Positions 1 through 64,000 of a stretch of 64,000 nt of DNA are shown in pieces. Position 1 is the stretch's first letter. Each line of letters starts with the position of its first letter. The translations under genes and the position numbers were made by a program. The stretch is from assembly GCA_028279405.1 (NCBI GenBank), contig JANQNU010000087.1, positions 62,001-126,000 on the forward strand. The letters are read 5' to 3'. The notes below the pieces were generated by a model. That model saw only the letters and a program-made list of their open reading frames with translations. It was not told the DNA's origin and searched no databases. Origin of the DNA: Phycisphaerae bacterium. Lineage in GTDB: Bacteria; Planctomycetota; Phycisphaerae; UBA1845; Fen-1342.

Positions 1-22
1 GTCAACATCTGTGACGCAATGC

Positions 23-2200
23 TCAACGCAGCGTTTCGAGCAGCCGTTGCATCCGGGACAAGCCGGTGTCCGCGTCGTCGGTCCCATCCAAAATCGCTCG
101 GCGGGCCGCGATTCCGCGCAAGAGCGTGTCCCGGGCTGCGGCCGGATCCCCCAATCGCTGCTGAACGAGAGCGAGGTTGATCGCAATGTCCGGATCGTCG
201 TCGGCCTGCGAAAACGCGCGCTCCAGGCCACGTCGCGCCTCGTCGACGCGCCCGAGCTGCAGCAGTGCCAGTGCGCGATTCACCAGGGCTAGCGGGTGGT
301 CCCGTGTAATCGCCAGCGCCTGGTCAAATGCGATCAGTGACGCTTCCGTCCGCCCGTCGAGCAGTAGCGCAATGCCACGATTGACGCGTGCGTCCACGTT
401 GCGCGCGTCAAGTTCGATGGCGCGGTTGAACGCAGAAAGAGCGCTGACGACATCGCCGACCTGCGCCGCGACCAGCCCGAGCCCGACATACGACTGTGCC
501 TGAAACGGCTCCACATGGATCGCTTGTTCGTAACACTGGCGAGCCGCCTCCGGCCGACCCAGCGCCAGATGGAGCTTGCCCAGCAAACGCCATGCGGCAC
601 CATAGTAGGCATCACCACGGAGTGCCTGCTCGACGGCGCGCTGCGCCGCGTCCAGTTCGTTCCGCTCCTCGCGGACTGTCGCTTCGACGTAAGCGACATC
701 GACATTGTCGGAATCGAGCGTTCGGGCGCGATCCAGCGTGCTCAGGGCTTCGTCGTATCGCTGGCTGTCGGCGAGCGCAATCGCATGATTGACGAGTCCG
801 CTAACCTGAACCGTACGTGCGCTGAGCAGCGGCCAGTTTGCGGGAACCGCCGCCGCCAGCAGCAGTCCGATCGCTCCGCTCAACCGCACTCGGTCGTGCG
901 CGCGGGCCGCTCGGAACAGGGCGCAGATGCCGTGGGCCGCGAATGGCGCGACCGCCGGCAGCAACGGGATCCGATAGCGACCAAAGACGACAAAAGCCGC
1001 CACCGATAGCGCAACCAGCACAACCCATGCGTACAACGGCCAAAGGCGCGGCCAGCGACCGATCGCGAACACCATGCCTACCAGCGCCAACGGTGCCAGT
1101 CCGCCGTAGTGCCCGATTGCGTCGAGCAAACGCAGAACGCGCGACCACTCCAGGTACAAGTAGTAGTCCTCAGTGTCCGGCGGTTCATACGTGTTCCACA
1201 GCAGGAGCCACTTCCACACGCAGATCCGCGCAAAACTGGTCGGGTGCGAACGAACGAAGTCGAGGCCGGCGCGCAGATAATGGTCGGACACCTCTTGCGC
1301 GGAAAGCGATCGGCCCGCGGCCTGTTCCGCTTGGCGCACCCAGGCCTGCTGTTCGTGCAGGCCGTTCGCATAGCCGCGACGATGCGGCAGGTAGGTGCCG
1401 GTGGCGTCGATATGATTGCCCATCGCGAAGTTCTGGCCCAGGTTCGGCGTCGTCAGCAGCAGACCGCCGTGAACGATTCGGTTACGAATCACCCACGGCG
1501 ATACGGTCGCCGAGAACGTGAGCAGAAAGAGCATCGCGACACCGACCCGCGCGCCATAGCGTGGGGGCGCGCTACCAGCCGTCCACAGCCAGATGATCGG
1601 CAACGGCAGCAGGGCCAGTAGGTTCTGCCGCGTCAGGACCAGCAGCCCCCAGACGATCCCCGCGATGAACCAACGCCATGCCTTGCCCTGCGCCACCGCG
1701 GCTTGAGTACGCTCCAACGCCAACGCCGCAAAGAACAGGCTGAGCGTCGTCTTCTGAATCAGCGCGTCATGGAAAACGGCCGCCGGATGCAGCGCGACCA
1801 GTACACCGGCGATCAGCCCGACCGTGCGGTCGAACATCCGCGCCCCAAGCGCCGCGATCAAGCAGCAGGAAACGCTCCCGAGCAGAATCTGCACAACGCG
1901 CGGCGACCAAACCAGGTCGTTCGTGACAGCCGCCGACAGCGCCAGGAACCACGCGTAGCTGGGCGCATGGACGAATCGCTCATCGCCCAACCAGTCGCCA
2001 GCCACGATCGAGCGTGCACGTTCGACATAGACCGCGGCATCAGAGAGCGGAACCTCGAAGAAGCCGATGTCCGTGATGCTGAGCAAATGGACCAAACGAA
2101 CGCCCAACGCCAGGGCAAAGATCGGCAGGGCACCACGGAGGACCGGCAACGAACGTCGCTGGTCAACGACAGTCGAAGTTGAGGAAGGTGACTCGACCAT
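23..2200 (-). CDS. GT39-like membrane glycosyltransferase fused to TPR repeats
   Basis: A 725-residue protein in two parts. The first ~430 residues are a multi-pass membrane region like the ArnT/PMT (GT39) family, with many hydrophobic segments and an early loop containing acidic residues (SDAAVYVERA) where family members bind lipid-linked sugar. From about residue 467 to the end there are roughly seven tetratricopeptide units of the form A...YxxAL..FxxALxxxP. Such enzymes move a sugar from a polyprenyl phosphate donor onto an extracytoplasmic acceptor, and the TPR part probably binds a partner protein. The substrate cannot be read from sequence. It lies downstream of the sigma-factor gene on the same strand, 145 nt away. 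Confidence 0.8.
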   Translation of the reverse strand: MVESPSSTSTVVDQRRSLPVLRGALPIFALALGVRLVHLLSITDIGFFEVPLSDAAVYVERARSIVAGDWLGDERFVHAPSYAWFLALSAAVTNDLVWSPRVVQILLGSVSCCLIAALGARMFDRTVGLIAGVLVALHPAAVFHDALIQKTTLSLFFAALALERTQAAVAQGKAWRWFIAGIVWGLLVLTRQNLLALLPLPIIWLWTAGSAPPRYGARVGVAMLFLLTFSATVSPWVIRNRIVHGGLLLTTPNLGQNFAMGNHIDATGTYLPHRRGYANGLHEQQAWVRQAEQAAGRSLSAQEVSDHYLRAGLDFVRSHPTSFARICVWKWLLLWNTYEPPDTEDYYLYLEWSRVLRLLDAIGHYGGLAPLALVGMVFAIGRWPRLWPLYAWVVLVALSVAAFVVFGRYRIPLLPAVAPFAAHGICALFRAARAHDRVRLSGAIGLLLAAAVPANWPLLSARTVQVSGLVNHAIALADSQRYDEALSTLDRARTLDSDNVDVAYVEATVREERNELDAAQRAVEQALRGDAYYGAAWRLLGKLHLALGRPEAARQCYEQAIHVEPFQAQSYVGLGLVAAQVGDVVSALSAFNRAIELDARNVDARVNRGIALLLDGRTEASLIAFDQALAITRDHPLALVNRALALLQLGRVDEARRGLERAFSQADDDPDIAINLALVQQRLGDPAAARDTLLRGIAARRAILDGTDDADTGLSRMQRLLETLR

Positions 2201-2283
2201 GAGCCGACCATTCTAGATGAAGTCCGGTGCGAACGCTTGCGAGGTGCCGCTAACCCTGATTCCTGAAACGGATGTGCGCGCAC

Positions 2284-2304
2284 CGGCACTCAGAGTGAGT
2301 GCCG
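2284..2304. terminator. Perfect hairpin between sigma-factor gene and GT39/TPR gene
   Basis: Arms CGGCACTC and GAGTGCCG form an 8-bp perfect stem around the loop AGAGT. It sits about 40 nt after the stop codon of the sigma-factor gene. There is no T-run on the minus strand, so it may be a weak or Rho-assisted terminator, or an mRNA processing or stability hairpin. Confidence 0.35.
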
Positions 2305-2345
2305 CGCAGATGTGTCGTTGAAGCAAGGAGAAAAAGCGACGGTCG

Positions 2346-4031
2346 TCAGTTTCCCAGCAATTGCTGCATTCTGTCCGCGAAGTCCGCGCGAAGCTTCTGC
2401 ATCGCGCGTGCTTCGAGTTGGCGGATCCGCTCTTTCGATACGCCGAACTGCTGCCCGATCTGCTCGAGCGTCTGTGATTCGCCGCGATTGTCCAGCCCGT
2501 AACGCTGCCGTAGGATCGATTGCTCACGCTCCGGCAACGTATCCAGCATCTTCTCGAGCGAGTTGCGAATCGCCAACAGATGATCGCTTTCGATCTCGTC
2601 CAGGGTGGGGCCCGGAACGGCCTCCAGATACTCGTCGCGGCCTGTCTGGTAACGATCGAGGTGATGACGCTGCTCGGGGATCGTACGCGCGAAATTCTTC
2701 ATGATCGCCCACGAGGCGTACGTGCTGAACTTGAAGCCGCGCGAATAATCAAAGCGGTCTACCGCGCGCATCAGCGAGATGTTCCCATCGCTGACGATTT
2801 CGAAGAAGTTCTGCGTCGGCGTCGCATGCCGCTTGGCGACACTCACGACCAATCGCAAGTTCGCCTTCGTGATCTGATTTTTGACCCGATGGGCCTCCTC
2901 GAGCAGCGCGTCGATCGCATCCAGGTCGGCGGCTCCCGCGGACTCGGGATCCAAAGCCTGCCGCATCCGCTCGGCCTTGAACCGCAAGTAGTTCATCTTG
3001 CGGAACAGCGCCACCTCGCCGTCGGGAGTCAACAACGGCTGGTAGAACAACTGCTGCAAATAAGGCGGCAAGTCACGCGGAATGCGCTTGGCCGCAGTGC
3101 TCGAAGTCGCAAACGGATCGTCGACTGCCGGATCCGAGAGGATGAGCGTCTCAGCATCCGCTTGGAGGAACTCGTCGCTCGCAATGAACTCGATCGGCTG
3201 CGCGGCAATGTCCCGCGCGCGCATACCGGTGATCGCCTGATAGACCTGCTCGCGCGGCAGCTCAAACTTGCGAGACAGCGCCTCGACAGTCGCACCGTCA
3301 CAATGTGCTTCCCAAATCTTCAAGCGATGGTCATTCGCTTCCACCGCGAGGTGCGAGCGGTTGAAAATGCCCGCCTGCGGGTGCGCTTCGTCGTAGGCCT
3401 TGAGAATCAGCCGAATCGTCTCGACCGCGCGTCCCGTTTCCTCGGCGATCGTCTTGGCGACCGCGTTTGCCGTTCGCCGACCGTCCGTCGCCAACTGTCG
3501 TGCGCGATCGATAATCTGGTTCCGCTCGCCTCGCGAAAGTTGCGAGAAGCTCGATCCACGATTGACCAGATCCACGTTCGCACAAACGAACCGCTGTACG
3601 CAACGATCCGGGAACACGACGCGAATGCGACCGTCGTCGTAGCGCAGCTTCCAGCCGACCAGGCCGCGCTTGCGCCAACGGAAGATGGTCTTCGTGCTGA
3701 CATCGAACCGGTCCGCAAGCTGTTGTACCGACCAGATCACGCCGGGCCAGGCGCGGACGTGAATCTCCGCGTCGGCGCTGATCTCCTCAGCGAGCGTGGT
3801 CAAATCCGTTCGTAGCGCGTCACCCGAAATCAACGGCGACTCACTCTGGGCGGTCGACCGATACCCGGTCATCGCATGTTGAACGAAATCAAACGGATAC
3901 TGCTTACCCGGTTCCGTCACCGAGAGCAGGAACTCGACGCTGATCAACTGGCGCAGCCGAAGCCGCCGCGGACCGCGTTTCAACTGCTCCGCGAGGTTTT
4001 CCAGGTGAGGCGAGTGATACTGAAACGCCAT
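2346..4031 (-). CDS. Sigma-70 family factor with multi-HTH N-terminal extension
   Basis: A 561-residue sigma factor. Residues ~385-450 are region 2 (NLRLVVSVAKRH, then DGNISLMRAVDRFDYSRGFKFSTYASWAI), which binds core RNA polymerase and the -10 element. Residues ~490-555 are region 4 (LPEREQSILRQRYGL, then TLEQIGQQFGVSKERIRQLEARAMQKLR), which binds the -35 element. Only about 40-50 residues separate them, so the usual region 3 is mostly missing. The first ~320 residues are not standard sigma sequence. They include a MerR/excisionase-like HTH (about 98-131, WSVQQLADRFDVSTKTIFRWRKRG) and two further HTH-like segments near 168-215 and 245-272. The domain reading is by eye. The regulon is unknown. 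Confidence 0.88.
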   Translation of the reverse strand: MAFQYHSPHLENLAEQLKRGPRRLRLRQLISVEFLLSVTEPGKQYPFDFVQHAMTGYRSTAQSESPLISGDALRTDLTTLAEEISADAEIHVRAWPGVIWSVQQLADRFDVSTKTIFRWRKRGLVGWKLRYDDGRIRVVFPDRCVQRFVCANVDLVNRGSSFSQLSRGERNQIIDRARQLATDGRRTANAVAKTIAEETGRAVETIRLILKAYDEAHPQAGIFNRSHLAVEANDHRLKIWEAHCDGATVEALSRKFELPREQVYQAITGMRARDIAAQPIEFIASDEFLQADAETLILSDPAVDDPFATSSTAAKRIPRDLPPYLQQLFYQPLLTPDGEVALFRKMNYLRFKAERMRQALDPESAGAADLDAIDALLEEAHRVKNQITKANLRLVVSVAKRHATPTQNFFEIVSDGNISLMRAVDRFDYSRGFKFSTYASWAIMKNFARTIPEQRHHLDRYQTGRDEYLEAVPGPTLDEIESDHLLAIRNSLEKMLDTLPEREQSILRQRYGLDNRGESQTLEQIGQQFGVSKERIRQLEARAMQKLRADFADRMQQLLGN

Positions 4032-4381
4032 ACGGATTCCTATCCCTGGAGCCCGAACCTTACAATGTCATCCAACGCGTCCGACCCAGGTAAGCCAACC
4101 GCCACGCGATGCTCGGGCGTTCGGACACGTCACTTCCGGCGGGTACCCATCAGCCGAGTCGTCCGTACAACTCCATCGGACACTCGCCAGACCACATGGG
4201 TATTATCTGTCACCTCCCCCAAACGGTCAACAAAAAGTTTCCATCTGTGACGTCCTATAAAAGCAGGTCGCAGATTTGCGTTATCGGACGAATCGGGTCG
4301 GCCTTGATGTCGCACGATTCGTTAGGCCCCCGCGCCCTTTTCCGGGCGGCGGGAATCGACTATATTGCCCCGTCCTGGAAG
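4032..4381. other. Intergenic region between sigma-factor gene and tRNA-Tyr
   Basis: No convincing gene. It must hold the divergent promoters of the sigma-factor gene (minus) and the tRNA (plus). A possible tRNA promoter is TATATT at 4361-4366 with a weak -35 (TTTTCC, 4338-4343) at 17-nt spacing. A second AT-rich box, TATAAA, lies near 4256. A short reading frame crosses this region, but it has no plausible ribosome site or domain. Confidence 0.4.
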
Positions 4382-4464
4382 GGGCGTGTGCCCGAGTGGA
4401 CAAAGGGGACGGGCTGTAAACCCGTTGGCGATGCCTACCGCTGGTTCGAATCCAGCCGCGCCCA
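4382..4464 (+). tRNA. tRNA-Tyr (anticodon GTA)
   Basis: An 83-nt class II tRNA. The acceptor stem is GGGCGTG (4382-4388) with CGCGCCC (4457-4463), and the discriminator is A4464. The anticodon stem ACGGG/CCCGT encloses the 7-nt loop CTGTAAA, giving anticodon GTA at 4416-4418. The long variable arm (stem GGC/GCC) is typical of bacterial tRNA-Tyr. The T arm is GCTGG-TTCGAAT-CCAGC. The 3' CCA is not encoded. A GC-rich hairpin (CCGGGG and CCCCGG around CCTG, 4478-4493) follows and may end the transcript. Confidence 0.97.
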
Positions 4465-4835
4465 TTCCTTCCTTTCGCCGGGGCCTGCCCCGGAACGCCA
4501 ATCGTCGGCAACTCCCGCACCCAGCAACAGTTGCGCCAATTTGACGTCGTCAACCCCCGTCAACCTCGAATCACCCTCGACCGACGCTGACTGCTGCGCA
4601 TTCGCTGCAGTGGTTCCGGGTCGTCTGACTTCACCTGCGCGTGTGGGAGGGGCACTCGGCACGAAATCCGGGTGGCACTGGTAGCTTGCTACCAGTGTGG
4701 ATGTTCTCAGGCCGGTCGCGCGACGCGCCGTCTTCGCCGTTTGGTTCTACGGGCCGCTGAGAGTCGGCGTCGAGATCGATGCGTAATGCCGGGATGTTCC
4801 ATGGGATCGGCAGGTCGGCTCGAAAATTCCGAGCG
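4465..4835. other. Intergenic region after tRNA-Tyr with a dispersed palindrome
   Basis: No gene supported. It begins with the GC hairpin at 4478-4493. It contains one perfect palindromic element at 4676-4697, annotated separately. Minus-strand reading frames here, one ending in ARLDSNQR, are only the antisense translation of the tRNA and are not genes. Confidence 0.6.
4676..4697. repeat. Dispersed palindromic element, CTTG-core type
   Basis: Arms CACTGGTAGC and GCTACCAGTG form a 10-bp perfect stem around TT, preceded by GGGTGG. The same element with the same GGGTGG lead-in recurs at 50220-50241. A related version with different inner pairs lies at 50407-50431, and a shorter one at 41617-41633. 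All copies are intergenic. Confidence 0.75.
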
Positions 4836-6125
4836 TTACGCTTTCGCGCGGTGCGTACTTCGCCCTTTTCGACGCGCCTGGCGGCGCGGGCTCGCTTGCG
4901 CCCCATCGCTCTTCTTTCGGGGTGACCGTGGCGATCGATCCCCCACCGAACGTGGGCTCGCCGTCGCTGGTCGCGGCTTCGACTTCGCGCGCTCGAGACG
5001 TAGGGGAGGTACTGTTGCGCGATCGATCGGAGCGCGGAGGAGTTTCTCGATTGCTTTGAGATCGTCGCGATCCTGCGCGGTGCAGAATGAGATCGCCGTT
5101 CCCTTCGCACCCGCCCGGCCAGTGCGACCGATACGATGGATGTACGTTTCGGGATCGGGTGTCAGGTCGTAATTGAATACCTGTCCAATATCGTCCACAT
5201 CGAGTCCCCGGGCGGCAATGTCAGTCGCGACCAGTACCGGTGTCCGGGCTGAACGAAACTCGGCGAGCGCGCGGGTGCGAGCGTTCTGCGTCTTATTGCC
5301 GTGCAGCGCCGCCGCGCGCACACCGGAATGCGTCAACCGCTTCGCCAATCGATCGGCACCGTGTTTCGTCCGCGTGAACACGAGCACTCGGCTGCTCTTC
5401 GAGCGGACGAGCAAGTGTACCAGCAACGGCGTCTTCTGGAGCGGATCGACATGGTAGACCCGTTGGGCAACGTCCTTGGCAGGCGATGACATCCGTGCCA
5501 TCTGAACGGGCACCGGGTCATCGAGGATTTCGTCGGCCAGCTTGCGGATCGCCGGCGGCATCGTCGCGGAAAAAAGCAGCGATTGCCGAGCGCGCGGCAG
5601 CAGACCGAGTATCCGACGAATGTCCGGAAGGAAACCCATATCAAGCATACGGTCCGCCTCGTCCAGGACGAGGACATCGGCGCCTGCCAGTTTCACCAGC
5701 CCCTGTCCGACGAAGTCGAGCAGACGTCCCGGGGTCGCGACCAAAACGTCGATTCCAGCGTTGAGTTGGCGCGCTTGACGACCCTGTCCGACACCTCCGA
5801 ACAGGACAGCCTGGCGCACTTTCGTGTGTCGGCCGTAATCGCGGACACTGTCATGGATCTGCTGCGCCAATTCGCGCGTCGGGCAGAGCACCAGCGCGCG
5901 GATAGGACCCCGCCGCTGACCGTTCGGCTCGTCGATCAATCGCTGCAGAATTGGCAGCACAAACGCAGCGGTCTTGCCGGTCCCCGTTTGGGCGCAGCCG
6001 AGCAGATCTCGACCCGCGAGAATATGCGGGATGGCGTTCGATTGAATCGGGGTGGGAGTGTGATAGCCCGCGGCGCGTACGGCACGCAGGAGCGACTTGC
6101 TTAGCCGCAAATCTTCAAATTGCAT
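4836..6125 (-). CDS. DEAD-box RNA helicase, RhlE-like
   Basis: A 429-residue ATP-dependent RNA helicase. The motifs appear in order: Q motif with TPTPIQ (~23-28), Walker A AQTGTGKT (45-52), PTRELAQQ (82-89), TPGRLLDF (131-138), DEAD (155-158), SAT (186-188), ATDIAARGLD (300-309) and HRIGRTGRA (330-338). The last ~60 residues are basic and disordered-looking (rich in R, K, S, P), as in RhlE-type helicases, where such tails bind RNA. It probably helps ribosome assembly or RNA turnover. It is the first gene of a minus-strand unit, with 376 nt between it and the divergent gene. Confidence 0.95.
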   Translation of the reverse strand: MQFEDLRLSKSLLRAVRAAGYHTPTPIQSNAIPHILAGRDLLGCAQTGTGKTAAFVLPILQRLIDEPNGQRRGPIRALVLCPTRELAQQIHDSVRDYGRHTKVRQAVLFGGVGQGRQARQLNAGIDVLVATPGRLLDFVGQGLVKLAGADVLVLDEADRMLDMGFLPDIRRILGLLPRARQSLLFSATMPPAIRKLADEILDDPVPVQMARMSSPAKDVAQRVYHVDPLQKTPLLVHLLVRSKSSRVLVFTRTKHGADRLAKRLTHSGVRAAALHGNKTQNARTRALAEFRSARTPVLVATDIAARGLDVDDIGQVFNYDLTPDPETYIHRIGRTGRAGAKGTAISFCTAQDRDDLKAIEKLLRAPIDRATVPPLRLERAKSKPRPATASPRSVGDRSPRSPRKKSDGAQASPRRQARRKGRSTHRAKA

Positions 6126-6501
6126 TCAGACCTTCTTCGAAAACCCCAGGCTACAGGGATGTTGGAAGCGCGTTGCCCCATTTATGCCATCGGTGCCCGG
6201 CTATTATGCTCCAATGGCGATTATTCCACGGGATGCGTTTCCCATGATAGTCGAACCGTGACAACGGTCAAACCGTTCGTCGACATCGTGGCGGCGGCAC
6301 CGTCCGATAGTCGGGTTGTCCTCATTTCCGTACATCTCTGCCGATTTGGCGGAATCTGACGGATTTCTCGGGCTACCTACGCTTCTTGCAGAGCCGACCG
6401 TAGTATGGGGGTTTGCTTGCGCGCATTTCCGGCGATGCTTGCCCACGGCCTGATGCCGATGCTTGTTGAACACGATGCGACCTCGAATCGGAGAGAGATC
6501 A
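6126..6501. other. Divergent intergenic region, helicase / UPRT-like gene
   Basis: 376 nt holding the upstream regions of two divergent genes. A longer frame from an upstream TTG (6463) into the UPRT-like gene is possible, but the ribosome site favours ATG 6502. I see no clear hairpin, repeat or extra gene. Confidence 0.4.
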
Positions 6502-7281
6502 ATGTTCGCGGAGCACCACTACGGCGAAAGTGTTCGAATCTTGAGCGGCGCCTACACGGATTCTCTGCTTGCTCGCATCCGATCGCCCGAGAGTGATGGG
6601 CCGGCCTTGCTGCAGCTCACTCGATTGGCGTACGAGCATCTTCTCTCCGCCGTCTTCAATGAGCACTTGCCGACGGAGACCGTTGCCGTGCCGACTCGGA
6701 TGTATCCCAAGGATTCGCGCGGAATCGCTCAGTGTCGACGATTCCAGCCCGATACCAAGGTCGTGATTTGCACAATCGTGCGTGGCGGCGTAATCCCGGC
6801 ACTCTCCTGTTTCGAGTCCGCGTGCCAGGTCATGCCGCCGGCCAACATCCGGCAGGACTACATCGGCGCCGCGCGCGTGTCGTCCGCCGGGAGTGGCGTC
6901 GAAGGGGTTTCGCTGGAGGGGATCAAGATCGGTGGATCGGTCGCGGAAACACTACTGGTAATCCCCGATCCGATGGGTGCCACTGGCTCGACGATCGAGC
7001 GAGTCCTCCAGGAGTACGAGCAGCATCACGGCCTGCAATCTGCCCTTGGCGTGGCCGTGATTCACTTGATCGTGGCGCCAGAAGCCATCCAGCGCCTGCG
7101 GGAGCGTTATCCGCGCGTCCAGCTATGGGCATTGAGCGTCGATCGTGGTGCGTCGGCGCCCCCGGTTCAGCAAACCGTTCCCGGGATGGATCCCGAAAAC
7201 GAGCGGGGCCTCAACAATGACCACTATATCTTGCCGGGAGCGGGCGGGCTGGGTGAAGTGATGACCAACGCGAACGCATGA
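6502..7281 (+). CDS. Uracil phosphoribosyltransferase-like protein
   Basis: 259 residues. The PRPP-binding loop is LVIPDPMGATGSTI, close to the DPMxATGGS signature of UPRT (Upp). The C-terminal GLNNDHYILPGAGGLGE matches the uracil-binding LNxxGYIVPGLGDAGD signature. Upp makes UMP from uracil and PRPP. This protein is about 50 residues longer than classical Upp, and its inner segments (TIVRGGVIPAL) have drifted, so the exact base substrate is uncertain. The start is set at ATG 6502 by the strong site GGAGAGAG just upstream. It stands alone as a transcription unit. Confidence 0.75.
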   Translation: MFAEHHYGESVRILSGAYTDSLLARIRSPESDGPALLQLTRLAYEHLLSAVFNEHLPTETVAVPTRMYPKDSRGIAQCRRFQPDTKVVICTIVRGGVIPALSCFESACQVMPPANIRQDYIGAARVSSAGSGVEGVSLEGIKIGGSVAETLLVIPDPMGATGSTIERVLQEYEQHHGLQSALGVAVIHLIVAPEAIQRLRERYPRVQLWALSVDRGASAPPVQQTVPGMDPENERGLNNDHYILPGAGGLGEVMTNANA

Positions 7282-7622
7282 TCGTTTCGCGGCGTGGTGC
7301 GATGGTCGATTTCAGCCACGCCCTTTGCCATCTTGTGTTGACTTCGTCCGGAATGATCACCTGAGCCAACTCCTGACCCAGGTGATCGTTGCACCTTCAA
7401 CAAGCCTTCCCGTGAGGCGTCCTCGCCAATCGTGTCGACAGTTGGCGCGATGGCTCGAGCGGATACCCCGATGCGGCGTCACATTTGAATCGCCCCCAAA
7501 AAAATGAGAGTCGGTACGCCAGGACCGCGAATTGAGGATGTTTGCAGTAGTCGGCGATAGCTCGTTGGTGAGCCGACGATGACCTTGTCGTGAGAGGCGG
7601 CAGTGCCGCTGGAGAAGCAGCC
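7282..7622. other. Intergenic region upstream of exported protein gene
   Basis: 341 nt without a supported gene. A short A-run lies near 7497-7507. No clear promoter pair, hairpin or repeat was recognised. The region should hold the promoter of the exported-protein gene at 7623. Confidence 0.4.
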
Positions 7623-8765
7623 ATGGACTGGTGCCGTTTCACATGCGGGTGCGCCGTCACGATCCTGGTTCTGGCCGCGCACGCGGCAGAGCCGTATGAG
7701 GCGTACTACCGCTATTTGGGTAACTATCCGAACCAGGTCGAGGCCGACTGGACCGAGGAGTGCCAGGGCATAGCGCACGACGACACGCACTGGTATATCA
7801 CGCAGCGCGGCCGGTTGTGGCGTGTCCCGGTCACGCAGGATCTCAACAGCTTCGGACTGTTTACGCCAGGCGTCACATTCGTCAACCTCAGCTCGGTGCC
7901 AGTGCTTACGGTCGCGGGGTACAACCACCTGGGTGACATCTCCGTTTTTCGTAATCCGGATACCGGATTGCAGTACGTGCTCGTCCCGATCGAAGGTGGG
8001 CCTGACGGTCTGGCGCTCTTTCGTGCCGATGCGAGCCTGGCGTTCGTCAAACACGTGACTTGGGACGTCATCGATCAGCGTGACCACTCGCCGTGGATCG
8101 CGGTCGATCGTAACGGGATCCTGTACTCCTCCGATTTCTTCGACATCACGGAGATCGACCGTTATCAGCTCGATTGGTCCACGGTCGAGGGCCCTGGCCC
8201 GATCGGGCTGCAGTTGCTCTCACCATTGCCGCTGCGAAACGCCCAAGGCACCGGGCCGCAGACCGTGACGCGTGTGCAGGGCGGCGTGATCTCAGCGAGT
8301 GACGAACGGCTTTACCTGGTTGCCGACGCGATCTGGGTATTCGACATGGCGGACGGTCGGCGGGTCAACGTCTCACAGAACGGCAGCGGTCGGTTTAACT
8401 TCCAGTTCACCGACGGCTTTCCGGAGTATGAGGAGCCCGAGGGAATCACGATTTGGGATGTCGACGATCTTGGGGCACCGGGAATCAAGGGCCAGATGCA
8501 CGTCGTGCTGCTCGATAACGACGCGCCGAGTGACGACGACGTCTATCTGAAGCACTACTCCGGCGTACTCTACGTGGCGACCACCGGCGGTACCCCGGAG
8601 AACGGCACCTACGCACGGCCCTATCGAACGGTGACGACAGCGGTGAATGCGGCCTGGACCGGCGCGCACCTGCGCATCCGTGGCGGCATCTACGACGAAA
8701 CGCTGACGATCAGCACGCCCATGACGCTGGATGCGCACAACGGGATCGCCCGCATCGGCGAATGA
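7623..8765 (+). CDS. Exported protein with C-terminal beta-helix-like tail (IGE end)
   Basis: 380 residues starting at ATG 7623 (GGAG 8 nt upstream). The N-terminus is a short signal peptide (CAVTILVLAAHA). The middle looks like a beta-propeller or SdiA-regulated-like fold: repeated strand patterns such as WYITQRGRLWRVPV, DGLALFRADASL and ERLYLVADAIWVFDM. The last ~60 residues (from about 8574) resemble one turn of a right-handed beta-helix (PYRTVTTAVNAAW, then LRIRGGIYDETLTI) and stop right after RIGE. The same tail ends the two proteases at 43654-45210 and 45245-46855. No function can be assigned. Export is inferred from the signal peptide. Confidence 0.75.
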   Translation: MDWCRFTCGCAVTILVLAAHAAEPYEAYYRYLGNYPNQVEADWTEECQGIAHDDTHWYITQRGRLWRVPVTQDLNSFGLFTPGVTFVNLSSVPVLTVAGYNHLGDISVFRNPDTGLQYVLVPIEGGPDGLALFRADASLAFVKHVTWDVIDQRDHSPWIAVDRNGILYSSDFFDITEIDRYQLDWSTVEGPGPIGLQLLSPLPLRNAQGTGPQTVTRVQGGVISASDERLYLVADAIWVFDMADGRRVNVSQNGSGRFNFQFTDGFPEYEEPEGITIWDVDDLGAPGIKGQMHVVLLDNDAPSDDDVYLKHYSGVLYVATTGGTPENGTYARPYRTVTTAVNAAWTGAHLRIRGGIYDETLTISTPMTLDAHNGIARIGE

Positions 8766-8864
8766 GCGCGTGACCGCTAGAGGCCGCACGAGATCGCTAC
8801 GCCGTAGCGAGATACGCGTACGCGTCGTCGTTGCCTCTTGCCGGCGAAGTCAGTCTCTGACGGG

Positions 8865-9485
8865 TCAGCGAACCGTGCCGAACACGTATTCGAAATGGTA
8901 GTGGCCTTGGTTGTCCATGCGGATGGTGGCGGTGCCGCCGGGGGGGACGAACTCGAGCAGGTCGGCAATGCGGGAATACGCCGGCCCTTCATCGCTGACG
9001 TCCGGCCAGCGTTGCAGGAGGCGGATCAGCCCGGCCGCGACCCAGCTGTGGATCTCGCGCACGTGTCGGTCACGAGCGGCTTCTGTCAACTCGGCCGCGA
9101 TCAGCCGCAGCGTGTCCATCGGACCCGCCTCGGAGATGCCGGCCAGTTCCGGGTCCACCTCGGCCACCAGCCGGTAGCCGCTTTGTGGTCGCCAGCCCCA
9201 TGCACGCTGAATCTTCGTCGCCAGCAGCTTGCCGGCGACATTCTGGTTCTCCGCGATCAGCACGACCAGTGCTTGCGTCTTGCCAAATTTGTCCTTGCTT
9301 AGCTGCGCCACGCCGACGTCGGTGCGATACTGGTCGCGGGCCGGAAGGAACTTCTTGTTGCTGGACCACTCACGGCCAACGTCAACGTGGTCGTAGCTCC
9401 AGGTAGCGCAGCCGCTGATCGTCAGGAAGAGCGTTGTCGCCAGGGCGAGCCGCACCGGTCCGAAAAGCAGGATCGTCGTTTGCAT
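8865..9485 (-). CDS. Putative lipoprotein of unknown function
   Basis: 206 residues. The N-terminus is a lipoprotein signal: a hydrophobic stretch followed by the lipobox LTISGC, with Cys at residue 26. The rest has mixed alpha/beta character and no domain I recognise. It converges with the exported-protein gene ending at 8765 and lies downstream of the VOC gene on the same strand, 56 nt away, so it may be cotranscribed. Confidence 0.65.
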   Translation of the reverse strand: MQTTILLFGPVRLALATTLFLTISGCATWSYDHVDVGREWSSNKKFLPARDQYRTDVGVAQLSKDKFGKTQALVVLIAENQNVAGKLLATKIQRAWGWRPQSGYRLVAEVDPELAGISEAGPMDTLRLIAAELTEAARDRHVREIHSWVAAGLIRLLQRWPDVSDEGPAYSRIADLLEFVPPGGTATIRMDNQGHYHFEYVFGTVR

Positions 9486-9541
9486 CCCGACATCATGCTA
9501 CGGAACGCCGACAGCGGCAAGCGCAGCGGTTTAGCGTCCGT

Positions 9542-9946
9542 TCAGCCGCCGGTGAAACAGGTCGAGCGATCGACGAAGCAGAGCTTGTTGCCGAACGGGT
9601 CATGAGCGTAGAACGAGCGCTCGCCCCATGGGCGGGTTACGATTTCCCCGGCGGGTGCGCCATGCACCTCCCCGACATCCAGGGCGGCGCCGGCGTCGAC
9701 ACACCGGTGACGACACGCTTCGAGATCATCCACGGCAAAGTAGATGTCCTGGGGGTTCGGCTCGGGGTCGTAGTCTTCGTCGTCGCCGCGCGGCCAGAAA
9801 CAGGCCAGAATCGTACCGTCGCAGTTGAAGTAGTGCCGGCCGCCGGAGACGCGAATGCCCGGCATGCCGAGCACCGCCGCGTAGAACCGCGCGGCTTGTT
9901 CGATGTCCCGTACGGGGAGAATGATGCGAAATAGCGTGGGTGTCAT
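9542..9946 (-). CDS. VOC family (glyoxalase/bleomycin-resistance fold) protein
   Basis: 134 residues, the usual length of a single-subunit VOC protein. Typical features are PVRDIEQAARFYAAVLGM at the start, a central strand with the metal-ligand-type pattern DIYFAVDDLEACRHR, and the C-terminal FYAHDPFGNKLCFVD. VOC enzymes bind a metal and act on small molecules such as methylglyoxal conjugates, antibiotics or catechols; the substrate here is unknown. The start is supported by GGAG upstream. It is divergent from an HxlR regulator, a common pairing in which the regulator controls the enzyme. Confidence 0.88.
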   Translation of the reverse strand: MTPTLFRIILPVRDIEQAARFYAAVLGMPGIRVSGGRHYFNCDGTILACFWPRGDDEDYDPEPNPQDIYFAVDDLEACRHRCVDAGAALDVGEVHGAPAGEIVTRPWGERSFYAHDPFGNKLCFVDRSTCFTGG

Positions 9947-10025
9947 TCAGCGTTCTCCTGCCAGCGTCCGCGCCGGGGCGGCGTGCGGTACGATTGGTCA
10001 CCCAGGTTCAGATCGATCATGCTCT

Positions 10026-10068
10026 CCACGCTACTGCGGGCGTGGCGACCGTGTAAAGTAGGCACTAC
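10026..10068. promoter_or_regulatory. Divergent VOC/HxlR control region with inverted repeats
   Basis: The 154-nt space between the divergent genes contains CCACG...CGTGG (10026-10045) and a small palindrome, GTAG-GCA-CTAC, at 10058-10068. It is a reasonable place for an HxlR dimer operator and overlapping promoters. The repeats are short, so this is a weak prediction. Confidence 0.3.
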
Positions 10069-10100
10069 AAAGTGACCGGGGCATCGTGAGGAGTTGGCCG

Positions 10101-10454
10101 ATGACGACACAACCCGACTCGGGCGTCTATCGCTACGACCCGCAGCACTGTCCGTTCACGGCGACCTGGGGAGTCCTCGGGGGCAAGTGGAAGGGGGTTC
10201 TCTGGTGGCGGCTGAGCAACGGGATCGGGCGGCTCGGCGAGTTGCAGCGCGCGATACCGCAGATCACGAAAAAGATGCTGGTACAGAGCTTGCGCGAATT
10301 GGAGCGCGACGGAATCGTCCGGCGTGAGGCGTTCGACCAGGTTCCGCCACGCGTCGAGTACTCGCTGACGGACTACGGTCGTAGTCTGGCGCCGGTCATG
10401 GATGCTGTATGCGCGTGGGGCGCCCGGCATTTGGAGCGCGCCGGGCGCACTTGA
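10101..10454 (+). CDS. HxlR-type winged-helix transcriptional regulator
   Basis: 117 residues. It has the HxlR signature: CPFTATWGVLGGKWKGVLWWRL, then RLGELQRAIPQITKKMLVQSLRELERDGIV, then PPRVEYSLTDYGRSL. The N-terminal Cys in the CP motif is the residue that senses oxidants or electrophiles in some family members. The start is set at ATG 10101 because AGGAG lies 7 nt upstream; an in-frame GTG 15 nt earlier is less likely. It probably acts as a dimer on the divergent VOC promoter and its own. Confidence 0.92.
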   Translation: MTTQPDSGVYRYDPQHCPFTATWGVLGGKWKGVLWWRLSNGIGRLGELQRAIPQITKKMLVQSLRELERDGIVRREAFDQVPPRVEYSLTDYGRSLAPVMDAVCAWGARHLERAGRT

Positions 10455-10476
10455 CGACGATGGGCGCTCGAGAGCG

Positions 10477-12057
10477 CTACTCGCACTCTCCGCACAGTGC
10501 CAGATCGGGCATGTCGACACACGTTGCGTCCACGCAAAGTGCCGCCAGGGCGCAGCGCAGCTCGCAGTAGTTCGCCAACAGCTCCGGGTCGACCGGAGGG
10601 TTCGTGATCGTCGGGTAGAGGTTGTCCTGCTCGAACGGGTCCAGCAGCAGGTCGAACAGTTCGATCCGGCTTGGGACCCGGCCGCGTCCGCGGATGAGTC
10701 GGTAGCGCTGGTTGCGAATCGCGCGATCGTGGCGAATGAGCATCGCAGGGTTGAACGATTGTTGCGTGGCATCGAAGTTCGGTTCGAACAGCTCGGCGTA
10801 GATCGTTCGGCGCGGAACGAACTCTGCCGGATTCCGCAGCGCGTCGAGAAACGAGTGCGAGTCCATCGGATGTTCGTTCGCGCCGGCAAAATCTGCGATG
10901 GTCGCATAAAGGTCCGTCGTATTGACTAGTGCGTCGCATTGTGTCCCTGGCGCGATTCCCACTCCCCGCACGATCAGCGGCACGTGTACGCCGCCTTCGA
11001 ATATATTCCCTTTGCCGTGCCCGTCGAGCACTCTCGGGGTGATTGCAGTGTTGTGCGTACCGTTGTCTCCGAGGAGAAAGACAACGGTGTCGTTCCAATC
11101 GATAACGTCGAACAACTTCGCTAACTCGCGATCGAGGTCCTCGGTTAGTTGGCGAACGCGCCAGTGGATGTTGACTTCTTCCGTGTGATTAGGGCAGGGC
11201 AGCGTGAATGGGCCGTGCGGCGCGTTGACGGGCACGTAGAGAAACCACGGCTCTTGTAGCTGAAAGTCCGGCAGCGGTGCACGCAGCGGGACGTCTGGAT
11301 CGATCACGCCGATTGCATCCTCAATCGTATCCACCGTCGCGTAGACGGGATGACCGTACAACGTCTTCGGGTCCGCGCCGGGCAGGCTGAACGTCTTTGC
11401 CCAGGAGTAGTATCCTTCACAGGCATCCGTCGGGACGCAGTCGGGGATCTGGTTGACCATTTTTAGGTTGAAGAGACTTCCGGCGTAGTAGTCGAAACCG
11501 GCGCCTTCGAACTCGCCCGAAGCCCCTCGCGACTGCAACACCGGGTGTTGTGCGAGCCGCTCGTCGCCGCACTCGCGCAGGTGCCATTTGCCAGTGCATG
11601 CCGTCGTGTAGCCGACTTCCTCCAGCGCCCAGGGCAGCGGCTTGCTGGGAAAACGGATCCCGATGAAAGGTTCCCGGGTCACGATCGTCCCGATCCCGGT
11701 GCGAAAGCCATAAAGACCGGTCATGAGATGCGCCCGAGTTGGTGAGCAGACCGGGTTGGACCAGACACGGGTGAATTGTTTGCCGTTTGCCGCCATCGCG
11801 TCCATTGTCGGTGTCTTCGCCGGCTGCGGGTGGCAATCATCGTTGTCGGCACAGCCCGGGGCCGCCTGGACCCGATCGATCAGCACCTGCCGATACACAC
11901 CCACGAGATCGGGCCCGAGATCGTCCACCAGAATCAGCACGATGTTGGGTTTTGGCGGCGCTTCCACCGGTGCGCCCTCTCCAGCGATCAGCGGTGCACT
12001 ACCGAGTAGCAAAGTAAGTGCGGGTGCCAGCTGCTTTGCAAACATCTTTCGAAACAT
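10477..12057 (-). CDS. Exported sulfatase, formylglycine (Cys) type
   Basis: 526 residues. The signal peptide covers ~1-25 (LAPALTLLLGSAPLIAG). The alkaline-phosphatase-like core starts PNIVLILVDDLGPD, with metal-binding D45/D46. The catalytic motif is C104-S-P-T-R (CxPxR), which FGE or anSME converts to formylglycine. Later HGKGNIFEGGVHVPLIVRG fits family S1 sulfatases. The start is at ATG 12057, where GAGGGG precedes it; an upstream frame extension has no signal peptide. The last ~29 residues carry six cysteines and look like an added Cys-rich tail. It hydrolyses sulfate esters, perhaps of sulfated polysaccharide, although no other polysaccharide-degrading genes are adjacent. Confidence 0.9.
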   Translation of the reverse strand: MFRKMFAKQLAPALTLLLGSAPLIAGEGAPVEAPPKPNIVLILVDDLGPDLVGVYRQVLIDRVQAAPGCADNDDCHPQPAKTPTMDAMAANGKQFTRVWSNPVCSPTRAHLMTGLYGFRTGIGTIVTREPFIGIRFPSKPLPWALEEVGYTTACTGKWHLRECGDERLAQHPVLQSRGASGEFEGAGFDYYAGSLFNLKMVNQIPDCVPTDACEGYYSWAKTFSLPGADPKTLYGHPVYATVDTIEDAIGVIDPDVPLRAPLPDFQLQEPWFLYVPVNAPHGPFTLPCPNHTEEVNIHWRVRQLTEDLDRELAKLFDVIDWNDTVVFLLGDNGTHNTAITPRVLDGHGKGNIFEGGVHVPLIVRGVGIAPGTQCDALVNTTDLYATIADFAGANEHPMDSHSFLDALRNPAEFVPRRTIYAELFEPNFDATQQSFNPAMLIRHDRAIRNQRYRLIRGRGRVPSRIELFDLLLDPFEQDNLYPTITNPPVDPELLANYCELRCALAALCVDATCVDMPDLALCGECE

Positions 12058-12201
12058 GTTTTTACCCCTCAAGCAAAGATTGGCCACGGTTCTCGCCCCG
12101 TTTGAAAGTATACCGGAGATTGGACCTTGGCGCAGCAATTAGTGCCTAGCAACGGCGCGGCGGCGAAGCGGCCATCGTCCGTCTGATCGTTGTCGTTCCC
12201 G

Positions 12202-12945
12202 TTAGTTGGTTGCTAGCACACCGCGGTCGAGATGCAACGTACGGTCGGCGGCGCGCGCGACGGAGGCGTCGTGCGTGACCATCACGATCGTCTGGCCTTC
12301 ACCGTGCAGGCCGGTGAGCAGTTCGAGGATGCGACCGCCGGAGTCTTCGTCCAGATTGCCGGTTGGCTCGTCCGCGAAGAGAATCTGCGGATCGTGAATC
12401 AACGCGCGGGCGATCGCAACGCGCTGCCGCTCGCCTCCGGAGAGTTCGTTGGGCCGGTGCTTGATACGCGCCGTGAGCCCGACGCGTTCGATGATGCTGC
12501 GGGCGCGTTCGTCGTACTTTTTTCGCCGACTGCCCCAGCGCAGCCAGGGTGTGCCGATCATGCGCGTCAGCAGCACGTTCTCCAGAACGGTGAGTTCCGG
12601 GAGCAGGTGATAGAACTGGAACACGAAGCCGAACGCGTGTCGACGGAGCCGGATCCGGCTCTGTTCCCAGAAGGAGAACGTGTCGAGCACGCCGGGCCGG
12701 AACCGGCGTTGTGTCGGCGGTGCATAGATGGGCTTGTCGTGGAACGTGACCTGGCCCTGGTTGGGTACGTCGAGCGCACCGAGCAAGTGCAACAGCGTGC
12801 TTTTGCCGCTGCCGGACTTGCCCATGATCGCGAGGAATTCTCCCGACCCGATCGCCAGCGAGCAGCCACGCAGGACCTCGACACCGACGCGACCCATGCG
12901 GTAGGTCTTACGGAGGTCGACCGCTTCCATCAACGGATTACTCAT
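12202..12945 (-). CDS. ABC transporter ATPase, LolD/MacB type
   Basis: 247 residues. Walker A is GKSGSGKST (44-52), the signature is LSGGERQRVAIARAL, and Walker B is ILFADEPTGNLD. The start overlaps the end of the permease gene by 8 nt, so the two are translated together. With the adjacent LolC/E-like permease it probably powers lipoprotein release from the inner membrane or a related mechanotransmission process. An insertion of about 20 residues (RFRPGVLDTFSFWEQSRIRLR) before the Q-loop region is longer than in typical LolD. Confidence 0.92.
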   Translation of the reverse strand: MSNPLMEAVDLRKTYRMGRVGVEVLRGCSLAIGSGEFLAIMGKSGSGKSTLLHLLGALDVPNQGQVTFHDKPIYAPPTQRRFRPGVLDTFSFWEQSRIRLRRHAFGFVFQFYHLLPELTVLENVLLTRMIGTPWLRWGSRRKKYDERARSIIERVGLTARIKHRPNELSGGERQRVAIARALIHDPQILFADEPTGNLDEDSGGRILELLTGLHGEGQTIVMVTHDASVARAADRTLHLDRGVLATN

Positions 12946-14689
12946 AGCGCAGCGCCTCGACGGGGTGCATGCTGCCCGCGCGCCAGGCGGCGGTCATCGA
13001 GCCCATCGTCGCCATGAAGATTCCGCCGACCGCAATGAACGCGACTTCGATCGGCCGCACCGTGTTGGGGATCTCGTCGAAGGAGTAGACCGACCGGTCC
13101 CAGACCTGCCAGGCCGGGTTGAGCCACACGAGCAGGTCCTGAATATCGTTGATGTAGACGACGAAGAGCGTGCCGAGAACCGATCCCGAAATGCTGCCGA
13201 CGACGCCGATCGCGACGCCGTAGAGCATGAAGATGCTCGCGACCCCGGCCGACGAACCGCCGATGCTCTTCACGATGCCGATGTCGCGCGTCTTCTGCAG
13301 CACGATCATGTAAAGGATGCACAGCACGAGCACGGCCGCAACCAGCGAGATGGTCCCGAACAGAATCGTGACCAGTTGCCGCTCCTTTTCGACGGGCTTG
13401 ATGTAGTGCGCCTGCGACTCCTCCCAGGTGACGACCTCGGTGCGTTCCAGCAACAGTTTTTCGTCAAACGTCAGGTTGAAGCGCTCGTCGTTTCGATAAA
13501 GGTGGAAGTGTCGTTCCAAACGCCGGGCCAGTGCGGTCGCGTCGACCCCCGCAGCGACCTTGATCTGGATCTGCGAGGCCCGTGCCGGAATCGGATCGCC
13601 GTCGATTGTTTCGCCGGCGTCCATCTGCAACAGCTTCTGCAAGACCTCGAATGCTACGTAGACCTGTTGCGAGTCGATCTCGTAGATGCCCGTACGCGAA
13701 TCGTCCGCGTAACGAAACGGATACTTGATCGGCGTATCGACGTTCGCCGCGTCCGAGATCGGCAGCAGCGTGAGCGTGACGACGCAGCCGCGCGGGAGCA
13801 GGTCGTAGCGTCGGTACGAGCCGTCTCGGAGGCGCTTGGCCACCAGATCCCGGCCGATGATCGCCCCGTCGCGCGGTTCCCCTTCGAAGCCAGGGCGCGG
13901 CCGTTCGTTGGAGAGTTCCGGTGCGCTGCCGCGGGCAAAGACGCCGGGAATGAGCGGCAGGTTGTACTCTGCCAGGGCTTCATTCAGCCGCGTACCCGCG
14001 TAAACATCGTCCTCATTTGTGTCGGCCGCGCGTGATTTGGCCAGGGCGTCCGCTAGCGACAGCGGCAGGACCGGCAGGATGATCGTTCCCTCGGGTGTTT
14101 CCTTGCGGGCCGAGCGCTGATCGTCGAACCCGACCACTGGCTGCTGTTGCGGCGCGAACGTCGTCGTCCCGGGATAGTGTTGCTCGTAGAAAAGCCCCGA
14201 CTTGAAGGCGTTGACGCGGTAGGTCTCCTCCAGCTTGATCCCGGAGACGATCACCGTCTGAACGCTCGGCGAGTCCTCGAACTTCATCATGCCGTAGGTC
14301 ACGATCACCGGCGTTGCTTCGACGATCTCCGGCCACTGCTTGATCTCGTCGATCAGTTCCTGATAGAGCGGGAATCCACGGGCCGAGTCCCCGCGCACGA
14401 TCACGTCTCCCAGCAGACCGCGCGCCTTGAGCTTCAGCTTATCGAGGAATCCGCCCATGACCGACGATACGATCAGGACCATCGCGGTACACAGCGTGAC
14501 CGCACCGATCGCAAAGTAAGCGATTCGGCGTTTCCGCAGGTAGCGAATCGTCAGGAAGATCTTGTACAAGGTGGCTCGGTCCGGTTTCCCCGCGCGAGCG
14601 CGGTTGGCGTCTTCGTGTCCATCAATGCGTAGAGAGTAGGCGGTCCGTTCGGATTGTGCGAGCGCGCAGCAGTACGAGTGCGGTGACAA
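12938..14689 (-). CDS. ABC transporter permease, LolC/LolE (FtsX/MacB) family
   Basis: Up to 583 residues. A first membrane helix (IAYFAIGAVTLCTAMVLIVSSVMGGF) is followed by a long extracytoplasmic MacB-type domain. Three C-terminal helices form the FtsX domain (e.g. LVAAVLVLCILYMIVL). The family's usual beginning, TIRYLRKRRIAYF, appears only after ~40 residues, and those 40 residues overlap the preceding gene in another frame. The true start may be TTG 14569, giving 543 residues. The periplasmic part is longer than in classical LolC/E (~400 residues in total). Confidence 0.88.
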   Translation of the reverse strand: MSPHSYCCALAQSERTAYSLRIDGHEDANRARAGKPDRATLYKIFLTIRYLRKRRIAYFAIGAVTLCTAMVLIVSSVMGGFLDKLKLKARGLLGDVIVRGDSARGFPLYQELIDEIKQWPEIVEATPVIVTYGMMKFEDSPSVQTVIVSGIKLEETYRVNAFKSGLFYEQHYPGTTTFAPQQQPVVGFDDQRSARKETPEGTIILPVLPLSLADALAKSRAADTNEDDVYAGTRLNEALAEYNLPLIPGVFARGSAPELSNERPRPGFEGEPRDGAIIGRDLVAKRLRDGSYRRYDLLPRGCVVTLTLLPISDAANVDTPIKYPFRYADDSRTGIYEIDSQQVYVAFEVLQKLLQMDAGETIDGDPIPARASQIQIKVAAGVDATALARRLERHFHLYRNDERFNLTFDEKLLLERTEVVTWEESQAHYIKPVEKERQLVTILFGTISLVAAVLVLCILYMIVLQKTRDIGIVKSIGGSSAGVASIFMLYGVAIGVVGSISGSVLGTLFVVYINDIQDLLVWLNPAWQVWDRSVYSFDEIPNTVRPIEVAFIAVGGIFMATMGSMTAAWRAGSMHPVEALRYE

Positions 14690-15146
14690 TCATCCCCGCG
14701 CCCAGCCCTATCAGCACCGGCCGGGTCTCCGCGCGAACGCACAAGGCCAGAATCGGATACTTCCCCACGAACAACTCGACCTGCTGGTGCAGCCCGTCCG
14801 CTTCGACCGGATCTGAAGGCGCGTCCATACGGGCGAGCGTCGCTTCAGCTTCGCGTAGTACATCAGGGTCGATCACGATCGTCTGCCGCGGGTCGTCGGG
14901 CCGGTCGCCGAACTCGTCGCGCTCGAGACGCCGCAGATAGGCCGGGTCGTCACGGTGCGCATTCTGTTTTTGCAGGACTTCGAGGTGCTCCCGCAGTGCC
15001 GCGACCTCGTGGCCGCGCTGCTGGTGCAGTAGCGACGCCGCCCGGTAATCCAGCCACGCCGGCAGGAGCACGCAGGGCGTCAGCATGCCGGCGCCGAGCG
15101 TGACCATCATCCAGAAGAACAGCGTTGTAATGGCTCGATCCGACAT
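14622..15146 (-). CDS. FtsB/DivIC-like coiled-coil membrane protein
   Basis: 174 residues. A membrane segment (7-31) is followed by a coiled coil (~40-65, HQQRGHEVAALREHLEVLQKQN) and then AYLRRLERDEFGDRPDD. This resembles the end of the FtsB/DivIC (septum formation initiator) domain. A second membrane helix near the C-terminus (VLIGLGAGMIVTALVLL) is not usual for FtsB. It lies 29 nt downstream of eno, and eno-ftsB/divIC adjacency is common in bacteria, which supports the reading. Many planctomycetes lack standard divisome genes, so a division role is not certain. Confidence 0.6.
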   Translation of the reverse strand: MSDRAITTLFFWMMVTLGAGMLTPCVLLPAWLDYRAASLLHQQRGHEVAALREHLEVLQKQNAHRDDPAYLRRLERDEFGDRPDDPRQTIVIDPDVLREAEATLARMDAPSDPVEADGLHQQVELFVGKYPILALCVRAETRPVLIGLGAGMIVTALVLLRARTIRTDRLLSTH

Positions 15147-15175
15147 CCGTGTCGTCCGGTTTGGGTTGTTGTTTG

Positions 15176-16911
<1,736 letters not shown>

Positions 16912-17197
16912 AACCGCGACGATTGTACACCCGGGCCCTACAATCGTCAGGGCGCCCGTTCGCGCTGTTTCCGGAATTCGCCATAACATGGCGTGTTCGG
17001 GCGACTTCGAGCGGTTTCGGACGCCCGCAACAATTGAATGCGGTCGAAAAACGTCGCAATATTGGAATCGCCGAACCGTCGTCGACGTCCGGCGAATCTA
17101 GATAGTGCGGGTAGAACGCCGCTCGCGGGACCAGGACCCCGCACCGAGATTGGCTATCGCTGTCGGCCTGACGCCGGGCCCAGCAGGAGGATGTTTG

Positions 17198-18046
17198 ATG
17201 CGTTTCGTGAACAATGCCAAGACCGCCGTGCTGCTCGGCGGACTAATCGGACTGTGCATGCTGATCGGGTACGTCGCAGGCGGCCCATACGGGTTGACCA
17301 TGGGACTCGTGATCGGGTTGGTCACAAACGTCGGTGCGTTCCTGTTTTCCGACAAGATTGCGATTGCCGCGATGCGTGGCCAGGAGATCCAGCGCCATGA
17401 CCTGCCCTGGCTCTACAATATGGTCGAAGGCCTCGCGCAGCGCGCCAACCTGCCGATGCCGCGGGTCTACGTTTGTCCGCAGGATGCTCCGAACGCATTC
17501 GCCACCGGTCGCAGCCCGAAACACTCCGCGGTCGCGATCACGCAGGGCATGCTGCGAAACTTTCCGGAACAGGAGATCGAAGGCGTCATGGCCCACGAAC
17601 TGGCGCACATCCGTCATCGGGACGTGCTGATCTCGACCGTCGCGGCCGTTATCGCCGGCATGATCTCCTACGCCGGCTGGATGCTGATGTGGTTCGGCGG
17701 CGGGCGCAACGACAACAATCCCCTGGGAGCGGTAGGGGCGCTCGCAATGGCAATCCTGGCCCCGGTGGCGGCCGGACTGATCCAGATGGCGATATCCCGC
17801 CAGCGGGAGTACGCCGCCGATTCGTTCGGCGGGGAGCTTTGCGGCGATCCGCGCAAGCTGGCCTACGCGCTGCAGCGACTGCAGGCCGGCAACGAACGCG
17901 TCTCGATGAACACGCATCCCGCGTTCCACAACATGTTCATCATCCAGCCGCTTTCCGGAAAGGGAATGGCGTCGCTCTTCAGCACGCACCCTGACACCAA
18001 CGAGCGCATCCGTCGGCTGATGGCCCAGGCCGATCGCGTGCGGTAA
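17198..18046 (+). CDS. htpX: HtpX-type M48 zinc metalloprotease
   Basis: 282 residues, the family length. Two N-terminal membrane helices (AVLLGGLIGLCMLIGYVAGG; GLTMGLVIGLVTNVGAFLF) are followed by the zinc motif HELAH at ~133-137 and its third ligand in REYAADSFGGEL. Further membrane segments lie after the HExxH. HtpX is a membrane-embedded protease that removes damaged or misassembled membrane proteins. The start at ATG 17198 is fixed by AGGAGG about 8 nt upstream. It is a single-gene unit, converging with the next gene across a strong hairpin. Confidence 0.96.
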   Translation: MRFVNNAKTAVLLGGLIGLCMLIGYVAGGPYGLTMGLVIGLVTNVGAFLFSDKIAIAAMRGQEIQRHDLPWLYNMVEGLAQRANLPMPRVYVCPQDAPNAFATGRSPKHSAVAITQGMLRNFPEQEIEGVMAHELAHIRHRDVLISTVAAVIAGMISYAGWMLMWFGGGRNDNNPLGAVGALAMAILAPVAAGLIQMAISRQREYAADSFGGELCGDPRKLAYALQRLQAGNERVSMNTHPAFHNMFIIQPLSGKGMASLFSTHPDTNERIRRLMAQADRVR

Positions 18047-18063
18047 CGATCCCGGCTAGCGAG

Positions 18064-18101
18064 CACACGCGGTCCCCGGTCGCGCATCGAGACCGCGTGC
18101 G
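18064..18101. terminator. Hairpin between convergent htpX and DCN-repeat gene
   Basis: A 9-bp perfect stem, CACGCGGTC (18066-18074) with GACCGCGTG (18091-18099), lies in the 68-nt space between two convergent genes. The position fits a shared bidirectional transcript end. There is no clear T-run on either side. Confidence 0.4.
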
Positions 18102-18114
18102 CCGTCCCGGCTGA

Positions 18115-21100
18115 CTACGGCCCGGTCAGCAACTCGACGAACGGACCGATGTCGGAAACAGACACGGCCCCGTCGCTGTTCAGGTCACCATTGAGCAGAC
18201 GGCAGTCGGGGAACTGTTTCTCATAGCCGGTCGGGTCGGTCAAGGCTAGCACGAAACCACCGATGTCGCTAACGCTGACCGTTCCATCGCAGTTCATGTC
18301 GCCCGGCAGACCGGATTCACACTCGTCCGGGATACCGTTCTGATTCTCGTCCCGGGACCCGGTCACGCCATCGTCATACTTCAGGACGAGCTGCACAAAG
18401 CTCGCAGGCGCGTCGCACAGACCCGCGTCCACACCGGCCGTCGTCTCCAGCACGAACATCGCATTGCCTTCTCCCGCGCTACGGAGCGCATTGAAGGTTC
18501 CCGGCTCCAGCGACAACACATCGACGTCGGGAGTATCAGCGGGCGGACAGTCCCGAAAGCCGGACGTCAGCAGGTCACCCAGGAGCTGGCCGTTAAACGT
18601 TACCCGCAGCGACTCACTGGTGAAATTGAAGTCGCCGCGCGCTTGTACTTCGATGCGCACGGTGTCGATCGCTTCAGGGACGTCGGTGAACACGTGCTGC
18701 TGCGGGTTGCCGGCGCCGATCGGCGAGAGCAGCGGCGACCGCGCCTCGAATCGACGAGCGACATCACAACTGTCGGGAATCCCGTTCTGGTTACAGTCGA
18801 CGGCTACGCCGCTGGCGATGTCGCACGTGTCCGGAACGCCGTTGGCGTTACAGTCCGCCGCAGTGCCGACTGCGATGTCGCAGCTATCGGGCACCGCGTT
18901 GGCGTTGCAGTCGGCGGCCGTGCCGTTCGCCAGATCGCAGCTGTCCGGTTGGCCGTTGGCATTGCAGTCGATGCTGAACCCGCTCGCGATGTCGCATTCG
19001 TCCGGTACCGCGTTCGCGTTGCAGTCGGCGTCGTCTTGGGCTACGTCGCACTCGTCCGGCACACCGTTGCCGTTGCAGTCGAGTGCGGCGCCCGACGCGA
19101 TGTCGCACTCGTCCGGTACCGCGTTCGTGTTGCAGTCCGGCTCGCATTCGTCGGGCACGCCGTTCGCGTTGCAATCGAGCGACTGACCGCAGCCGGGATT
19201 GCCGCATCCGTCGCAGCTCAGGTCACACTCGTCGTTGATACCGTTCGCGTTACAGTCATTCACGCGGATCCGTCCCACCTGCACACCCCAGAGCCCGAAC
19301 TGGTCGGCGTAGGCCTGAAACGTCCAGAAGGTCAGGTCATCGAACGGATCCACAACCGTCGCGCTGTAATCACCCCAGCGGTTGCGACCGAACTGATCGA
19401 GGTTCTGAATGGTCGATTCTCCGGACCGAAATTCCGTCGGCGGTCCAAGGTCCAGCTGTAGCTCGGTTGCGGCGCGACCCGTGAAATACGCGCCGATGAA
19501 CTGCCCGGCGTTGGATCCTGAGCAGCCGATCATGATGTCGTTGTTCCGGTTGACCGCGATGGATCCGTAATAGTAGTGCCGAATGCCGTCTTCAACGGTC
19601 CCGTCCTGCACGAGCGTCATCGTTGCCGGGTCGATCCGGTACCAGCGAATGAACGTGAACTCATCCGACGCGGTGGTCATCGTCGTCCAGATGTGCCCGT
19701 CGCGCAGCACGGCACCACTCATCCTGGAGGCGAGCGTCGATACATCCGGACCGTCAAGCTGCTCGGCCCGCGCTTGACCCGTTTTCGTCGGCGCGTCGAT
19801 CTGTCCGAGGAACTCGAAGGTCGGGTCGGTGATCGGCGGATTGACCCGGCTGATCCCGAGTCGATCCAGACCATTTCGCGAAACCAGCAGATGTCCGGCG
19901 GGCGCGCTGTCATCCAGCACGACCATCGGTTGGTTCGTGCTGAAGGCTTCCAGAAACGGTATGGAAAAGCCCGTCACGGCGCCCATCGCCGGCGCGGAGT
20001 CCAGAAGCGGCGCCTTCTCGATCGCGAACAGCGGCTGGTCCGTAAAGGCCGCGTTGACCAGACTGTACGAGATATAGATGCCGTCTTCGTCCACGCCCAG
20101 CTTCGGAAAGTCCGGCCATACGTTCGGCGGTTCGTCCAACTCGGCATTGAATGATGTCGAGAACCAGGACCCGGTCGGGTCATCGGTCAGCGAGATCGAC
20201 AAGAAGAGCCGCGCGATGAAGTCCGTACTGACGAGGATCCAACGGTTACTGAACGTGTCGTAGACCAGCTCCGGATCACCGTTGCTCCCCGGCTGGAGGC
20301 TTCCCAGGGCCAGCCTCCCGATTTCGTCCCCGGTTTCCTTGTCGTAGATCCCGACTACGTTGTTGACCGCGACCACGACATGATTCGGCCCGACGGCGCC
20401 TTGCGTATCGGGTGGAAAGCCGGTGAACGGATCGCCGCGCACGATCGTCTCATAGTTCTGCTCGAGTCGGATGTCGATCATTCCCTGCCCGCGCTCGATC
20501 GAGCGATCGACCTTCGACGTATTGTCGTCGTCCGCGGCCGGGTTGGGTTCGTCCTGCGGGAACGGGCCGATCACCGATTGATCAACAGGGAAAACCCCGG
20601 CGCCGCGTTCCCAAACAAGGCCCTGGTAGCGCGTCTCGTTCAGCACCTCCTTGTGGCCACGGTCCTCGAAGTCGACGACCGTCAGTTGCATCGGTTCGGA
20701 GTCCGGTTCGGCCGCATTCGTCGGCGCGTACGTTAGATCGTCGATCGCGTACCAGACGCCGCGCGAATTGCCGCCACACGCTTCGATGCGAATGCGATCG
20801 ACAGTCGGCAATGGAATGTCGAACCAAACGGGCGCCGTGTCGAGCGGGCCGAGCCAGTCGCTCCGACCCACTTCATTGCCCGCGCGATAGCCGACGACAT
20901 GGATCGCCGAAGCGCCGGCGCCGGGAGTGCCGACCGCGCGGAGCAGCGCTCCGTGGAGCCGGACGGGTTCCGGGAACCGTATCCCCATCTGGAGGTCGCC
21001 GTTGCCGTTGACCAGGACTCGGTTGCGCCTGTGTGGCGCCGCACCACCCAGGCGCTGGACGACCCAGTGCCCGGCCCGATCGTCCGTTGACGTTGCGCGC

Positions 21101-21276
21101 AGCCGTGCTGCCCGCAGCGCCTCATCCACAGCCTTGATCTCGGCGAACGTCCGAACCGTTCCCGGGCCCACCTGATCGGCGCGCAGCCGGATTCCCTTGA
21201 TTCGTTCACCGCTTGCGGCCATCGCGGGCAGCAGCAGCGCGCACCCCAAGACCGACCCCATCGACAGCAGTTGCAT
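18115..21276 (-). CDS. Exported protein with DCNxNxxPDxCD repeats and dockerin-like tail
   Basis: 1053 residues from ATG 21276 (GAGGAA site). The signal peptide is MGSVLGCALLLPAMAASG. The first half has beta-rich, sialidase- or propeller-like segments (DPELVYDTFSNRWILVSTDF, FIRWYRIDPATMTLVQDGTV). Then come nine units of about 13-19 residues, DCNxNxxPDxCD (coding region about 18748-19260), like calcium-binding thrombospondin type 3 repeats, with a tenth just before the end. The tail has two EF-hand-like loops in GDMNCDGTVSVSDIGGFVLAL and NGDLNSDGAVSVSDIGPFVELL, a type I dockerin-like module. Such tails are common in planctomycete exported proteins. The function is unknown; cell-surface or secreted is inferred. 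Confidence 0.85.
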   Translation of the reverse strand: MQLLSMGSVLGCALLLPAMAASGERIKGIRLRADQVGPGTVRTFAEIKAVDEALRAARLRATSTDDRAGHWVVQRLGGAAPHRRNRVLVNGNGDLQMGIRFPEPVRLHGALLRAVGTPGAGASAIHVVGYRAGNEVGRSDWLGPLDTAPVWFDIPLPTVDRIRIEACGGNSRGVWYAIDDLTYAPTNAAEPDSEPMQLTVVDFEDRGHKEVLNETRYQGLVWERGAGVFPVDQSVIGPFPQDEPNPAADDDNTSKVDRSIERGQGMIDIRLEQNYETIVRGDPFTGFPPDTQGAVGPNHVVVAVNNVVGIYDKETGDEIGRLALGSLQPGSNGDPELVYDTFSNRWILVSTDFIARLFLSISLTDDPTGSWFSTSFNAELDEPPNVWPDFPKLGVDEDGIYISYSLVNAAFTDQPLFAIEKAPLLDSAPAMGAVTGFSIPFLEAFSTNQPMVVLDDSAPAGHLLVSRNGLDRLGISRVNPPITDPTFEFLGQIDAPTKTGQARAEQLDGPDVSTLASRMSGAVLRDGHIWTTMTTASDEFTFIRWYRIDPATMTLVQDGTVEDGIRHYYYGSIAVNRNNDIMIGCSGSNAGQFIGAYFTGRAATELQLDLGPPTEFRSGESTIQNLDQFGRNRWGDYSATVVDPFDDLTFWTFQAYADQFGLWGVQVGRIRVNDCNANGINDECDLSCDGCGNPGCGQSLDCNANGVPDECEPDCNTNAVPDECDIASGAALDCNGNGVPDECDVAQDDADCNANAVPDECDIASGFSIDCNANGQPDSCDLANGTAADCNANAVPDSCDIAVGTAADCNANGVPDTCDIASGVAVDCNQNGIPDSCDVARRFEARSPLLSPIGAGNPQQHVFTDVPEAIDTVRIEVQARGDFNFTSESLRVTFNGQLLGDLLTSGFRDCPPADTPDVDVLSLEPGTFNALRSAGEGNAMFVLETTAGVDAGLCDAPASFVQLVLKYDDGVTGSRDENQNGIPDECESGLPGDMNCDGTVSVSDIGGFVLALTDPTGYEKQFPDCRLLNGDLNSDGAVSVSDIGPFVELLTGP

Positions 21277-21634
21277 TTCCTCACCCTCTCTTTTTGCTCG
21301 CACCGGACCTGTCGCGCGCTCGTCGGACCGAACTCCGCATGCGCGCACCGGTATCGTCCGATTCCGAGACTGCGCAGCGCTGACGGGGTTCGGTTCGATT
21401 CGGACGTGCCGGGTCGTGGTCGTGCGATGACGGCTCCACATCCCACACGCGACGAGTGTCCGGCGGCATTCTACGGCCGCCCAAGTGTCAATGAAGAACG
21501 GTCGCGTATTTCAATGAACGGATGTTCTCCCGTGGCCCATCCAGTTGGGATGCGAATGGAAGCGTGGAGCGTGCTCGAACATCTCCCGCATCGATGAGCG
21601 GGCGAGCGTCGCGCCCGCCCGTTGTACGGACCGC
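21277..21634. other. Intergenic region between antiporter and DCN-repeat gene
   Basis: 358 nt without a supported gene. A 7-bp GC stem (GCGGGCG and CGCCCGC around AGCGTCG, 21598-21618) follows the antiporter stop codon and may act as its terminator. The remainder should hold the promoter of the large exported-protein gene. A frame extending that gene upstream to 21441 has no signal-peptide logic and was not used. Confidence 0.4.
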
Positions 21635-23296
21635 TTACCGGAAGAAGATCAGCGTGAGCACGATGAAGAGCGGGACGAGCACGATGGTCGAGTAGGCCAT
21701 GTAGCCGAAGAAGCTCGGCATGCGTACGCCGGCTTGCTCGGCGATCGTCTTGACCATGAAGTTGGGGCCGTTGCCGATGTAGCTGTTGGCGCCCATGAAC
21801 ACGGCACCGCAACTGATCGCGGTCAGATGGGTCAGACGGAGGTGGCCGTCTCCGGGCAGCGTCATGATGCCTGGCCCGGCGCCGTCGGTAAGCGTCTTGG
21901 CCGTTTCGAAGAAGACGACGTAGGTCGGTGCGTTGTCGAGGAAGCTGCTGAGAACGCCGGTGGCCCAGAAGAACTGCCACGCATCACTGAGACCGAGCTG
22001 GGCGCCGCGGACGTTGAGGATCTCGATCGGCACCTGCATCGTGATGAAGATCCCGATGAACAAGCACGCGACTTCCATGATTGCGACGTAGTTGAACTGA
22101 TTCTCGACGCGCAGCGCCTTCTTGGTCAGTACGAGCGACACACCGACCAGTGCGAGCTGGATTCCTTCCCGCAGGTAGGGGAAGGGGTGCCATTCCGTAC
22201 CGGGGAAAGGCTTGCCGGGATCGAGCGTCGCGACCGCGAAGACGACACCGATGAGCCAGATGAGGTTGTGCAGGCCGGCGATACGAATCGGCTCGGTCTG
22301 CGTATCGTCGAGCTTGATGTCGGCCTTCGACTCATGCTTGTACGCCCAGGTATCCCACAGATAGTAGACGAACAGCAACGCGATCAGCAGGAACGCCCAG
22401 TGCGCGACCAGCCCCATCGTCCAGAAGAACGGCACGCCCTTCAGGTAACCCAGGAATAGCGGCGGATCGCCGACCGGTAGCAGGGCGCCGCCGATGTTGC
22501 TGACGATGAAGATGAAGAACACGACCGTATGCACGACCCGCTTGCGCTCGACGTTCGTCTTCAGCAGCAGCCGGATGAGCACCATGGATGCGCCGGTCGT
22601 TCCGATGAAGCTGGCGAGTGCTCCGCCGATGCCGAGAATCGCGGTGTTGGCCATCGGGGTTGCGCGAATGTCGCCGCGGACGACGATCCCACCCGCGATC
22701 ACGTACAGCGCAAACAGCAGCACGAAGAACGGGACGAACTCCTTGAGAATCGCGTGATCCAGCACGGCCAGCACCGTCGGGATACCCGGATCGGTCCGAG
22801 CATGGTGCGCAACATGTGCGCTTTCGTCGTGGCCGGCGTCGGCGTGCCCCGTATCGTGGCCTTCAGCATCGTGGCCATCAGTGTGGGCGTCGTCGTGCGC
22901 TACATCGTGGGTTTTGCCATGCGGCTCGCCGTGTTCGTCGGTGTGGGCGTGCGGGTCTTCCTTCGCCGCATGCTCGTCCGCGTGGGACTCCGCCGCGTGT
23001 TCTTCATGGTCGTCGGCGTGCGGGTCGCCGTGAGCGGACTCCTCCACGTGGCTCGCATCGTCGTGACCGCCGGCGTGGGAGACCACCCCGTAGTCGCGCA
23101 TGTAGTAATAGCCGAGTGTGGCGGTGGCGAGCACCACGGAAATCAACAGCTTGTTGCGGTTGGATTCCCACCAGTGGTGCGTCTTGGGAATGAGCGGAAG
23201 CAGTGCGATGGCCAGTAGGATGGCCACGAAGGGCCAGGTCCAAATCAGCGGCGGCACCTGGTGCGCAGTTGTTGCACTCGCGATCAATGCTGACAT
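21635..23296 (-). CDS. Na+/H+ antiporter-like (CitMHS/ion transporter) protein with His-rich loop
   Basis: 553 residues from the ATG at 23296. It has about twelve hydrophobic segments of the NhaD/arsenite-citrate transporter type, with signature-like stretches [36 protein letters not shown] and [13 protein letters not shown], plus a C-terminal [15 protein letters not shown]. Between the first two helices and the transporter core (~residues 75-170) is a loop with about 23 histidines and many acidic residues (repeats such as [18 protein letters not shown]), expected to bind Zn2+, Ni2+ or similar. The ion actually moved is not certain. Confidence 0.85.
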
Positions 23297-23472
23297 GCCG
23301 TCACGGGCTCCCACAAGGGTTGGCGCAGAATGCGGACGTTCCGCATAAACCGCTTATCGGTAGCCGCCTGACGCGAGTTGACCGACCTGACTTGCATCCG
23401 AGACCCCAAATCGCCATGCTGTCGGGCCGTGAATGGCACGGCGAACGGTATTCCCTAGGGATTTCGTGCAGG

Positions 23473-24438
23473 ATGGTCTGGCTTCAAAACCTCGGATTGC
23501 TTGTCGGCGGGCTCGTGCTGCTCGCAATCGCCGGAGAATTCCTGGTCCGTGGAGCGGCAAGTCTTGCGCGCGCGTTGGGGGTTTCCGCCCTGGTCGTCGG
23601 CCTCACAGTGGTGGCGTTCGGCACCTCCGCACCCGAAGTTGCCGTCTCGATCCTCGCGGCGCTCAAAGGCGAACACGCGATCGCCATCGGCAACGTCGTC
23701 GGGAGCAACATCGCGAATATCCTCCTGATCGTCGGGGCCGCTGCCCTCATGACCCCGATGACCGTCGCGTCCAACGTCGCCAAGATCGACGGCCCGCTGA
23801 TGGTCGCGATCATGGCCGCGTTTATGCTCGCAGCCGCTCAAAACGATCGCATCGACCGCTGGGAAGGCCTGGCGTTCCTGACGGCGCTGGCCGCCTACAC
23901 CATCGCGACGTACTGGCTGGCCAAGACTGAACCGCGGGCCGTGGAACAGGAGTACGAAGAGGCGATCGTGCCCGGCCGCCGAACCGCGATGCAAGTCGTC
24001 CTGATCGTCTTGGGTATCGCGGGCCTCGCCGGTGGAGCCCAAATCATGGTCGCCGGCGCGGTAGGGATCGCTGAGCTGATGAACGTCCCACGACACATCA
24101 TCGGATTGACGATTGTGGCGATCGGCACCAGCCTGCCCGAACTCGCGACGGCAATCGCCGCCGCCCGACAGAAGCAGCCTGATATCGCGATCGGCAATGT
24201 CGTCGGCAGCAATCTGTTCAACGTTCTTTCGGTGATCGGGATTGCGGCTTCGATCGCCCCCCTCCAGTTCGATACGCACCTCTTGCGCAACGACGGTGTG
24301 GTCATGATCGCGTCCGGGGTGATCCTGCTGCCGATTCTCTGGTCCGGCCGCGTACGACGCTGGCAGGGCGCCGCGCTTCTCGGCGCCTACGCTGCGTACA
24401 TCGGCTGGACCGTTTTTCGCGGCAGCACCGCTACGTAG
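23473..24438 (+). CDS. Calcium/sodium (CaCA) antiporter
   Basis: 321 residues, normal length for the bacterial YrbG-type exchanger. It has ten-helix architecture in two inverted halves, each with the alpha repeat: TVVAFGTSAPEVAVSI...GNVVGSNIANILLIVG and TIVAIGTSLPELATAI...GNVVGSNLFNVLSVIG. The acidic residues in PE and the GNxxGSN asparagines form the ion sites. It exchanges Ca2+ for Na+ across the inner membrane. ATG 23473 is used because it immediately precedes the first helix; a longer frame to 23203 would overlap the divergent antiporter gene. Confidence 0.95.
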   Translation: MVWLQNLGLLVGGLVLLAIAGEFLVRGAASLARALGVSALVVGLTVVAFGTSAPEVAVSILAALKGEHAIAIGNVVGSNIANILLIVGAAALMTPMTVASNVAKIDGPLMVAIMAAFMLAAAQNDRIDRWEGLAFLTALAAYTIATYWLAKTEPRAVEQEYEEAIVPGRRTAMQVVLIVLGIAGLAGGAQIMVAGAVGIAELMNVPRHIIGLTIVAIGTSLPELATAIAAARQKQPDIAIGNVVGSNLFNVLSVIGIAASIAPLQFDTHLLRNDGVVMIASGVILLPILWSGRVRRWQGAALLGAYAAYIGWTVFRGSTAT

Positions 24439-24511
24439 CCCGTCAGTCGTTCGCTATCAACCCGTCGCTTGCGAAGAGGGCGCTGGAAGGTCCACCAGCA
24501 ATGCGACCGCT

Positions 24512-25522
24512 TCAGTCGACGCGGGCGATCACGCTCTTCATGGCCGAGTTGCCCCCTTTGAAGTCCAGCGGCAGCCCCGGTCGAGCGACCACCATGACCG
24601 AACGCCCAGCGGACGCACCAGCCCGCTGCAACGCGGTCTCCAGTTGTTTGCGTCCGGTACCGTGGTGGTTGACGGCCAGTAGCAAGTGGCCGCCTTCCTC
24701 GGTCGCGCCGACTCCGAGGTGAACGAGGCGGTCGAGGTCGTCGCGCAGTGCGAAGACCGTCCCGCGTGCCTTGCTCCGGCCGAATGTGGGCGGATCCAGG
24801 ACCACCAGCTCGAACCGTTCGCCACGCCGAACGATCCGTTCGAGAAAGTGCAGCGCGTCTTCGACAATGAACCGGTGACCGTCCAGCGTGAGGTTGTTGG
24901 CCGCAAAGTTGTCGCGGCCCCACTCGAGATACTTCTTCGAGACGTCAACGCTGAGGGTCTCGGCAGCGCCGCCGCAGGCTGCAGCCACCGAGAAGCCGCA
25001 GGTGTATGCGAAAAGGTTGAGCACGCGCTTGCCGTCGGCCTGCCCCCGCAGCCATTTTCGATTTGCCCGCTGGTCCAGGAAAAGTCCGACCGCAAAACCG
25101 TCATACGGACGGATTCGGAAGCGAATGCCGTTCTCGACCGCGTCGACCCGATCCGCTGTCGCTGAACCGAGCCACGGCGTTGCGTCGCTGTTCCGCCGCG
25201 CGATCGTGTGGTCGACATCGCTGCGATCGACGGGAAAGACCTTGCGGTAAACGGCTTGCAGTCCCAGATGGCACCGCGCCGCCTCCGCGACCGCCCGCAT
25301 TGCTGGTTCCTTCTCCTGGCATTGCCCCTCGAACACTTGCGCGATCAACACTGTGCCCAGCCGCTCGAGAACGAACCCCGGGACGTTGTCCGCCGCGCCG
25401 TCGAGCAGTCGGTAACAATCGAGATCGCGGGACGCCAGCAGCGGGGCGCGACGTTCGAGTGCGGAAGCGAGGATGGAGGGAAGCGCAGTCATCGCGGCGT
25501 GGCGGCCGAAAGTCCTCGTCAC
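24512..25522 (-). CDS. Class I SAM-dependent rRNA methyltransferase, RlmI/RlmK type
   Basis: 336 residues. The Rossmann SAM motif is VLNLFAYTCGFSVAAACGGA, followed by acidic SVDVSKKYLEWGRDNFAANNL and the catalytic motif VLDPPTFGRSK. The FLDQRANRKWLR segment before it is typical of the RlmI/RlmK family, which methylates 23S rRNA cytosine or guanine. The usual N-terminal PUA domain is not obvious. It starts at GTG 25522, overlapping the leuS stop (GTGA); an ATG 30 nt later is possible. Coupling to leuS suggests cotranslation. Confidence 0.9.
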   Translation of the reverse strand: MTRTFGRHAAMTALPSILASALERRAPLLASRDLDCYRLLDGAADNVPGFVLERLGTVLIAQVFEGQCQEKEPAMRAVAEAARCHLGLQAVYRKVFPVDRSDVDHTIARRNSDATPWLGSATADRVDAVENGIRFRIRPYDGFAVGLFLDQRANRKWLRGQADGKRVLNLFAYTCGFSVAAACGGAAETLSVDVSKKYLEWGRDNFAANNLTLDGHRFIVEDALHFLERIVRRGERFELVVLDPPTFGRSKARGTVFALRDDLDRLVHLGVGATEEGGHLLLAVNHHGTGRKQLETALQRAGASAGRSVMVVARPGLPLDFKGGNSAMKSVIARVD

Positions 25523-28302
25523 GTGACGATCAGGTTGACCAGTCGATTCTTGACGACGATCGTCTTGCGGACGTTCTTGCCGGCGATCGCTTGCGCGACC
25601 ACGTCCTGTCGGGTCACGATCGCGATGACGTCGTCATCCTTTGCGTCGGAAGGAACCTCGCACCGGCCGCGCACCTTGCCGTTGATCTGGATGGCGATCT
25701 CGACGGCTTCGTCGCGTGTCAATGCCTCGTCAAACGACGGCCAGGGGGCACGCGCCAGCGAGTCGGTATGCCCCAGCCGCACCCAGAGTTCCTCCGCGAT
25801 ATGCGGCGCGAACGGCGCCAAAATCAGCAGAAACCGTTCGACCTGATCCTTCCCGATCCGGTCTGTCTTCTGGGCTTCGTTCACCCAGACGATCATCTCG
25901 GCGATCGCGGTGTTGTAAGCGAAGCGCGGGATATCGTCGGTAACCTTACGAATTGTCTTGTGGAGCGCCTTTTCCAGTCCGGCATCCCCCGTAGCGACGA
26001 TTGTCGGGTTGATCTGCCAGCCGGATTCCGGCTTCTCCGGTTCCGTTGGCTGAACGACCAGCCGCCAGACCCGCTGCAAGAATCGGTGCACGCCAATGAT
26101 GTCGTTCGTGTTCCAGGGCTTGCTCTTCTCGAGCGGGCCCATGTACATCTCGTACAACCGGAGCGTGTCGGCGCCGTATTCCTCGATGACCGCATCCGGG
26201 TTGACGACGTTCTTGAGCGTCTTCGACATCTTCTCGATCTTGACGCGCAGTTTCTCGCCGGTCTCCTTATGAACATGGTCATCATCGCGCTGTTCCACCT
26301 GATCGTGCGCGATGCGGACATCCCGCCGATCGTAGTAGGTGAACGCCTGGATCATGCCCTGATTGAAGAGCTTGTGAAACGGCTCCGGCGTTGAAACATG
26401 CCCCAGGTCGTAGAGCAGCTTGTGCCAGAAACGGGCGTATAGCAGGTGCAGGACTGCGTGTTCCGCTCCACCCAGATAAAGATCGACACCGCCGAACTTC
26501 GGCTCACCATCAGCGCTGCGACCCGTGAACCAATACTTTTCGGCCTGCGGTCCGACGAACGCCTGCTCATTGCGGTTGTCCGCAAATCGCAGGTAGTACC
26601 AGCATGAGCCGGCCCAGTTGGGCATCGTGTTCAGCTCGCGTTCGAAAGTCGCCCCGTCCAGTGTCACGTGACGCCAGTCCGCCACCCGAGACAATGGCGT
26701 CTGTGGGTCGGCGTTCGGATCATCGCTCGCGACCGGCCGAAAATCGTCCAACTCCGGCAAGGTCACCGGGAGATCCTTCTCAGGAATCGCCCGCGTGTCG
26801 CCGTCCGCGCCGTGCAGAATCGGGAACGGCTCGCCCCAGTAGCGTTGCCGGCTGAACAGCCAGTCGCGCAACTTGTATTGGATCGTGCCTTCGCCCAGAT
26901 CCCGCTGCTCGAGCCATTCAATGATCCGTCGCTTCGCCTCCGGCGTCGACAACCCGTTCAGTTCGCAACCCCCTGATATCTCGTCACCCGCGGCTGGCGA
27001 GTTGACGTTCCTTCCCTCGCCGACGTAGCCGCGCCAATCCTCGTCCGCCGGAGGTTCGATCACCTGGACGATCGGCAGCCCGAACGCCTCCGCGAATTCC
27101 ATGTCGCGCGTATCATGACCGGGTACCGCCATGATCGAACCGGTTCCATAACCCGCCAGCACGTAGTCCGCGACCCAGATCGGCACCTGCTGCTGATTCA
27201 CCGGATTGATCGCATAGGCGCCCGTGAACACGCCGGTCTTCTTCTTCGCTTCAGCGGTCCGTTCTCGCTCGGACTTGTTGCGCGCATTCTCGACGTAGGC
27301 GAAGACCTCTTCGCGACGTTCCGGCGTCGTGATCAGCGAGACCAAGCGGTGCTCCGGCGCGAGCACCATGTACGTCGCCCCAAAGAGCGTGTCCGGCCGT
27401 GTCGTAAACACGCGAATGATATTGTCGGCGTCATCGGCCAGCCGAAAATCGACGTAGGCGCCCGTGCTCCGGCCAATCCAGTTGCGTTGCTCCAGCTTGA
27501 TCGACTTGGGCCAGTCGAGCGGATCCAGGTCGCTCAGCAGCCGGTCGGCGTACTCGGTGATGCGGAGCATCCACTGTTTCATCGGACGTCGATAAACCGG
27601 ATGATCGCCGCGCTCGCTGCGGCCCTCGTTCGTTACCTCTTCGTTGGAGAGCACCGTACCCAGCGCCGGACACCAGTTCACCGGTACCTCGGCAATGTAC
27701 GCCAGCCGATGTTCGTTCTTGAACTCCTCGATGGCCGCCGGCCCGTTCGACCGCACCTCCGACGGAATCGGCAACTTGTCCATCGGTCGCGCCGCACCGA
27801 CCACCTCACGCCCCGCGCGATCCGTCCAGCGCCACTCGGGGTCGTACCACGAGTTGTAGATCTGCAGGAAGATCCACTGCGTCCAGCGGTAGTAGTCCGG
27901 ATCACTCGTAGCAAACTCACGCTCCCAGTCGTAACTCAGACCGATCGTGCGGAGTTGCCGTTTGAACGTCGCGATGTTCTTGCGGGTGGTGATGGCCGGA
28001 TGAACGTTGTGCTCGACCGCATATTGCTCCGCCGGCAGGCCAAATGCGTCCCAACCCATCGGATGCAGCACGTTAAAGCCGCGCATTCGCCGGTACCGCG
28101 CCTGGATATCCGTCGCGATGTAGCCCAGCGGATGCCCCACATGCAGCCCTGCGCCGGACGGGTAGGGAAAGAAGTCGAGGATGTAGTACTTCTCGCGATC
28201 GCTGCCGGGCTCACCCGGATTGGCAGCGCGGAACGCCCGTTGGTCGTCCCAGCGCTGCTGCCAGCGCGGCTCGATCTCGTTGTAGTCGTAGCTGGCGCTC
28301 AT
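25519..28302 (-). CDS. leuS: Leucyl-tRNA synthetase
   Basis: 927 residues. Class I signatures are HVGH (54-57, in PSGAGLHVGHPLGY) and KMSKT around residue 690. The usual form is KMSKS; Ser/Thr variation at the end is seen in functional enzymes. The large insertion with TRPDTLFGATYMVLAPEH is the CP1 editing domain that hydrolyses mischarged tRNA. The C-terminal domain ends in KVRGRCEVPSDAKDDDV and VNLIVT. It charges tRNA-Leu. It lies upstream of and overlaps the rRNA methyltransferase gene, and 123 nt downstream of a PpiD-like gene. Confidence 0.98.
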   Translation of the reverse strand: MSASYDYNEIEPRWQQRWDDQRAFRAANPGEPGSDREKYYILDFFPYPSGAGLHVGHPLGYIATDIQARYRRMRGFNVLHPMGWDAFGLPAEQYAVEHNVHPAITTRKNIATFKRQLRTIGLSYDWEREFATSDPDYYRWTQWIFLQIYNSWYDPEWRWTDRAGREVVGAARPMDKLPIPSEVRSNGPAAIEEFKNEHRLAYIAEVPVNWCPALGTVLSNEEVTNEGRSERGDHPVYRRPMKQWMLRITEYADRLLSDLDPLDWPKSIKLEQRNWIGRSTGAYVDFRLADDADNIIRVFTTRPDTLFGATYMVLAPEHRLVSLITTPERREEVFAYVENARNKSERERTAEAKKKTGVFTGAYAINPVNQQQVPIWVADYVLAGYGTGSIMAVPGHDTRDMEFAEAFGLPIVQVIEPPADEDWRGYVGEGRNVNSPAAGDEISGGCELNGLSTPEAKRRIIEWLEQRDLGEGTIQYKLRDWLFSRQRYWGEPFPILHGADGDTRAIPEKDLPVTLPELDDFRPVASDDPNADPQTPLSRVADWRHVTLDGATFERELNTMPNWAGSCWYYLRFADNRNEQAFVGPQAEKYWFTGRSADGEPKFGGVDLYLGGAEHAVLHLLYARFWHKLLYDLGHVSTPEPFHKLFNQGMIQAFTYYDRRDVRIAHDQVEQRDDDHVHKETGEKLRVKIEKMSKTLKNVVNPDAVIEEYGADTLRLYEMYMGPLEKSKPWNTNDIIGVHRFLQRVWRLVVQPTEPEKPESGWQINPTIVATGDAGLEKALHKTIRKVTDDIPRFAYNTAIAEMIVWVNEAQKTDRIGKDQVERFLLILAPFAPHIAEELWVRLGHTDSLARAPWPSFDEALTRDEAVEIAIQINGKVRGRCEVPSDAKDDDVIAIVTRQDVVAQAIAGKNVRKTIVVKNRLVNLIVT

Positions 28303-28425
28303 TGTCCGATCGCTTTATGGAGATCCCGAAAGCCCAGTTGCCCGATGCTGATGAATGCCGCCGACGATCCTCGCCGAACCTGCGTCCGGAGCGGACGATC
28401 GCAACTGCGTTCAGTGACGGCGTGA

Positions 28426-30369
28426 CTAGCGCGACGCCGCTTGCTGTGCCTCTTCCTCGTCTCCGGAACCGGCCATCTCGAAACCAGCGCGGGCCCGAAT
28501 TCCCTCCGAGCTGTACAAGCGCTGCTGAATCCGGAACGATTCGAAGTCCGGCTGCGGACGCTGGCGCTGCAACGTAAAATCACCCTCATATACCGGGTTC
28601 AGCTGCTTGAACTCCACGACAACCCACTTGAAGTTCCGTGCCGAAGGCAACACCGCCACCTTGTCCTCCGCGTCATCGAGCGCGAAGATCTGTTCGGGAA
28701 TCGCATCCACCTGACCCACGTGAATGACAAATGGCGTGTTACGCTTCATGCCTCCCGAGGGAGCAAACGGTCCCAGTTGCCGTCGGTACTTCTCCTGGGC
28801 CGCGGTCAGACTCGGTTGCGACGTCGCCGGGTCCTTGGACGAGGGAATCCCCAGCTTCTCCCGTAGCCATGTCGCCTGAGCCACGCCGGCGAAGATGTCC
28901 TTCTCCCGCACCTCTCCCGCAAGCCGTTCCGCAGCCTCTCCAGCCAACTCGTACGCCTTGGCAAGCTTCCAGTCGCGAACGAGCTGCTCGCGCAGGGATT
29001 CCATATCCGTCGGCGGGCCAGCCGGCACGACTTCTGATACCCGCAACAGGTAGGCCTGATAGTCACCTTGCCGACCGAGCGGCTGAATTTGCTGCTGGAC
29101 CAGTAGGACATCGGTCGGTTCGTTAACGCTCAGCACCGCGACGTCGTCCTTGCCCGCCGGCGTGTACAGGCCCTGGACCCGAAACAAGAGTTGATCGGCA
29201 CCCATTCGCAGCTCAATCGAACGTGGCGGTCGCAAGCCGAAGAACGTCCGGATGTCCGCGTTCTCCAGCAAATCGCTCTCGCGATACTGCACCGGGTACC
29301 GTTTCGAGTACTTCTCCTGCAACTCCTTGAAGGAGACGATGCTGGCGGGCGCGACACGAAAGCCATCCTTCCGCTCAGCGTTGAGCCACGGCCCGATCGC
29401 CTCCGACCGGATGTCGTATACGAGTCGCTTGGCCTCCTCGATCGCCTTGACCTCGCGAAAGTCCGAACGAACCTCGGCGAGCGCCTCTTCATACGTCTTC
29501 GGAACCTGCTCGATGGTCATCTCCGGCTGGCTCGAAGGCAGACTCGTCGGACCGACGACGTCCGAGGTCGGCGTCTCGATACGCTTCATGTAACGGCTCT
29601 GGTTCTGGTCGTAGAACCGTCGTGTCTCCGACCCGCGGATCGGCACCTTGGCCTTGATCTGACGCGGATCGACGGTCAGCATCTCAACCCGGATACGGTC
29701 CGGCAGCCGATAGCCGAACTGAATCGTGTCGTCCGTATGCCCCGCTTCCAGGTCGCGGTACTTTTCGAAGAACTCCGTCAGCTCGGCCTCCGTCGGTTCC
29801 GGCACATCCGAAAGGAACGCTTCGGCGTCCACCGCGGTGCACAGCACCTGAGCCGTCTGGTTCTGATTGCGGAAGTCGTTACGCTGCCGCGCGAGACTCG
29901 CACCGGTTCCCAACGACTGAAGCTGAATCGCATTGATCACGCCCAGGCTGTCCGCAACCGCGTCGTAGATGTCGTCGTAACCGGCCCGCGCTCGATTTCG
30001 AGCGAGCTTCAACAGATCTTCAGCCCGCTCGCCGAGACGGTCGACGATAAAGTCCTTGGCCTGTTCGCGTCCGATATCGATTCCCATCGCCTGCGCTTCC
30101 TGCTCGAGCAGACAGAAATCAAGCTCGTCCACCGGCGGCGTCGGGACGCCCAGCATCCGGCAGATATCCAGCTTTACCTTGGACGCATTCACATCACTCA
30201 GGTATATGGTCTTGCCGAATGCCGTCGCGCGTCCGATCTTCTGATTGCCGGCGCCACCGCTGGGGAGCGATTGCAGCACGTCGCCAATCAGAAAGACGAC
30301 CAGCAAGGCCGCCATGAATACCATCAGGAGCGTTCGGCTCTGGTTCCGGAAAAACTTCTGCACGTTCAT
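28426..30369 (-). CDS. PpiD/SurA-N-like membrane-anchored periplasmic protein
   Basis: 647 residues. A cytoplasmic start (MNVQKFFRNQSR) is followed by a single membrane helix (14-33) and a long periplasmic region. The segment IGRATAFGKTIYLSDVNASK and following helices match the SurA/PpiD N-terminal chaperone domain pattern. A parvulin-type PPIase domain is not clear by eye, and ANCLS-like catalytic motifs were not found. It probably acts as a chaperone for exported proteins. The C-terminal part is charged and helical. It has its own promoter region upstream (333 nt to the divergent pilin gene). Confidence 0.7.
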   Translation of the reverse strand: MNVQKFFRNQSRTLLMVFMAALLVVFLIGDVLQSLPSGGAGNQKIGRATAFGKTIYLSDVNASKVKLDICRMLGVPTPPVDELDFCLLEQEAQAMGIDIGREQAKDFIVDRLGERAEDLLKLARNRARAGYDDIYDAVADSLGVINAIQLQSLGTGASLARQRNDFRNQNQTAQVLCTAVDAEAFLSDVPEPTEAELTEFFEKYRDLEAGHTDDTIQFGYRLPDRIRVEMLTVDPRQIKAKVPIRGSETRRFYDQNQSRYMKRIETPTSDVVGPTSLPSSQPEMTIEQVPKTYEEALAEVRSDFREVKAIEEAKRLVYDIRSEAIGPWLNAERKDGFRVAPASIVSFKELQEKYSKRYPVQYRESDLLENADIRTFFGLRPPRSIELRMGADQLLFRVQGLYTPAGKDDVAVLSVNEPTDVLLVQQQIQPLGRQGDYQAYLLRVSEVVPAGPPTDMESLREQLVRDWKLAKAYELAGEAAERLAGEVREKDIFAGVAQATWLREKLGIPSSKDPATSQPSLTAAQEKYRRQLGPFAPSGGMKRNTPFVIHVGQVDAIPEQIFALDDAEDKVAVLPSARNFKWVVVEFKQLNPVYEGDFTLQRQRPQPDFESFRIQQRLYSSEGIRARAGFEMAGSGDEEEAQQAASR

Positions 30370-30702
30370 CGCATTCCTGCCGTTCCTAGAAGACCCGACG
30401 GACGGGTGGTGAATCGACTATCATACGTCGGTCGCTCGCCCCGACAAGGCCGGTCCGGGATCCACCCGAGAATCGGGCCCCGAACGCGGCCGCCGACCGT
30501 TATCCGGGCGGTCCCGAAATTCGTGTCCCACGGCTGCGAACCCCACCCGATTTGCACTTGGGCCCGGGCTATTGAACCCTACCGAACGTGAAACCAGAGC
30601 AACGCCCGAAACGGGCGCCGGCTGAAGGGCCGCCGCTATCGGCGGTGATGGGGCAAAACTTGCCCGGCGTCCCAAACCTCGCTCTGGTCTGGAGGGAGAG
30701 CC
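30370..30702. other. Divergent intergenic region with pilin 5' leader
   Basis: 333 nt between the minus-strand PpiD-like gene and the plus-strand pilin gene. Its right third is a run of three perfect hairpins, annotated separately. GC-rich palindromes such as GGGCCCGGGC also occur near 30560. No gene is supported. Confidence 0.5.
30603..30665 (+). promoter_or_regulatory. Three tandem perfect hairpins in the leader of the Flp pilin gene
   Basis: Hairpin 1: CGCCCG-AAA-CGGGCG (30603-30617). Hairpin 2: CCGCCG-CTAT-CGGCGG (30630-30645). Hairpin 3: GGGCAA-AAC-TTGCCC (30651-30665). Each has a 6-bp perfect stem and a 3-4-nt loop, all within 63 nt, and the pilin start follows 37 nt later. This looks like a structured 5' UTR, possibly a stability element or riboswitch-like leader. 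It does not match a riboswitch consensus I know. Confidence 0.55.
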
Positions 30703-30885
30703 ATGTGTGCTCAGGCTGCTCGCCGATGTCTACGCCGCTTTTTGCAGGACGATTCCGGTCCGACGGCGGTGGAGTACGCGGTGCTGCTCGCGATGATCGT
30801 ACTCGTCTCCGTCGCCGCCATCGGCGGGATCGGCGGACGGGTCATCAACCTCTACGGCGCCATCGAAGCCGCAATCCCGACATAA
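30703..30885 (+). CDS. Flp/Fap-type (type IVb) pilin
   Basis: 60 residues. After a short basic leader comes DDSGPTAVEYAVLLAMIVLVSVAAIGGIGGRV, the Flp pilin signature: a Gly-x-x-(T)AxEY junction followed by a hydrophobic helix. A prepilin peptidase (TadV-like) would cut near the Gly before PTAVEY. A strong GGAGGG site precedes the ATG. Flp pilins build Tad adhesive pili, but no tad assembly genes are in this window, so this is an orphan pilin copy. The leader carries three hairpins. Confidence 0.93.
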   Translation: MCAQAARRCLRRFLQDDSGPTAVEYAVLLAMIVLVSVAAIGGIGGRVINLYGAIEAAIPT

Positions 30886-30930
30886 GCAAAGCAACGCGCG
30901 CCGCGACACGATAAGAGGTCAGAGTACCCA

Positions 30931-31155
30931 ATGATGACACCCGAACACCTGGTATTCTGGATCGTCTCGGCCGCCGGCTGCACATTGGCCGGCTGGTGGC
31001 TGTCGGTTCGCCCGCAGGCATCTTATCGGGGCATCGCGGCGCCCGTCTCCGGATTGCTGATTCTCATGGCAATCACCCTCTGCATGCTCGCGGTCAGCGG
31101 ACAGGACACGCGTAGCATCACTCTGGAGGCCCGTCGATTCGTCCTCGGCCGGTAG
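30931..31155 (+). CDS. Small two-helix membrane protein downstream of pilin
   Basis: 74 residues with two hydrophobic helices (EHLVFWIVSAAGCTLAGWWL and AAPVSGLLILMAITLCMLAV) and a short basic tail. No family was recognised. It follows the pilin gene by 45 nt on the same strand and may be cotranscribed, as small membrane partners often are in pilus loci. The start could be either of two adjacent ATGs (30931 or 30934). Confidence 0.55.
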   Translation: MMTPEHLVFWIVSAAGCTLAGWWLSVRPQASYRGIAAPVSGLLILMAITLCMLAVSGQDTRSITLEARRFVLGR

Positions 31156-31207
31156 GCCCGGACGACTCGACCGCTCGTTCGCCCAGCCTCCCGGTACAAT
31201 CAGGGCC

Positions 31208-32500
31208 ATGTGCCCTTGCCACCCGCTGATCGGCCTGGCCTGCACCGCGATGGCAACGATCGCGGCCCCGCACGAGCCGCCTCCCACTACGCCCGCTCTT
31301 GCCGTGCGCTGGACCCGCACTCTCGCCGATCCCGTGGAGTGGGCGCAAGCGATTCGCGTTCGTGACGCACATTTCGTGATGGTCGCCGACGCGCATGGTC
31401 GGCTGCACAAGCTTACGCTCACCGACGGAGCTGCCGCGGCGCCGCCGTTACAGTGCCGACCCGGCGTGAAGCGAATCGAAGCAGCGGAAGGCCTGTTCGT
31501 ACGCGACCGGTTCTCGCTGACCGCCATCGATGCCGGGAGTTGGCGCGTCCGCTGGCGCACCGCACGTCCGACCGGACCGGTCAGGCTCAGCGAAACCGAC
31601 GCGGACCCCGAGTACCACCCACGGATCATCGATGCCGCGGTCACGCGCTCGCTGGCCGTCGTTGCATATGCTTCCGGTCACATTCGCGTGTTCGACGCGG
31701 TCGCTGGCGCTCACCGGGCGACGTTCGAATGGTCGGTGCAAGAAAACGTGCGCGTTTTGGCAGCGCCTGAACACGCCGCCGTCATTTGGGCGGATGGAAC
31801 GGAGACGCGAGCGCGGCTCCTCAATGCAACGGACGATCGCGCGCCCGGCGATTCGGCGATTCGGGTCACGACGCTTCCAAGCGTACCACTCCCGTCCGTT
31901 GTGGCGTCACAGCTGCTCCCGGACGGGACCGTCCTCGTGGGGGCCGGAGCGGCCGTGTACCGCATCGGACCGCGGCGCGTCCTGTGGCGGTCGGTGCTCG
32001 CACATCCCATTCGATCTGGCGGCCTGTTTCGTGAAGACGTGCTGTCGCTGCCCGAACCTGCGACCAGCTCCGCCGAGGTGGCGCACGGTTCTTCGCTCCC
32101 TCGTCGGATGCTCGCCGCGACAGTCGGCGGCTGGATCGCGCTGACGATCGCGGACGGTAAGACGCAATCCCTGCCGGCCCAGTACTCCGCACACCTCCCC
32201 AGCGCGGATACACGCTACTCAATCCCGCTCGGGCAGCTTCTGGTATCGTCGGCGAGGATACGCCGAACTCCGCCCGTCTTCCGCGCGGTCAGGGTTCGCG
32301 GGGACGAAGTTCACGCGTGGCAGATCGAGCAGGCCGATTGTTCTCATGACCCGCGGACCTTCCGAAAGTCCGGCATGCTGCGCGACGCGGGCGCCACACC
32401 CGTTCGCGTCGTATTTCCGACCGCGGAACACCTCTTGACGCTCGACGGCCGTACAATGCGCCTCTACACGCTCATCCCCGACACAGGAGCCCAGCCTTGA
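31208..32500 (+). CDS. Exported propeller-like protein of unknown function
   Basis: 430 residues. A short hydrophobic N-terminus (PLIGLACTAMATIAAP) suggests export. The body has repeating short beta patterns with W or V spaced as in WD40/PQQ-type propellers (VRWTRTLADP, AGSWRVRWRTARP, LVSSARIRRTPPVFRAVRVRGDEVHAWQIEQ, LLTLDGRTMRLYTLIP). No catalytic motif is seen. Its TGA overlaps the TTG start of the PhzF gene, so the two are translated together. Confidence 0.6.
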   Translation: MCPCHPLIGLACTAMATIAAPHEPPPTTPALAVRWTRTLADPVEWAQAIRVRDAHFVMVADAHGRLHKLTLTDGAAAAPPLQCRPGVKRIEAAEGLFVRDRFSLTAIDAGSWRVRWRTARPTGPVRLSETDADPEYHPRIIDAAVTRSLAVVAYASGHIRVFDAVAGAHRATFEWSVQENVRVLAAPEHAAVIWADGTETRARLLNATDDRAPGDSAIRVTTLPSVPLPSVVASQLLPDGTVLVGAGAAVYRIGPRRVLWRSVLAHPIRSGGLFREDVLSLPEPATSSAEVAHGSSLPRRMLAATVGGWIALTIADGKTQSLPAQYSAHLPSADTRYSIPLGQLLVSSARIRRTPPVFRAVRVRGDEVHAWQIEQADCSHDPRTFRKSGMLRDAGATPVRVVFPTAEHLLTLDGRTMRLYTLIPDTGAQP

Positions 32501-33402
32501 GCACGCTGCCTTTCCGAATGGTCGACGCATTTGCCGAACGAATCGCGGACGGGAACTCGGCCGGGGTCGTGATCGGTGCCGATCAGTTGAGCGATGCGCA
32601 GATGCAACGGATCGCCCGCGAGGTCAACGCGAGCGAAACCGCATTCGTCTCGCGCCTCACCGGTACCGACCATCCGACGCTGCGCTGGTTTACGCCGACG
32701 TGTGAAGTCGACTTCTGTGGCCACGCGACCCTGGGCGCCGCCCACGGGCTGCTCGAAGCCGAGCATGCATCGATCGACAAGGGTGTCGTGTTCGAGAGCA
32801 AGGCCGGAATCCTGCGGGTGGAAGTGGAGCCGCTGGCCGCGGGCAACGCGATCCTCTGGCTTCAAATGCCGACGCCGGAATTGGCACCGTTGCGTGGAAA
32901 CGCGCAAAAGTTGCTCAACGCGCTGGGATTGACCTTCGACGACCTCGATCCCCGACTCCCGATCGTCGTGACCCGCGATCGCGACGGATTGCTGGCCCTC
33001 GGCACCTGGCAGCGACTGCAGGAGATGACGCCGAACATGACCCAGCTACTGAAGGTCTGCCAGGAGCTCAAGCTCCGCGGTGTCGGCGTGCTGACGACAC
33101 AGTCCGTAACGGCCTCCGTACACGTTACGACCCGCTTCTTCGCGCCGGCCTTCGGCGTCCCCGAGGACCCGGTCACCGGCAGCCTGCACGGCCCCGTGGC
33201 GATGTACCTCCGAACGCACGTGCCGGATCGCGTGCCGACTGTCGACGGCTTGGCTGCTCTCAATGGCTATCAGGGAATCCCCGGCGATCGGGGAGGGCTG
33301 GTACGAATGCTCGTAAGCTCGAATAGCGAGGGCGCGCCCGTTTACAAGATCGGCGGCTGCTGTCGAACGAGCATTCGTGGCGAATTCCAGGTTCCGACCT
33401 GA
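32497..33402 (+). CDS. PhzF family isomerase-like protein
   Basis: 301 residues. The PhzF pattern is clear: VDAFAERIADGNSAGVV at the start, the catalytic glutamate in REVNASETAFVS (Glu47), and CEVDFCGHATLGAAHGLLE. The second half repeats the diaminopimelate-epimerase-like fold (FAPAFGVPEDPVTGSLHGPVA). PhzF converts a dihydro-hydroxyanthranilate in phenazine synthesis, but most family members in other bacteria have unknown substrates, and no phenazine genes are nearby. It starts at TTG 32497, overlapping the preceding stop codon. Confidence 0.92.
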   Translation: MSTLPFRMVDAFAERIADGNSAGVVIGADQLSDAQMQRIAREVNASETAFVSRLTGTDHPTLRWFTPTCEVDFCGHATLGAAHGLLEAEHASIDKGVVFESKAGILRVEVEPLAAGNAILWLQMPTPELAPLRGNAQKLLNALGLTFDDLDPRLPIVVTRDRDGLLALGTWQRLQEMTPNMTQLLKVCQELKLRGVGVLTTQSVTASVHVTTRFFAPAFGVPEDPVTGSLHGPVAMYLRTHVPDRVPTVDGLAALNGYQGIPGDRGGLVRMLVSSNSEGAPVYKIGGCCRTSIRGEFQVPT

Positions 33403-33443
33403 CCGTTCCGCGGCTTCGGCACGTGAGTCGCGGCCTGTCGGCT

Positions 33444-33860
33444 TCAGCCAGCCAAGGCGTTGAAGAACGCCACGTACTCATCCGGCGTGAGCGGCTTGGT
33501 CTGCAAGGCGTTTGCACCTGCTTCTTCGGAGCGCGTGATGTCCGTGGGATTGCTCGAATGGGTGAGCATCGTGACCAGCGGAACCTCCGCGAACTCCGGG
33601 TGCTGGCGAACGGTGGCAACCAGCGTGAACCCATCCATATCGGGCATGTTGATATCGACCAGGCCGAGCGCCGGCATCTCGGCCTTTCCTGCCAGTACAT
33701 CCTGAAAATAGGCATAGCCGCGGCGGCCGCCGAGGAGGGCCACGAAAGGATTCGTGAGCCGCGATTGCTCATAGCAGCGGCGCGCGATCAGCACATCGCC
33801 CTCGTCGTCGTCAATCATGACGACCGGGCCAGTGCCGACGATCGTAGCCGTTACCTGCAT
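33444..33860 (-). CDS. Single-domain response regulator (receiver only)
   Basis: 138 residues, a complete receiver with no output domain. The acidic cluster is D17-D18-D19, the phosphoacceptor is D69 in LVDINMPDMDGF, the switch residue is T100 and the conserved lysine is K122. The EGDVLIARRC segment resembles Rcp1-type regulators that dock on phytochrome-like or hybrid histidine kinases. No kinase gene is adjacent, so its partner lies elsewhere. It converges with the PhzF gene. Confidence 0.92.
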   Translation of the reverse strand: MQVTATIVGTGPVVMIDDDEGDVLIARRCYEQSRLTNPFVALLGGRRGYAYFQDVLAGKAEMPALGLVDINMPDMDGFTLVATVRQHPEFAEVPLVTMLTHSSNPTDITRSEEAGANALQTKPLTPDEYVAFFNALAG

Positions 33861-34034
33861 GCGTTCTCCTCTACGAACGGAATGCGTCGGTGTGCCGGCT
33901 CAAACATCTTATGCTAGCGAAATCGGTTGAGCCGGTCGCCGAATCGCCATGTCCGGATTTCACTTCCGAACACCTTCAATATCGGCGCCGGCGGCGCTTG
34001 ATCCGAGGTGTGAATTCACTCAATTCTTGCGGGC

Positions 34035-35750
34035 TCAAGCGCGTAACCGCTCCAGTTCCTTCATCACAGCGTCGACGAGCGGCTGAACGGTCTGTTCAGA
34101 AAAATCGAAACGACACCCGGCAGCTTCGAACAGCTCGGGTAGCGGACGTGCGCCGCCGAGCGCCAGCCCGTTCCGATAAAGCGCAACTGCCTCCGAGAAG
34201 TTGGATCGTGACCGTTCCCAGACCTGCAGGGCACCGAGCTGGGCAATGCCGTATTCGACGTAGTAGAACGGCACTTCGAAGATATGCAGCTTGCGGTGCC
34301 AGTCATGCCGCACGGCACGCTCGAGCCCCCGCACCTCGACGCCGACGGAGAACCGTGTCTTGAGCGTTTGCCAATAGTCCTTCCAGGCTTCGATCCCCTC
34401 GTCGACATGCGTGTAGACGTAATGCTGGAAAGCGTCGATTTGTGCCATGAACGGGTAGAACAGCACGATCTTCTCGAAGAAGTGCCGGTGCGCGCGACGG
34501 TCGTCGGCGCCGTAGAACACGTTTGTATACGGCAGCGCCAGGCACTCCATGCCCATCGATGCCACCTCGGAAAACTCGGTCGGCGCGTTGCGGTAGCTGA
34601 TCCATGGCTCGTTGCGGCAGGCCCAGGTGTGAAACGCGTGGCCCCCCTCGTGGAGTAGCGTTCGAACATCGCCGTCCGTGCCGACGGCATTCATGAAGAT
34701 GAACGGCAGACGGCGCTCCTGGAACGTTGCCTGATAGCCTCCCGGCGCCTTGCCCTTGCGACTCTCGAGGTCGAGCACCTCGCGCTCACGGAGCGTATCG
34801 AAGACGCGCCCGAGTTCGCTGCTCACTTCGTGGAAGATCCGGCTGCATCCCTCGTTCAGTTGCTCGACCGTCTCGAACGGCCGCAACGGCGGCGCATCGT
34901 CCGGGTCGACACCGAGGTCCCAGGGCCGGACCTCCGCCAGCCCCAATCGCGCGCGGCGGTCCGTTATGAGTTGTCGAGCCGCCGGCACGATCACGCGTTC
35001 GATGGTGTCGTGGAAACGCAGGCAGTCATCGGGTGTATAGTCGAACCGCTCGTACGCGCGGAACTGGTACTCGCGGTAGTCGGAACAGCCCGCGTTTCTG
35101 GCGATGCGATCGCGCAGCCGGACCATCCGTTCGTACAGCGCATCCAACCGCTCGGCATCTTCGAGGTAGCGGTCCGTGATCAGATGCCAGACCTGCTCGC
35201 GTTTGGTGCGATCATTCTCTTCCAGATGTCGTCCGGCCTGCTGGAGCGTGAGCTCGTTTCCGTCGAGCCGAACGGTCATCGCGCCGGTGATTTGCTGGAA
35301 CTCGCTGGTCATACGAGCGTTCTCAGTCTCGAGCGGGATGTTCTCCTCGCGGAACATCTCGACCGCGTTTCGCAGACTGCGCTGCAGCACCTCGTATCGC
35401 TGCGCCGGCAGTTCCAACGGCGCGGACGCCTCGATGAACTTGCGCTGCAATTTGAAGATCCACGGCTCGCGTTGCGGCTGCACCTGTTCGATGAACTGCA
35501 TGTAGCGCGCTTGACGGTCCGGGTCGTCCGTCTGGCAGGTCATCGTGGTATACCGCCGCGTGTACTCCTCGTCGAAGCACGATTCCAGTTCGCTGAAGTC
35601 GAGCAGCCATTGCTCGATCTCCGCGCGGCTCGCGAGCGGTCGTTCGGCCAGTTCGCGATAGTATTGTTCTGGGACCGCCCAGTGCCCAAAGTCGGCATCC
35701 GGGCTTACGTAGCGGCGCGGGAATTCCGCGCCGTCGATTGCTCGAGACAT
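34035..35750 (-). CDS. M3 family oligoendopeptidase
   Basis: 571 residues. The zinc motif is HEGGHAFH, typical of M3 (thimet/PepF-like) peptidases: HExxH plus a downstream glutamate in the EFSEVASMGMECLAL region. The long helical N-terminus and the following VYTHVDEGIEAWKDYW fit the closed alpha-helical M3 fold that only admits short peptides. It is cytoplasmic (no signal peptide) and degrades oligopeptides. The upstream 342-nt region is gene-free. Confidence 0.94.
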   Translation of the reverse strand: MSRAIDGAEFPRRYVSPDADFGHWAVPEQYYRELAERPLASRAEIEQWLLDFSELESCFDEEYTRRYTTMTCQTDDPDRQARYMQFIEQVQPQREPWIFKLQRKFIEASAPLELPAQRYEVLQRSLRNAVEMFREENIPLETENARMTSEFQQITGAMTVRLDGNELTLQQAGRHLEENDRTKREQVWHLITDRYLEDAERLDALYERMVRLRDRIARNAGCSDYREYQFRAYERFDYTPDDCLRFHDTIERVIVPAARQLITDRRARLGLAEVRPWDLGVDPDDAPPLRPFETVEQLNEGCSRIFHEVSSELGRVFDTLREREVLDLESRKGKAPGGYQATFQERRLPFIFMNAVGTDGDVRTLLHEGGHAFHTWACRNEPWISYRNAPTEFSEVASMGMECLALPYTNVFYGADDRRAHRHFFEKIVLFYPFMAQIDAFQHYVYTHVDEGIEAWKDYWQTLKTRFSVGVEVRGLERAVRHDWHRKLHIFEVPFYYVEYGIAQLGALQVWERSRSNFSEAVALYRNGLALGGARPLPELFEAAGCRFDFSEQTVQPLVDAVMKELERLRA

Positions 35751-36092
35751 GCTACCCTTCCTTCTCCAGCCAGGCGTTTGCGCATTCCGCCTGCAAGAAG
35801 AGCGATTATCGCGAAGGAAAATACGCGCTCAAGGGGAAAAAAGTTGGCCAATCGGGATGGTTGGCGCGCCGAGGAGGGGGGAGGGCGGGGGAGGCGAGGA
35901 GCAAGGTGCCGCCGGCGGTGCAGCGCCGCGGGGGCAGAGTGCGCACCGATCACGGCACGCACGACAGCGCTGCACCCCCGGATCGGCATGGACGTTTGGA
36001 AGCGGGCGTCGGCGCCGGCCGGGGCACGGGGACCCGACCGGCAGCCGTGCGCGTGCAAGGTCCCGGGGTTCCGACCCCCGGGTCGAACGGAA
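35751..36092. other. Intergenic region between giant repeat protein and M3 peptidase
   Basis: 342 nt without a supported gene; G-rich near 35870-35900. A CCCGGGG (36062-36068)/CCCCGGG (36076-36082) hairpin lies about 10 nt beyond the stop of the giant repeat gene and may end its transcript. Confidence 0.4.
36062..36082 (-). terminator. Possible terminator hairpin of the giant repeat-protein gene
   Basis: A perfect 7-bp CCCGGGG/CCCCGGG stem around TTCCGAC, just after the stop codon at 36093 on the minus strand. No T-run is seen. Confidence 0.3.
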
Positions 36093-39000
36093 TCAACCGC
36101 CCGTCAGCAGTGCGACGAAGCCGTTGATGTCGGAAACCGAGACCGTACCGTCCCCGTTGATATCACCGTTGAGCAGTTCACAGTCGGGGAACTGGGTCAT
36201 GTAGTCGGCAGGTGCGGTCAGGGCCGCCACGAACGGATTGATGTCGCCGACGCTGATGTTTCCATCACAGTTCATATCGCCGACACGCACCACGACGAGG
36301 TCGACCTGCGTTTCGTTGCCGTAGTCGGCCCGCACTGTGAGTGTCGCGTCAGCGAATCCGATCGCGGCAAACTGAGCGAACCGGCCGCTATGGGCGCCGA
36401 CGGTCAGAATCGTGAAACGATCGCCGATGGATGGCGCGAATTCGTTGATTGCAACTGCTTCTAGGGTTCCGTCGAGGGTGGCGGTTGCGCTGACGTCGAG
36501 CAGATCGTGCTCCGAATCCGCCATAAATCCGCCCAGTTCGATCGAGAGCGTCCCGCTGGCCCCTTGGGTGTAGTTTCCGGTGATGGTCAGCGTTCCCGGC
36601 GAGCTGCCCGGCTCGGTGCGGTCATCGTTCTGGACGTTGGCAGTGACCTCGCCGATGCCCTTGAGCACGCCGCCGGCAATCGCAACGCCGTTGTTGGCGC
36701 TCATGGATCCGTTGACTTCCGTCGTACCGGCCGTTTGCGTGTAGGGCGTGGTGTGCGTCCGCACCAATTGGCTGCCGGCATCGACGACGACGGTCCCGGA
36801 GGTTGTGTAGTTGCCGCGAATCGCGAGTCCCGCGGCGCCGCTGGCGCGCATCAGGCCGCGGTTGTCGAAAAGTTCGGCGCCACCGTCGCAGATGAGGGCG
36901 TTGGTTGCGTCGGCGACGATGACGCCGGCAGGTTCGTTTGTGATGGGCGTCGGCGCGCTGGACCAGCCGAAGCGGCCGGCCCCGCGAATCGTATTGTCGA
37001 CGTTGGTGAACTCTCCGCCGACAGCGTTGCGATAGATCCAGTTGGCGGGGCTGTCGGAGAACTCGATGGTGCCGCCGCCGGTGAGGCGAAGCAGTCCGTC
37101 GCCGGGGCGCAGGTAGGTGTTCCCGCCGGTGGAATCGACGCGGATGGTTCCGGTGTTATGGATGGTCCCGATACCGACCAGGATCCGGGCGTTGCCGACG
37201 CGCAGCATGCCCGTGTTGTTCACGTCGTTCGCGGTGCCGTCGAGCAGCGCGTTGGCGTTACTGACGGCGACTTCGCCGCTGCCGCTGCTGCCGAGCGTTC
37301 CGCCTTGGATCGCGACACCGTTGAGCGCGACGGTCGATCCGTCGCTGGCCTCGACGAGTCCGTCAACGTTGTCGAGCGTGCCTTCGAGGACGAGCGTGCC
37401 GCCGTCCGCGCGCATCGTGCCGCGGTTGGTGAAGGTCACGCTCCCTGAATCGCAGACCAGCGGCGTGGTTACGTTCGCGACGATGAGTCCCGCCGCTTCG
37501 TTGGTGATGGGGGTCGGCGCACTGCTCCAGCTGATGTTGCCGGCGCCTTGGATCGTGTTGTCGACATTGATGAGTTCGCCGCCGCTGGCGTTGCGGTAGA
37601 TCCAGTTGTTCGCGCTATCGGACATCTCGACGGTGCCGCCACCGGTCAGGCGCAACGGGCCGTCATTTGGCCGGAGATAGGTCGAGCCGCCGGTGGAATC
37701 GACACGGATGGTGCCGGTGTTGCGAAGGGTGCCGGTGCCGACCAGGATGCGGGCGTTGCTGACCCGCAGCATGCCGGCGTTGACGACTTCGTCGACGGAC
37801 CCATCGAGCAGGGAAGGGCTGCCGTTTGCGGCGACTTCGCCGGTGCCGCTGCTGTCGAGCGTACCACCTTGGATCGTCACGCCGTTGAGCGCGACGGTCG
37901 ATCCGTCCCTGGCTTCGATCAGTCCGTCCACGTTGTCGAGCGTGCCTTCGACGACGAGCGTGCCGCCGTCCGCGCGCAGCGTGCCGCGGTTGGTGAAGAC
38001 TGTGGTGCCCGAATCGCAGACGAGCGGGTTCGTCGCGTTCGCGACGATGAGCCCGGCCGCCTCGTTCGTGATCGGTGTGGGCGCGCTGCTCCAGCTGACG
38101 TTGCCGGCGCCCTGGATCGTGTTGTCGACATTGATGAGTTCGCCGCCGATGGCGTGCCGGTAGATCCAGTTGTTCTCGCTGTCGGACATCTCGATGGTGC
38201 CGCCGCCGGTTAGGCGCAGCGGGCCGTCATTCGGCCGGAAGTAGGTCGCGTTCGCGGTCGAGTCGACACGAATGGTGCCGGTGTTGTGGATGGTTCCGGT
38301 GCCGACCAGGATGCGGGCGTTGTCGACCCGTAGCATGCCGGCGTTGACGACATCATTCACGCTGCCATCGAGGACGGACGTGACGCCGTTGGCACGGATT
38401 TCGCCACTGCCACTGCTGTCTAGCGTTCCGCCTTGGATCAGGGCACCGTTGAGCGCGACGGTCGAGCTATCCAGCGCCTCGATCAGCCCGTTGTCATTGT
38501 CGAACGTGCTTTCGAGCACGAGCGTGCCGCCGTCGGCCCGCAGCGTGCCGCGATTGGTAAACACGACGCTGCCCGCGTCGCAGATCAGCGGGTTGGTGCC
38601 GTTGGCAACGATCGTGCCTGCGGCGCCGTTGGTGATTGGTGTGGGCGCTGAGCTCCAGCTGAGGTTACCGGCCCCGCGTATCGTGTTGTCCATGTTGACG
38701 AGTTCGCCGCCGATCGACTGCCGGTAGATCCAGTTGTCCGCACTATCGGACAGTTCGACGATCCCGCCGCCGGTTAGCGTCAATGTGGCTCCGTCGGGAC
38801 GCAAGTACGTGGCGTTTCCGGTGGAGTCGAGTTGGATCAGACCGTTGTTCATGACGGTTCCGCTGGCTCGGAAGATTCGTGCATTTCCAATCCGTAGCGT
38901 GTCGTCGGCGTCGATCGTCGCACCGCCGATAATGAGGTTGTTGACGTTAATGAAGCACTCGGACGCCGACGCGTTGCCGTCGTCGATCAGAATCGTGTTA

Positions 39001-39143
39001 CCGGCCGCGGGGACGGCATTGTCGGTCCAGTTCGCGGGGTCGGTCCAGTCTCCAGCGCCGCCGGACCAGATCGAGACTGTTCCGCCGACCAGAGTCGGCG
39101 TCATCAGCACGCTGAGTATTGTTCGTCCAAGCAGTCGGCACAT
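36093..39143 (-). CDS. Giant exported protein, four 188-residue repeats plus dockerin-like tail
   Basis: 1016 residues from ATG 39143 (AGGAGG nearby). The signal peptide is followed by WSGGAGDWTDPANWTDNAVPAAGN, a common start of planctomycete surface proteins. The middle is four copies of an exactly 188-residue (564-nt) unit containing GxLRVxNARILVGTGTIHNTGTIRVDST, then SWSSAPTPITN, TNRGTLRADGGTLVLE and STVALNG. Such beta-strand repeats suggest a long beta-helix. After the repeats, an autotransporter-like GSSPGTLTITGNYTQ segment precedes the dockerin-like C-terminus (GDMNCDGNISVGDI, NGDINGDGTVSVSDI). It is probably a cell-surface or secreted fibrous protein; no enzyme motif is seen. Confidence 0.88.
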   Translation of the reverse strand: MCRLLGRTILSVLMTPTLVGGTVSIWSGGAGDWTDPANWTDNAVPAAGNTILIDDGNASASECFINVNNLIIGGATIDADDTLRIGNARIFRASGTVMNNGLIQLDSTGNATYLRPDGATLTLTGGGIVELSDSADNWIYRQSIGGELVNMDNTIRGAGNLSWSSAPTPITNGAAGTIVANGTNPLICDAGSVVFTNRGTLRADGGTLVLESTFDNDNGLIEALDSSTVALNGALIQGGTLDSSGSGEIRANGVTSVLDGSVNDVVNAGMLRVDNARILVGTGTIHNTGTIRVDSTANATYFRPNDGPLRLTGGGTIEMSDSENNWIYRHAIGGELINVDNTIQGAGNVSWSSAPTPITNEAAGLIVANATNPLVCDSGTTVFTNRGTLRADGGTLVVEGTLDNVDGLIEARDGSTVALNGVTIQGGTLDSSGTGEVAANGSPSLLDGSVDEVVNAGMLRVSNARILVGTGTLRNTGTIRVDSTGGSTYLRPNDGPLRLTGGGTVEMSDSANNWIYRNASGGELINVDNTIQGAGNISWSSAPTPITNEAAGLIVANVTTPLVCDSGSVTFTNRGTMRADGGTLVLEGTLDNVDGLVEASDGSTVALNGVAIQGGTLGSSGSGEVAVSNANALLDGTANDVNNTGMLRVGNARILVGIGTIHNTGTIRVDSTGGNTYLRPGDGLLRLTGGGTIEFSDSPANWIYRNAVGGEFTNVDNTIRGAGRFGWSSAPTPITNEPAGVIVADATNALICDGGAELFDNRGLMRASGAAGLAIRGNYTTSGTVVVDAGSQLVRTHTTPYTQTAGTTEVNGSMSANNGVAIAGGVLKGIGEVTANVQNDDRTEPGSSPGTLTITGNYTQGASGTLSIELGGFMADSEHDLLDVSATATLDGTLEAVAINEFAPSIGDRFTILTVGAHSGRFAQFAAIGFADATLTVRADYGNETQVDLVVVRVGDMNCDGNISVGDINPFVAALTAPADYMTQFPDCELLNGDINGDGTVSVSDINGFVALLTGG
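36830..38960 (-). repeat. Four-copy coding tandem repeat, exact 564-bp period
   Basis: The marker CG[CT]AGC in the sequence encoding the GMLRV/DTLRI segment falls at 37201, 37765, 38329 and 38893, that is, three intervals of exactly 564 bp with no indel. The three inner copies are highly alike at the DNA level, and the outer (N-terminal) one is more diverged. Boundaries are approximate. Confidence 0.9.
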
Positions 39144-39343
39144 GGCAGCAGTCCTCCTGGGTTCGCGCCTCGCGAGTCGGCACGAGATCGGTGCATTTTC
39201 GGGCCGTCGCGGCCCCCGTGGACACGACGGGCTTCGCAATGCCCTAGGTGTTGCTGACGCGGGTCTTTGACAGGAAATCGCGGTGAATGCTTGAAAAAAG
39301 AACCGTCCCGCGTGTTCGTCGGCTTACCGGACGCTGACGTCGA

Positions 39344-40156
39344 TTATGACAGCAGCAATCGCAGTCCCGAGATCGCGAGCACGAAATGGAAGGCGGCCCG
39401 TACGTATCCGAGCGGGAGTCGATGCGTGAGGGTGGCACCGATTTTTCCGCCCATCGCAGCGGTCGGTGCCAGAGAGAGGGTCAGAAGCAATCCGTCGGCA
39501 AGGGACAGGTCCGGGAATGCCGAGAGTGCGATCGCTTGGCCGATGGCCGTGCAGGGCGCCAGGATCGCGATCATCACTGCGGCGTTGGCGATGGCGTTCG
39601 GGAGTGGTATGCGTAGGCCGAGGTGCTGGGCCGGGACCGCCCAGATCCCGCCGCCGAGCCCGAAGAATCCGGCGAGAAAACCCGCCGGCATGCCTATTCC
39701 GATGACCGATGTCGTTTGCCCGGCTGCGCTGGTCGGCTCCGATGTTCGACGCTCCCGGCGACGCCCGAGCCAACCTCGAATGAACTGAAAGCCGACGGTC
39801 GCCAGCACAAAGCCGCCGAAGGCGCGCTTCAGCAGTTCGGTCCCGGTGCCGCGAAACAGCAGGCTCGCGACCAGCCCGATCACCATGCCCAGCAAGGCGC
39901 CGCCCACGATCGCCGGCATTCGCGCCCGTTGGATGGCTTCGTTCCGGGCGTGTTGGTGTACTGCGGTCGCGGCGAGCGCGCTTGAAGTCGCGATCGAGGC
40001 GAACTTGTACAGGTGAAGCGTGTCCGGGCCGTATGCGTCGCCGAGCAGCAGTAGCATCGCGGGAATCATGATCAGACCGCCGCCGATGCCGAGCATGCCC
40101 CCGAGCACGCCCGCAAGTAGCCCGATTGTCAACGTCCACGGCAGGATAGCCAGCAC
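39344..40156 (-). CDS. TauE/SafE (sulfite exporter-like) membrane protein
   Basis: 270 residues with about eight membrane segments. The family's twin Gly-rich motifs are present: LAGVLGGMLGIGGGLIMIPAML and PAGFLAGFFGLGGGIWAVPAQHLGL. Members export small anions such as sulfite, sulfoacetate or sulfolactate, or act as permeases of unknown cargo. The gene lies 22 nt beyond the MFS transporter gene on the same strand, so the two are probably one transcript. The substrate is unknown. Confidence 0.9.
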   Translation of the reverse strand: MLAILPWTLTIGLLAGVLGGMLGIGGGLIMIPAMLLLLGDAYGPDTLHLYKFASIATSSALAATAVHQHARNEAIQRARMPAIVGGALLGMVIGLVASLLFRGTGTELLKRAFGGFVLATVGFQFIRGWLGRRRERRTSEPTSAAGQTTSVIGIGMPAGFLAGFFGLGGGIWAVPAQHLGLRIPLPNAIANAAVMIAILAPCTAIGQAIALSAFPDLSLADGLLLTLSLAPTAAMGGKIGATLTHRLPLGYVRAAFHFVLAISGLRLLLS

Positions 40157-40178
40157 GACCCCGGCTCCTCGCGACGTG

Positions 40179-41495
40179 TTACGCCGACGCCGCGGCCGGT
40201 GCGGCCGGGGTCAGCCGGGGACGGAACGCGATACCGATGAAGATCGTGGAGCCCAACGCGACCGCAGTCTGCACCAGCCAGACGGCACGGTAGCCGTCCT
40301 CGGCGAGCAGGGGCTCGAGCCACCCGTTGTAGAAGCCGGCCAGCACCGGACCCAGCCCCAGAATGATGATCCCGAAGACAGTCTGTGCCGAGTGACGAAT
40401 GTCCGGCGGCGCCACCCGCTCGACATACAGAAACGCGCCCGCAAAGAAACAACCGTAGCACAAACCATGCAGCGCATTGACCGCGACGATCAGCGACCGA
40501 GTCTCTTCCGTACCCAGCGCGAACACGAGGAACCGCAGCGTGTACGCGATGCCACCCAGCACCAGTGTCCAGCGGTAGCCGAGTCGAGCAAGCATGTAGC
40601 CCAGAAACGCCAGGAACAGAATCTCCGAGAACTGTCCGACCGACATCACCGGACCTACGTGCGCAACCGAAAACCCGACGGATTCGAGAAACGGTCCGGT
40701 GCGAATGAAGTACACCTGGTGAATCATCGAGATCGGCAGCGCGGCGAGCGTCACGACCAGGAACCCCGGATGCTTCAGGAGCGCGAATGCCTTGGCGAAC
40801 GCAAACGGGTTTTCGGCATGCCGCTTCGGACGGGTGCGCGGCAACAGCAGCATCGCGAACACGCCGTAGAGAATCGCGGCCACGCCGGATACGCGCAGGC
40901 AATCGCCGATCAGACCGTTGCTGCCAGGACGCGGCGTACCGGCAACGAACGGCGGCAACGCCGTGAAATGCAGGTCGGTTTGCAGCCAGATCAGCGGGAA
41001 CGCGTTACTGGCCACGATCCATCCAATGGTGCCCCAGAGCCGCACCCAGGGAAACCGCTTCTCGGAGTCGTCGAGATGCGCGAAAGCAATCGAGTTGGTC
41101 AGCGCCAACGTCGGCATGTAGACGACCGAATACGCGATCGACAGCCACAGAAAGGCGTTATAGCTGTGGGCATAGTAGGTGCAGTACTTGATCACACCGC
41201 CGACGACCAGCAGGATGCCCAGGTAGATCTCCGCGTTCAGAAAGCGGTCCGCGATCTGGCCGGCCAGGAACGGCGCCGTCACCGCTCCGATCGAGCCCGC
41301 AAGCCCGAGGATCCAGCCGACCTGTCCCCCGGTGAATCCGAGCCCGCCCGCCGACACGGGCCCTGAGAGATAGTTGGCGAGGTAGGGTAGCCAGACCCCC
41401 CAGACCGCGTACTGCATGAACATCATGATCGAGAGCTTGATCATGGCTGGAGTTGGGTCTTTCGCCGGGGCGTACCGAACCGAAGCGGTGCTCAT
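40179..41495 (-). CDS. MFS transporter, NupG/XapB (nucleoside symporter) type
   Basis: 438 residues with twelve predicted membrane helices. The opening KLSIMMFMQYAVWGVWLPYLANYL and the loop FPWVRLWGTIGWIVASNAF are characteristic of the nucleoside:H+ symporter subfamily. It probably takes up nucleosides with protons; a sugar-nucleoside relative cannot be excluded. There is a likely promoter in the 200-nt space between it and the divergent tmk gene. Confidence 0.88.
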   Translation of the reverse strand: MSTASVRYAPAKDPTPAMIKLSIMMFMQYAVWGVWLPYLANYLSGPVSAGGLGFTGGQVGWILGLAGSIGAVTAPFLAGQIADRFLNAEIYLGILLVVGGVIKYCTYYAHSYNAFLWLSIAYSVVYMPTLALTNSIAFAHLDDSEKRFPWVRLWGTIGWIVASNAFPLIWLQTDLHFTALPPFVAGTPRPGSNGLIGDCLRVSGVAAILYGVFAMLLLPRTRPKRHAENPFAFAKAFALLKHPGFLVVTLAALPISMIHQVYFIRTGPFLESVGFSVAHVGPVMSVGQFSEILFLAFLGYMLARLGYRWTLVLGGIAYTLRFLVFALGTEETRSLIVAVNALHGLCYGCFFAGAFLYVERVAPPDIRHSAQTVFGIIILGLGPVLAGFYNGWLEPLLAEDGYRAVWLVQTAVALGSTIFIGIAFRPRLTPAAPAAASA

Positions 41496-41616
41496 GCGGA
41501 CGGTCCTTTGTTCGCGGGGATCGGATTCGAGCGAAAATGATATCCCGCGTCGCAGCCCAGGTCACGTGGTGTAGCATTGCACCCAAGTAGCGCGATCCGT
41601 CCCGGATGGGTGGCAC

Positions 41617-41633
41617 TGGCGGCTTGTCCGCCA
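41617..41633. repeat. Dispersed palindromic element, short copy
   Basis: Arms TGGCGG and CCGCCA around CTTGT, preceded by GGGTGGCAC. This is the same core and lead-in as the longer copies at 50407-50431 and 4676-4697, but the distal stem (ACAC...) is not paired here. Confidence 0.65.
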
Positions 41634-41702
41634 TCGAGCTGCCCGCATGCGGCGCCGATGTCAAGAGTTGCTCGCGGGGGTCCTTTGAACTACCTTCGCA
41701 GT

Positions 41703-42383
41703 ATGAACCTTGCAGGCAAGTTTATCGTGATTGACGGGCCGGACGGGTCCGGAAAAGGCACGCAGATCGAGCGGCTTGCCGCCTGGATCCGGTCGCAGGG
41801 AGTCGATTGCACCATCACGAACGATCCCGGCGGGACCCCGATCAGTGACCGTATTCGCAGCGTTCTCTTGCGTGCGGACTTGCTGAAAACGATGGATCCG
41901 AACTGCGAGGCGTTACTGTTCATGGCCTCGCGAGCGCAGCTCGTTGCGGAGGTCGTTCGGCCGGCGCTGGCGGCGGATCGCGCGGTGGTCTGCGGTCGTT
42001 TCATCTCCGCGACGTGCGCGTATCAGGTTGCCGCCGGCTTTCCCCGCGAGAAGGTGCTCGAACTCGGCAAACTTGCGGTCGCCGATACCTGGCCGGACCT
42101 GACGATCATTATCGACGTGCCTCCGGAGGTCGGCTTCGCGCGGATGGGGCGAACGCCGCAGAAAGCCGCCCGGCACGGCGCCGATGGGCAAGCGCTTATG
42201 TTCGATGATGTTCGCATGGACGACATGGAAGCAAGACCGTTGGAGTTCCACCGGCGCGTACGAGCGCTATTCGCCGAACTGCCGGACGTCTATCCCAAGC
42301 CGGTGGTGACGATCGACGGGACTCCGTCGCCGGACGAGGTTTTTTCGCGGATTCAAGCGGAGTTGGCGCGTGTACTTTCGTGA
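41703..42383 (+). CDS. tmk: Thymidylate kinase
   Basis: 226 residues. The P-loop is DGPDGSGKGTQIERL (14-28), the family DR(Y/F) motif is replaced by CGRFISATCAYQ, and the LID region is RMGRTPQKAARHGADG. It phosphorylates dTMP to dTDP. ATG 41703 was chosen; a longer frame to 41577 runs through a palindromic repeat. Its stop overlaps the start of holB by 14 nt. A tmk-holB pair is a common bacterial arrangement. Confidence 0.93.
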   Translation: MNLAGKFIVIDGPDGSGKGTQIERLAAWIRSQGVDCTITNDPGGTPISDRIRSVLLRADLLKTMDPNCEALLFMASRAQLVAEVVRPALAADRAVVCGRFISATCAYQVAAGFPREKVLELGKLAVADTWPDLTIIIDVPPEVGFARMGRTPQKAARHGADGQALMFDDVRMDDMEARPLEFHRRVRALFAELPDVYPKPVVTIDGTPSPDEVFSRIQAELARVLS

Positions 42384-43470
42384 AGTCATGCATCAGGAGC
42401 GCGCCCATCGGCTGCTTCAACGGAGTCTTGCCGAGGGTCGCACCGCGCACGCGTACCTTTTTGAAGGTCCGGAAGGTGTCGGCAAGGAGCGGACAGCAGT
42501 CGCGTTGGCGGCACGCCTGCTGTGCGCGAAGGCGCAGCCGGGCAACCTGGAGCCGTGCGGTACGTGCAAGTCGTGCCAGCTTTTCGCTGCCGGCAGCCAC
42601 CCGGACTACCATCTCGTCCACCGTGGGCTGCACAAGTTGCATCCTGACCGAACGGTTCGCAACAGCAAGGGGCTGTTCCTCGCGGTCGATATCGTGCGAC
42701 ACTTCCTGATCGAACCGTCGACGCACAAGCCGATAGCGGCGGAGCGGCAGGTGTTTGTCGTGCGCGACGCCGAACGGATGAACGAGAGTGCGCAAAACGC
42801 GTTGCTGAAGACGCTCGAGGAACCGCCTGGCGATGTTGTGCTGATCCTGGTCAGCGCCAGTGCGGATCGCTTGTTACCCACGATACGATCGCGGTGCGCG
42901 CGGATTCCCTACGGCCATTTGCCGCAGTCGTTTGTTACGGAGCAGTTGATCGCGCAGGCCGGCCTGGAATCGGGCCCGGCGCGAGCGTTGGCTGCACTGA
43001 CCGACGGGCGATTGGGCGTGGCGCTGCGTTGGCACGCGGCCGATGTATCGGATGTACTCGACGGTGTGCGCACAGCGCTGCGCATCGCTGAGGACCCGGA
43101 GCGCTTCGGTAAGCAGTTCGTCGCGCTGGCGGAAACCCTTGCGCTGCGGCTTGAAGAAGCGCCCGCGGACGAGGATGCCGATGGCGCGCCCGCGACGCGT
43201 TCGAAGAAGAAAACGGTCGGAACGGATGCGCAGCGTGGCGCTATGCGCGTGATTCTTCAGATCGCCGCGATGTTGCTTCGAGATCGCCTCGTTACGGCTG
43301 CGGGGGCCTCCCAGCTTCGGCTTCTGGGAGAGTCGGACGAAACCGACGCCGATCGATCCTGGGAGCATTATGGGGATGGGATTCAGGCAATTCACGACGC
43401 CGAGCGGTCGCTGGATCGCAACGTCGCGCCGCAATTGACCTGTGAGCGGCTCGCGATTCAGCTCGCGTGA
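42370..43470 (+). CDS. holB: DNA polymerase III subunit delta' (clamp loader)
   Basis: 366 residues. Walker A region GPEGVGKERTA (33-43), zinc-binding cysteines LEPCGTCKSCQLF, sensor region QNALLKTLEEPP and the SRC motif RSRCARIPYGHLP all match delta'/DnaX-type clamp-loader subunits. It loads the beta clamp with delta and tau/gamma. It starts at GTG 42370 inside the end of tmk. A basic, charged insertion (ATRSKKKTVGTDAQRG) precedes the C-terminal helical collar domain. Confidence 0.92.
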   Translation: MYFREVMHQERAHRLLQRSLAEGRTAHAYLFEGPEGVGKERTAVALAARLLCAKAQPGNLEPCGTCKSCQLFAAGSHPDYHLVHRGLHKLHPDRTVRNSKGLFLAVDIVRHFLIEPSTHKPIAAERQVFVVRDAERMNESAQNALLKTLEEPPGDVVLILVSASADRLLPTIRSRCARIPYGHLPQSFVTEQLIAQAGLESGPARALAALTDGRLGVALRWHAADVSDVLDGVRTALRIAEDPERFGKQFVALAETLALRLEEAPADEDADGAPATRSKKKTVGTDAQRGAMRVILQIAAMLLRDRLVTAAGASQLRLLGESDETDADRSWEHYGDGIQAIHDAERSLDRNVAPQLTCERLAIQLA

Positions 43471-43493
43471 GGCTGGGGATCTCGCGCTCTATG

Positions 43494-43611
43494 GTAGGGG
43501 CCCGGCGCTTTAGGGTGGGGCGGGCGCCTCGCCCGCCATCGATTCGTCGCTTGCGCTCCGGGGAGATCAAGCTCCCTTTGCGAGGCCTGTGTCTACGCCA
43601 CAGGCCCCTAC
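43494..43611. repeat. Nested palindromic intergenic element
   Basis: A 118-nt element. The outer arms GTAGGGGCC (43494-43502) and GGCCCCTAC (43603-43611) are a perfect 9-bp stem. Inside are GGCGGGCG-CCT-CGCCCGCC (43519-43537) and GGGAG-ATCAAG-CTCCC (43561-43576). A third hairpin, GGCCTGTG-TCTACGC-CACAGGCC (43584-43606), shares bases with the outer arm, so two folds compete. The section at 43511-43562 resembles 50450-50501. It sits between convergent holB and the metalloprotease gene. Confidence 0.75.
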
Positions 43612-43653
43612 GAGAACCAGACGCTGCACACACGAGCCACGAGTGCGACGCTC

Positions 43654-45210
43654 CTACTGTCCGATGGTGACGGTTCCGCCGCAGGCGCGGACCATCATCG
43701 GTTTGTTCAGCGTGGGTGTCTGGAACGCGGTCGAGCCGGCCTTGATATACATGGTCGGCGGTTCCGAGGGGTTCACGCCTTCGATCAACAGGTTCTGTGC
43801 ATCGGAGATGGATATATACGGGTCGTTGAACGTACCGAGAAACGGTCCGAGGAAGTCGTTGAGGTCGACCCAGACCTGAAAGCGTGACGGGCGCATTTGT
43901 TCGTAGAAGAATCGTCGGAAGTTGATCGTGCGGACGTTGTCGCGCGCGCCGCTGATGCCGGTTGGTTGGCCCAGGAAGTTGACGTTCGGATTCGAAAAGT
44001 GAAACACTCGTTCGCGGCCGCCGCTGGTGGACATGATGGAGCGGTAGGGCATCCCGTCGTTCCCGGTCCAGTTGTGGCCGCGGGAGTCGTTGAAGCAGCC
44101 GGTGCAGTCGGTGTTGCCGGGGTCGTGGGCACAGCCGAGGTTATGTCCGAGTTCGTGAATGAACACGCGGCCGCCGCAGCCCCAGCGGGTGGTTGCGTAG
44201 GCCGAATCCTGGCCGGAACAGCACCAGGCCAGGCCGCAAAAGTCGGTCGCTTCGTCCAGCACGAGCATGACGAAGTCGGCGAAGTACTGTGTCCGGAGTG
44301 AGTGAGCCACGCCCAGGCCGTTGGTTCCGTCGGTGAGTCGGTCGAGATCGGTAGCGAGCAGTCCGGATTCGGCATAGCTCACTTCGCCGAGATACACCAC
44401 GCGCAAGCGGGCTTGGATCCCGCTGTTTTCGTACGTCAGGTTGGCTTCTTCGACGAACAGCTGCATAAGCGACTGGATGGGAGCATGACTGTTGGTCGGC
44501 TGGCCGTTATCGCTCGCGACTGCGGCGCGCGCGTCGTCGGTATAGAGCATGACCATGTCCCAAACGGGGTCGGGCGCGACGCAAACTCCGTTTTCTACCG
44601 AGTTGGTAGTGCCCGGGGCCGGTGGGCTGATGCCGGTAGCGGTTGGAACCGTCGCGCCACCGAGCGGAGGGGCGATCGCTCCGGGACGTCGGGGCTGCCG
44701 CCCGCCGCCGCATTCGGGCAGGTTGTTTTGCTGCGGCTCGTAGACGACATGAGCGCCGTCACCGATCGCGCGCACCATCAGGTACAGTTGTTCATCGGGA
44801 AGGCTGATGGACATGGCGAGTGCATCGTCGACCACGGCACCGACGAAGACGCCGCCCGGGCTGTCGTCGAGCGTGCCCCGGAAGGTGTAGCGCGTCGGCG
44901 TTGTGCGGGTCATCTTCGTCAGTCGCCCGGCGTAGACCAGATCGGCGGTTAGCGCCAGCTCCAGGGCCGTTCCCGGGCCGGTGCTCGACAGTAGTTGGAG
45001 ATCGGGCTCGACGGCGGCGAGCACAAGGTCGGCGTCGTCGACGGACGCCGCCCAGGCCGGCTCCAGGCTGAGCGGCGCGAGCAGGGCGGCACGCGGAGCT
45101 TCGTCGGTACTTGCGTGTTCGTTTGTCTGAAGCGCCGTCTCGGCACCAGCGTTGGAGATCGTCAGAACGAGCGCGGCGAGCATTAGTAGAGCGTGTTGAA
45201 GAGGTCGCAT
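43654..45210 (-). CDS. Exported reprolysin-like zinc metalloprotease with IGQ tail
   Basis: 518 residues with a signal peptide (ALLMLAALVLTISNAGAE). The zinc motif HELGHNLGCAHD (HExxHxxGxxH) is followed by a Met-turn region (YRSIMSTSG), placing it among metzincins like M12B reprolysins. Many paired cysteines (LAWCCSG, NTDCTGCFNDS) suggest disulfides outside the cytoplasm. The last ~60 residues share the pattern ISISDAQNLLI...YIKAGSTAFQTPTLNKPMMVRACGGTVTIGQ with the tails of two other exported proteins here. It degrades proteins outside the cell or at the surface. It follows the serine-protease gene by 34 nt. Confidence 0.88.
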   Translation of the reverse strand: MRPLQHALLMLAALVLTISNAGAETALQTNEHASTDEAPRAALLAPLSLEPAWAASVDDADLVLAAVEPDLQLLSSTGPGTALELALTADLVYAGRLTKMTRTTPTRYTFRGTLDDSPGGVFVGAVVDDALAMSISLPDEQLYLMVRAIGDGAHVVYEPQQNNLPECGGGRQPRRPGAIAPPLGGATVPTATGISPPAPGTTNSVENGVCVAPDPVWDMVMLYTDDARAAVASDNGQPTNSHAPIQSLMQLFVEEANLTYENSGIQARLRVVYLGEVSYAESGLLATDLDRLTDGTNGLGVAHSLRTQYFADFVMLVLDEATDFCGLAWCCSGQDSAYATTRWGCGGRVFIHELGHNLGCAHDPGNTDCTGCFNDSRGHNWTGNDGMPYRSIMSTSGGRERVFHFSNPNVNFLGQPTGISGARDNVRTINFRRFFYEQMRPSRFQVWVDLNDFLGPFLGTFNDPYISISDAQNLLIEGVNPSEPPTMYIKAGSTAFQTPTLNKPMMVRACGGTVTIGQ

Positions 45211-45244
45211 GCAATTATCCTCTGCCGCGCTCGCTCGACGGGTA

Positions 45245-46855
45245 TTACTGCCCGATTCGAACCAGGCCGTTCTCGGCGAGCACGGTCATCTGTTTGGAGA
45301 ATGTGATGGTTTCGTTGTAGGAGCCAGCGCGAATCTTGAGTCGCGCGCCGTTCCAGACGAGGTTGTTTCCTTCGTTCACAGTGTCGTACGGAAACGCGAA
45401 CGAACCTTCCTGGGGCGAGCCGGCGTTGCGATCGACGACCACCGTTCCGCCGATGCGGAGCCAGTTGGCGATATCGTCGAAGCTGGTCTGGAATTCGCCG
45501 TAGACGGCCCAATAGTCGTCGATGCTGTTGCAGGCCATGTCCTTGGGGTCGCAGCAGACCGAGCAACGTCCGCGAAGTTGACCGGCGATCTGGCCGGAGG
45601 TATTGAAAACGGCAGATCCACTCGATCCGCCCTGCACCAGACCGTTTTCCATGTTGTAGTAGTCGTAATCGCTACCGTCCCAACAGAGACAACCGGGGCA
45701 GAACCCGACCGGGTCGAGAAACACGATCCGCTTGAACGAGCCCGCCGGGTGATGGATCCCGATGCCGGGGTCCACACTGGTCGCGGTCGTCCAGCCGGCC
45801 AGTAAACCGCCCGCCGGCGGGCTGCCGGGCAGCCGCAGGTACGACATGTCGTTTTCAGAGTTGGTATCGACGAGGGTCGCGTTCGTGTGCCGCGGGAGCA
45901 GGTTGTAGGTCGGCAGCGTGCCGTTGCACGAATTCGTCTGCCAGAACCAGACAACCTCCATCGAATTCACTTCCTCGCTGGTGCGGATACAGTGTCGCGC
46001 CGTGAGGAAGTAGGGCACCAGCGTTTCCGTATCCTGATCGTTGACCAGCGTACCGCTGCAGACGAAGCCGCTGCCGCCGCTCATGTAGTTGATCTGTCCG
46101 ACGGCGTCGCGGGCGTCCGCGTCATTGTCATGGCACCGGACGTCGAGGTGGCAGTTCAGGAGCGGCGGTCCATCGTTGTCCTCCGTGGACGAGCCGCGTG
46201 GATCCTGATCGAAGTGCAGGACGTTCTCGATCTTGAAGGCCGGCGGCTCGCGCCCGACGGCCTCGATGATCACCTCGTCGCCAAGCAACGACGCGGTCCA
46301 GAAATCGCCGTCACCGTCCGGCCCCTTGCCGGTATACGGTCCACGGACGATCGGTCCGTCGGGCGTGTTGGCGTAGATCGACACTTCACCGCCACGGGCA
46401 TCGAACGCGGTGAAGTGCACGCGCAGGGCCTTCGCGCCGGGCGATTGGATCGCCATCGTCCAGACCTTGCTGTCGGTATCATCGAGATCAAAATCGAGGG
46501 CGGCGCCGCTGGCGATCGAAAGCGGCATCGCGGGGATTTCGCGGACGAGTGAGACCCGCGTCGGCGGATCGGAGTAGCCCGCGAACTTCTCGGCCGCGTG
46601 GGCCTCGGCGACGGCCAGCCGTTCGGCGGAGACCGCGCCGAGGTTCTCGACGTTCAAACCCGGTTGGAAGGCGTCGGCCCAGTCCAGCGAGAGCGGGATC
46701 GGCATTTCCGCAAGCGACTGGTAACGGTCGCCGGGAACGCGTTCCGGGAAGGTCTCGTGGACCTGCTTGCCGTTGTCGGGCGCAGCAGGTGCTTGGGCGT
46801 TTGCCGTCAAGACTGCGGTCAGGACGACGATCAGTTGTGGGCCGAGTCTGGACAT
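45245..46855 (-). CDS. Exported trypsin-like serine protease with IGQ tail
   Basis: 536 residues. The signal peptide is PQLIVVLTAVLTANAQA. A propeptide-like and beta-rich N-terminal half (~25-245) leads to a chymotrypsin/lysyl-endopeptidase-like domain. The catalytic residues are H in FLTARHC, D in SENDMSYLRL and S in QGGSSGSAVF. Paired cysteines (PGCLCW, CSVCC) are typical of Lys-C-type enzymes. The final ~60 residues (SFAFPYDTVNEGNNLVWNGARLKIRAGSYNETITF, ending VRIGQ) match the tails of the metalloprotease next door and the protein at 7623-8765. It sits between the GVYG-repeat gene and the metalloprotease, each under 40 nt away. Confidence 0.9.
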   Translation of the reverse strand: MSRLGPQLIVVLTAVLTANAQAPAAPDNGKQVHETFPERVPGDRYQSLAEMPIPLSLDWADAFQPGLNVENLGAVSAERLAVAEAHAAEKFAGYSDPPTRVSLVREIPAMPLSIASGAALDFDLDDTDSKVWTMAIQSPGAKALRVHFTAFDARGGEVSIYANTPDGPIVRGPYTGKGPDGDGDFWTASLLGDEVIIEAVGREPPAFKIENVLHFDQDPRGSSTEDNDGPPLLNCHLDVRCHDNDADARDAVGQINYMSGGSGFVCSGTLVNDQDTETLVPYFLTARHCIRTSEEVNSMEVVWFWQTNSCNGTLPTYNLLPRHTNATLVDTNSENDMSYLRLPGSPPAGGLLAGWTTATSVDPGIGIHHPAGSFKRIVFLDPVGFCPGCLCWDGSDYDYYNMENGLVQGGSSGSAVFNTSGQIAGQLRGRCSVCCDPKDMACNSIDDYWAVYGEFQTSFDDIANWLRIGGTVVVDRNAGSPQEGSFAFPYDTVNEGNNLVWNGARLKIRAGSYNETITFSKQMTVLAENGLVRIGQ

Positions 46856-46890
46856 GGTGACCTCTCGAGTGGTTTCGTTGGCCTCAATCG

Positions 46891-48915
46891 TTATTGAAGG
46901 CTGACGAGCACGAGCACCAGTCCGGTTCCGGAATCGAGAGCGGTCATCGCTTTGCCGATGATCGCGCCACGGGCGGCATCATGATCGCGCACCTTCATGG
47001 CGTGCCCCGGCGTGTCGGCGGTCGTGAGCAGATCGCCGGGCTGGATTGCGCCGCTCCGCGCGTCGCAATGCACGTAGACGCGGCCGGTCAAGGCGACCGG
47101 GAACTGGCCGTCGGCGACGGTGCCGGACTGCCCCATGAGCATTCCGGTTTCGACACCCCCGGCGCCGCTGATGATGCCGGCGACGGTTCGGTCATGCGCC
47201 TGGTCACTGACGACCAGCTTGCCGGGGTTTTCGGGGTCGATGCAGACGACCATCCCCGGCAGGGGCTCGGCCGCGTCCTGTTTACCATTCGTCGTTTGGC
47301 GCGTTCGGACGTCAAACTGCTCCGAAAGATCGCTGCCGCCGGTGATTTGCAGGACCTTGGTCATGGTGATGCCGTCGGTGCCGACCTGGAAGACGAGGTC
47401 TCCGCCGTTCGCGCCCGCAAAGCCCTTGATGACCTGGCCGCCGCCGCGGTTGACGAACACCGCATTGCTATCGCTGCTGTTGGAGGTCGAGAACAGGGCA
47501 ATGCCGTTGCTGTTGGTGTTCTCGATCGAGGCGGCCGGCGATGCGAGTCCGCTGCCGACTCCCTGGGCACGGAGCGCGATTGCGTTGGTCGTGAATCCCC
47601 GTGCTTCGACGCCGATGCCGCTGTTGGAGGATCCGAACGTGCCGGTACCGCTGCTGCTGAAACCGTAGATGCCCCAGCCGCCGCTGACCGCGTTCCCGTA
47701 GACGCCGCGACCCCCGGTGGAGCGACCGTAGACGCCCCAGCCGCCGCTGGCGTGCAGGCCATAGACGCCGTAGCCGAGGCCGTTTGTGCCGTTGTTTTCG
47801 CCGAAGACGCCGGCGGAACCGCTTCCGGACAATGTGCTGGTGACCTCGCCGTGGATGGCGTAGGCGCCCGAGTCGGAACTGAGGGTCTGGCCGAGGATTC
47901 CGGTCTCGTTGTTGGATCGGCCGAAGACGCCGAAATCGTTGACGCTCGTGCCGAAGACGCCGACGTTGTCGGTGGAGAGGCCGAAGACCCCGAGCCCGTC
48001 CGCGGACTGGCCGAGGACGCCGGCGCCGGCGCCGTGATTCCGGCCGTAGACGCCGTAGGTGCTTGCGCCGCCATTTTCTTCGACTTCCCCGAAGACGCCC
48101 GCGGCCCCGCCGGTGTTGGATGCGGTCAGGCCATGGACGCCGTAGGCGGCGCCGGATTCGCTGTTATGTTCGCCGAAGACGCCGCTGCTGCCGTTTCCGG
48201 ACGATGTGGTCAGGCCGCGGATTCCGTGGCCGACACCGCTGGCGTTGAAGTGCAGGCCGTAGACGCCGGACGCGGTCGCGCCGGTGGCTCGGCCGTAGAC
48301 GCCGCGGCCGCTCGAGCCGGCCGACTCGCCGTAGACGCCGTAGCCGCCAAGCGATGCGGAAGTCGTGATCCCGCGCACGCCCATGGCGGCGGAGGTGCCT
48401 GAGTTGTTTTCACCACTGATCGTGTAAAACGGCGTGTTTGCCGAGAGCACGAGCGGGTTGGGCACGTTCTGCAGGAAGGCGGCCGAATCGATGCCGTCCA
48501 GGGTGTCGGCGTCCGTTGCGCTGTCGGCATTTTCCGCGTGCAGCGCATTTGCGGCGAAGGCCGCGTACGTCAACTCCTGCCGGCCGGACAGGGTCGTATA
48601 GGTCGGGTCCCGGTCGCGCTTGACCGAGATTTCCAGCCAGCGTGTCTGCGAGCCGATGTTTGCCAATTGGGGCATTTCGAAGACCAGGGTGAACAGTCCT
48701 TGGTCGACGTCGACGCCGTCGACATCGACGGTCGCGATCGGGAATCCCAGGATCGCGCGGTCGTAGAGGCGGATTCGGAAATCTGCCAGACCGTCGTAGG
48801 GCTGGCTCTGAAAGTCCAGGATGCCCTGATAGGTGATGGGAACGTTGCTACCGGCAAATGCGGTCGTGGCGACCACCAGAGCCGCCATGCTGTTGAGAAT
48901 GCACCATTTTCGCAT
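46891..48915 (-). CDS. Exported GVYG/GVFG-repeat protein with processing-like C-terminus
   Basis: 674 residues. The signal peptide is NSMAALVVATTAFA. The N-terminal domain (VPITYQGILDFQSQPYDGLADFRIRLYD) is typical of exported planctomycete proteins. Residues ~180-470 contain about twenty GxYG, GVFG or GVHG units spaced 8-20 residues, like tail-fibre triple-stranded beta-helices. The C-terminal ~170 residues (GSDLSEQFDVR, VVCIDPENPGKLVVSDQ, VALTGRVYVHCDARSGAIQPGDLL, ending LVLVLVSLQ) resemble intramolecular-chaperone/peptidase G2-type ends that cleave themselves after folding; the match is by eye. A good GGAGGA site precedes ATG 48915. It is the first gene of a three-gene exported-protein operon. 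Confidence 0.8.
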   Translation of the reverse strand: MRKWCILNSMAALVVATTAFAGSNVPITYQGILDFQSQPYDGLADFRIRLYDRAILGFPIATVDVDGVDVDQGLFTLVFEMPQLANIGSQTRWLEISVKRDRDPTYTTLSGRQELTYAAFAANALHAENADSATDADTLDGIDSAAFLQNVPNPLVLSANTPFYTISGENNSGTSAAMGVRGITTSASLGGYGVYGESAGSSGRGVYGRATGATASGVYGLHFNASGVGHGIRGLTTSSGNGSSGVFGEHNSESGAAYGVHGLTASNTGGAAGVFGEVEENGGASTYGVYGRNHGAGAGVLGQSADGLGVFGLSTDNVGVFGTSVNDFGVFGRSNNETGILGQTLSSDSGAYAIHGEVTSTLSGSGSAGVFGENNGTNGLGYGVYGLHASGGWGVYGRSTGGRGVYGNAVSGGWGIYGFSSSGTGTFGSSNSGIGVEARGFTTNAIALRAQGVGSGLASPAASIENTNSNGIALFSTSNSSDSNAVFVNRGGGQVIKGFAGANGGDLVFQVGTDGITMTKVLQITGGSDLSEQFDVRTRQTTNGKQDAAEPLPGMVVCIDPENPGKLVVSDQAHDRTVAGIISGAGGVETGMLMGQSGTVADGQFPVALTGRVYVHCDARSGAIQPGDLLTTADTPGHAMKVRDHDAARGAIIGKAMTALDSGTGLVLVLVSLQ

Positions 48916-49180
48916 TGTTGTCGTCCTCCAGAATGAACGCGGTCAGCGCGGGGCCTTCGCCCGCTACATCGCATCGCGACGTAACTGGCGGCAGACTGCG
49001 GACTTTTTTTGGAGAGATTTGCGAGAGCATCCCGACGTGGAAGGATCGCGTGGTTACCGGTCCGTCGTCAGGTTCGAGCATACACCTTCCGCGTGCGATC
49101 CGATATGATCGACCATGGTGGTTCCGTCGGTCCGCTGTGGTCTGGCGGTTTGTCCTACGTTGTTCGGGAGTGCCACACTC

Positions 49181-50092
49181 GTGTCCAGCTATCACCTGAC
49201 CCACTTGAAGCAGCTCGAATCCGAGAGCATCCACATCATTCGCGAGGTCGTCGCGGAGTTCGAGCGGCCGGTCATGCTCTATTCGATCGGCAAGGACTCG
49301 GCGGTGATGCTGCACCTGGCACTGAAGGCATTTCACCCGGGCAAACCCCCGTTCCCGCTCCTGCACGTCGATACGACTTGGAAGTTCCGCGAGATGATCC
49401 GGTTCCGCGACGAGTACGTCGGCAAAGAGCTGGGGCTCGAACTGCTGGTACACACGAACCAGGAGGGTGTCGCGGCCGGCGTCTCGCCGTTCACGCACGG
49501 CAGCAAGAAGCACACCCATATCATGAAGACGGTGGCACTGAAGCAGGCGCTCGACCTGCATCGCTTCGACGCGGCTTTTGGCGGCGCTCGGCGAGACGAG
49601 GAGAAATCGCGGGCCAAAGAGCGTGTCTACTCGTTCCGTGATCGCAACCACACCTGGGATCCGCGCAACCAGCGCCCCGAACTCTGGAACCTCTACAACG
49701 GTTTCGTTAATCAGCAGGAGAGTATCCGTGTCTTCCCGCTCTCGAACTGGACCGAGCTGGACGTCTGGCAATACGTTCACTTGGAGCAGATCCCCCTTGT
49801 CCCGCTGTACTTCGCCGCCCCGCGCCCGGTCGTCAACCGCGACGGCGTGCTCATTATGGTCGACGACGATCGGATGGAACTCGCGCCAGGCGAGCAGCCT
49901 GAGACCAAAACGGTCCGATTTCGTACGCTCGGTTGTTATCCGTTGACCGGAGCTGTCGAATCCACCGCGACCACGCTGCCCGAAATCATCCAGGAAATGC
50001 TCCTGACCAAACACTCGGAGCGTCAGGGTCGCGTGATCGACTACGACCAATCGGGCTCGATGGAAGAGAAAAAGAAGGAAGGGTACTTCTAG
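49181..50092 (+). CDS. cysD: Sulfate adenylyltransferase subunit 2
   Basis: 303 residues, the normal length of CysD. It has the ATP-binding PP-loop variant [33 protein letters not shown] and the characteristic C-terminal run ([15 protein letters not shown], then [22 protein letters not shown]). With the GTPase CysN it makes APS from sulfate and ATP. The start is placed at GTG 49181 just before [12 protein letters not shown], with GGGAG upstream; the frame extends to 49115, but that part is not CysD-like. No cysN follows; downstream are only hairpins. Confidence 0.96.
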
Positions 50093-50119
50093 ATCTCGAC
50101 CAACATCTTGGTGCGCATG

Positions 50120-50144
50120 GTCCCCCGCTTCCAGGATGGGGGAC
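50120..50144. repeat. Hairpin GTCCCCC/GGGGGAC
   Basis: A 7-bp perfect stem, 11-nt loop. First of the series after cysD, and it could serve as the cysD transcript end. Confidence 0.55.
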
Positions 50145-50219
50145 GTCCCGACGCGAACCGAACACCAAACACAACGAGTCCCGAGCGCGAGCGAGGGGTC
50201 ATGGCGCGCGTCCGGGTGG

Positions 50220-50241
50220 CACTGGTAGCTTGCTACCAGCG
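50220..50241. repeat. Dispersed palindromic element, second copy
   Basis: CTGGTAGC and GCTACCAG around TT, preceded by GGGTGGCA as at 4676-4697. An outer base pair is lost (A opposite C). Confidence 0.7.
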
Positions 50242-50295
50242 TTTGGACGATGCTGGGACGAGATCGGTAGGTCCACACTGACGTCCGATCGAGCA

Positions 50296-50372
50296 CGGTG
50301 CCCCACCCTTCTAGGGTGGGGGACGCGTTTCGATCAGCAAGTCAATGTGTCCCCCAGGGTAGAACCCTGGGG
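50296..50372. repeat. Pair of inverted-relative covarying hairpins
   Basis: Copy A: CCCCACCCT-TCT-AGGGTGGGG (50301-50321). Copy B: CCCCAGGGT-AGA-ACCCTGGGG (50352-50372). Read on the other strand, B has the same outer frame as A (GGTGCCCCA before, TGGGGGAC after) and the same TCT loop. Its inner stem is GGGT/ACCC where A has CCCT/AGGG. Three base pairs are flipped on both sides with pairing preserved. Confidence 0.75.
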
Positions 50373-50406
50373 CACCTACACCATCTTAACGCGAAGTGAT
50401 GACTGA

Positions 50407-50431
50407 ACACTGGCGGCTTGTCCGCCAGTGT
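50407..50431. repeat. Dispersed palindromic element, CTTGT-loop copy
   Basis: Arms ACACTGGCGG and CCGCCAGTGT, a perfect 10-bp stem around CTTGT. The outer CACTGG/CCAGTG pairs are identical to those at 4676-4697, while the inner pairs differ on both sides. Confidence 0.75.
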
Positions 50432-50449
50432 CGGGACGTGCGCAAACCA

Positions 50450-50501
50450 AGGGTGGGGCGGGCGTCTCGCCCACCGTTGGACCTGTCGCTAGCGCTCCAG
50501 G
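50450..50501. repeat. Copy of the GGGTGGGGCGGGCG element
   Basis: AGGGTGGGGCGGGCG-TCT-CGCCCACC followed by TCGCTAGCGCTCC. It resembles 43511-43562 (AGGGTGGGGCGGGCG-CCT-CGCCCGCC, then TCGCTTGCGCTCC). The two composites share order and spacing. Confidence 0.65.
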
Positions 50502-50542
50502 CTTGCGTCGGGTGCCATGCCGACGCGGAGCGTTCGGTATGC

Positions 50543-50977
50543 CTACGCAGCTTCGACTTTTGATATCAGGGCCGCGATCACCGCGCGTAGGGACCAGGCC
50601 GCAGTTCGAACCCAGTTCGTCGCGACCAGCCGCCGGGCGACGATCGGGTCGAAGCCTGCCATTAGCTTTGTGTGACAGGGGACCTGCAGGAACGCGGTCG
50701 AGCCCCAGACCACGATCACCAGGATCGCCCCGATGAGTGCAAGGGTGTGCGACGTTCCCGCCTCCGCCAGAAACAACAGCATCGCAGCTGTTACGGCCTC
50801 CACGCCCATCAGCGGGGCGACAAGCCAGGTGATGCGCGATGTGTGTGCTCGTTCGTACGCGCTGAATGCCTCCTCGCCTACCATTGCGTACAGCGGGTAG
50901 TGAACGAGCTGAACGAACCAGATCAGGCCGGCCATCATGATCGTCGCTAGTGTGTGCAGCGCAAACAGCGTGTCCAT
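50543..50977 (-). CDS. Four-helix membrane protein
   Basis: 144 residues from ATG 50977 with four hydrophobic helices (LFALHTLATIMMAGLIWFVQLVHYPLY; ITWLVAPLMGVEAVTAAMLLFL; TLALIGAILVIVVWGSTAFLQ; a weaker one near WVRTAAWSLRAVIAALI). The pattern WFVQLVHYPLY...VPCHTKL resembles uncharacterised small membrane proteins with conserved His and Pro. It starts 2 nt after the stop of the SDR gene, so it is translated from the same mRNA. The function is unknown. Confidence 0.7.
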   Translation of the reverse strand: MDTLFALHTLATIMMAGLIWFVQLVHYPLYAMVGEEAFSAYERAHTSRITWLVAPLMGVEAVTAAMLLFLAEAGTSHTLALIGAILVIVVWGSTAFLQVPCHTKLMAGFDPIVARRLVATNWVRTAAWSLRAVIAALISKVEAA

Positions 50978-50979
50978 CT

Positions 50980-52518
50980 CTATGTACTCTTCGTCTGTTG
51001 GCTTGGGTTCGCGTAGGGGCGCGGCACGGTGGGCGGGTTCGGTCGTCGCTCGCGAACCGCGCGTTCCGCTGCTTGTCGGATTCCCTTGAGCATGCCCTCG
51101 AACACCAGCCCGTGTAACGGCATGACGGAGTACCAATATGCGAGCCCCGTCAGCCCTTTCGGCTGGAAGACCGCGGTCTGGGTGAGCGTCGCGCGCTCCG
51201 GGTTGCGGTCGTTCGGTTGCACTCCGAAGCGGAGGATGGCGATTCCGGGGAGCTTCATTTCCGCGCGCAGCTCCAATTGGCGGTTCGGCTCGACCGCCGT
51301 GACCCGCCAGAAGTCGAGGGCCTCACCAAATGCGAGTTGCCGCGGATCGCGCCGTCCGCGACGCAACCCCGGTCCTCCGACAAGTCTGTCCATCCAGCCG
51401 CGCACCTGCCACAGCCAGTCCGCAGCGTAGTATCCGTTCGCGCCGCCAATCCGCGCCACAGCCGCGTAGACCGTTTCCGGGGGGGCTTCGACCTCAACCG
51501 AGCGCTCGTCACGGAACAACTTGCCGCCGGCCCAGTCGGGGTCGCCGGGCATCGGCCCCGCGTCGAACCACGCGGTCTTGATCTCAGCGTCCCGGGTTCG
51601 GCTCAACGCGGCTTCAATTGCCTCGCGAATCGTCAGCAGCCGTTGCGGCATGAGCCGTTCGGCGGCGTCATCGCGACAGACGACGCGGTTGCGCAGGCCT
51701 TCGGCCAGCGGGCGCGCGATTCGCCGACTCACCGGCGTCACCAGGTGAATCCACAGCGAACTGAGCCGCGGCGTCAGGACCGGGACGGTCACGATGATCC
51801 GCTTGCGCAGTCCGAGCGCGGCCGCCATCGTCTGCATGAGTTCTTTGTACGTCACGATCTCGGGGCCACCGATGTCGAGCGTCCGCCCGACCGTCTCCGG
51901 CACGCCCAGGCAAGCCACGAGATAATGCAGCACGTTGCGAACCGCGATCGGCTGCGACTCGGTCCTGACCCAGCGCGGCGTGAACATGACCGGCAACCGC
52001 TCGACCAGATACCGCAGAATCTCGAACGATGCCGAGCCCGAGCCGATGATCATCGCCGCCCGCAGTACCGTGAGCGGTACCGGGCCCGACGCCAGTGCTC
52101 GCTCGACTTCGCGCCGAGATGTAAGGTGCTCACTCAGTCGCGGGCCCGTTTCTCCCAGCCCACCGAGATAGATGATCCGCTCCAGCCCAGCGTCTGCTGC
52201 TGCGGACGCAAACGTCTCGCCTAGCGCGCGATCACGCTCGCGATACGCAGGCCCGACCGCTTCCATCGAGTGCACCAGATAGTACGCCGACCCACACCCC
52301 GCCATGGACCGCGACAACGTTGCTCCGTCGCTAACGTCGCAGCGCACGACTTCGACGTCCGGGCTCGTTACCCACGGGCGCGATTCCAGCTTGCGCGGCT
52401 CCCGCGCAGCGCAGCGTACGCGGTAGCCTGCCGCCAGGAGCCGCTGGACCAACCGGCCACCGATGTAGCCGCTGGCGCCGGTCACGAATACCGGCTTTCG
52501 GAATGAATCTGCGCTCAT
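50980..52518 (-). CDS. NAD(P)-binding epimerase-like protein with DUF2867-type C-terminus
   Basis: 512 residues. The Rossmann motif GASGYIGGRLV (14-24) begins an extended SDR domain of atypical type (NAD-dependent epimerase/NmrA-like, no clear YxxxK; the region YLVHSMEAVGPAY takes that place). From about residue 325 a second domain (WFDAGPMPGDPDWAGGKLFRDERSVEVEAPPETVYAAVARIGG...) matches the polyketide-cyclase-like DUF2867 arrangement found fused to such SDRs. The substrate is unknown. The middle of a four-gene operon with PAP2, cupin and the four-helix protein. Confidence 0.85.
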   Translation of the reverse strand: MSADSFRKPVFVTGASGYIGGRLVQRLLAAGYRVRCAAREPRKLESRPWVTSPDVEVVRCDVSDGATLSRSMAGCGSAYYLVHSMEAVGPAYRERDRALGETFASAAADAGLERIIYLGGLGETGPRLSEHLTSRREVERALASGPVPLTVLRAAMIIGSGSASFEILRYLVERLPVMFTPRWVRTESQPIAVRNVLHYLVACLGVPETVGRTLDIGGPEIVTYKELMQTMAAALGLRKRIIVTVPVLTPRLSSLWIHLVTPVSRRIARPLAEGLRNRVVCRDDAAERLMPQRLLTIREAIEAALSRTRDAEIKTAWFDAGPMPGDPDWAGGKLFRDERSVEVEAPPETVYAAVARIGGANGYYAADWLWQVRGWMDRLVGGPGLRRGRRDPRQLAFGEALDFWRVTAVEPNRQLELRAEMKLPGIAILRFGVQPNDRNPERATLTQTAVFQPKGLTGLAYWYSVMPLHGLVFEGMLKGIRQAAERAVRERRPNPPTVPRPYANPSQQTKST

Positions 52519-52587
52519 GGTTGCGTCCGGGCGCCCGGCACCGTCGGGCGGCGGTGGGCGGATATGGGCGGAATCAGTGCGCGCGGC

Positions 52588-53094
52588 CTACTCGCGCGTC
52601 AGCTCGATGATATGCGCTTCGAACGCAGGATAGCGTTTGACGAGGTCGGCTCGCGCGCCGATTTGAAAGTCAGCGAACGCAAAGCCGGGCGCCATTGTCG
52701 TCCCGAGCAGCGCGTACTCGCCACCTTGAACCAGCCGGGATCCTTGCCAGACCCCGCCGGGGACGACGACCTGCGGCCGCATTCCGGCGGAGAGGTCCGT
52801 TCCGAGTACAACGATTTCGCCGCGGCCGCTCGGGTGAAGTTGGAGCATCTCCACCGGATCGCCCGTATAGAAATGAAACACCTCGTCGCCGGGCAGTTGA
52901 TGCATGGACGAGAACGTTCCCTGCTTCAGCAGGTAGTAGATTGCAGTGCTGACGGAACGCTCGCTGTCATAGTCATCCGGGAGCGCCGTCGCGGGGATCG
53001 TCTCCTTGGAACGGTAGGTCTCGTCGTAGAATCCCCCCTCGCCGGGATGCAAGCGAAGCCCGAGCTGTTCGATGATCTCTTCGGCGCGACCCAC
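52588..53094 (-). CDS. Cupin_5 (DUF985) family protein
   Basis: 168 residues, normal family length. Motifs: LGLRLHPGEGGFYDETYRS, then TAIYYLLKQGTFSSMHQLPGDEVFHFYTGDPVEM and VVVPGGVWQGSRL, with FADFQIG near the end, as in the double-stranded beta-helix Cupin_5. The enzymatic role is not established for the family. It lies 25 nt downstream of the PAP2 gene and 69 nt upstream of the SDR gene. Confidence 0.92.
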   Translation of the reverse strand: MGRAEEIIEQLGLRLHPGEGGFYDETYRSKETIPATALPDDYDSERSVSTAIYYLLKQGTFSSMHQLPGDEVFHFYTGDPVEMLQLHPSGRGEIVVLGTDLSAGMRPQVVVPGGVWQGSRLVQGGEYALLGTTMAPGFAFADFQIGARADLVKRYPAFEAHIIELTRE

Positions 53095-53119
53095 AGAAAA
53101 ACCTCCGATCGGGAGCGCC

Positions 53120-53755
53120 TCAAGGCGCTGCGGACGTATTCTCTTCTGACAGTTCGTGAAAGCTGTAGAACCGCTTGCCGAGCAGCGTGCTCGCGATCGC
53201 CGCGCTAAATGCGCCGATCGCCGCGCCCGCGATGACGTCGGAAAGATAGTGTTTTTCCGTCAGAATCCGCTCGAACGCCACCGCCGGCGCCCAGACGAGC
53301 ATTACCCAGCGCGTCTTCGGGACGTGCAGGAAGAACAGGGTCGCGACGCAGAACGCGTAGGTCGAGTGTCCCGACGGAAACGACGCGAGCTCTCCGCGGG
53401 CGGTCATCCACTCGAAATAGAGGTTGCCCTGGCCGGTGAACGGCCGGGCTCGCGCAAAAATGACCTTCAGCAGGTGGGTAATCGCCGTGGAGATGATCAC
53501 CGGCGTGAAGAATCCGATCAGCAGTCGATTGCCGTTGGGGAGGGTGCGCACGAGTTGAATGAAGAAGAGAAAGCCCGTCCCGAGCAGCACGAACTTGAAC
53601 CACTCCCAGATGTGTCCCTTGCGCTCGACGACGTAGGCAGCGAAACGCTCCTCGAATGGGATCACCGCAAAAGCGAGTGCGAAGAAGCCCAGCAGCGCAA
53701 ACCAGGTCCAACCAGGGATTCGCGACGACTTAGACAGTGGCTCGAGCGGCTGCAT
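53120..53755 (-). CDS. PAP2 superfamily membrane phosphatase
   Basis: 211 residues from ATG 53755. It has about six membrane segments with the three-part active site: KVIFARARPF (KxxxxxxRP), FPSGHST (PSGH) and RILTEKHYLSDVIAG (xRxxxxxHxxxD). It removes phosphate from lipid substrates such as undecaprenyl pyrophosphate or phosphatidic acid. The start is uncertain: a longer frame to 53983 would overlap divergent rsgA, so the shorter start is preferred. First gene of a four-gene operon. Confidence 0.9.
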   Translation of the reverse strand: MQPLEPLSKSSRIPGWTWFALLGFFALAFAVIPFEERFAAYVVERKGHIWEWFKFVLLGTGFLFFIQLVRTLPNGNRLLIGFFTPVIISTAITHLLKVIFARARPFTGQGNLYFEWMTARGELASFPSGHSTYAFCVATLFFLHVPKTRWVMLVWAPAVAFERILTEKHYLSDVIAGAAIGAFSAAIASTLLGKRFYSFHELSEENTSAAP

Positions 53756-53832
53756 GTGGTGAGGATACTCCCTGTGGGTTTCGATGATTCGGTAGACCGT
53801 TCTTGCGAGCCATTGGGGTACAATAGTCGCGA

Positions 53833-55104
53833 ATGAGCCGCAAACGTCAATCCGGAAAGAAGGTCCGCGTCGACTTTCGGCAGAATCGCTCGGCCCGCAA
53901 GCGCAGCGACGACTGGACACGTCGCTACCGCGAGCAACAGGATGCCGTCGAGGATACCGAACGGGTGGAAAGCGTGCGCCCAAAAGGCGACCTCTCCCGT
54001 CGGCGAACGGTGATCGTCGACGACGCCGACTCGCCGATTGTGGACGAGTCTCAATGGCGAAAGGGCATGGTCACGATCGTTCGCGGCCTGCACTGCATTG
54101 TCGCTGACCCGAACGGTCAAACCTGGGAATGCACCGTTCGGCGAGTCCTGCGCACACTGCTGATCGAACAGCGCTCGGCCGTGACCGTTGGTGATCGGGT
54201 CTGGATCTCGGATCAGTCCGGGCACCACGACGGTCAGCCGGTAGGCGTGATCGAACGCGTCGCACCGCGCTCCAGCGAGCTCTGCCGCCAGGACGGCCGC
54301 GGCCGTGGCCACACGATTGTCGCCAATGCAGACCAGTTGCTGATCGTGGCGTCCGTGGCGCAGCCGGCACTCAAGCCGCACCTGATCGACCGCTACCTGG
54401 TGGCGGCGTTGAAAGGCGGCCTCCGGCCGATCATCTGCTTCAACAAGATCGATCTGATCGACGACGAGCGGTCAACGGACATCGATCTCGACGAGCTACA
54501 CGATTCAATGCCCGTATCGCGTGCTGCGCCGGAAAACGAAATCGTCCGGGACGACCAGGCGGACGAACCGCCGTCGACCGGTTCGGTCTTCCGTCCGAGT
54601 GTTGCGAGCGTTATTACCGAGTTGACTGCGTTGGGTTACACGTGCATCGAGACCAGTGCCGCCACCGGCCAGGGACTCGATGTGTTGCGGGCCCAACTCT
54701 CGGACCACGTGACCGTTCTGTCGGGACAAAGCGGGGTGGGCAAGAGTTCGCTGATCAATCAGGTCGAACCCGGGCTGGCGCTGACGACCGGTGCCGTGAG
54801 TCGTGAGAACGAGAAGGGCCGTCATACAACCACCCACGCCCGTTTGCTGCCACTTTCGTTCGGCGGATACGTGGTCGATACGCCGGGTATTCGGACGTTC
54901 GACCTCTGGGAGGTCGGGGCCGCCGAGCTGGAGGCATTCTTCGAAGACTTTCTGCCCTTTATCGACCGCTGCCGATTCAACGATTGTCTGCACCGCGACG
55001 AAGCCGGCTGTGCCGTCGTCGCCGCGATGGAGGTCGGCGACATCAGCCCGCGGCGCTACTGGAGCTATGCCAAGATGTTCGACGAGCGCGCCGGTCGCGC
55101 GTAA
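53833..55104 (+). CDS. rsgA: Ribosome small-subunit-dependent GTPase A
   Basis: 423 residues, longer than usual (~300-350). The GTPase motifs are circularly permuted as in RsgA: G4 NKID (~203-206) first, G1 GQSGVGKSS (~297-305) next, G3 DTPG (~348). The zinc finger is CRFNDCLHRDEAGC. The N-terminal OB domain (MVTIVRGLHCIVADPNG, then RTLLIEQRSAVTVGDRV) binds 30S. Extra length comes from a basic N-terminus (SRKRQSGKKVRVDFRQNRSARKR) and an acidic insert between G4 and G1 (DDERSTDIDLDELHDSMP onward). It helps 30S maturation. Confidence 0.96.
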   Translation: MSRKRQSGKKVRVDFRQNRSARKRSDDWTRRYREQQDAVEDTERVESVRPKGDLSRRRTVIVDDADSPIVDESQWRKGMVTIVRGLHCIVADPNGQTWECTVRRVLRTLLIEQRSAVTVGDRVWISDQSGHHDGQPVGVIERVAPRSSELCRQDGRGRGHTIVANADQLLIVASVAQPALKPHLIDRYLVAALKGGLRPIICFNKIDLIDDERSTDIDLDELHDSMPVSRAAPENEIVRDDQADEPPSTGSVFRPSVASVITELTALGYTCIETSAATGQGLDVLRAQLSDHVTVLSGQSGVGKSSLINQVEPGLALTTGAVSRENEKGRHTTTHARLLPLSFGGYVVDTPGIRTFDLWEVGAAELEAFFEDFLPFIDRCRFNDCLHRDEAGCAVVAAMEVGDISPRRYWSYAKMFDERAGRA

Positions 55105-55131
55105 TCGTATCTTCCAATACGATTCTCCCCA

Positions 55132-55162
55132 ACAAAAAAAGGTGCGACCTAAGCCGCACCTT
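55132..55162 (-). terminator. Intrinsic terminator of clpC
   Basis: On the minus strand: AAGGTGCG, loop GCTTAGGT, CGCACCTT, followed directly by TTTTTTG. An 8-bp stem with a proper U-run, 34 nt after the clpC stop codon. This is the clearest terminator for a longer gene in the window. Confidence 0.9.
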
Positions 55163-55196
55163 CTTGAGTGTCGTGAGAACCGCGATCCGCGTGCTG

Positions 55197-57734
55197 CTAG
55201 GTCGTTTCGGCCTTCGCGACGGCGGTCTTGTCCTTGTCCTCCTTCTTCGGGCCTTCGAGGCCCTCAAAGGTGAACTTGCGCGCGTCGTCGTCCTCGGCGT
55301 CCGGATCCGGAACAGCATCGACCTTGATCACGCTTTTGCCCGCATACTTGTTCCGCAGCAGGTCCTCGCTGATCGGATCCTCGATCTTGCTCGAGATCGT
55401 TCGGCGTAACGGACGGGCACCAAACTTCTCGTCAGTACCAAGCTCCAGCAGCAACTCTTTGCCTGCCGGCGTGAGATCCAGCGACAGCCCGTGCTCCACC
55501 AGCCGCTTCTCGAGCTTGGCCAGTTCGAGGTCGACGATGTTGACCAGATCCTTGTGCCCCAGCTTGTGGAACACCACCACCTCGTCGAGACGGTTGATGA
55601 ACTCAGGACGGAAGTGTCGCTCGAGTTCGCCTTGCAGCATCTCCTTCATCCGCTGGTAGGAGATGTTCTCGTCGCGCTTCATGAACCCGAACGGATCCTG
55701 GCTCATGATCCGGTCCGCACCGACGTTGCTGGTCATGATCATGATCGTGTTCTTGAAGTCGACATGCCGCCCGAATGAATCGGTCAGCCGGCCTTCTTCC
55801 ATGATCTGCAGCAGCATGTTGAACACGTCCGGATGCGCCTTCTCGATTTCGTCGAGCAGTACAACCGAGTACGGCCGTCGGCGGACGCGCTCGGTAAGCT
55901 GGCCGCCCTCTTCGTAGCCGACGTACCCCGGAGGGGCACCGATCAGCCGGCTGACATTGTGCTTTTCCATGTACTCGGACATGTCGATCGTGATCAGCGC
56001 GTCTTCGTCGCCGAACATGAACTCGGCCAGCGTCTTGGCCAGCAGCGTCTTTCCGACGCCGGACGGTCCGAGGAAGATGAACGAGCCCATCGGCCGGTTC
56101 GGATCCTTCAGTCCGCTGCGCGAACGCCGAACGCTGCGGGCGATCGCGCTGATCGCTTCGTCCTGGCTGACGACGCGCTTGTGCAGCTCATCCTCGAGGC
56201 TGAGCAGCCGCTCGGCCTCTTCCTTTTCGAGCCGCGTCAGCGGGATACCGGTCATCTTGCTGATGACCTCGGCGATGATGTTCTCGTCGACGATCCCCTC
56301 GACTTCGGAGGAGCGATCCTTCCATTCCCGCTGGATCTCTTCCTTCTTCATCCGCAGGGTCTCGGATTTGTCGCGCAGCTCTGCCGCACGCTCGTAATCC
56401 GCGTTCTTGACCGCTTCATCCTTCTCGGATGCCAGCCGTTCGATCTCGCGCTCCAACTCCGCCAGATCCGGCGGTACCGTCATGCTCTTGATGCGAATCC
56501 GGGCGCCGGCCTCGTCGATCACGTCGATCGCCTTGTCCGGCAGGACGCGGCCCGTGATGTAGCGGTGCGACAGCTCCGTCGCGGTACTGAGCGCGTCATC
56601 CGTGATTTGCACGCGATGGTGCGCCTCGTATCGATCGCGGAGGCCCTTGAGAATCTCGAGTGTGTGCTCCGTGGACGGCTCGTCGACGTGGATCGACTGG
56701 AACCGCCGCGCGAGCGCCGCGTCCTTCTCGATGTACTTACGATACTCGTCGAAGGTCGTCGCCCCGATGCACTGAATCTCGCCGCGCGAGAGCGCCGGCT
56801 TCAGCACGTTCGACGCGTCGATCGCGCCCTCGGCACCGCCCGCACCGACCAGCGTGTGCAGCTCGTCGATGAACAGGATCACGTTCCGTGCCCGACGAAC
56901 CTCGGTCATCACGGCCTTGATTCGCTCTTCGAACTGGCCGCGATACTTGGTACCGGCAACCATCATCGCCAGATCCAGCACGACGATCCGTCGCTCGTGG
57001 AGGATCTCCGGAACCTGATGATTGATGATCTTCTGTGCCAGACCCTCGACGATGGCCGTCTTACCGACGCCCGCCTCGCCGAGCAGTACGGGGTTGTTCT
57101 TCATCCGCCGACAGAGCACGGTGATGACCCGCTCGATCTCGGTCGCGCGGCCGATCACCGGATCGAGCTTGCCGTCGCGCGCCAGGTCCGTCAGGTCGCG
57201 ACCGAACGAATCCAGCGCCGGGGTCTTGCTCTTGCCGTTCTTCTTGGTGCTGCCCTCGGGGGGGCCGGACATCGACGTGGCTTCCTCGGATTCCACGCCG
57301 GCACCGAGCAGGTTGAGCACCTCCTCGCGCACGTCCTCCAGCCGCAGACCAAGGTTCATCAGCACCTGCGCCGCGACGCCATCCTGCTCCCGGAGCAGGC
57401 CGAGCAGCAGGTGTTCCGTCCCGACATAGTTGTGGTTCAGGTTGCGGGCCTCCTCGATCGCGTACTCGATCACCCGCTTGGCCCGCGGGGTCTGGGGCAG
57501 CTTGCCCATCGTGACCATTTCGGGGCCGCTCTTGACCAGCCGCTCGACCTCGAGGCGGACGCGCCGCAGGTCGACATTGAGGTTCTTCAGCACATTGGCA
57601 CCGACGCCCGAGCCCTCTTTTACGAGGCCGAGCAGAATGTGCTCCGTGCCAATATATTCATGGTTGAACCGCTGCGCTTCCTGATTGGCCAGTGCCATGA
57701 CTTTGCGCGCGCGATCCGTAAATCGTTCAAACAT
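55197..57734 (-). CDS. clpC: ATP-dependent Clp protease ATPase subunit ClpC
   Basis: 845 residues from ATG 57734 (AAGGAG site). An N-terminal double repeat domain ([37 protein letters not shown]) is followed by the first AAA+ module with Walker [15 protein letters not shown] and Walker [16 protein letters not shown]. The linker includes a UVR-like coiled coil ([27 protein letters not shown]). The second module has [17 protein letters not shown] and [17 protein letters not shown]. It unfolds substrates for ClpP. A strong terminator follows. No CIRCE or CtsR-type operator was recognised upstream. Confidence 0.97.
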
Positions 57735-57934
57735 ATTCCGGCTCTCCTTGGCGGGGGACCACCGTTCCACACGTTAAGCGGCCGCCTCGCGCGGTTTTCG
57801 CCTCTCCGGAGTCGATTGTATGACGCGCAGGATGCCCCAGCAAGCCGACGCCTCACCCCCGTCTTATCGGCGGAACCCACCCCCGACATCAAGCATCACA
57901 GGTTCGGGTTAGCGCCGGCTGCCGCGGACGGCAC

Positions 57935-58468
57935 TCAGACGGGCCCCGAATCGCCGCGGGCACGCCGTACATCGGACCGGAACACGCGGTGCCGATCCAG
58001 CGCGCGAACCTGCTCCCACATTGCCGACGCCTCCGTTTGCTGCCCGGCAGCGTCCAGCGCCTGCGCCAATCGAACGAGCAGCAGGAGGTCGCCCGGGCGG
58101 GCGGTTACGGCGGGTTCGAGCAAGGCAACCGCTCGCTCCGGTTCCTGGGCGTGCATGGCGGCGATCGCGTCGCGCAGGCACGCCTTTCGGCCCCGTTCCA
58201 ACGCTTGCCGGGCCCGTTCGCGCAATGCACGCACCTGTCGAATCTGCGCCCCTACATAGGTCCCGCCCGCAAAACCGATCAGCAGCCCCTTCCAGGTGGC
58301 CGGCACCTCGCCAGGAACGACCCAGACCGCCGTCAGCGCGGCCGCCAGAATCGTCGAAAACAGCGTCCCGGCGATCAAACCCGCCCAGGGCCGACCCGCC
58401 AGTACCAGCCCAGCTCCGGGAACCAGCAGATTCGCTGGCCAGATCCAGCTCGAGCGCGCGCTGCTCAT
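57935..58468 (-). CDS. Small membrane protein with TPR-like C-terminus
   Basis: 177 residues. Two membrane helices near the N-terminus (LVPGAGLVLAGRPWAGLIAGTLFSTILAAALTAVWVV) precede helical TPR-like units (IAAMHAQEPERAVALLEPAVTARPGDLLLLVRLAQALDAAGQQTEASAMWEQVRAL). It overlaps the glycosyltransferase gene by 4 nt (ATGA), so the two are made together and may act in the same membrane pathway. Partner binding through the TPR is an inference. Confidence 0.7.
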   Translation of the reverse strand: MSSARSSWIWPANLLVPGAGLVLAGRPWAGLIAGTLFSTILAAALTAVWVVPGEVPATWKGLLIGFAGGTYVGAQIRQVRALRERARQALERGRKACLRDAIAAMHAQEPERAVALLEPAVTARPGDLLLLVRLAQALDAAGQQTEASAMWEQVRALDRHRVFRSDVRRARGDSGPV

Positions 58469-59640
58469 GACGTTTCCGAACCGGTCGTGGAGCCCGGTCG
58501 GGATGTGCCGGCCTCCTCGGCCGCAGGGGGAGCGGGTGGCGCGGCACGCGCCTCGATCAACATCCGCTCATAAACCGCAAGCAGACGAAGCACGAATGCG
58601 CTCACTGTATGGCGACGTTGTACATACGCCTTCGCCGAGGCCCGGAGCGCATCGCGTTGTTCGCCGGGCTCCAGCGACGCCATCAGGCGCTGCGCGAGGG
58701 CGTCGGAGCGACCCGAATCGAAGCTCCAAACGGTCTCGTTGTCGATAAACCAGTCGGCGACCTGTCCGCGAACCGCCGTCACGATCCGGCCCGTCGCCAT
58801 CGCGAACAACGGCGCCAGGGTCAATTCCTCCTGAACGCCCGGCACGACCAGCGCGTCGGCCCCACGGATCGCCCGGTCCCAATGCCGGACCGAATCGACC
58901 ATCGAGAACCGCGGAAGTACGTTCATCGCCTTCATCCGCTGATAATAGACATGCTGCCGCGGTCCCGATCCGACCAACGCTACATGCAGGTCGAGCCGGT
59001 CCTGGAGCTGTGCGACCGCCTGAATCAGCTGATTCAGCCCGCATCGGTCATCCATCCGCCCCATCCACAGCACGCCACGCGTATGGTCCCCGTCCGAGGG
59101 AGCTCGGTCGTCGTCCGGCATCAGAAACACCGGTGCCAGCACGTCGCACGCCACATCGCGACCAAACCGCTGGTTCAGCCGTTCGTGCAGGCCGCGACAG
59201 CCCACCGCGATGTGAGTACCCGGCCGTAGATCGCGCGGGGAAAGCCGATGCACGTCGCGGAGCGAATGGACATGCCCGAGCATTACCATGTCGTTCGTCA
59301 GTGCCCATTCAAACAGCGAACGCCAGGCGCGCAAATCCCAGAAGTGAATCACGTCCGGCAGCGGCTGAAGGCGACGCGAGAGCACGATCGGCAAGCGCCA
59401 GATGCTCCAGCCTGCAAACCGCTTCACCAGAATGCACTCGATCGGGGTATCCTCGAGCGCATTTAGCGCTTGCGGATCGTCCGTGACGATTGTGACCCGT
59501 GTGCCCTCCCCGGTAAGCGCGACCGAGACCTGCCACAGCATCCGACCGAGCCGCTGGATCGTCGCGCGCTCCGCAATCATCAGCACGTGCCGCGGACGCG
59601 GACGCTGAGTTTTTGCATTGGGATCGGAACGCGCTACCAT
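58465..59640 (-). CDS. Glycosyltransferase, GT4-like (GT-B fold)
   Basis: 391 residues. The N-terminal half has VLMIAERATIQRLGRMLWQVSVALTGEGTRVTIVT. The C-terminal half has GVLWMGRMDDRCGLNQLIQAV, then VGSGP and DALVVPGVQEELTLAPLFAMATGRIVTA, which corresponds to the EX7E nucleotide-sugar region of GT4; the second glutamate is not obvious. It moves a sugar from a nucleotide donor, probably to a surface polysaccharide or lipid; the substrates are unknown. Confidence 0.85.
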   Translation of the reverse strand: MVARSDPNAKTQRPRPRHVLMIAERATIQRLGRMLWQVSVALTGEGTRVTIVTDDPQALNALEDTPIECILVKRFAGWSIWRLPIVLSRRLQPLPDVIHFWDLRAWRSLFEWALTNDMVMLGHVHSLRDVHRLSPRDLRPGTHIAVGCRGLHERLNQRFGRDVACDVLAPVFLMPDDDRAPSDGDHTRGVLWMGRMDDRCGLNQLIQAVAQLQDRLDLHVALVGSGPRQHVYYQRMKAMNVLPRFSMVDSVRHWDRAIRGADALVVPGVQEELTLAPLFAMATGRIVTAVRGQVADWFIDNETVWSFDSGRSDALAQRLMASLEPGEQRDALRASAKAYVQRRHTVSAFVLRLLAVYERMLIEARAAPPAPPAAEEAGTSRPGSTTGSETS

Positions 59641-59702
59641 TCGGGAAGGATAGCCTACCCGCCAGCCCGTGTCAGGTTGGTCACTGCGCGCCTGACGGCG
59701 TC

Positions 59703-60338
59703 CTACGGATCGACGATTCGCTCCCGGATCGCGTAGCGTGCAAGTTCGACGCGGTCCTTGACCCCGATCTTGCGTAACAGGCTCGTCCGGTACGATTCAG
59801 CCGTCTTGTAGCTTACCGCCATCTTCTTGGCGGCGTCGCGCAGTGTCAGTCCTCGGGCAATCAGCGGGAGCAGCTCGGCTTCGCGCCGCGACAACTTGAG
59901 CTTGCCGTTGGTGGTCGCTGCGATGATGTTCTGTTTGACTCCGGCGCTGAAGTACTCGCGACCTTCGGAGATGGCTTCGATCGCCAGTCGCAATTCCTGG
60001 ATACCACCGTCCTTGACAACATAGCCGTCGATTTTGCAGGACGACCACGATTGGACCAGTGACGGCTCGACCGTCGCACTAATGATCAGGATGCTCGCGC
60101 CCGGGCAGAGTCGCGGCACCATCTGCACCGCATCCAGTACCTCCATTCGTGCGCTATCGGCATCGACCAGCACCAAGGAGGGTTTACAGCGCAAGGCATC
60201 CCAGACCGCCGTGGGCGAAAAGGCCGAGTCTACCGTGACTTCGATTCGCAGCTGTTTTTGTAATAGGAGTCGGTAGGCCATTCGATCGAGGATCGACCCG
60301 CCCATCAGATAGACGATCTCTTGCCTTCCGCGCTCCAT
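59703..60338 (-). CDS. NarL/LuxR-type regulator with degenerate receiver
   Basis: 211 residues. The C-terminal LuxR HTH is clear (LSRREAELLPLIARGLTLRDAAKKMAVSYKTAESYRTSLLRKIGVKDRVELARYAI). The N-terminal domain has the receiver outline, with a candidate phosphoacceptor Asp in LVLVDADS and Lys in GYVVKDGG. The acidic pair normally after strand 1 is missing (IVYLMGGSILDRM), and the Thr/Ser switch region reads LIISATVE. It may therefore work without phosphorylation. No kinase gene is adjacent; the gene stands alone. Confidence 0.88.
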   Translation of the reverse strand: MERGRQEIVYLMGGSILDRMAYRLLLQKQLRIEVTVDSAFSPTAVWDALRCKPSLVLVDADSARMEVLDAVQMVPRLCPGASILIISATVEPSLVQSWSSCKIDGYVVKDGGIQELRLAIEAISEGREYFSAGVKQNIIAATTNGKLKLSRREAELLPLIARGLTLRDAAKKMAVSYKTAESYRTSLLRKIGVKDRVELARYAIRERIVDP

Positions 60339-60943
60339 TCTCCCACACCCTTTATCGTAAATTCCGCGAACGCCTGCCGGAACCGTTGAAAATCAAAAAC
60401 ATACGTCGAATACCGGAATGGGGCAGTTGGGTATTTACCCCCGATTTCGCGGCAGACGCCTTACCGTAACCACGGTCGCCGGATTCGAGAACGCGCCGTG
60501 GCAAATGTCATATCGGTAACGGCATTTTTTTTGCAACCGCATTGCGGGCGCGTCCGCAGACGATTGTCGGCGTTATCAAGCGTGCCCGAAACGATCATTT
60601 CAACGTCATCGGTCTGCACCGAATGAAATGAAAGTCAGGCGTGGGCAACCATCGTCCAGGTGTCGATTCGGAACAGCCGTGCTGTCGCCGGCAGAAGCAC
60701 TTCCGGTCGCCAGATCGAATCACCCAGCGGGGGACGAGCGCGCTTACGAGCGGGAACGAGCGACTGCCGCGTCCAGCACGAGGGTCGGCTCTACGGCGCT
60801 GCGAGGCGCGAGATTGGCTTGCGATTGCGTGACCAGGGCGTATACTGCGCCCGGTTTCGAGCATCGCCGATCCGCGGTGGCATATCAAGCAGTCCAGGGA
60901 CGGGCTGTGCGGGTTGGCGTTCAATGGCACAAGGAGGTTGCCC
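60339..60943. other. Long intergenic region upstream of PKD lipoprotein
   Basis: 605 nt with no supported gene. Features: a T-run (60522-60529), a small GGGTA-TT-TACCC palindrome near 60428-60439, and a promoter at 60819-60846. The two short frames inside (60628-61080 and 60660-61139) run out of phase into the lipoprotein gene and are shadows. The left part holds the NarL-type regulator's upstream region. Confidence 0.5.
60819..60846 (+). promoter_or_regulatory. Promoter of PKD-domain lipoprotein gene
   Basis: TTGCGA and TATACT at 16-nt spacing, close to the sigma-70 consensus. Predicted start near 60853 gives a leader of about 90 nt before ATG 60944. Confidence 0.5.
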
Positions 60944-62815
60944 ATGTCACGACGCGCTGCGCTGCGGGTTTTGCTCTTATCTGCGCTTGTCGTCGTCTCT
61001 GTCGTTCATCAGGGCTGTATCGTCATCCAAGGCGACGAGATCGCTCCGACGGACCAGCCAACTCCCAGTTCTCCAGATGACAGCGCGCGCCAGACCCCGC
61101 CCCCGACCGCAACCGAGGCCGATGTCGCGATGCGCGTGACGGCCGGCCAGTCGGTTGTGCTGTCAGCCCCCGGTGCGCCCGAGGATTCGGGAGCGCAATC
61201 GTTTACCTGGAGGCAAGTTGCGGGCTCCGCAGTGCAGCTCTCGGATACGACGGCTGCCAATCCGACGTTCGCTGCTCCGGGAATCGCGGAGAGCTTGCGA
61301 TTCGTCGTGACAATCACCGCGCCCGACGGCAAGCGCACGGAAGAGGTTGTCGTTGTCGAGATCGTGACGAACAACCGTGCGCCGCGTGCTGACGCGGGCG
61401 CGTCCGTGAGCGTGCGGGCTGGAGATACTGTCGTGCTGGATGCTTCGGGCAGCAGCGACCCTGACGACGACCCGCTCTCTTTCGAGTGGCAGCAGCGCGG
61501 CGGCGCTCCGGTAACGCTCGAATCGCTCGGTGGCGGACGACAGCGGTTTGTGGCACCGAATGTCGATGACACGCTGGAGTTCGAGGTGCTGGTCAGCGAC
61601 GGCCGCAGTGGATCGGACCGTGCCCGGGTCCGGGTCACGATTGACCCGAAGCGTCCGCCGACCGCCCGGATCGCGGTTGTGGATACCGTCGCGGGCGGCG
61701 CAGCCGTGGTGCTGGACGGCACTGCCAGCAGCGACCCTGACGGCGATGCGCTGACGTACAGCTGGCGTCAGATCGATGGTCGTGGCGTGCAGGTTCTGGA
61801 TTCCGACCAGCCGGTCGCTCGTTTTGATGCGCCACAACGTTCGACGACGATCGAGATCGAGTTGCGTGTGACCGATCCGGATGGCATGTTCGATGACGCC
61901 ACCATCGAGGTCGGGGTGCGTGTGGCACCGACGCTCTTCGTCGCCGACCCGGATGTCCAACAGGTGCTCAGCTTCGACGATCCGTCGACGCTGAACGGAA
62001 ATATCGCTCCGACGAGTGCGATGAAAGGCCTGGTCGATGGCGCGTTCGTGCCGGTTGGGATCGTGGTGGCGGGCAATGATCTGCTCGTCGCGAATCAGCG
62101 GGCGCTGGGGTCGCTCTCGATCTACGACGATCGCGCAATGGTCTCGGGGAACCTGACGCCCGATGCGATGATTGCGGGTACGAACACGGCGCTGCGCAAT
62201 CCGCTGGCAATCGCCTACGATACGCGCGACGGTGCCGCATACGTTCTCGGCGCGCAGTCGGACGAGATCCTGGTGTTCGACAACGTGTATGGTCGCACCG
62301 GCGACGTCGCTCCAACGCGGACGTTCCGCGCTCAGACGCTGACCGCGCCAATCGCGCTCACGGTCGACCACCATCGCTTGTTCGTTGCGGACGCGTCCGG
62401 CGCGGTCTTCGTCTTCGATGACGCGCCCGCACTGGTCGGCGATGTCCAGCCGACGCACATCTTTACCATCGACGCGCCGCTGCGGGACCTCGTGCGGGAC
62501 GTGGAAGTGCGCGACGAGACGCTCTACCTCCTCGATTCCGGCGGTCAGCTCCTGGCGTTTCCGATCGCGGAAATCACGAGCGGTGCACTGGCCCCGGCGC
62601 GCACCATCGCGATCGCCGGCGCGGAAGCGCAATTCCTGACCGCGATCGAGATTGACCGCGAGGGTTTTGCGTATGTGCTCGATTTACTCAATGCCCGCGT
62701 TCTGACGATGGATAACATCAGGTCGGCCGCGGGAACCGTGACGCCGACGCGTCAGTTGGCCGGAAACGCGACCGGCATGATCGGACCGGTGAGTCTTTAC
62801 CTGTGGGAACGATGA
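60944..62815 (+). CDS. Lipoprotein with PKD-like domains and a propeller-like end
   Basis: 623 residues. AAGGAGG precedes ATG 60944. The lipoprotein signal ends VVHQGC. Three PKD/Ig-like units follow (~45-125, 135-230, 230-320), including RAPRADAGASVSVRAGDTVVLDASGSSDPDDDPLSFEWQQ and the strongly similar PTARIAVVDTVAGGAAVVLDGTASSDPDGDALTYSWRQ. The last ~300 residues have NHL-like repeats (LFVADPDVQQVLSFDDPSTLNGNIAPTSAM, then GDVAPTRTFR, GDVQPTHIF). It is probably anchored on the cell surface and binds another protein or carbohydrate. No enzyme motif is visible. Confidence 0.85.
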   Translation: MSRRAALRVLLLSALVVVSVVHQGCIVIQGDEIAPTDQPTPSSPDDSARQTPPPTATEADVAMRVTAGQSVVLSAPGAPEDSGAQSFTWRQVAGSAVQLSDTTAANPTFAAPGIAESLRFVVTITAPDGKRTEEVVVVEIVTNNRAPRADAGASVSVRAGDTVVLDASGSSDPDDDPLSFEWQQRGGAPVTLESLGGGRQRFVAPNVDDTLEFEVLVSDGRSGSDRARVRVTIDPKRPPTARIAVVDTVAGGAAVVLDGTASSDPDGDALTYSWRQIDGRGVQVLDSDQPVARFDAPQRSTTIEIELRVTDPDGMFDDATIEVGVRVAPTLFVADPDVQQVLSFDDPSTLNGNIAPTSAMKGLVDGAFVPVGIVVAGNDLLVANQRALGSLSIYDDRAMVSGNLTPDAMIAGTNTALRNPLAIAYDTRDGAAYVLGAQSDEILVFDNVYGRTGDVAPTRTFRAQTLTAPIALTVDHHRLFVADASGAVFVFDDAPALVGDVQPTHIFTIDAPLRDLVRDVEVRDETLYLLDSGGQLLAFPIAEITSGALAPARTIAIAGAEAQFLTAIEIDREGFAYVLDLLNARVLTMDNIRSAAGTVTPTRQLAGNATGMIGPVSLYLWER

Positions 62816-62895
62816 GTGTCCTTGCGGGAATGATCAGCATTTGCCGCGGAAATCGCGAAGAAACCGCGAAATCCGCCTCTGGTGGGAATCCGGCG

Positions 62896-62924
62896 TTGCC
62901 ACCGGGCAGGCCGGGTTCTAGACT
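62896..62924 (+). promoter_or_regulatory. Promoter of the small structured transcript
   Basis: TTGCCA (62896-62901), 17-nt spacer, TAGACT (62919-62924). Spacing is ideal and both boxes are near the sigma-70 consensus. Predicted start at about 62931. Confidence 0.55.
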
Positions 62925-63090
62925 GAAATAGCAGGAGATGCGCGGGTGAGGAGCTGCCCAAAGTGCCGGGCAAGCCAGCCCCGAGGCAATCCTGCCGAGC
63001 GGCGTCGCGTAGACGCCGGGCGTTGGGTCCGTCGAAGACGTTCGGCGGACAGGTCAGGACCCAGTGGCCTTTAGATCACGGAGGCACAGC

Positions 63091-63129
63091 ATGGGAGTGT
63101 GGCCATTGAAAAAGGAGGTGATCCAGTGA
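63091..63129 (+). CDS. Possible 12-residue leader peptide (MGVWPLKKEVIQ)
   Basis: ATG 63091 has a good GGAGG site 6 nt upstream (63080-63084). The last codons (AAA AAG GAG GTG ATC CAG) are themselves the giant Shine-Dalgarno-like stretch. The stop TGA overlaps a GTG codon that starts a second mini-ORF. Too short to judge by composition; supported only by site and arrangement. Confidence 0.35.
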   Translation: MGVWPLKKEVIQ

Positions 63130-63170
63130 GTAGTGATAAACCCCTGGCTGCCGGAGTGCAGCAGACGTAG
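63126..63170 (+). CDS. Possible 14-residue second mini-ORF
   Basis: GTG AGT AGT GAT AAA ..., 14 codons ending in TAG (63168-63170). It starts at the end of the extended Shine-Dalgarno stretch and overlaps the first mini-ORF by GTGA, the usual form of translational coupling. The encoded peptide (VSSDKPLAAGVQQT) has no recognised motif. It may be a by-product of the structure rather than a gene. Confidence 0.25.
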   Translation: MSSDKPLAAGVQQT

Positions 63171-63195
63171 CTGCAACCAGCAGCCAACCTTACAA

Positions 63196-63234
63196 GCCCG
63201 TCGGCAACACCCCGTTGTCGACGGGCACTTTTTT
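63196..63234 (+). terminator. Intrinsic terminator of the small transcript
   Basis: Arms GCCCGTCGGCAAC and GTTGTCGACGGGC form a 13-bp stem (one G-U pair) around ACCCC, followed by ACTTTTTT. Very strong; either an end of transcription or an attenuator before the MobA-like gene. Confidence 0.9.
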
Positions 63235-63350
63235 GCGCCCGCAATCCGACCCGGCTGTTTTTTCCAACCCTCGTTCGCTTGCCAGTTCGCTTGCCCGACT
63301 TGCACAGCGCGTCGCCTTGTCCGCGTGCCGTTCCAGCATACAGTACGGGC

Positions 63351-63998
63351 ATGATCCGACTCCGGGTTGCGATTCTCGTCGGGGGACGCAGCATGCGAAT
63401 GGGCACGCCCAAGGCGCTGCTGCCATGGGGCAATGCGACCGTGCTCGAGCGAATCGTGGATGTCCTGTCCGCGGCCGATCCTGATGTCACGCTGGTTGGC
63501 GATCGTAATCCCTCGACTGACAACCCGGATGCGGGTTGGTCGGTCCCACCCGGGCTCGCGTCGCTGCCGTGGTTACCGGATGTGCCGGAAACCACGGGGC
63601 CTGTCGCGGGGATCGCGTCGGCGTTGCGTGCCGATCCGCGCGCAACTTGGCTGATCACCGCTTGCGACCTGCCGGCGATCTCTGGAGAAGCGGTGGCCTG
63701 GCTGCTGGAGGTTGCTCGCGAGACCTGGTCGGGTGTCGTCGAGCGGCCTGAGAACGCTGTCGACGCCATTCTGCCGCGGATTGTCACCGAGCGGGTCGAG
63801 CCGCTGTTCGCGATCTATGCTCCGAGCGCGCTCCCGCCGATCGAACGTCTGATCGGCACGGGGCAGCGGAGCCTTCAGCGGTTGGTCGATGTCGCGTGTG
63901 TGGCGACGCCGACCGTTCCGGTGCCACTACAGTCGGCGTGGACCAACGTGAATACACAAGTCGAATACGAACGTCTTCGCGCCCAACTCGGCGTTTGA
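63351..63998 (+). CDS. mobA: MobA-like molybdenum cofactor nucleotidyltransferase
   Basis: 215 residues from ATG 63351. The N-terminal nucleotide loop LVGGRSMRMGTPKALLPWG is the MobA/MobB-type LAGGxSxRMGxxKA motif. GPVAGIASALRADPRATWLITACDLPAIS has the metal-binding Asp of ACDxP. The end, SAWTNVNTQVEYERL, matches the family's N(I/V)NTPxE region. MobA adds GMP to molybdopterin to make the guanine dinucleotide cofactor; a CTP-using MocA relative is also possible. The stop codon lies at the window end. No other molybdenum genes are in view. Confidence 0.72.
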   Translation: MIRLRVAILVGGRSMRMGTPKALLPWGNATVLERIVDVLSAADPDVTLVGDRNPSTDNPDAGWSVPPGLASLPWLPDVPETTGPVAGIASALRADPRATWLITACDLPAISGEAVAWLLEVARETWSGVVERPENAVDAILPRIVTERVEPLFAIYAPSALPPIERLIGTGQRSLQRLVDVACVATPTVPVPLQSAWTNVNTQVEYERLRAQLGV

Positions 63999-64000
63999 TC

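Follow-up and report, generated by a model that had tools for sequence, protein, structure and literature searches.

The region downstream of cysD in the analysed stretch of a Phycisphaerae bacterium genome (64,000 nucleotides, hereafter the window) contains two similar hairpins, which raises the question of whether they are diverged versions of a single conserved structure, as an earlier note on this DNA had claimed, or parts of something else. The hairpin on the plus strand (50297-50324) reads GGTGCCCCA CCCT TCT AGGG TGGGGGAC, the one on the minus strand (50349-50376) reads GGTGCCCCA GGGT TCT ACCC TGGGGGAC, and the distance between them is 24 bp. Re-reading both hairpins bore out the outer frame, the TCT loop and the three exchanged base pairs described in the earlier note; the hairpins themselves are real, but their positions lie slightly to the right of the range given there (50296-50372). 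When the window was searched for this pattern with three mismatches allowed, five matches were found, four of which come from these two hairpins, each counted once per strand, as compared to 0.34 +/- 0.54 matches in the shuffled window. As single-stranded DNA, the 80 nucleotides have a folding energy of -23.9 kcal/mol (z = -5.1).

Rather than being independent structured RNAs, the hairpins belong to a single REPIN/BIME of 80 bp, in which each is one arm, inverted relative to the other. The complete REPIN, an inverted REP pair with the GGTG feet outermost, occupies positions 50297 to 50376. Its type B arm on the plus strand (50297-50324) comprises a GGTG foot, a stem of CCCCACCC/GGGTGGGG, a T-A pair that closes the TCT loop and a GAC tail. 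The arm is followed by a 24-bp spacer (50325-50348) and by the type A arm on the minus strand (50349-50376), which has the same frame and a GGG/CCC inner stem. We assign a probability of about 90% to the reading that this is a non-autonomous repeat of two inverted REP hairpins with GGTG feet, which would be mobilized and copied by a RAYT.

The REPIN is located in a gap of approximately 450 bp that is bounded by the 3' ends of cysD, which encodes sulfate adenylyltransferase subunit 2 (49115-50092, plus strand, predicted start) and faces the REP island, and of a convergent hydrophobic ORF without Pfam match (50543-51136, minus strand, predicted start). Extragenic placement between cysD and the next ORF is thus seen at this one locus. 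The same gap (50093-50542) contains at least five further REP-like units, all annotated on the plus strand: a degenerate solo REP of type B-like sequence (GGTCCCCCG...TGGGGGAC, 50119-50144); a type F REP (GGTGGCACTGGTAG..., 50215-50244) of a second REPIN family, which also flanks the RAYT gene of this genome; a type E REP core with a degenerate foot (CACTGGCGGCTTGTCCGCCAGTG, 50408-50430); and two units of other repeats with a GGTG foot, namely one of a family (GGTGGGGCGGGCGTCTCGCCC, 50452-50472) with 55 copies in the 1.6 Mb sampled and the beginning of one (GGTGCCATGCCGACGCG, 50511-50527) with 11 copies in that sample. Elsewhere in the window, a 674-amino acid ORF on the minus strand (46891-48915) shows by eye many GVYG-type repeats and probably encodes a secreted or surface repeat protein.

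The genome-wide search that the earlier note had suggested revealed far more than two copies. Across all 92 contigs of the genome (5.6 Mb), 113 exact-frame copies were found, while the reversed control gave none. A bidirectional intrinsic terminator between the convergent genes would agree with the position after cysD and with the GC-rich stem, but a T tract is lacking, the terminator scan returned zero hits and the consensus of the more than 100 copies is not that of a terminator, which leaves this explanation with hardly any probability.

The arm types were determined in a 1.6 Mb sample, consisting of the 64-kb window and additional stretches, many of which were picked near REPs, and the counts therefore do not imply a genome-wide density. 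In this sample, the copies sort into discrete arm types, i.e. type A (GGGTTCTACCC), type B (CCCTTCTAGGG), type C (CCCCATCTTGGGG), type D (TCCCTTCCAGGGA) and the types of the second family, E and F (GGTGGCACTGGCGG.../GGTGGCACTGGTAG...). Inverted pairs in which GGTG is outermost were formed by A and B (30), C and D (10) or E and F (14); homotypic pairs were absent for A, B, C, D and F and were found twice for E, and mixed-family pairs occurred once each for A with C and B with D. Heterotypic pairs thus account for 54 of the 56 same-family inverted pairs within 90 bp, where random assortment predicts 25.9 +/- 3.7, although this figure is descriptive because pairs within one genome share descent and are not 54 independent events. 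The two hairpins are accordingly the unlike arms of one mobile repeat, and the reading as diverged copies of a single structure does not hold.

The internal organization of the pairs is also conserved. The gap varies little, being 24 bp for A/B (21-25 bp in 29 of the 30 pairs, 24 bp in the window), 13-19 bp for C/D and about 61 bp for E/F (range 55-62 bp). All A/B copies have one common spacer consensus and their flanks diverge within a few bases. Arms A and B share an identical GGTG foot and outer stem. With no motif chosen beforehand, GGTG came out as the tetranucleotide with the highest enrichment (10.6-fold) at perfect-hairpin feet, and a G precedes GTG in nearly all listed cores; the foot can be read as GGTG or, shifted by one base, as GTGC, and it reads GTGG in the E/F family. 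Many dispersed short palindromes, inverted REPs at conserved spacing and a conserved 5' tetranucleotide, i.e. the features by which REPINs and BIMEs are recognized, are all present. Another repeat (CGAGCGCAAGCGAGGGGATC), with approximately 47 copies in the 1.6 Mb sample of this genome, sometimes adjoins the REPs.

Whether the stem itself is conserved depends on the level at which it is considered. In a set of 104 different inner stems, taken from this genome and its relatives, 381 of 416 pair cells contain standard pairs (shuffled mean 260, maximum 285), and 118 two-sided changes were counted in the same stems (shuffled mean 38, maximum 58). Within the arm types of this genome, however, 70 one-sided changes (51 broken pairs and 19 G-T pairs) are opposed by a single compensated one, which argues that individual loci are not under selection for structure. 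The claim of a conserved structure thus holds for the paired variation of inner stems and fails for single loci, where unpaired changes, which the earlier note had taken to speak against its claim if as frequent as paired ones, vastly predominate. The structure persists in lineages that replicate and from genome to genome, while single insertions decay, a combination that fits a mobile repeat rather than a functional RNA at each locus. A structured RNA conserved per locus, either cis-regulatory or stabilizing mRNA 3' ends, could still be proposed on the basis of the location after cysD between apparently convergent genes, the stable hairpins and the paired changes between types. The loss of pairing at individual loci without compensation, the fixed 80-bp dimeric unit with diverging flanks, and the Rfam search of the window, which at gathering score yielded only a tRNA (4382-4464), make such an RNA very improbable.

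If the locus is a REPIN, a RAYT should be associated with it. This genome encodes one RAYT (C30:48584-49051), which scores 87-87.5 bits against NCBIfam NF047646 (cut-off 80) and has E REPs, and not types A to D, on either side. The corresponding region (L013:8467-9143, C30 of G000 at approximately 48.5-49.1 kb) shows the gene between two inverted, near-identical E-type REPs and an additional F REP upstream, which makes it a REPtron for the E/F family. REPs of the GGTGCCCC type were looked for beside this RAYT and none was found, the E family being present there instead. The nearest named RAYT relatives are mostly from Planctomycetota, and it is on this ground alone that the lineage is termed planctomycete-like below.

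The link between the frame of the window hairpins and a RAYT is seen in the relatives. Of 114 genomes of the order, 36 contain the frame GGTGCCCCA-N9-15-TGGGGGAC and none the reversed control; a RAYT clade of the order, found from genome G024, is bracketed on both sides by GGTGCCCC[A/G]...TGGGGGAC REPs (e.g. L243, L244, L247 and L249; the flanking REP of L244 is GGTGCCCCACCCTTCCAGGGTGGGGGACT). G024 itself carries frame REPs on both sides of its RAYT gene, and the RAYTs of L199 and L244 score above the NF047646 cut-off. The GGTGCCCC-flanked genes group together in the RAYT tree (4 changes versus a shuffled mean of 11.8), and 18 of 21 belong to one clade with 96/98 support, in a sample for which similarity to this clade was part of the selection. 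Co-occurrence of this RAYT type with the REP frame (18/30 versus 18/84 genomes, p = 1.6e-4) is indicative, considering that the species are related. The GGTGCCCC-flanked clade is therefore the likely mobilizer of the A-D REPINs. A RAYT flanked by the same REPs is thus found in relatives within the order and not in the assembly of this genome, whose own RAYT shares only 30-31% identity with the cognate clade. When the assembly was searched at a low threshold for remains of the cognate gene, nothing was detected besides the E/F RAYT and one match of 12 bits. It seems that this genome has lost the cognate RAYT or that the gene was not assembled. Thus, the A-D elements may be relics, may be mobilized in trans, or the assembly, which is 95.5% complete, may lack their gene.

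Some RAYT-associated regions of other genomes deserve a separate description. Tandem 19-20-bp arrays of truncated GGTGCCCC units, which terminate in a full or nearly full REP, adjoin RAYT genes at L199:760-910 (G024) and L212:855-925 (G022). At L100 (G017:C112:7657-7830), a C-terminal RAYT fragment, 45 residues long and with 64% identity to the G024 RAYT, is found approximately 10 bp from an exact-frame REP, apparently as a decayed REPtron. On a Zixiibacteriota contig (L073:36-1460), RAYT-like genes are located amid GGTGCCCCACAGTTCTACTGTGGGAAA REPs, which indicates that GGTGCCCC-type REPs extend beyond the order.

The next question is why the two arms differ. Re-pairing arms at random across genomes gives a poor null, since the inner stems vary from one genome to another, and the observed identity was not below this null; heterotypy in the relatives was instead judged against the REP pairs that flank RAYT genes. 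In close inverted pairs of the relatives (gap 10-155 bp), the edit distance between inner stems is at least 3 in all 27 cases, whereas it is 0-1 in 8 of 13 RAYT-flanking pairs, which are 610-753 bp apart (Mann-Whitney p = 1.6e-5). Likewise, this genome has E on both sides of its RAYT, while its close pairs of this family are mostly E with F. Different genera carry different inner stems in their close pairs, and these are still heterotypic. This argues against a founder effect, in which one ancestral heterodimer was copied without any selection against arm pairing, as do the mostly near-identical RAYT-flanking arms of the same order. The single spacer consensus of all A/B copies and the non-independence of pairs within a genome would be expected from such an origin, which we nevertheless consider doubtful.

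The ends of IS200/IS605 elements are functionally different, and a transposase that needs a distinct left and right end would account for unlike arms without any avoidance of pairing. The BIMEs of E. coli, which combine y with z1 or z2 (PMC8266576), are in line with this possibility. However, the arms around RAYT genes are mostly homotypic, and the GGTG foot and the outer stem are common to both arms, which renders a need for two different ends rather unlikely.

The arms were also compared by folding energy. With DNA parameters, the A-B element reaches -23.1 kcal/mol as two hairpins and -17.7 kcal/mol as one long hairpin, while a hypothetical A-A element would form a long hairpin of -36.9 kcal/mol. 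For C-D and E-F, the energy model still slightly favors the long fold, although this fold is far weaker than in the homotypic versions. In the proposed mechanism, the RAYT would recognize a single-stranded hairpin with its 5' foot and copy the REPIN, with cleavage and strand transfer occurring on single-stranded DNA, to judge from E. coli TnpA-REP (PMC8266576). The inner stems GGG/CCC and CCC/GGG would stay unlike between the arms, each being self-complementary, since two identical arms with only 24 bp between them would fold into a single hairpin of 28 bp that would be prone to deletion and would conceal the REP hairpins. We slightly favor the view that the arms are kept different because this prevents them from pairing into one long hairpin. 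The avoided structure is likely a long hairpin or a cruciform, and nucleolytic removal or loss during replication, both of which have been suggested for REP heterodimers (PMC3733652), may be the selective agent; the sole result of a search for SbcD was a sub-threshold match. We consider it an even call whether selection acts throughout the order to keep each arm self-complementary and to prevent the two arms from being complementary to each other, with divergence only within approximately 150 bp and near-identity across the RAYT gene, and whether this explains REP heterodimers in general.

REPs, REPINs and heterodimers are already known. The REPINs of Pseudomonas fluorescens SBW25 and other bacteria (Bertels and Rainey 2011, PMC3116915) are likewise dispersed, RAYT-linked inverted REP doublets with conserved spacing, but they are predicted to form one long hairpin, whereas the arms described here are heterotypic and A-B favors two separate hairpins. 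REPtrons and RAYT classes (PMC6006769) as well as y/z BIMEs and hairpin recognition (PMC8266576) have also been established. The E. coli BIMEs (PMC8266576, PMC6006769) resemble the present elements in the inverted combination of two REP types (y with z1/z2), in the presence of foot and hairpin and in a RAYT flanked by REPs; they differ by a GTAG foot and bulged stems, where the present elements have GGTG and a stem that is uninterrupted above a G.G mismatch, and by the cognate RAYT, which was not found in this genome. A strict GTAG-type REP was ruled out because the foot is GGTG/GTGC and not the canonical GT[AG]G. The CGTC-tagged REPs (PMC3733652) are similar insofar as the present units, read backwards, start with NGTC and have a short tail and a stem of approximately 9 bp. 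This superfamily, which has A/T at the stem base and no link to a transposase, was also ruled out, because the present units have no such A/T pairs and, in the relatives, are linked to RAYTs.

GTAG-tagged REPs form head-head heterodimers that differ in stem residues, such as P. aeruginosa GTAG-24 with its different stems, for which 'no obvious explanation' was available (Di Nocera 2013, PMC3733652). The present elements differ from these by the GGTG foot, by their occurrence in many genera of one order and by the contrast between near and far pairs. As far as the literature examined shows, this contrast and the GGTG-footed superfamily with its RAYT clade are apparently new. An order-wide REP superfamily with GGTG feet and its RAYT clade are thereby described in a planctomycete-like lineage, and the contrast between near and far pairs bears on the heterodimer puzzle published in 2013. 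With one REP frame in which close pairs are always mismatched and RAYT-flanking pairs are mostly matched, the idea that arms avoid pairing with each other becomes directly testable and, if it is true, the avoidance of long hairpins would drive the diversification of REP stems.
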